Source of the DNA: a virus
Virus record (IMG/VR): IMGVR_UViG_3300044703_000149
Span: 1 to 20,724 of that record
Direction: 5' to 3' (one strand)
Length of the DNA stretch: 20,724 bases
This document shows, piece after piece, positions 1 to 20,724 of the stretch. Below the pieces are notes generated by a model. The model was not told where the DNA came from, made no database searches, and saw nothing but the letters and a program-made list of their open reading frames with translations. How positions within the stretch are numbered: position 1 is the first letter of the stretch; each line of letters begins with the position of its first letter. The position numbers were made by a program, and so were the translations under genes.

Positions 1-213
1 GGCGCAGTGGCCGGGGCACGCGTCCCAGTCGTGCGCCTGGCGCATCCCGTGGTCGCCGTCCGGCACCCATGGGCAGTCGCACACGCCGCTGCCCTCGTGG
101 CAGTCGGGGCACGCCTTTGTCAGGTGCCCCACCCATGCCCGGCTCTCCCAGTTGGCCGGGTCGAGCAGGGCCTGGGGGTCCCGGCCTGCGTGCTGGATGC
201 GGTAGTAGGCCAC
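1..213 (-). CDS. Cys/His-rich small protein, zinc-ribbon-like, 3' end outside window
   Basis: Read leftward from a GTG at 213-211, the frame stays open for 71 codons to the window edge, so the C-terminus is missing. The visible protein has CPDC (residues 35-38), CDC (45-47) and CPGHC (66-70) with several His residues. This resembles a zinc-knuckle or DnaJ-type cysteine cluster, although the exact CxxCxGxG spacing is not met. Non-shadow character is supported by Trp/Asp/His-rich, soluble-looking composition and by a well-placed promoter. A minus-strand TTGACA and TACAGT, 17 bp apart, end 6 nt before the GTG, so the mRNA would be leaderless; there is no Shine-Dalgarno. It is the only protein gene on this strand and lies divergent from the replication gene. 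Function is unknown; small Cys-rich proteins of this kind are common in actinophage early regions. Confidence 0.62.
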   Translation of the reverse strand, partial: MAYYRIQHAGRDPQALLDPANWESRAWVGHLTKACPDCHEGSGVCDCPWVPDGDHGMRQAHDWDACPGHCA

Positions 214-217
214 ACAG

Positions 218-248
218 CAACTGTAGATCAGCGGTCTACAGTTGTCAA
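218..248 (-). promoter_or_regulatory. Leftward promoter overlapped by a 10-bp inverted-repeat operator
   Basis: On the minus strand TTGACA (248-243), a 17-nt spacer and TACAGT (225-220) form a near-consensus sigma70-type promoter. CAACTGTAGA (218-227) and TCTACAGTTG (235-244) are perfect 10-bp inverted repeats with a 7-nt centre that cover the spacer and both hexamers. A dimeric repressor bound there would block the promoter. The expected transcription start coincides with the GTG at 213. Confidence 0.6.
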
Positions 249-312
249 GCGGGCTGCGATGCAGGCGTCATTTGCAATGGGGCCATCACTGATTGGTGCT
301 GGGAATCCCTGT

Positions 313-363
313 GGTGCGCACCCCATACGCACCTTGAGGGGCGCCGGCTGACCGGCGTATAGA
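313..363 (+). promoter_or_regulatory. Candidate rightward promoter with adjacent palindrome
   Basis: TTGAGG (334-339), an 18-nt spacer and TATAGA (358-363) match the sigma70 consensus at 4 of 6 positions each and point toward the replication gene at 428. A perfect 10-bp palindrome GGTGCGCACC (313-322) lies just upstream, and a GCCGG/CCGGC hairpin lies within the spacer. It would give a leader of roughly 55-60 nt. The element is predicted only from matches. Confidence 0.4.
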
Positions 364-427
364 CGTTTTAGGGGGGCCGATGGGGCGGCCCGCGTGGACC
401 GGATGTGCGGCCCGGCCATAGGGGTGA

Positions 428-1960
428 ATGCCGGGCATGGCGATAGGAGGGGCATGGCGGGTCGGGGCAGCGACGGGCGGGGGAATCCGAGGGGTGGCTG
501 ACACCATCGGGCCCACGATGCCCATCGCCGCGCGCGCCGTGCCGAACGAGCCGGGGCCGCCCGCGCCGTGGGCCATGGGCGAGGCGTCCCGGCCGCGCCC
601 GGCCCAGAGGGTCCCGCCGCACAGCGCCGAGGCCGAGGAGGCGCTGCTCGGCGCCTTGCTGCTCACGCGCGAGGCGCTGGCCGAGGGGCTGGCCCATGCC
701 ACGGCCGACGACCTCTACCGCCCGGCCCACGCCCAGTTGTTCGCGGCGATGGCCTCGCTGCACGCCCGGGGCGAGCCCGTCGACCCGGTGACGCTGCGCG
801 CCGAGATGAGGCCGGCCGACCTCGAGGGCCTCGGGGGCGCGGGCGCGCTCGTGTCGCTGATGGCCGCCTGCCCGTCGACGTCAGGGGCCGGGCGCTACGC
901 CGGCATCGTGGCCCGGGCCGCGGCCCGGCGCCGTGCCATAGCCGCCCTGGCCGAGGCCACGGAGGCCGCGTACGCGGGCGACGACGAGGGGGCGCGCGAG
1001 GCGCTGGCCGAGGCGGCCGACGTGCTGTCGGGCGGATGCGCGCCCGCCGAGCCCGACGATGACCTCGACGCGTTCCTCGATGTCGCCGAGCCCGAGTACG
1101 ACTGGGTGGTCCCCGGGTTGATCGAGCGGGGCGACCGCGTGATCCTCACGGCGGCCGAGGGCGTGGGGAAGTCGACGCTGCTGCGCCAGGCGGCCGTGCA
1201 GCTGGCCAGCGGCACCCACCCCTTCACGGGCGAGGCCATCGTGCCGGCCAGGGTGCTGTACGTCGACTGCGAGAACCCGCCCCGCCTGCTCCGGCGCAAG
1301 CTGCGCCCGCTGCGCGCCAAGGCCCGGGGCACCCCGTGCTACGACCCGGCCAACCTGGTGTTCAAGGCCCGGCCTGAGGGCCTGGACCTGCACGCGCCCG
1401 ACGACGCCCGGTGGCTGGAGGGGTGCTGCGAGCGCGTGCGGCCAGACGTCGTGCTCATCGGGCCGCTGTACAAGCTGGCGAGCGAGGACCCGAACGAGGA
1501 GCGCACGGCCAAGCTCGTCGCCGCCCTGCTCGACCGGCTCCGGGTCCGGCACGGGTTCGCTCTCGTCCTGGAGGCCCACACGCCGAATGAGGCGTCGACG
1601 GGCGGCAGGCGCGTGGAGCGCCCGTTCGGGTGGTCGGGGTGGCGGCGGTGGCCCGAGTTCGGCCTGTTCCTGGCGCCCGACGGGTCGCTGCGCCACTGGC
1701 GCGGGGCGCGCGACGAGCGGGACTGGCCGGCCGCTTTGAAGCGTGGCGGGGCCTGGCCATGGGAGGCGGTGACGGACGCCCGCGGGGTCACGTTCGCCGG
1801 CGTCATGGGGGCGTGCCGGGACGCTGGCGAGATGCTGTCGTACCAGGAGCTCGGCCGCCGGCTGGGCGCCCACCCGCAACAGGTCAAGCGGGCCGTGGAG
1901 GCCAACAGGCCGCAGTGGGACCACCTCGCGAGGGTGATCGCCGACGGGGAGGAGTTTTAA
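428..1960 (+). CDS. DnaB-N / RepA-like (AAA_25) replicative helicase or initiator ATPase
   Basis: This 510-residue protein probably unwinds DNA or loads the host helicase during phage replication. Residues about 60-190 resemble the DnaB N-terminal domain (PPHSAEAEEALLGALL, then a helical region rich in A, E and R). Residues about 215-400 form a RecA-type ATPase with Walker A AAEGVGKST (242-250), a YVDCEN strand, a Walker B-like strand VVLIGPL with Gly where Asp is usual, and LEAHT. This core resembles RepA/AAA_25 proteins more than the DnaB C-terminal domain. The end (about 470-500, YQELGRRLGAHPQQVKRAVE) looks like a helix-turn-helix. ATG 428 is preceded by AGGGGTGA. GTG 494, ATG 518 and ATG 572 are in-frame alternatives, and the first 60 residues are low-complexity. 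It sits directly upstream of the iteron array, consistent with an initiation role. Confidence 0.8.
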   Translation: MPGMAIGGAWRVGAATGGGIRGVADTIGPTMPIAARAVPNEPGPPAPWAMGEASRPRPAQRVPPHSAEAEEALLGALLLTREALAEGLAHATADDLYRPAHAQLFAAMASLHARGEPVDPVTLRAEMRPADLEGLGGAGALVSLMAACPSTSGAGRYAGIVARAAARRRAIAALAEATEAAYAGDDEGAREALAEAADVLSGGCAPAEPDDDLDAFLDVAEPEYDWVVPGLIERGDRVILTAAEGVGKSTLLRQAAVQLASGTHPFTGEAIVPARVLYVDCENPPRLLRRKLRPLRAKARGTPCYDPANLVFKARPEGLDLHAPDDARWLEGCCERVRPDVVLIGPLYKLASEDPNEERTAKLVAALLDRLRVRHGFALVLEAHTPNEASTGGRRVERPFGWSGWRRWPEFGLFLAPDGSLRHWRGARDERDWPAALKRGGAWPWEAVTDARGVTFAGVMGACRDAGEMLSYQELGRRLGAHPQQVKRAVEANRPQWDHLARVIADGEEF

Positions 1961-1996
1961 CAATTGCAAGCACTCAGCAAGCGCGCCCGCGACGCC

Positions 1997-2163
1997 CTGA
2001 CCTGCTGTGACAGCTTGGGCACCCTTTGTTTGCGGGTGCTAACTGGCTCTGTCACAGCCGTCACACTTGCCCGTCACACCACAAAGCAGCAGGTCAGAGG
2101 CGGTTTTCGGGGGAGTGTGACGGAAAAATCCGTCACATCGTGGTATAAGTGCAGGTCAGAGGC
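1997..2163. repeat. Second repeat family, GCAGGTCAGAGGC
   Basis: GCAGGTCAGAGGC occurs directly repeated at 2089-2101 and 2151-2163. CTGACCTGCTG at 1997-2007 is an 11-bp inverted copy of CAGCAGGTCAG at 2087-2097. The three copies interleave with the CYGTCACA octamers, suggesting two different binding proteins or a composite site. Confidence 0.8.
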
Positions 2164-2208
2164 CCTGTCACACTGTCACCCCTTAAGGGGGGGCCTGACG
2201 TGTGACAG
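2006..2208. repeat. Iteron array: nine CYGTCACA-type octamers in about 200 bp
   Basis: Forward CTGTCACA occurs at 2049-2056 and 2165-2172, and forward CCGTCACA at 2058-2065, 2071-2078 and 2130-2137. The same octamers occur inverted as TGTGACAG at 2006-2013 and 2201-2208 and as TGTGACGG at 2116-2123. CTGTCACC at 2173-2180 is a ninth, one-mismatch copy. The copies at 2116-2123 and 2130-2137 form an 8-bp inverted repeat around AAAAAT. Confidence 0.9.
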
Positions 2209-2256
2209 GCGCCCGGCCCCCTGGGGGCGAGGGGCCCGCGTGACGGGCGCTGGCGG

Positions 2257-2294
2257 CGAATCCGAACCGGCTGGGCGGGGTCACGGCAGCGTTG
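2257..2294 (+). promoter_or_regulatory. CGAATCCGAACC element, copy 1, upstream of the HTH gene
   Basis: CGAATCCGAACC at 2257-2268 recurs exactly at 17679-17690. Its GAACC starts 37 nt before ATG 2301 (35 nt before the start in the other copy). CGTT at 2290-2293 falls where a -10 would lie for a leaderless transcript. The ATG has no Shine-Dalgarno. The layout recalls an ECF-type GAAC/CGT promoter with a longer spacer (about 21 nt); the identification is tentative. Confidence 0.35.
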
Positions 2295-2300
2295 CCGGTG

Positions 2301-2648
2301 ATGAGCCAAGTGACGCCTCACGAGCCCGAAGAGGCCATGCCCGCTGGCGCTGGCAGGGGCCCGACACGCTGGCCCCTCGGGCCCCTCGCCGCCGCCCTCG
2401 GCATCCAGCTCGGGGTTGTCGGCGGCCAGCAGCCAGGGCCTCGCCAAGGGCTGGTCGCCCTCGCCCAACAGGTGGGCGTCAGCCACACCATGGTCAAGCG
2501 GCTGAGGGCACAGGGGCTCAGCGACAGCCAAGCCGACCGGTATGCCGCCGCGCTCGGCTACCACCCCGTCAACATCTGGCCCGACTGGCTGGCTCCCGCC
2601 ACGGACGGTGTCGGCGATGGCGACTGGTACACCGACGTCGACTTCTGA
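2301..2648 (+). CDS. Small helix-turn-helix DNA-binding protein (WPDW type)
   Basis: This is a 115-residue protein. The core RWPLGPLAAALG ... LVALAQQVGVSHTMVKRL ... LSDSQADRYAAALGYHP ending VNIWPDW matches a small HTH family frequent in actinophages and actinobacterial mobile elements. There, a variable linker separates the WPL helix from the HTH and the domain ends HPxxxWPxW. The linker here (about residues 37-49) is Gly/Gln/Pro-rich. The C-terminus is acidic (DGDWYTDVDF). ATG 2301 was chosen because it opens the conserved part; TTG 2292 is an in-frame alternative and neither has a Shine-Dalgarno. Its place beside the iteron array makes it a candidate binder of those repeats or a regulator of early genes; this is inference from position. 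Confidence 0.72.
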   Translation: MSQVTPHEPEEAMPAGAGRGPTRWPLGPLAAALGIQLGVVGGQQPGPRQGLVALAQQVGVSHTMVKRLRAQGLSDSQADRYAAALGYHPVNIWPDWLAPATDGVGDGDWYTDVDF

Positions 2649-2719
2649 CCCCGCCGCCCAAAAATTACCGAAAATCGGCTCAATGACCCACGCACAGTCG
2701 AAGTTCTCTCTCCGTCACC

Positions 2720-3013
2720 ATGGCGTCGGGTAAGTCGACGACCGAGCGAGGGTACGGCGCGTCGCATCAGCGATTGCGAGCCCGGGTGGCCCCGATCGTT
2801 GCTGCGGGACGTGCGTCGTGCTCACGGTGCGGCGAGGTCATCGTCCCGGGATCGAAATGGCATCTGGATCACACCGACGACCGGGCTGGCTACCTGGGCG
2901 CGGCGCACGAGTGGTGCAACGAGTCGGCCGCTGGCCGGAGGGGCGGGTTGGCGGCGGCGGCCGCCCGCCGCGCGCGCGGCGCGGTGGCGCGGGTGACCCG
3001 CCTTCGGTGGTGA
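2720..3013 (+). CDS. HNH endonuclease
   Basis: This 97-residue protein carries a compact HNH fold. C34-x2-C37 with C66 provides part of a zinc site, HLDH (48-51) supplies the HNH histidines, H63 follows, and CN (66-67) ends the motif. The basic N-terminal region YGASHQRLRARV is typical of short phage HNH proteins encoded next to terminases. In HK97-like cos phages such proteins act with the terminase during genome packaging, and the location directly before TerS supports that role. No Shine-Dalgarno is visible before ATG 2720. The 71-nt gap upstream is comparatively A/T-rich and could hold the packaging site. The stop overlaps the next start as TGATG, implying translational coupling. Confidence 0.85.
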   Translation: MASGKSTTERGYGASHQRLRARVAPIVAAGRASCSRCGEVIVPGSKWHLDHTDDRAGYLGAAHEWCNESAAGRRGGLAAAAARRARGAVARVTRLRW

Positions 3014-3342
3014 TGGCGCGTGAGTCCCCTCGGTTCCGGCAGCGAGGCCAGCGGTTGTGGGACGCGCACCAGGGCCAGGTCGCCGGCGAGCGGGGCGTGG
3101 TGCTGCTCGAGGAGGCGTGCCGCATCGCAGACCGACTGGACCGGCTCGACCAGCTGCTGAAGGGCGACGTCGGCACGTGGGCCTCGATCGCCGTCTCGCG
3201 CGACGGCACGATCGAGCTACGCGTGGACGCGGCCCTGACGGAGGCGAGGCAGCAGGCGAGCGTGCTGCGCCAGATCTTGAGCGGCTTGGAGATGCGAGGC
3301 GGTGACGACGGCGACAGCGACGGCTGGCTCGACGACCTGTAA
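3013..3342 (+). CDS. Terminase small subunit
   Basis: This 109-residue protein resembles the actinophage TerS family. It starts RFRQRGQRLWDAHQGQ, then has the conserved helical segment LLEEACRIADRLDRLDQLL, a short beta-hairpin (IAVSRDGTIELRVD) and a helix LTEARQQASVLRQILSGL. In this family the small subunit recognises the packaging site and hands DNA to the large subunit. ATG 3013 overlaps the HNH stop by one base. The C-terminus is acidic (GGDDGDSDGWLDDL) and its codons overlap the start of TerL in another frame. Assignment rests on remembered family pattern and gene order. Confidence 0.75.
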   Translation: MARESPRFRQRGQRLWDAHQGQVAGERGVVLLEEACRIADRLDRLDQLLKGDVGTWASIAVSRDGTIELRVDAALTEARQQASVLRQILSGLEMRGGDDGDSDGWLDDL

Positions 3343-4837
3343 GCCGCGGTTCGCGACGCCTCGGTGCCAGCGGCGGAGGACGCTGGGCCCGGCTGTGGGG
3401 GAGATCGCCCGCCGATTGGGCCTGCCGTTGATGCCATGGCAGCAGACGGTCATCGACGTCGCCCTCGAGCTCGACGGGGACGGGTCGTACCACTACGACG
3501 AGGTGGTCCTGACGGTCCCGAGGCAGAGCGGGAAGACGGCGCTGATCCTGGCGATGCTCGTGCACCGCCTGGTGGTGATGACACGGGACCTGGGCCGGCA
3601 GCGGGTGACGTACACGGCCCAGCAGCGCCAGAAGGCGCGCCTGAAGATGGAGCGGGACTTCGCGCAGACCCTGCGTGACGCCCGGTCGTTCACCGAGATC
3701 ACCCATGTCCGGAACCGCCCCTCGAAGGTCACCGAGTGGAAGCTGTCCCTGAACAACGGCGCGGAGAACATCCAGTTCGGCCGGGGGAACTACCTCCAGA
3801 TCGACGCCCCGTCTCGCACGGGCGGCCACGGCGACACGCTGGACGTCGGCGTGATCGACGAGGCGTTCGCCCGGGAGGACGACACGGTCGAGACGGGCAT
3901 GGCGCCGTCGATGATCACCCGCCGCTCCCGGCAGGTCTGGGTCGTGTCGACCGCTGGCGACGAGCGGTCCGTGTACCTGTGGCGAAAGATCCTGGCCGGC
4001 CGCAAGGCGTGCCGGTCCCACAAGCACGGCCGGACCGCCTACTTCGAGTGGTCGGCGCCAGAGAAGGCCGACCCGTCCTCCCCCAAGGTGTGGCGGGCGT
4101 GCATGCCCGCGCTCGGGCACACTGTGACGGAGCGGGTCATCCATGGCGAGTGGGAGAAGGCGGTCCGCGGCGGCGATGAGGGCATCGACAAGTTCCGCCG
4201 GTCCTACCTGAACCAATGGCCGAGGACACCGAAGCTCGACGAGGAACTGGCGCAGCTGCCGATGGTGAGGCTATGGGCGGCGGCAGCTGATCCTGCGGCG
4301 GAACGCGGGGCGCGGCCGGTGTTTGGCGTGGACGTGGACGCAGACCGCCTCGCCCACGTCGCCGTCGCCTGGCGGCGCCCGGACGGGAGAGTCCAAGTGA
4401 TGCTCGCCGACACCGACCTCTCGCCGTTGCGCACCGCGGAGCGGGTCGCGAAGCTGGCCGGTGACTGGAGGGGGCCTGTCGTCCTCGGCGGGCCGTCGGC
4501 ATCCCTCGAAGGCGACGTGAGGCGCGCCCAGGTCATCAGCTCGACGGCCTTTGCTGCGGCGTTCGGCCGGTTCTGCGACCTGCTCAACGACGACGGGCTC
4601 CGTCACGGCAACCAACCTCGGCTCAACGCTGCCGTCGCCGTCGCACGCGACAAGTCGATGCCGTCGGGCGAGCGGTCGATGCAGTTGAGGGACGCACCGG
4701 GGATCGGGCCGCTCGTCGCCGTCGTGCGCTCCATACATGGGCTGCTGCTGGCGCCGCCCAAGCGCGCCGCCACGCCGGTCGCCCCTACCAAGGCAACGGT
4801 CGACGGGAGGGCGGATGTGATGTCCATGCTGTTCTGA
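3302..4837 (+). CDS. Terminase large subunit
   Basis: This 511-residue packaging motor has Walker A VPRQSGKT (72-79), Walker B VGVIDEA (182-188) with catalytic D186/E187, and the coupling motif STAGD (216-220). A RNase H-like nuclease domain follows, beginning FGVDVDAD (341-348). It powers DNA translocation into proheads and cuts the concatemer. The strand that usually carries the second nuclease Asp (a vDpxGPa pattern in relatives) reads VVLGGPSA (393-400), and the usual C-terminal W-D-R motif is not evident, so nuclease residues may be altered. GTG 3302, with GAGG just upstream, is the only reasonable start before the conserved MPWQ region (44-47). It overlaps TerS by 41 nt. Confidence 0.93.
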   Translation: MTTATATAGSTTCKPRFATPRCQRRRTLGPAVGEIARRLGLPLMPWQQTVIDVALELDGDGSYHYDEVVLTVPRQSGKTALILAMLVHRLVVMTRDLGRQRVTYTAQQRQKARLKMERDFAQTLRDARSFTEITHVRNRPSKVTEWKLSLNNGAENIQFGRGNYLQIDAPSRTGGHGDTLDVGVIDEAFAREDDTVETGMAPSMITRRSRQVWVVSTAGDERSVYLWRKILAGRKACRSHKHGRTAYFEWSAPEKADPSSPKVWRACMPALGHTVTERVIHGEWEKAVRGGDEGIDKFRRSYLNQWPRTPKLDEELAQLPMVRLWAAAADPAAERGARPVFGVDVDADRLAHVAVAWRRPDGRVQVMLADTDLSPLRTAERVAKLAGDWRGPVVLGGPSASLEGDVRRAQVISSTAFAAAFGRFCDLLNDDGLRHGNQPRLNAAVAVARDKSMPSGERSMQLRDAPGIGPLVAVVRSIHGLLLAPPKRAATPVAPTKATVDGRADVMSMLF

Positions 4838-4844
4838 GGCCCTG

Positions 4845-4871
4845 TTGCCACCCATGTCGGATGGTGGCGCT
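4845..4871 (+). promoter_or_regulatory. TTGCCACCC late element, copy A (portal)
   Basis: TTGCCACCC at 4845-4853 is followed after 6 nt by GATGGT (4860-4865) and after 6 more nt by GTG 4872. The spacing equals that of copies B, C and D; only the -10-like box is weaker here. An ATG at 4854 lies inside the element in the same frame. Confidence 0.55.
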
Positions 4872-6119
4872 GTGACCGTTGCGCCGCCCCTCGTCGAGAG
4901 GGGCAATGTCGGCATCTTCTCGCCGGGGACGTGGTGGACATCCTTGGACCACGAGGAGACGCCGGAGCTCCGGTGGCCCCTGTCGGTGTGGGTGTTCGAC
5001 CGGATGCGCCGCACCGACTCGCAGGTGGCGTCCGTGCTTCGGGCTGTGACCCTGCCGATCCGTCGCACTGGCTGGCGGGTCGACCCGAATGGGGCGCGCC
5101 CCGAGGTGGCGCAGCAGATCGCCGAGGACCTCGGGCTGCCGTTGGCGAGCGACACGGGCGACGTACCCCCGACGGGGCGAGCGAAAGACCGGTTCTCGTG
5201 GCACCAGCACCTTGAGTGGGCACTGCTGATGCTCCCGTTCGGGTTCATGTTCTTCGAGCAGGTCGTGCGAGTCGACGGCGGCGGGATGGTGCGGCTGCGC
5301 AAGCTGGGGCCGAGGATGCCCCGGACGATCGTGGGCATCGACGTCGCTGACGACGGCGGGCTGGTGTCGGTCACCCAGGCTGCGGGCGCCAAGAGCGTGG
5401 TGATCCCGGTAGACAGGCTCGTCGCCTACGTCCACCAGCGGGAGGGCGGCAACTGGCTGGGGTCGAGCATCCTCCGTCCTGCCTACAAGTTCTGGATCCT
5501 GAAGGACCGACTGCTGCGGGTCCAGGCCCAGACGATCGAGCGGAACGGGATGGGCGTCCCCCTGTACGAGGGGGCTGAGGGCGAGGAGGACTTGACCGCC
5601 GGCCTGTCGATAGCGCAGCGGTGGCGGGCGGGTGACAACTCGGGGGCGGCGATCCCGAACACAGCCAAGCTCACGCTGAAGGGGGTGGACGGGCACATCC
5701 TCCCGGACGCCGATCCCGTGATCCGCTACTACGACGAGCAGATCGCCAGGGCGGTCCTCGCTCACTTCCTCAACCTGGGGACCCAGACCGGGTCGTGGGC
5801 GCTGGGCACGACGTTCGCCGACTTTTTCACATTGTCGCTGGAGGCGTTGGCCGACCAGATCGCCGATGTCGCCACCCAGCATGTCGTCGAGGACCTCGTC
5901 GACTGGAACTGGGGGCCCGACGAGCCGGCGCCGCGGATCATCCACGACGAGATCGGCGCCAAGAACGAGGCCCTCGTCGCGGCGATCAAGATGCTGGTCG
6001 ACGCCGGCGTCATCATCCCCGATCGCATCACCGAGGAGTTCTCCCGCGCGCTGCTTGGCCTGCCGGCCAAGGGGCTACCGTCGCCGACGCCCCAGCAGGC
6101 TCCGGCGGGAGGCGGGTGA
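4872..6119 (+). CDS. Portal protein
   Basis: This protein of about 415 residues should form the dodecameric ring at the capsid vertex through which DNA passes. Recognisable stretches are RTDSQVASVLRAVTLPIRR near the N-terminus, the FSWHQHLEWALLMLPFGFMFFE segment, GGNWLGSSILRPAYKFW, and a C-terminal helical stem with LGTQTGSWALGTTFADFF. This pattern fits actinophage and DUF935-like portals. Start choice: GTG 4872 places the upstream TTGCCACCC element at the same distance as in three other genes. ATG 4854 and TTG 4845 are in-frame alternatives that would add 6 or 9 residues. No good Shine-Dalgarno supports any of them. The C-terminal tail is Pro/Gly-rich. It follows terminase by 34 nt. Confidence 0.88.
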   Translation: MTVAPPLVERGNVGIFSPGTWWTSLDHEETPELRWPLSVWVFDRMRRTDSQVASVLRAVTLPIRRTGWRVDPNGARPEVAQQIAEDLGLPLASDTGDVPPTGRAKDRFSWHQHLEWALLMLPFGFMFFEQVVRVDGGGMVRLRKLGPRMPRTIVGIDVADDGGLVSVTQAAGAKSVVIPVDRLVAYVHQREGGNWLGSSILRPAYKFWILKDRLLRVQAQTIERNGMGVPLYEGAEGEEDLTAGLSIAQRWRAGDNSGAAIPNTAKLTLKGVDGHILPDADPVIRYYDEQIARAVLAHFLNLGTQTGSWALGTTFADFFTLSLEALADQIADVATQHVVEDLVDWNWGPDEPAPRIIHDEIGAKNEALVAAIKMLVDAGVIIPDRITEEFSRALLGLPAKGLPSPTPQQAPAGGG

Positions 6120-6124
6120 GCAGA

Positions 6125-6151
6125 TTGCCACCCGGCCCTGACACTGCCCGC
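6125..6151 (+). promoter_or_regulatory. TTGCCACCC late element, copy B (protease)
   Basis: TTGCCACCC (6125-6133), 6 nt, GACACT (6140-6145), 6 nt, then ATG 6152. The same arrangement occurs before three other late genes. GACACT sits where a -10 box of a leaderless transcript would lie, but the distance from TTGCCA to it is 9 nt, not the 17 nt of a normal sigma70 promoter. Confidence 0.6.
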
Positions 6152-6172
6152 ATGACCGAGGCGACGGTGTGA
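6152..6172 (+). CDS. Possible six-codon leader peptide before the protease
   Basis: The ATG placed exactly at the expected leaderless position of element B opens a six-residue frame (MTEATV). Its TGA (6170-6172) overlaps the GTG of the protease (6169-6171) as GTGA. It may deliver ribosomes to the protease start, which itself has no Shine-Dalgarno. It is also possible that this ATG is not used. Confidence 0.3.
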   Translation: MTEATV

Positions 6173-7368
6173 ATCCGTTCATCTCGAACCCGATGGCGTA
6201 CCACCGAGAGCCGTTGCGCGCCGAGGCACCGGTGCCGAAGCCCGGCGCCCAAGGTGTGGCCACCATCCGCCTGTACGACCCCATCGACTCGTGGGGCGGC
6301 CCATGGGGGGTCTCGGCCAAGGAGTTCGTCGGTGTGCTCGACGAGCTTGGCGACGACACCGCCGAGATCCAACTGCGGGTCAACAGCCCCGGTGGGGAGG
6401 TGTGGGAAGGGCTCGCGATCCTCAACGCACTGCGGGCCCACCCGGCCAAGGTGACCGCCATCGTCGAAGGGGTCGCGGCCTCGGCTGCGTCGTTCATCGC
6501 CGCCGGCTGCGACGAGCTTGAGATGGCCCCCAACTCCGAATTGTTCGTCCACCGGGCGTGGGGCCTGGTGATCGGCAACGCCGAGGACATGGCGAAGATG
6601 GCCGCCGACCTCGATCACGAGGACCGCAACCTCGCCAGCATCTACGCCGCCAAGGCGGGCGGGACGGTCGAGGGCTGGCTGGCGGTCATGTCGGCGGACA
6701 CCGCCTACTCGGCGCAGGAGGCGGTCGACGCCGGCCTCGCCGACCAGGTCGGCCCGACGGCGGTCGACGAGAAGGCGAAGAACCGGTTCGACCTGAAGAT
6801 CTTCAACGCTGGCGGCCGGTGGGCACCAGCGGCATCCGTCTCGGCACCCCCGCCGAGCCCACGCCCCGCTCCGGGGCAGAAGGGAGCGTCCGGCATGGAC
6901 CTCACCGCGATCCGGGCCCGTCTTGGGCTCCCGGACGACACCAGCGACGACGAGACCATCCAGGCGCTGCACGACGCGGCCACCTACGCGGCCGCCGAAC
7001 GCGACGCCCTGAAGGCCCCTCGGCCGCCAGAGCCGCTGCTGGACGGGGTGGTCGCCATCTCGGCCGAGCAGCTCGAGCAACTGAAGGCCGACGCTCAGGC
7101 TGGTCGCGACGCCCGCGCCGAGCAACTGAGGGCGCACCGCGAGGGCCTCGTCGCAGCAGCCGTGCAGGACGGGCGCATCGCCCCGGCGGAGAAGGCCGCA
7201 TGGCTCGACAAGCTCGCCACGGGAACCGGCGCCGAGCAGGTCCTCGCCGCATTGAAGCCAGGCCTGGTCCCGGTCGACGGCGTCGGCAGCAGCGGGAACG
7301 CCGACCTCGAGACAGACGACGACCGGCTGTACTCGGCGCTGTTCGGAGGGGAGAGGGCGAATGCCTGA
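6169..7368 (+). CDS. ClpP-like (S14) prohead protease fused to scaffold-like domain
   Basis: This is a 399-residue protein. Residues about 30-200 are a ClpP-type serine protease: VNSPGG (71-76), GVAASAAS with probable nucleophile S105, NSELFVHRAW with H128, and DTAYSAQEAVDAGLAD with D177, in the order and spacing of the Ser-His-Asp triad of ClpP. Such enzymes mature the prohead by removing scaffold. A Pro-rich linker (about 222-240) leads to a helical, charged C-terminal domain (243-399) of the sort that scaffolds capsid assembly. The architecture parallels protease-scaffold fusions such as lambda C/Nu3. GTG 6169 is the upstream start; ATG 6193 is another in-frame choice. It overlaps the decoration gene by 8 nt. 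Confidence 0.87.
   Translation: MNPFISNPMAYHREPLRAEAPVPKPGAQGVATIRLYDPIDSWGGPWGVSAKEFVGVLDELGDDTAEIQLRVNSPGGEVWEGLAILNALRAHPAKVTAIVEGVAASAASFIAAGCDELEMAPNSELFVHRAWGLVIGNAEDMAKMAADLDHEDRNLASIYAAKAGGTVEGWLAVMSADTAYSAQEAVDAGLADQVGPTAVDEKAKNRFDLKIFNAGGRWAPAASVSAPPPSPRPAPGQKGASGMDLTAIRARLGLPDDTSDDETIQALHDAATYAAAERDALKAPRPPEPLLDGVVAISAEQLEQLKADAQAGRDARAEQLRAHREGLVAAAVQDGRIAPAEKAAWLDKLATGTGAEQVLAALKPGLVPVDGVGSSGNADLETDDDRLYSALFGGERANA
6895..7368 (+). CDS. Nested scaffolding protein (internal start in protease gene)
   Basis: An internal in-frame ATG at 6895 is preceded by AGGGAG (6881-6886) at an 8-nt spacing, a better ribosome site than that of the full-length gene. It falls exactly after the Pro-rich linker, so translation there would yield the free 157-residue C-terminal domain, starting MDLTAIRARLGLPDD. 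This domain is highly charged and helical (EQLEQLKADAQAGRDARAEQLRA in two halves). By analogy with lambda Nu3, the shorter product would be the bulk scaffold and the longer one the minor protease. No separate scaffold gene exists between portal and capsid, which supports the idea. Confidence 0.55.
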   Translation: MDLTAIRARLGLPDDTSDDETIQALHDAATYAAAERDALKAPRPPEPLLDGVVAISAEQLEQLKADAQAGRDARAEQLRAHREGLVAAAVQDGRIAPAEKAAWLDKLATGTGAEQVLAALKPGLVPVDGVGSSGNADLETDDDRLYSALFGGERANA

Positions 7369-7756
7369 TTACGTTCCGCATTGGGCTGACGGGCCGTTCA
7401 CCCGCACGGCGTCGGCGGCGATCACCGGCGGGCAGGTCCTCGTGGTCTCAGGGGTCGGCACCGCTGCCCCATCCGGCGGCGCGTCCTTGGCCGTCGTCGG
7501 TGTCGCAGCGTTCGACGCCGCCAGCGGCGACTCGGTGACGGTCTTGCCGCTCACCAGGGAGACGATCCACCGCCTCACCGCCTCCGGCACCGTCACCGCT
7601 GGAGACCAGGTCATCTCCGCCGCTGGCGGGAAGGTGGCAGCGCTGGCAGCCGCGGCGGGCGCGGCTGCATCCGACATCAACGCGGCCCGCCAGGTCATCG
7701 GGGTGGCCCACACGACCGCGACCGACGGCAATCTCGTCGACGTCCAGGGGAGGTAG
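7361..7756 (+). CDS. Capsid decoration / head-stabilising protein (DUF2190-like)
   Basis: This small 131-residue, Ala/Gly/Val/Thr-rich beta protein lies immediately before the major capsid gene. The pattern ITGGQVLVVSG ... GVAAFDAASGDSVTVLPL ... TASGTVTAGDQVISAAGGKV ... QVIGVAHTTATDGNLVDVQGR is that of DUF2190-type capsid stabilisation proteins, which bind the outside of the shell after expansion. GGAGGGGAGAGGG upstream of ATG 7361 is a strong ribosome-binding region. The gene overlaps the protease stop by 8 nt and ends 3 nt before the capsid start, so the three are co-translated. Confidence 0.75.
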   Translation: MPDYVPHWADGPFTRTASAAITGGQVLVVSGVGTAAPSGGASLAVVGVAAFDAASGDSVTVLPLTRETIHRLTASGTVTAGDQVISAAGGKVAALAAAAGAAASDINAARQVIGVAHTTATDGNLVDVQGR

Positions 7757-7759
7757 CAG

Positions 7760-8683
7760 ATGCCCACCATCTACCCGCCGGCTCCGCCGACGCTCACTGG
7801 CGACGTCGAGTCGATCAACCGGTTCTTGGCCAACCCGACACTGGTCAGTCGCCGGTTGCGCACCATCGCCGAGCAGCGGTACATCGCCGACCGGCTCCTC
7901 ACCGGCCGGTTCCAGCTGTCCGGCGGCGCCATCCTGTACGAGACCGGCGAGTCGATCTACGCCGATCAGTCGCCCGAGGCAGTCGCCCCCGGCTCCGGGT
8001 ACCCGCGGACCACCGTCGGGACCGGGGTGGCGTCGATGGCCCACTCGGTCAAGTGGGGCGAGGACGCCCCCATCACCGACGAGTCGATCAAGCGCCGGCT
8101 GATGGACCCGGTGGCCCGGGCGATGGTCAAGCTGATCAACTCCAACGTGAGGACCATCGACAGCATCGCCATCTCCGCTATCTCCTCGGCGGTGACGAAC
8201 ACGGCCGCCGCGTCCGCCGCGTGGTCGGGGGCGACCGCGAAGCAGATCCTCGACGACGTGCTACAGGCCAAGGCGCAGATCCTCGCCCTCAACCAGGGTT
8301 ACGACCCGGACGTGGTGGCCCTCGACGACTCGCACTGGGCGTACGCGCTGTCGGCGTTCGTGAACGCTGGCTGGCTGCCGCGAGAGGCGCTGACGGACAA
8401 CCCGGCGCTGACCGGCACGTTCCCGGTGATCGGCGGGATGACGTTCTTGCCGACCCCGAACGTGCCAGCCGCGTCGACCGTGCTCGTCCTCGACTCCACG
8501 ATGCTCGGCGGCATGGCGGACGAGCAGCTCGGCGGGCCTGGGTATGCCTCGGCCGGCCCGCCAGGCGTGGAGGGCAAGTCGATCCGCGACGACGACAACG
8601 ACCAATGGAGGGTGCGCTGTCGCCGAGTCACCGTGCCCGTCGTCCTCGAGCCGGTGTCGGCCCGCAAGATCACCGGCGCATAA
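7760..8683 (+). CDS. Major capsid protein (HK97 fold)
   Basis: This 307-residue shell protein is assigned from position after protease, scaffold and decoration gene and from recognisable features of actinophage capsid proteins. These are an N-terminal helical arm (INRFLANPTLVSRRLRTIAEQRYIADRLLTG), an E-loop-like segment (ILYETGESIYADQSPE), a long helix around DESIKRRLMDPVARAMVKLINSNV, and a C-terminal beta segment with DDDNDQWRVRCRRVTVPVVLEPVSARKITG. GGGGAGG lies just upstream of ATG 7760. No large propeptide is evident, consistent with a separate scaffold. Confidence 0.88.
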   Translation: MPTIYPPAPPTLTGDVESINRFLANPTLVSRRLRTIAEQRYIADRLLTGRFQLSGGAILYETGESIYADQSPEAVAPGSGYPRTTVGTGVASMAHSVKWGEDAPITDESIKRRLMDPVARAMVKLINSNVRTIDSIAISAISSAVTNTAAASAAWSGATAKQILDDVLQAKAQILALNQGYDPDVVALDDSHWAYALSAFVNAGWLPREALTDNPALTGTFPVIGGMTFLPTPNVPAASTVLVLDSTMLGGMADEQLGGPGYASAGPPGVEGKSIRDDDNDQWRVRCRRVTVPVVLEPVSARKITGA

Positions 8684-8697
8684 GGAGGCGCACTGTC

Positions 8698-8985
8698 ATG
8701 GCACATGTGGCTACGGCCCCCCTCGTCATCGCCAAGAACGACGAGGGCGGCGACGTGTACGTCTATCAGGGCGGCGTGCTGCCCCCCGACCAGGACGAGG
8801 CATGGCTGGCACAGATGGTCGCAGAGGGCCTCGTCGCCGAAGTCTCCGACGAGGCCGAGGCAGCCACGAGGCCGGCAAGGAACGCGGGCCGCGATCCATG
8901 GCTCGCCTATGCGCTCGCCAACGGCGTCCCAGAGGAGGAGGCCTCGGGCCTGTCCCGCGACGAGCTGCGCGACCTGCTCAGCTGA
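8698..8985 (+). CDS. Hypothetical head protein
   Basis: This 95-residue acidic protein has a strong Shine-Dalgarno (AAGGAGG, 8682-8688) before ATG 8698. The N-terminal half looks like a small beta domain (APLVIAKNDEGGDVYVYQGGVLPPD). The C-terminal half ends in a short helical module (DPWLAYALANGVPEEEASGLSRDELRDLL) resembling the SAP-like or capsid-adjacent helices of actinophage head proteins. Its place between capsid and connector suggests a head-completion or minor decoration role, but no family is identified with confidence. Confidence 0.7.
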   Translation: MAHVATAPLVIAKNDEGGDVYVYQGGVLPPDQDEAWLAQMVAEGLVAEVSDEAEAATRPARNAGRDPWLAYALANGVPEEEASGLSRDELRDLLS

Positions 8986-8995
8986 GGGCTTGATC

Positions 8996-9364
8996 ATGGC
9001 GGTCACGCTCGCCCAAGCCAAGGATCGGCTTGACGTAGTCACCTCGGCGGACGACGCCCAGCTCCAGCTCTACGTGGACGCCGCCAACACCTGGGTGGCT
9101 GCCCGGGTGTCGGATACGGCGCCAGCCCCGGTGGTGCTGGGAACGCTGCTGCTGATCGAGCATTGGTGGGCGTGGCCAGTCGGGGCACCGGCCGACGAGG
9201 CGTCGTTCGGTGGCCGCGGATTCGCCATCCCGAACCGGGTGAAGGAGCTGCTCGACCCATACCTCTCCGCCACCTCGGCGCCGACGTCTGGCTTCCCGGC
9301 CGCCGACTGCTGGTGGCCAGACGCGGTCGTGCCCGTCTCGCCAACGATCGCCTTTGGCCGGTAG
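8996..9364 (+). CDS. Head-tail connector (gp6-like adaptor)
   Basis: This 122-residue protein opens VTLAQAKDRLDVVTSADDAQLQLYVDAANTWVAARV, the typical N-terminal helical pattern of HK97 gp6-like head-tail connectors. A hydrophobic helix (VVLGTLLLIEHWWAWP) and a Pro/Gly-rich, beta-prone tail follow (RGFAIPNRVKELLDPY ... SGFP). Such adaptors form a ring beneath the portal. GAGGG lies upstream of ATG 8996, and the gap to the preceding gene is 10 nt. The last 25 residues, rich in Trp and Pro, may contact the portal. Confidence 0.75.
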   Translation: MAVTLAQAKDRLDVVTSADDAQLQLYVDAANTWVAARVSDTAPAPVVLGTLLLIEHWWAWPVGAPADEASFGGRGFAIPNRVKELLDPYLSATSAPTSGFPAADCWWPDAVVPVSPTIAFGR

Positions 9365-9387
9365 GGCGCACCTGGCCAGGGCGATAG

Positions 9388-9415
9388 TTGCCACCCGCGA
9401 CCGACACTCAGGCGC
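9388..9415 (+). promoter_or_regulatory. TTGCCACCC late element, copy C (tail terminator)
   Basis: TTGCCACCC (9388-9396), 6 nt, GACACT (9403-9408), 7 nt, then GTG 9416. It lies in a 51-nt gap at the head-to-tail gene boundary. Confidence 0.6.
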
Positions 9416-9892
9416 GTGAGCACCTACGCCGACGCCGCTCTTCGCGAGGCTGCCTGGCTCAACGCGGTGGACGTGCTGCCGTCTCTGAGCGTTGCCAATG
9501 GCGGGCCGTTCGAGGTCGTCGAGGCGTTCCCAAGGCATCAAGCCCGGGCCCGCACCGAGCTGTACGTGTTCCGGGAGGGGTTCATGGAGGACCGGGAGTC
9601 GACCGGTCGCAAGCTGTGGACGCATCACCTGGTGGCCGCCATCCGCTGGCCGGTCACCGGCCGCAGCGACAACGCCGTCGCCGCCCTCACCAACCTCGAC
9701 GCGGCGATCGACAGCGTGCTGCAGCGTGTCCGCGGCTTCCCGGCCGACAAGACGCATGGCGGCCGGTGGCTGCAGGCGGGCGAGCATGTCGAGGTGCGCT
9801 ACCCGGACCCGGAGACCGCCCTCGATGGGACGAGCGAAGGGACACAGGTCGTGACGATCCACTACCAGGCCGACGAGGAGGTCTCCGCGTGA
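9416..9892 (+). CDS. Tail terminator / tail completion protein
   Basis: This 158-residue protein lies between the connector and the tube protein. It has the layout of tail terminators: an N-terminal helix (ADAALREAAWLNAVDVLP), a strand region (ARTELYVFREGFMEDRES), a central strand with HHLVAAIRWPVTGRSDNAVAAL, a helix (NLDAAIDSVLQRVRGFP), and final strands (HVEVRYPDPETALDGTSEGTQVVTIHYQADEEV). Terminators cap the growing tail tube and join it to the head. GTG 9416 carries no useful Shine-Dalgarno but sits 28 nt after the start of element C. Its stop overlaps the next GTG (GTGA). The assignment is by fold impression and gene order. Confidence 0.65.
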   Translation: MSTYADAALREAAWLNAVDVLPSLSVANGGPFEVVEAFPRHQARARTELYVFREGFMEDRESTGRKLWTHHLVAAIRWPVTGRSDNAVAALTNLDAAIDSVLQRVRGFPADKTHGGRWLQAGEHVEVRYPDPETALDGTSEGTQVVTIHYQADEEVSA

Positions 9893-10056
9893 AGCTGACC
9901 AACGACAGTCCCGGCGATGTCATCTACCCGGGCATCGTCGATCCCCGCCACGACGACGACCGACTCCTGGTACTGCGGCCGGGCGAGTCGGTCACCGTCG
10001 CTGCGCCAACCGATGAGGCCAAGCAATCGGCGCCGTCGGACAGGAAGAGGGGGTAA
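9889..10056 (+). CDS. Small hypothetical tail-region protein
   Basis: This 55-residue protein starts at a GTG overlapping the previous stop (GTGA) with GAGGAGG 7-8 nt upstream, and ends 3 nt before the tube gene. The sequence VKLTNDSPGDVIYPGIVDPRHDDDRLLVLRPGESVTVAAPT looks like a small beta-rich domain with a basic C-terminus (SDRKRG). Similar short proteins occur before tail tube genes in actinophages, but I cannot name a function. Confidence 0.6.
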   Translation: MKLTNDSPGDVIYPGIVDPRHDDDRLLVLRPGESVTVAAPTDEAKQSAPSDRKRG

Positions 10057-10059
10057 CCG

Positions 10060-11001
10060 ATGGCTGCCACGCCCACCCAACTCGGCCATGTCGGCTGGGC
10101 TAAGGAGGTCACGCCAGGCACCTATGTGGCGCCCACCCTGTTCATCCCCTACACCGCCTCCAATCCCGAGGATGTCCTCGAGTACGTCAACGACGAGTCG
10201 GCCGACGCCAACGGCACCCATGTGCGCGGCGTCTATCAAGGCGTGAAGGATTCGACGTTCGACCTCAGCGGCAATCTCTACCCGGAGGTCATCGGCGCGT
10301 TGATGGTGTGCTTGGGGCTGGCGGACACGGTGACTGGCGCCGGCCCGTACACGCACACGTTCAAGATGCCGGCCGCCTACGTCGTGCCGCCGTCGGCGTC
10401 GCTCACGGACTTCAACACAGTGGAGGCACGCGGCTACCCGGGCCAGAAGCTGAGCGAGCTGAAGGTTGTCACCGACGCCAAGGGGACGGCGAAGTACACG
10501 TCGGCATGGATGGGGTTCCCCTCTGCTGCGCAGTCGACCCCGACGCCCTCGTACCCGGCGACGCCCTCGTCATTGATGGGATGGGAGACGGCTGTCACCG
10601 TCGGCGGCACCGCCTCCGATCGGAACATCAACACCGAGATCACGGTGAAGCGCAATGTGGAGGCGGTGCATTCGCAGAACGGGGTGCAAGCACCCCGCGA
10701 GATGTTGGCCGACGCCATCGAGGCGTCGTTCTCCTGCAAGAGCATCTTCGACGCGAGCACCGACTTCAACCACCTGCTGAGCAACGATCAGCCGGCATTG
10801 CAGGTGGCCATCACCACCCCGGGTGGCGGGTCGAACCCCGTGCTGACGCTGAAGATGTCGAAGGTCAGCGTGTCGAAGGCGAAGGTGGACCGTAGCGGGA
10901 AGTACGCCGTGCTGGACTGGTCGGGTGACGGGATCTACAACGCCACCGACGCCGGGCCCATCCAAGCCACCCTGCTGAACGCTGTCTCCACCCAGTACTG
11001 A
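10060..11001 (+). CDS. Major tail tube protein
   Basis: This 313-residue protein is assigned by position and by the typical opening TQLGHVGWAKEVTPGTYVAPTLFIPYTA of long tail-tube proteins, followed by alternating short strands. Features include LSGNLYPEVIGALMVCLGL, PYTHTFKMP, KLSELKVVTDAKGTAKYTSAWMG and the C-terminal KMSKVSVSKAKVDRSGKYAVLDWSGDGIYNATDAGPIQATLLNA. Hexameric rings of this protein stack to form the tube. GGAAGAGGGG precedes ATG 10060. The stop overlaps the next start by one base (TGATG). Confidence 0.85.
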   Translation: MAATPTQLGHVGWAKEVTPGTYVAPTLFIPYTASNPEDVLEYVNDESADANGTHVRGVYQGVKDSTFDLSGNLYPEVIGALMVCLGLADTVTGAGPYTHTFKMPAAYVVPPSASLTDFNTVEARGYPGQKLSELKVVTDAKGTAKYTSAWMGFPSAAQSTPTPSYPATPSSLMGWETAVTVGGTASDRNINTEITVKRNVEAVHSQNGVQAPREMLADAIEASFSCKSIFDASTDFNHLLSNDQPALQVAITTPGGGSNPVLTLKMSKVSVSKAKVDRSGKYAVLDWSGDGIYNATDAGPIQATLLNAVSTQY

Positions 11002-11351
11002 TGGCACGACACGACCTGCCCGGCGGCAATTGGGTGGAGATCCGGGACACCCCCACCAATGGCGGGCGCCGTCGGGCGTGGGCGGCGTTCTCGCAAGCCC
11101 GACTCGAAGGGCTCATCGGCAACATGCAAGACATGGCCACCATGGACGAGCTCCTAGTCGACATGGTCGACGCCTGGTCGCTGCCCGAGCCCGTCCCTCG
11201 CGAGGAGCGCGAGGTGCTGGACAGCCTCGACCTCGACCTGGCCAACGGCCTGTACGCGCTGCTGCTCCCACTGGTGAAGGAGGGCCGGCTCAATCCCGAC
11301 TTCGGGGTCGACCCGGCGGACGACTCCCCTACGTCGCCCTCGAGCAACTGA
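11001..11351 (+). CDS. Tail assembly chaperone, short form (gpG-like)
   Basis: This 116-residue acidic protein lies between the tube and tape-measure genes. It opens LPGGNWVEIRDTPTNGGRRRAWAAFSQARLEGL. The helical remainder includes MDELLVDMVDAWSLPEPVPREEREVLDSLDLDLANGLYALLLPLV, the conserved 'surface/centre' segment of actinophage chaperones. Such proteins coat the tape measure before tube polymerisation. The frame ends at 11351 in a low-information tail (DDSPTSPSSN), while the -1 frame continues with protein-like sequence, the usual sign of a programmed frameshift. ATG 11001 overlaps the tube stop. Confidence 0.85.
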   Translation: MARHDLPGGNWVEIRDTPTNGGRRRAWAAFSQARLEGLIGNMQDMATMDELLVDMVDAWSLPEPVPREEREVLDSLDLDLANGLYALLLPLVKEGRLNPDFGVDPADDSPTSPSSN

Positions 11352-11545
11352 AGGCCGAGTTGATCGAGGGCGCCGTCGACCCGGCCGGGCCGCTGTTCGA
11401 GCGCCACCGCTGCTACCGGTGGCGGCGCATGTTCGGTGGCACGCAGGCCGACTATGAGGCCGCGGACGCAGTCGACACCGACTGGGACCTCCAGTTCGAG
11501 CGCATCGAGGCCGAGGCGGCCGAGGAGAGGCGACGCCGTGGCTGA
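11001..11545 (+). CDS. Tail assembly chaperone, long form by -1 frameshift (gpGT-like)
   Basis: The -1 frame is open across the end of the short form and encodes YVALEQLKAELIEGAVDPAG ... RHRCYRWRRMFGG ... DWDLQFERIEAEAAEE, typical of the T extension of GT chaperones. No start codon with a ribosome site opens it. The best slip point I see is the CCCCT at 11326-11330 (codons TCC CCT ACG), where a proline tRNA on CCT could re-pair one base back with CCC. This would give a fusion of about 181 residues, with TAC at 11330-11332 as the first -1 codon. A standard X XXY YYZ heptamer is absent, so the exact site is uncertain. Confidence 0.65.
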
Positions 11546-12086
11546 GCAGTCCCGGTTCACGGGCGTCGAGCGGTTCAAGGCCGGACTCGACCGGATCGGC
11601 GGCCAGGTTGAGAAGAGGACCCGCCTGGCAGTCACGGCCGGGGCACGGGCGATGCGGGACCAGGCCCGGAAGAACGCCGACACCGGCCGTCATCGCAAGG
11701 GCGAGCCGACCACGGCGCAGCCGGGAGCCGGGCCGAACCGCGTTACCGGCAACCTGGTCCGCAACATCGCGTCGTCCGCCGCGAAGCCAGCCGGGGATGG
11801 CTGGTGGCGGGCCACCGTGTACGTCCGCCGCAAGGCGTTCTACGGCCGGGTCCTCGAGCAGGACACCGAGGCCAAGACCGTCAACGTCCGCGGCCACGCC
11901 CGCACCGTGCACACCCTGAAGCGGATGCAGCAGGGCCCCGAGCGCGTGCACGGGGTGTCGGCCCACGAGCGGAGGCGCAAGGGGTCGCACGCCTATCCGT
12001 TCTTCGGCCCCGCTGTCGAGTCGGTGGCGACCCGGATCGTCCCTGGTCTGTTCAGGGACGCCTGGGACGAGGGGCACAGGGGGTGA
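11538..12086 (+). CDS. HK97 gp10-like tail completion / neck protein
   Basis: This 182-residue protein has the gp10-family signature. It starts with an N-terminal helix and RAMRDQARKNADTG, then RVTGNLVRNIASSA, a central strand pair (WWRATVYVRRKAFYGRVLEQDT), a basic loop with several His and Arg, and the closing HAYPFFGPAVESVATRI helix. Members act at the head-tail junction or on tail completion. GTG 11538, with GGAGAGG 7 nt upstream, overlaps the long chaperone stop by 8 nt. Position is unusual: most siphophages place this gene before the tube gene, whereas here it lies between the chaperones and the tape measure. Confidence 0.7.
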   Translation: MAEQSRFTGVERFKAGLDRIGGQVEKRTRLAVTAGARAMRDQARKNADTGRHRKGEPTTAQPGAGPNRVTGNLVRNIASSAAKPAGDGWWRATVYVRRKAFYGRVLEQDTEAKTVNVRGHARTVHTLKRMQQGPERVHGVSAHERRRKGSHAYPFFGPAVESVATRIVPGLFRDAWDEGHRG

Positions 12087-12090
12087 GCTC

Positions 12091-14310
12091 ATGCCGTCCC
12101 CGGTGACTGCCGAGCTGCGGGCGGACATCTCCCACTACATGGCCGGAATGACGAAGGCCAAGGGCGAGATGGAGAAGCTGGTCTCCGAGGGCTCGTCGAA
12201 GATGGGGGCGTTGCAGTCGGTCATCTCCTCGAAGATGGCCTCCATGTCCCAGAACGTCGGCACCTCCCTTGCGGGGCTGTCGGGCGGCACGGCGATCGCG
12301 GCCACCGCCGTCGCCGCCGGGATAGGTGCCGTTGCCTCGTTCGTCGAGCATGGCGTGGCGGCCTTCGCAGCGTTGACCGGGCAGGTCACCGCCTACCAGC
12401 GGGTCACCGGGGCCTCCGCTGAGGAGTCGTCGAGGATGGTCGGCGTCATGCGCGACCTCGGGGTCGACGCCGAGACGGGGGCGCGGGCGATGCAGAAGTT
12501 CGGCGCCACCATCGCGATGCAACCGGAGAAGCTGAAGGAGTTCGGCGTCGAGGTCGCCCGCAACAAGAACGGGACGGTCGACATGGTCGGCACGATCGCC
12601 AACCTCGGCGATGTGTACCGACGAACAGGCGATGCCACCCAGCAGGCGGCCATGCGACAGCAACTCATGGGCCGCGGCGGACTGGCCTTGGCGCCGATCC
12701 TGGCCAAGAACCGGGAGGAGCTTGAGGCCTTCGCCAAGGCGGCCCAGGCGCGCGGCGAGATCTTCAGCCAGGACGACCTGCAGAGGGGTGCCGAGCTGCG
12801 CGTCTCCCTGCGGGAGCTGCACGACAGCATGGAGGGCCTGGCCATCGCCGCCGGCAAGACGGTCGTGCCGGCGGTCACCGCGGGTGCCCACGCCATGAGC
12901 TTCGCCGCGGACCACTCTCGCATTCTCGGTGCGGCCCTGGCGAGCCAGATCCCGATTCTCGGGCTGCTGGGGCTGCATCACGGTCACGTCGCCAAGGCAG
13001 CGCACGACCAGGCCGTGCAGGACGAGGAGACGGCGCTGATGGAGAAGCAGGCCGCCGACGCCGAGAAGGAGCACGCACAGCAGCTACGGCAGTTGCAGTC
13101 AGTGGTGGAGTCGTCGATGTCCGCCCACAAGGCGTATGAACAAGCGCAACGGGCGGTCGGCGATGCCGAGCGCACAGTGGGCGACCGCCAGGCTGCGTTG
13201 AACGACCTGCTGCGGAAGGGGGCCGTCGACGCCAAGGCGGTCGAGGCTGCGCAACGCGGACTGGCGTCGGCCAATCGCTCATTGCAGTCGGCGACCGAGG
13301 CCGCCGCCCAGGCGCAGAAGGACCTCGACGCGGTCCTCCATCCGACGGCCCGCTCGTTGACGGACGCCCAACTGGCGGTGAACGACGCCAGCCGCGGAGT
13401 GGAGCGCTCGGCACTGGCAGTCACCGACGCCCAGACTGCCCTGAACGCCGCCTACGCATCCGGCGACCCAGAGCAGGTGCAGAAGGCCCAGTTGGACTTG
13501 GCCGCCGCCCAGGATGAGGTGACAAGGGCGCAGGAGGCGCAGGGCGATGCCAAGAAGGCCTTGGACGACATGCTGCATCCAGAGAGGACCGACGCCGCCG
13601 CCACGGCGCAGCGGCGCCTAAACGATGCCACCATGCAGGTGGCGGACGCCACGCAGGCTCAGCGGGACGCCACCGCTCGACTGGACGAGGCCCAGAAGGG
13701 GGACCCGGAGTTCGCCGACAAGGTGGCGATGGCCCGTCGAGGGGTCGCCGACGCCGAGCGTCAGGTGGCCGACGCCAAGGACCGGGTGTCGGACGCGGCG
13801 CTGAAGATGGCGGAGGCGCAGGCGGCCGAGAACGACGCATTGCAAGCAGCCGGCGGGTTGACGGCCGAGCTGCGCACCAGCCTGGATGCCATCGCCGCCG
13901 CCAACCCTGAGGCGCAGGCGACGGTCTCCACCATCGAGCAGTTGATGGCCCTGGGCGCCACGTCGGCCTCCTCGTCGCCGTTGCCGTCGGCGCATGTCGG
14001 CAATGTGCGGCTGATGGCCTCGGGCGGGATTGTGAGGGCCCGCCCCGGCGGGACCCTCGTGCGGGTCGGCGAGGCTGGCCAGGACGAGGTGGTCATCCCG
14101 TTGCGGCCGGGTGGCGTGCAGGAATCGTCAAAGGTGCCGATGTCGTCATCTCACGGCGGCGGCGGTGACATCAACCTGTACGTCACAGTGCAGGTAGCCG
14201 GGAACGTGTGGGGTGACGTGCAGGCGGCCGCCGCCGACCTCGCCCGCCCGCTTCGCTCTGAGCTGGCTCGCATCGCCCAATCCGTGGGCGGCGCAGGCAA
14301 CCTGTTCTGA
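12091..14310 (+). CDS. Tape measure protein
   Basis: This 739-residue protein sets tail length. The N-terminal part is helical with a strongly hydrophobic stretch (GGTAIAATAVAAGIGAVASF, around residues 63-82) and a second near 285-300 (IPILGLLGL). Such segments are thought to enter the host membrane during DNA ejection. Residues about 355-585 form long Ala/Gln/Asp-rich coiled coil made of three related units of about 75-80 residues. The C-terminus carries the common SGGIVRARPGGTLVRVGEAGQDEVVIPL motif. At the usual rule of about 0.15 nm per residue, a tail of roughly 110 nm is expected. The start is ATG 12091, with AGGGGGTGAG upstream. Confidence 0.92.
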   Translation: MPSPVTAELRADISHYMAGMTKAKGEMEKLVSEGSSKMGALQSVISSKMASMSQNVGTSLAGLSGGTAIAATAVAAGIGAVASFVEHGVAAFAALTGQVTAYQRVTGASAEESSRMVGVMRDLGVDAETGARAMQKFGATIAMQPEKLKEFGVEVARNKNGTVDMVGTIANLGDVYRRTGDATQQAAMRQQLMGRGGLALAPILAKNREELEAFAKAAQARGEIFSQDDLQRGAELRVSLRELHDSMEGLAIAAGKTVVPAVTAGAHAMSFAADHSRILGAALASQIPILGLLGLHHGHVAKAAHDQAVQDEETALMEKQAADAEKEHAQQLRQLQSVVESSMSAHKAYEQAQRAVGDAERTVGDRQAALNDLLRKGAVDAKAVEAAQRGLASANRSLQSATEAAAQAQKDLDAVLHPTARSLTDAQLAVNDASRGVERSALAVTDAQTALNAAYASGDPEQVQKAQLDLAAAQDEVTRAQEAQGDAKKALDDMLHPERTDAAATAQRRLNDATMQVADATQAQRDATARLDEAQKGDPEFADKVAMARRGVADAERQVADAKDRVSDAALKMAEAQAAENDALQAAGGLTAELRTSLDAIAAANPEAQATVSTIEQLMALGATSASSSPLPSAHVGNVRLMASGGIVRARPGGTLVRVGEAGQDEVVIPLRPGGVQESSKVPMSSSHGGGGDINLYVTVQVAGNVWGDVQAAAADLARPLRSELARIAQSVGGAGNLF
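13153..13845 (+). repeat. Three coiled-coil repeat units within the tape measure gene
   Basis: Units start near residues 355 (AVGDAERTVGD), 429 (AVNDASRGVER) and 509 (RLNDATMQVAD), offset by 74 and 80 residues. Each unit has an AxxDA opening, an xALN or xRLDE turn, a short GAVDAKAV / GDPEQVQ / GDPEFAD spacer and an AQxxLAxAxxxV helix. Units one and two are followed by LHPT (416) and LHPE (495). Confidence 0.75.
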
Positions 14311-14318
14311 GCCGCTTG

Positions 14319-14346
14319 TTGCCACCCGGCGCCCACAGTGACGAGC
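14319..14346 (+). promoter_or_regulatory. TTGCCACCC late element, copy D (tail tip)
   Basis: TTGCCACCC (14319-14327), 6 nt, CACAGT (14334-14339), 7 nt, then ATG 14347. It occupies a 36-nt gap between tape measure and tail-tip genes. Confidence 0.58.
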
Positions 14347-16722
14347 ATGCCTGCCGGTCTCGTCGAGCCACGGAAGGTCTTTCGCATCGCGTTCTCGACG
14401 GACCCCCAGTCGCCCACCCCGAACTACGTGGACGTCACCCAGTGGGTCAGGGACTCCGCCGTCGAGATCGAGTACGGGCGCCAGCACGAACTGGGCGAGA
14501 TCGAGCCAGGCCGGATGACGTTCGAGCTCGACAACTTGGACGGGCGCTTCGACCCGACGAACACCGCTGGGCCCTACTACCCCATCTACCAGTACCGTCG
14601 GTGCCAGTTCCTCGTCGAGTGGCCATGGCTGCCCGGACTCCTGGCCAACCCCGACTTCGCGGCGGGCGCGACCGGCTGGTCGGCCGCGCCCAACACGGCG
14701 ATAGCGCCATCGACGGCGCAGCTCTTCTGGCTGCTGTCCGGCTCGCTCGCCCTCACCGCGGCCGGGCCCGGCGCGGTGGGCGCGGTGAGCTCGACGGCCA
14801 GCATGCCGGCGATCACGCCGGGGCTCGCCTACACCGGGACGGCTCGCCTCCGTGCTGGCTCGACGCTGCGCAGCGCCTCCGTGTCGATCGCCTGGTACAA
14901 CGCGGCAAAGGCGCTGCTCTCGACCAGCGCCGGCGTGGCGGTGGCGGAGCCGGCGGCCGACTGGGCGCGGCCCACGGTCACCGCCGCCGCGCCGGCCGGC
15001 GCGGCGTTCGCACAGCTCCAGGTGTCGGTGGCGGGCGCGGCGGCCGGTGAGGTGCACTACCTCGCCGCGGCGGTCCTGGCACAGGGGGTCGACGTCGGGG
15101 TGCAGGCCCAGTTCACCGGCTTCATCGACGAGTTCCCGACGGAGTGGCCCTCGCCGCAGCAGGCATGGTCCAAGGTCAAGGCGGTCGACGGGCTCGACCT
15201 CCTCAACCGGAAGTACCTGACGAGCCTGCGATACGAGCAGGCCATCCTGGCCGACGGTCCAAGGGCGTACTACCGCCTCGGCGAGGGCCCGCAATCCCTG
15301 CGGGCCCTCGATGCCTCGGCGAACCACTTTGACGGGACGTACATGGGGTCGCCGACCCTCGCTGCGCCGGGCGCGCTGCCCGCTGACATCAACACCGCCA
15401 TGCAGGTGGCGGGAAACGGCATGGTCGACATCCCCCCGGCCGCCGCTGTCACCGGTGCTGGCGCGTGGAGTTACGAGCTCTGGTTTGAGTCCAGCCAGCA
15501 CGTGGGCGACGGCCTCTTCGACCTCCGGGGCGCGCCGCCGGGCATCGGGGCCTCGCAGTTGCGACTGGAGGGCGGCTTAAGCGGCACGACCTTCTCCGTG
15601 GACCAGTACCCCGGGGCCACGTACACCGTCATCAACTACACCGCCGGTGCGAGCCTCTGGGACGGCAAGTGGCATCACATCGTCTGGACCCGCGCGGCGG
15701 ACGGGAAGACTCACAGGCTGTACTTGGACGGGGCCCTGGTGGGCACCGGGGCCACCGCCGCCGCGGTGAGCGTGGGCCCGTTCATCGCATGCCGGATAGC
15801 CGGGAATCGCGACACTGGCTTCGAATTCTCCGGGTCGATCGACGAGTTTGCCATCTATCCGGTCGAGCTCAGCGCGGCGCAGGTCCTCGCCCACTACAAC
15901 GCCGGCCTCGGCCCTGGCCTCAACCAGACCACTGGGCAGCGCGTGGGGACCCTGGCGGATGTGGCGGGGTGGTCAGCCACCGACCGGGCCATCGATGCCG
16001 GCCGCACGACGCTGCCGGGGGTCACCTCCTCCCTCGCCACGACGTTCGCCCTCGCCGCGATGAAGGACGTCGAGCGATCGGAGGCTGGGCTGCTGTTCGT
16101 CGACCCGGCTGGGCTGCTGACGTTCTTCGCCCGGGACCGGCTGATGAAGCCCCCGTACACGACGTCGCTCGGCGTCTTCGTAGACTCGGCGCCGGCGTCA
16201 CCAGCTGAGATGCCCTACCAGAGGGGCGGGCTCGTCCGGCCCTTCGACACCTCGGACATCCGCAATGAGGTCGTGGTCACCCCGATCGGCGGGGGCAGTG
16301 CCAGCCAGGTCGCCACCGACAGCGCGAGCGTGACGCGCTACGGAGGTGTTCCCCGCTCCCTGGCCGTGGCCACGCTGGTCGCCAACGCCAGCGAGAACTG
16401 GGACCGCGCGAACTACGAGCTCAACCGGCGCAAGGACGGGCAGCCTCGGGTGCGGTCGCTGCGCGTCAGGCCCATGTCGGACCCGGCCAACATGTTCCTG
16501 CAAGTCCTCCAGCGGCGGCTGTGGGACCGCGTCACCGCCGTGCGCAAGACCCCGCCCGGTGGCGGGCCAGCGTGGAGCCAGGATGGCGTCATCGAGGGCG
16601 GGCACCACTCCATTCGCCCAGGGCTCTGGGAGACGACGTGGGCGCTCTCGCCGGCCGAGACGCAGTCGTACTGGCTGTGGGGCACGAGCCGCTGGGGCGT
16701 CGACACCCGCTTCGCCTACTGA
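14347..16722 (+). CDS. Minor tail / tail-tip protein with carbohydrate-binding and LamG domains
   Basis: This is a 791-residue protein. The N-terminus (about 1-95) has VTQWVRDSAVEIEYGRQHELGEIEPGRMTFELDN in pieces, the start of distal-tail-like proteins of actinophages. Residues about 98-245 (NPDFAAGATGWSA onward, Ala/Ser/Thr-rich) look like a jelly-roll carbohydrate-binding module. After a conserved bridge (FTGFIDEFPTEW), a LamG/concanavalin-like domain spans about 298-515 (AYYRLGE, WSYELWFES, WHHIVWTRA, RLYLDGALVG, GSIDEFAIYPVELSAAQV). The remaining region to 791 returns to the tail-tip fold and has QRRLWDRVTAVR and SYWLWGTSRWGVDTRF. It probably forms the baseplate and binds host surface glycans. 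ATG 14347 was preferred to GTG 14338 because of the spacing of element D. Confidence 0.82.
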   Translation: MPAGLVEPRKVFRIAFSTDPQSPTPNYVDVTQWVRDSAVEIEYGRQHELGEIEPGRMTFELDNLDGRFDPTNTAGPYYPIYQYRRCQFLVEWPWLPGLLANPDFAAGATGWSAAPNTAIAPSTAQLFWLLSGSLALTAAGPGAVGAVSSTASMPAITPGLAYTGTARLRAGSTLRSASVSIAWYNAAKALLSTSAGVAVAEPAADWARPTVTAAAPAGAAFAQLQVSVAGAAAGEVHYLAAAVLAQGVDVGVQAQFTGFIDEFPTEWPSPQQAWSKVKAVDGLDLLNRKYLTSLRYEQAILADGPRAYYRLGEGPQSLRALDASANHFDGTYMGSPTLAAPGALPADINTAMQVAGNGMVDIPPAAAVTGAGAWSYELWFESSQHVGDGLFDLRGAPPGIGASQLRLEGGLSGTTFSVDQYPGATYTVINYTAGASLWDGKWHHIVWTRAADGKTHRLYLDGALVGTGATAAAVSVGPFIACRIAGNRDTGFEFSGSIDEFAIYPVELSAAQVLAHYNAGLGPGLNQTTGQRVGTLADVAGWSATDRAIDAGRTTLPGVTSSLATTFALAAMKDVERSEAGLLFVDPAGLLTFFARDRLMKPPYTTSLGVFVDSAPASPAEMPYQRGGLVRPFDTSDIRNEVVVTPIGGGSASQVATDSASVTRYGGVPRSLAVATLVANASENWDRANYELNRRKDGQPRVRSLRVRPMSDPANMFLQVLQRRLWDRVTAVRKTPPGGGPAWSQDGVIEGGHHSIRPGLWETTWALSPAETQSYWLWGTSRWGVDTRFAY

Positions 16723-16738
16723 GGAGGAGGGTTCCCGC

Positions 16739-17143
16739 TTGCTGATCTACGACCAGCGACACCTGTACCCCGGCGTGGAGACGCCGGAGGACGCGCGGGC
16801 CTACTGCGAGGCGTTCCTGGCCGCGCACGGCACGGCGGCGAGGGCCATCGTCCCTGACGGGCGCACGGTCAGCGCCCGGGTGGACGCGGGCCGCTGGATC
16901 GCCGACTGCCCACACTGCAATGACGGGATCGCCTGCTGGGACGGGAACCCGGAGGGGTGCTGCCTTGGCTGCGGGCACCTCTACGCGGTCAGGTTCCCGC
17001 CGCCGAAGATCCGTGCCGAGGGCGTGGCCGCCCTGCTCGAGCGGCCCCCAGGGGCCCGGTTCTGGCGTCCGGACAAGGAGACCCCCGCCCGGCTGCGGGC
17101 CGAGAACACCCTGCTCGCCGGCGTGCCCCTCGGGGTGCGCTGA
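16739..17143 (+). CDS. Zinc-ribbon-like hypothetical protein in the tail-tip region
   Basis: This 134-residue protein starts at TTG 16739, chosen because GAGGAGGAGG ends 8 nt upstream and no ATG or GTG is better placed. The N-terminal part is helical (DARAYCEAFLAAHGTAARAI). Residues 57-80 contain C57-x2-C60, C66, C74, C75-x2-C78 and H80 (CPHC ... CCLGCGH), a likely metal-binding knuckle. The C-terminal part is basic and proline-rich. The stop overlaps the next start (TGATG). No family is recognised. A metal-stabilised minor tail component and an unrelated moron are both possible. Confidence 0.68.
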   Translation: MLIYDQRHLYPGVETPEDARAYCEAFLAAHGTAARAIVPDGRTVSARVDAGRWIADCPHCNDGIACWDGNPEGCCLGCGHLYAVRFPPPKIRAEGVAALLERPPGARFWRPDKETPARLRAENTLLAGVPLGVR

Positions 17144-17667
17144 TGGGCTGGACGTCGCCGTCCACCGCGGTGACGGGGACCATCGAGCCCGCGGCCGACT
17201 GGAACACGACGGTGCGGGACAACCTCAACTTCCTGGCGACGCCCCCGAGCGTGCGCGTGTTCAACTCGGCTGCCTTGGCCATTGCCACCTCGGCGCGCAC
17301 CGCGGTCACCTTCGACTCCGAGCGCCGCAAGACGGACGTGGGCATGCACTCGACGGTCACCAACACGTCCCGGCTCGTGTGCACGGTGGCCGGCAACCAC
17401 CTCATCACAGGCCACGTCGACTGGGCGGGGAACGCCACCGGCGTGCGCCAGTGCGAGTTCCGGCTCAACGGGGTCACGCTCATCGCCATCTCGGCCGGGC
17501 CCGCGAACGCGGGCGGGGGGCCCCAGCTGTCGGTGTCGACGACGTGGGGGCTCGTCGTGGGCGACTACGTGGAGATGACCGTGTACCAGACGTCGGGCGG
17601 CAACCTGAACGTCAACGCCGCCCCGGCATACTCGCCTGAGGCGTCGATGGCCTGGATCGGCTTCTGA
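17143..17667 (+). CDS. C1q-like jelly-roll tail fibre protein
   Basis: This 174-residue protein has a short N-terminal attachment region (GWTSPSTAVTGTIEPAADWNT, with NTTVRDNLNFLA) shared by many actinophage fibre or tail proteins. A beta domain follows with pattern VRVFNSAALAIAT ... TAVTFDSER ... SRLVCTVAGNHLITGHVDWA ... CEFRLNGVTLIAIS ... VGDYVEMTVYQTSGGNLNV ... SMAWIGF, which strongly resembles C1q/TNF-like trimeric jelly rolls. It likely trimerises at the tail tip and takes part in receptor binding. It is the last structural gene before the lysis region. Confidence 0.75.
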   Translation: MGWTSPSTAVTGTIEPAADWNTTVRDNLNFLATPPSVRVFNSAALAIATSARTAVTFDSERRKTDVGMHSTVTNTSRLVCTVAGNHLITGHVDWAGNATGVRQCEFRLNGVTLIAISAGPANAGGGPQLSVSTTWGLVVGDYVEMTVYQTSGGNLNVNAAPAYSPEASMAWIGF

Positions 17668-17678
17668 TGCTGTAGCAC

Positions 17679-17714
17679 CGAATCCGAACCACGCCGGCAC
17701 GCGGCCCCGACGAT
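17679..17714 (+). promoter_or_regulatory. CGAATCCGAACC element, copy 2, upstream of the lysis module
   Basis: The exact 12-mer found at 2257-2268 recurs at 17679-17690 in the 53-nt gap before ATG 17721. GAACC lies 35 nt before the start, and CGAT at 17711-17714 falls in the -10 to -7 interval. There is no Shine-Dalgarno. A TGCT-GT-AGCA inverted repeat (17668-17677) lies just upstream. Confidence 0.38.
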
Positions 17715-17720
17715 GGCGCC

Positions 17721-17963
17721 ATGCCTGAGGACGACGCCCCCACGCCCGACGAGACGCCCGCCGCCGAGCCAGCGCCTGAGCCGGCGCCTGATGTCGAGGC
17801 CACGCCACCGCAGGAGGGGGACGCGGCGGCGCGGGCGGCGCGGCTGGCCGGGTGGGACCCGGCGGACGGGCCAGCGCCATACGAGCATGCCGAGCCCCCG
17901 GCCGACGACCCGGCGCTCGGCCACAACGGCATCCCGCCCACGGGCGCAGACCAGGTCGCATGA
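17721..17963 (+). CDS. Acidic Pro/Ala-rich small protein
   Basis: This 80-residue protein is dominated by P, A, E and D (APEPAPDVEATPP, DPADGPAPYEHAEPPADDP) and is probably disordered. A short segment (ARAARLAGWDPADGP) could form a helix. It opens the lysis module and its stop overlaps the endolysin start as ATGA, so it may mainly feed ribosomes to that gene. Codon third positions are strongly G/C, as in neighbouring genes, which supports coding. Function is unknown. Confidence 0.6.
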   Translation: MPEDDAPTPDETPAAEPAPEPAPDVEATPPQEGDAAARAARLAGWDPADGPAPYEHAEPPADDPALGHNGIPPTGADQVA

Positions 17964-18757
17964 GCGTCGAGTGGGCGGCCGTGCGGGCCGAGATGGTGGC
18001 GGCCAACGGCTTCGTCGAGGGGCCGGGCAACGCCAACCCATGGGGGCCCGAGCAGGGCGTGCGCAACGCCGCCTACTGCTCGTCGTTCGCCCACATGGTG
18101 CCGTACCACCACGGCTACCGGTGGCCCGCCAACTCGCAGTTCGGCGACATGGGCGACGCCTACTGCCCGTACGCCGTGCAGCACGGCGCCGAGCACGGCG
18201 AGGTCCGCCTCGACCACGCGTCCAGGGGCGGCCCGGCCGACCTGCTGCCCGGCGACCAGGCGTTCTTCGACTGGGCGGGCGATGGCGTGGCCGACCACGT
18301 GGAGACGGTGATCGCCGTCTACGCGGACGGCACGTACGACACCGTGGGCGCCAACACCGGGCGCCCCGAGGGCGTCCACGCGCCGATCCGGCGCGACCGC
18401 AAGTACCTGCTCGCCCGGCGTCGGCCCAGTGGCTACGCGCCCGTCGCCCCGCTGCCCGCGCCCGTGCCGGCCCGCAAGGAGGTCGTCGTGTTCAACCCGC
18501 CCGTCCAGGTCGTGTCCTGGTGCCTGTTCGACTCGCGCAAGACCGGGGGCCGCGCCCTCGCCGCCGTGCAGGCCGACGGCGGGGTGTTCTGCGAGCCCAA
18601 GGAGGCATGGGCCGGCGGCCCGCACGGCCGGCCCTACTGGGGCCCGGGCCAGGTGGCCACGGGCATCCGGGCTGCCACGCCGGACGAGAGGGCGCGTGGC
18701 AAGGACTACGTGGTCCTCGACCGCGACCCCACCCACGCGTACCAGTACCCGGAGTAG
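17960..18757 (+). CDS. Endolysin with CHAP domain
   Basis: This 265-residue lysin has a CHAP amidase/endopeptidase domain over about residues 1-155. It has GNANPWGPEQGVRNAAYCSS in the N-terminal region with nucleophile C40, a GDQAFFDW strand (99-105), DHVETVIAV with H113, and a following polar VGANTG (N132). It would cut peptidoglycan peptide links at the end of infection. A Pro/Ala linker (about 159-172) joins a C-terminal domain (about 175-265: VSWCLFDSRKTGGRALAAVQADGGVFCEPKEAW in pieces), which is probably a cell-wall-binding module. No signal peptide is present, so a holin would be needed for export. ATG 17960 overlaps the preceding stop. Confidence 0.85.
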   Translation: MSVEWAAVRAEMVAANGFVEGPGNANPWGPEQGVRNAAYCSSFAHMVPYHHGYRWPANSQFGDMGDAYCPYAVQHGAEHGEVRLDHASRGGPADLLPGDQAFFDWAGDGVADHVETVIAVYADGTYDTVGANTGRPEGVHAPIRRDRKYLLARRRPSGYAPVAPLPAPVPARKEVVVFNPPVQVVSWCLFDSRKTGGRALAAVQADGGVFCEPKEAWAGGPHGRPYWGPGQVATGIRAATPDERARGKDYVVLDRDPTHAYQYPE

Positions 18758-18800
18758 GCGGGCCCGTGCCGCGCGGCCGACTGCCCGTCGCCTGGTGACG

Positions 18801-19073
18801 ATGGCGCTCTTCGCCCCGCTCGACATCGCCGCCTTCGTGACCTCGGTCGCCACCCTCGTCACCGCCCTCACGTCGCGCCACAAGAGCAAGCACGACATCG
18901 CGTCGAGCCAGAGGGACATCGAGGGGCTCCAGGCCAAGTACTGGCGGACGCGCAAGGAGCACAATGACTGCGAGGACAAGCTGTCCGCCCTCGAGACGGA
19001 GATGGTCGTGCTCCGCAAGCTCCTCCCAGGCGGGGACTGGCACCGCCGGCTCGGGCTCGACAAGGAGGCGTGA
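18801..19073 (+). CDS. Membrane-anchored coiled-coil protein, lysis module
   Basis: This 90-residue protein has one hydrophobic N-terminal helix (about 7-24, LDIAAFVTSVATLVTALT). A charged helical region follows with heptad-like spacing (HDIASSQRDIEGLQAKYW ... DCEDKLSALETEMVVLRKLL). The topology suits a holin, an antiholin or a spanin-like partner. ATG 18801 has no clear Shine-Dalgarno; GTG 18795 is in frame two codons upstream. Its stop overlaps the next gene as TGATG. Confidence 0.6.
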   Translation: MALFAPLDIAAFVTSVATLVTALTSRHKSKHDIASSQRDIEGLQAKYWRTRKEHNDCEDKLSALETEMVVLRKLLPGGDWHRRLGLDKEA

Positions 19074-19510
19074 TGCCCGGCGACGCCGCCGAGTGGACCC
19101 TCGGCGCCCTCTACGAGCACTTCACGCTGCTGCTCAATGAGGCCGACCGCCGCTACGAGCAGCGCTTCGACGCGCAGGAGGGCGCATCCCGCGCTGCCCT
19201 CGCGACCGTCAAGGAGGCCGGGGACAAGCTGGCGGCCTCCCTCGACCTGCGATTCGCGGGGGTCAACGAGCTGCGGGGCGCGCTGAACGACTACATCGTC
19301 ACGCTCGCCACCCGCGTCGAGCTCAAGTCGGAGCTGACCACGATCGACTCAAGGTTCGTGGCGCTCGCGGACAAGGTCGACGTGGTGGCTGCCAGCCTCG
19401 ACCGGCTGGAGGGCCGCACCGCCGGCATCAACGCCGGGTGGCTGGTCCTCGGCCAGGTCGCCGCCCTCCTCGCCGCCGTCGTCGCCATCGCCGTGGCCCT
19501 CGTGAGATGA
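19073..19510 (+). CDS. Coiled-coil protein with C-terminal membrane helix, candidate holin (DUF7201-like)
   Basis: This 145-residue protein has a long helical N-terminal part. ALYEHFTLLLNEADRRYEQRF and the DAQEGASRAALATVKEA segment match a family seen in many phage lysis modules. A second coil follows (RVELKSELTTIDSRFVALADKVDVV). A single C-terminal membrane helix (about 122-144: GWLVLGQVAALLAAVVAIAVALV in two pieces) ends in one Arg. AAGGAGG lies just upstream of ATG 19073. Location after the endolysin supports a role in host lysis. Whether it is the holin or a regulator cannot be told from sequence. Confidence 0.7.
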   Translation: MPGDAAEWTLGALYEHFTLLLNEADRRYEQRFDAQEGASRAALATVKEAGDKLAASLDLRFAGVNELRGALNDYIVTLATRVELKSELTTIDSRFVALADKVDVVAASLDRLEGRTAGINAGWLVLGQVAALLAAVVAIAVALVR

Positions 19511-19533
19511 CCCCCGCAGCCAAAGGAGCCTGA

Positions 19534-19695
19534 ATGCCCCCTGCCAGCAACGCCATCTGGACGGTCGTCGGCGTGCTCTGCTCGCTCTGTGACCAGCCAT
19601 GGGAGGCCCATGGCGACGAGCCCTCGACCGTCACCAGCAACGTCACCAGCGACTACCGCACACCTGCGGTCATGAGCATCAGGAGCGCGGCATGA
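19534..19695 (+). CDS. 53-residue Cys/His protein of the lysis region
   Basis: ATG 19534 follows AAAGGAGC at a suitable spacing and opens a 53-codon frame whose TGA overlaps the next ATG (ATGA at 19692-19695). The peptide has a CSLC knuckle (16-19) with W23 and H26, a CxxC-x6-H layout as in tiny zinc-binding phage proteins. A Thr/Ser/Val-rich tail follows (EPSTVTSNVTSDYRTP). The coupling to its neighbour and the ribosome site support real translation. Function is unknown. Confidence 0.6.
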   Translation: MPPASNAIWTVVGVLCSLCDQPWEAHGDEPSTVTSNVTSDYRTPAVMSIRSAA

Positions 19696-19916
19696 ACATC
19701 ATCAACTGGGCCAAGTCAGAGCCCGCCGCCATAGCGGGCGCCGTCCAGGCGGCCCTCGGGCTGCTGCTGGCGTTCGGCGTGCGCCTGTCGACCGAGCAGG
19801 TGGGCGCCGTCATGGCAGTCGTGGCCGCCGTGCTGGCGCTCGTCGTGCGCCAGTCGGTGACGCCTGTGGCGTCGGCACCGCAGGCGGGCGGGCAGCCGCC
19901 GCCCGCCGCCCCATGA
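19692..19916 (+). CDS. Two-helix membrane protein, candidate holin
   Basis: This 74-residue protein has two membrane helices (about 12-30 GAVQAALGLLLAFGV and 36-53 VGAVMAVVAAVLALVV) separated by a short polar turn (RLSTEQ). The Pro/Ala/Gly-rich C-terminus would lie in the cytoplasm. Size and topology match class II holins of actinophages, which perforate the membrane and release the endolysin. It overlaps both neighbours by 4 nt. Confidence 0.75.
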   Translation: MNIINWAKSEPAAIAGAVQAALGLLLAFGVRLSTEQVGAVMAVVAAVLALVVRQSVTPVASAPQAGGQPPPAAP

Positions 19917-20131
19917 GCGCGCCGCGCGCCGCCCAATCCCGCGGTGACGGCGTGAGCGAGCGGTGGCCCAGGGTGCTGCGTGCGGGCGGGCTGGTCGAGC
20001 GCGTCTGCCCGCACGGCGTGGGCCACCCCGACCCCGACCCCGACTCCGTGGCCCGCCTGGCCGAGTCGACGGGCGGCGCCCACCACGGCGTGCACGGCTG
20101 CGATGGCTGCTGCGCGACGCTGGAACGGTGA
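19913..20131 (+). CDS. Small Cys/His-rich protein (CPHGVGHPDPD ... CDGCC family)
   Basis: This 72-residue protein carries CPHGVGHPDPDPD (32-44) and HGCDGCC (61-67). The motif pair is widespread in short actinophage proteins, which usually lie near lysis or early genes. C32, H34, H38, H61, C63, C66 and C67 could bind a metal. ATG 19913 overlaps the holin stop (ATGA). No function is known to me. Confidence 0.7.
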   Translation: MSAPRAAQSRGDGVSERWPRVLRAGGLVERVCPHGVGHPDPDPDSVARLAESTGGAHHGVHGCDGCCATLER

Positions 20132-20191
20132 CGCCCTGCGCCTGGCCCTGTGGCCGGTCTCGCCGGCGGCCGCCGCCTTCGAAGAGAGTCC

Positions 20192-20220
20192 TTGCGCAAA
20201 GGCATGGGGGCGCCGATACT
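20192..20220 (+). promoter_or_regulatory. Candidate promoter for a small RNA
   Basis: TTGCGC (20192-20197), a 17-nt spacer and GATACT (20215-20220) point rightward with no gene before the terminator at 20297. The predicted start is near 20227, the first base of the segment complementary to the tRNA. Confidence 0.38.
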
Positions 20221-20226
20221 GGTAGT

Positions 20227-20335
20227 GCTTACGAGGCAAGTGCTCTGTCTTGCGGGCGATGGGTGAGAACCCGGAGCGCGTCAGACGGAACCACGTGAGG
20301 AGGGGACCCGTTAGAGCGGGTCCCCTCCTCGTTTA
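20227..20335 (+). ncRNA. Candidate structured small RNA with anti-tRNA segment
   Basis: Between the predicted promoter and a perfect terminator lies a stretch of about 105 nt with no credible reading frame. It can form GCAAG/CTTGC with an 8-nt loop (20236-20253) and GGGT-GAGA-ACCC with a GNRA-type tetraloop. The first 25 nt (GCTTACGAGG, 3 nt, GTGCTCTG, 1 nt, CTT) are complementary, at 21 of 25 positions without gaps, to the D-arm and anticodon arm of the tRNA-Thr encoded on the other strand 152 bp away. It may be an antisense RNA or only the relic of a second tRNA copy. Confidence 0.35.
20297..20330 (+). terminator. Strong intrinsic terminator
   Basis: GAGGAGGGGACCCG (20297-20310) and CGGGTCCCCTCCTC (20317-20330) form a perfect 14-bp stem with loop TTAGAG, followed by GTTTAC. 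The U-tract is short and follows on the plus strand. It closes the whole rightward late transcription unit and separates it from the convergent tRNA. Confidence 0.9.
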
Positions 20336-20346
20336 CTCCACCCTTG

Positions 20347-20418
20347 CGCCCCTGCCAGGTTTCGAACCCGGTCACTCCGCTTACGAGGGCGGTGCTCTGC
20401 CTTTTGAGCTACAGGGGC
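20347..20418 (-). tRNA. tRNA-Thr(CGU), aberrant anticodon arm
   Basis: On the minus strand the acceptor strands GCCCCTG and CAGGGGC pair perfectly. The D-arm is GCTC-AAAAGGCA-GAGC. The T-arm is CCGGG-TTCGAAA-CCTGG with one G-U pair, and the discriminator is G with no encoded CCA. The anticodon arm is one base short: CCGC, CCTCGTAA, GCGG gives 4 bp and an 8-nt loop. Adding one G at position 39 would restore a normal CCGCC-CTCGTAA-GGCGG arm. With U33 aligned, the anticodon is CGU, reading ACG (Thr). It may be a functional variant, a decayed gene or the result of a sequencing deletion. Confidence 0.8.
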
Positions 20419-20420
20419 TG

Positions 20421-20574
20421 GGCGCCCCAATGGTGCCAGACCCCTGTGCGCATCTAGCGGATAGGCCGTGCAATGCACGGGCATCCGCCACCGCCCGCCT
20501 GGCGCTCGGTACGGTTAGGAACGAGCCGTTACTTCCCCCGAGGCCGAGGAGGCGCCCCAATGGCCCAGACCCCG
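20421..20574. repeat. Direct repeat flanking the tRNA-to-RHH interval
   Basis: GGCGCCCCAATGG is followed by TG (first copy) or C (second copy) and then by CCAGACCCC, at 20421-20444 and 20551-20573. The second copy contains the start codon of the last gene; the first begins 2 nt from the tRNA 5' end. Confidence 0.85.
20466..20480. promoter_or_regulatory. 15-bp palindrome, candidate operator
   Basis: CCGTGCA-A-TGCACGG is a perfect 7-bp inverted repeat with a single central base, 80-94 bp before the ribbon-helix-helix gene. Such short palindromes are typical RHH or small-repressor sites. TAGGAA at 20516-20521 could be a -10 box downstream, but no good -35 is visible. The rest of the 20446-20559 interval shows nothing else. 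Confidence 0.42.
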
Positions 20575-20724
20575 ACCAGCAAGCAGATCATCGTCAGGAT
20601 GCCAGCCGACCTGCACGAGCGCGTCAAGAGCATCGCTGACTCCTACGACTGGACCGTCTCCCAGGCAGTCCGGGCCGCGATCCGCAAGTGGGCCGAGGAG
20701 CCGACCGCCGTCCCCGTGCGGTGA
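20560..20724 (+). CDS. Ribbon-helix-helix (Arc/CopG-type) DNA-binding protein
   Basis: This 54-residue protein ends on the last base of the window. QIIVRMP (9-15) is the DNA-contacting beta strand, ADLHERVKSIADSYD (16-30) helix A, and WTVSQAVRAAIRKWAEE (31-47) helix B. This is the minimal RHH dimer fold. It probably represses an early or lysogeny-related promoter; the palindrome at 20466-20480 is a candidate autoregulatory site. GAGGAGG (20546-20552) lies 7 nt before ATG 20560. The gene follows the late-region terminator and so belongs to another transcription unit. Confidence 0.85.
   Translation: MAQTPTSKQIIVRMPADLHERVKSIADSYDWTVSQAVRAAIRKWAEEPTAVPVR

Follow-up and report, generated by a model that had tools for sequence, protein, structure and literature searches.

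A four-copy 9-mer in the late-gene gaps of a phage contig: candidate leaderless late promoters with an unusual upstream box

What function could be served by a short sequence that recurs, in a single orientation and at a nearly constant distance from an RTG codon, in the gaps between the late genes of a phage? The question is raised by IMGVR_UViG_3300044703_000149, a virus record of 20,724 bases with a GC content of 71%, which is an incomplete contig and was analysed over its whole length (hereafter the window). Its gene content comprises a DnaB-like helicase, an HNH protein, terminase, portal, head maturation protease, scaffold, major head protein, head-tail adaptor, tail tube, tape measure, a large tail protein and a holin. 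The relatives of its capsid are found in Gordonia phages and those of its portal in phages or prophages of actinobacteria (Sinomonas, Arthrobacter, Micromonospora and others), and its host is probably a high-GC actinobacterium. Gene models are mechanical open reading frames chosen with the aid of homology, and the borders of the gaps are approximate. Overlapping frames occupy 11001-12086, between the tail-tube and tape-measure genes, the expected place of a frameshifted tail assembly chaperone. Near the left end, an AT-richer stretch at 220-250 carries the inverted repeat ACTGTAGA-TCAGCGG-TCTACAGT, which by eye has an operator-like look.

The four-copy repeat is real. It had been reported in a sequence-only reading of the window, and its four exact copies are found as described, with no other copy on either strand:

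4845-4853, plus strand: TTGCCACCC copy 1, terminase/portal gap
6125-6133, plus strand: TTGCCACCC copy 2, portal/protease gap
9388-9396, plus strand: TTGCCACCC copy 3, gap between the head-tail adaptor gene and the next gene
14319-14327, plus strand: TTGCCACCC copy 4, tape measure/tail-protein gap

Markov models of order 0 to 3 predict 0.06-0.11 copies on the plus strand, against the four observed. Each of them falls between late genes, and among the 172 9-mers present in at least four copies TTGCCACCC alone is confined wholly to gaps, the runner-up having two of four copies there. Simulations point in the same direction, as any 9-mer common to four gaps arose in 4 of 5000 runs with simulated gaps, and a 9-mer common to four upstream regions at a fixed distance (±1) from the start arose in none of 3000 runs (maximum, two regions). 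A weight-matrix scan for further copies scored the four sites at 29-34 bits and the next match, within a gene at 2589, at 13 bits. The boundaries had also been named broadly correctly: the sites separate terminase from portal, portal from protease, the head-tail adaptor from an unnamed neck-tail gene, and the tape measure from a large Laminin_G-containing tail protein.

From TTGCCACCC to the RTG downstream, the distance is 27, 27, 28 and 28 nt at the four sites. The reading frames concerned are the following:

4872-6119, plus strand: portal gene, from GTG 4872 (alternative in-frame ATG 4854); phrog_113, E 6.5e-94
6152-6172, plus strand: 6-codon ORF ATG ACC GAG GCG ACG GTG TGA, read from the sequence
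6169-7368, plus strand: head maturation protease gene, probably starting at GTG 6169, which is preceded by a weak GAGG; phrog_2976, E 1.3e-109
9416-9892, plus strand: 158-aa gene between the adaptor and tail-tube genes, no family assigned, no Shine-Dalgarno (SD) sequence
14347-16722, plus strand: gene for a large Laminin_G_3-domain tail protein, starting at ATG, with GTG 14338 as a further in-frame codon; it lacks an SD sequence

The earlier reading had taken these RTGs for start codons of the genes. The distances themselves hold, but ATG 6152 is not the start of the protease. It opens the peptide MTEATV, and its stop codon TGA (6170-6172) overlaps the protease start GTG 6169 as GTGA. The portal start, too, could on sequence grounds be the in-frame ATG 4854, directly after motif copy 1, with an N-terminus MSD... 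that resembles those of relatives L032 and L029. The genes at 9416 and 14347 have no homologues to fix their starts. A good SD sequence had been said to be missing from all four starts; this is correct at 9416, 14347 and 6152 (-1.9, -2.3 and -1.7 kcal/mol, compared with -11 to -14 at genes with a clear SD) and fails at GTG 4872, which has a GGTGG-type match of -10.2 kcal/mol, and at GTG 6169, where the SD-like GAGG is weak (-6.3 kcal/mol). An SD sequence is absent in at least two of the four genes and is strong in most other late genes.

A constant distance to RTG codons, at least two of them lacking an SD, would be expected of an element acting in the mRNA, in which a factor bound to UUGCCACCC helps or represses ribosome loading at four genes of a polycistronic late message, and start-associated sequences do exist in cluster K mycobacteriophages (PMC11373665). 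This alternative, already raised in the sequence-only reading, fits less well. In the case of the protease, the gene does not start at the RTG that keeps the fixed distance; the spacing is instead to the likely start of the transcript, and this speaks for an element of transcription rather than of translation. RNA folding at the four sites is in no case notably better than that of shuffled sequences (z from -1.06 to +0.69), the conserved columns outside the 9-mer fit a -10 box, and the cluster K elements lie 3-9 bp from the start codon, compared with about 18 nt here (PMC11373665). An mRNA element is therefore regarded as unlikely.

The columns in question belong to a second box downstream of each copy:

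4860-4865, plus strand: -10-like box GATGGT, site 1; counted from GTG 4872 as the start, its A is at -11 and its T at -7
6140-6145, plus strand: -10-like box GACACT, site 2, from the alignment
9403-9408, plus strand: -10-like box GACACT, site 3, from the alignment
14334-14339, plus strand: -10-like box CACAGT, site 4, from the alignment

The consensus GAcacT first proposed for this box was overstated, and its invariant part is nAnnnT. When the sites are aligned on the 9-mer, over 40 nt upstream and 33 nt downstream of its first base, only a C (offset 13), an A (offset 16) and a T (offset 20) are invariant outside the 9-mer, which makes 12 invariant columns in all and none upstream of it. Two invariant A/T columns within the 18 nt after the motif were obtained in about 1 of 8000 simulations (P about 1e-4). 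A(-11) and T(-7) are the two most important bases of the -10 box in sigma-70-family promoters, and these are the positions of the invariant A and T when the RTG is taken as +1. By strict count from the RTG, they stand at -12 and -8 at the 28-nt sites, where a spacer of 7 nt, or a start shifted one base upstream, would be in the normal range of -10-to-start distances. The RTG lies 6-7 nt after the -10-like box, a spacing that would suit leaderless transcripts, with an ambiguous start in the case of the portal, and the proposed start bases (G, A, G and A) are all purines.

The same alignment bears on the origin of the sites, which coincide with module boundaries and might be remnants left at module joints by recent duplication or recombination, devoid of regulatory function. 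However, sequence divergence is seen in both flanks and in the six bases separating the boxes but has left the 9-mer, the A and the T untouched, which suggests constraint and makes such remnants highly improbable.

It had been stated that these are not standard sigma70 promoters, and the data agree. There is no -35 (TTGACA-like) element at 16-18 nt, because the alignment shows no conserved column upstream of the 9-mer, whereas nAnnnT is present at all four sites. A search for canonical sigma-70 promoters between 3000 and 17000 gave 0 matches. The hexamer TTGCCA agrees with TTGACA at five of six positions, yet it lies 9 nt from the -10-like box; its use as a canonical -35 with a -10 box at 16-19 nt was considered and rejected, since no A/T pattern is seen there.

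The best explanation is that the four sites are phage-specific leaderless late promoters, in which a factor would bind at -27 to -19, upstream of a -10 box, and this reading is considered probable. Of the -10 box, just the two key bases would remain (A at -11, T at -7), and the place of the -35 box would be taken by the 9-bp box TTGCCACCC, lying at roughly -27 to -19. A phage-encoded DNA-binding activator or RNA-polymerase-modifying factor would recognise the 9-bp box and recruit the host RNA polymerase to the -10. With the RTG 27/28 nt downstream of the motif as transcription start, the portal, the 9416 gene and the 14347 tail protein would each be expressed from a leaderless mRNA. In the case of the protease, the product would be a leaderless 6-codon ORF coupled via GTGA to the protease start, so that the failure of 6152 as a gene start makes sense. 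Precedents exist in mycobacteria, where leaderless translation requires an ATG or GTG at the 5' end and needs nothing more, and where leaderless small ORFs are coupled by RTGA overlaps (PMC4633059). Against the promoter reading stand the small sample (four sites in one incomplete contig), the absence of a T at -12 from the -10-like boxes, one of which is merely GATGGT, and the portal, where a start at 4872 would bypass ATG 4854 and where GTG 4872 has an SD-like match. No candidate factor for the 9-bp box was identified within the 20.7-kb window. In its most complete form, the proposal is that a phage factor or sigma reads the 9-bp box in the promoter spacer, rather than a box at -35, and thereby creates leaderless late promoters with a double role, in transcription start and in ribosome entry, in one case via a 6-codon leader ORF; this larger scheme is offered as a tentative possibility.

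Host sigma factors can also drive leaderless transcripts, and the -10-like A/T pair would suit promoters of an alternative host sigma factor instead of a phage-specific one. Nevertheless, the full pattern is at control level in bacterial genomes, with 6 matches versus 5 for the reversed control in 297 genomes of one actinobacterial class (which may not be that of the host) and 1 versus 1 in 14 genomes carrying relatives of the portal. The control-level result in the 297 genomes points to a phage factor, and a host sigma factor is judged very unlikely.

Conservation in close relatives, which had been suggested as a check, was not observed, since none of the 207 related loci scanned, the closest relative found among them, has the motif with its geometry. 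This closest relative, L145, shares 69% identity in TerL and 76% in the portal; it has no motif at the terminase/portal or portal/protease boundary and has a purine-rich, SD-like sequence at both, the portal start being preceded by ccggggag and the protease start by caggagg. A loose version of the motif (at most two mismatches, with the A/T and RTG) occurs 12 times in the 207 related loci (2.9 Mb), versus 2-17 times for six shuffled 9-mers. The relatives were also scanned for other repeated 9-mers confined to gaps, and nothing comparable was seen. An alignment-based terminase scan gave no relative closer than those already found; peptide-pattern scans can miss relatives, and a scan with a single terminase failed to return L145. 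Searches of the viral contig collection with the tail protein and the tail tube gave no relatives.

In the same collection, the exact motif has 14 matches, all outside the related phages found, and in no case does an RTG follow the second box at 6-7 nt. None of the other contigs holds a set of motifs. Matches to the full-geometry pattern in 39 viral contigs were judged to be due to chance; there is one match per contig, at GC contents of 0.35-0.60, and most of the RTGs open no gene or lie inside a longer frame. Repeats in L004 (9521, 11724 and 12449) and L005 (3619 and 3641) begin with TTGCCACC and have GACACT or GACATT about 6-7 nt later; as far as seen they are not at start codons, and they are probably unrelated. 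A literature search for the 9-mer gave only unrelated papers among the matches listed. As far as these collections show, the element appears to be specific to the lineage of the window phage. The leaderless promoter dependent on an activator or otherwise unusual, as first suggested, is the best-supported reading through its A/T pair at -11/-7, its GTGA-coupled mini-ORF and the lack of a -35 box, and draws no support from conservation in relatives.

The promoters of actinobacterial phages have been poorly characterised, and in mycobacteriophages some are unlike those of SigA (PMC11373665, PMC4351075). A box at a non-standard position combined with leaderless starts of virion genes would provide a testable sequence and geometry, and the box would be a handle for finding the factor of the late-gene switch. 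At two of the same boundaries, L145 appears from its sequence to use SD-led polycistronic expression; if the promoter reading is true, the phage would have shifted from this mode to separate leaderless promoters.

Cluster A stoperators are not known to keep a fixed distance to start codons. They are asymmetric, occur in one orientation and lie in short intergenic gaps, as do the window sites (PMC9283540), which could accordingly be one-sided repressor sites that halt late transcription in a prophage. However, the 27/28-nt distance and the A/T columns are unexpected for such sites, and the window has only four copies of a 9-mer, all in late genes, while cluster A phages have more than twenty copies of a 13-mer (PMC9283540). 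Stoperator-like sites are considered distinctly unlikely. No gene for an immunity repressor, the protein that binds stoperators and stops elongation, was identified in the window contig.

The start-associated sequences of cluster K mycobacteriophages are likewise short, conserved, phage-specific and located upstream of several genes (PMC11373665). They differ in being 13 bp long and 3-9 bp from the start, whereas the 9-bp box of the window ends about 18-19 nt from the RTG; their extended form, which contains a putative promoter, has SigA-like -35 and -10 elements and a 17-bp inverted repeat, neither of which is found at the window sites (PMC11373665). Leaderless promoters of cluster O mycobacteriophages are similar in that transcription is predicted to begin with the start codon's first base, but they have SigA-like -35 and -10 elements (PMC4351075), while the window sites have an unrelated 9-bp box and no -35. 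T4 middle promoters, which a phage activator reads together with a partner that remodels sigma, also combine a -10 box with a short box replacing the -35 (PMC6755090). Their MotA box is centred near -30 (PMC6755090), whereas that of the window has its centre near -23 and is separated from the -10 by 6 bp. Being about 7 bp closer, the window box does not make these sites members of the T4 middle-promoter class; its sequence is unrelated, the host is different and no counterpart of MotA/AsiA was identified in the 20.7-kb contig. The MotA box has a similar length of about 9 bp.
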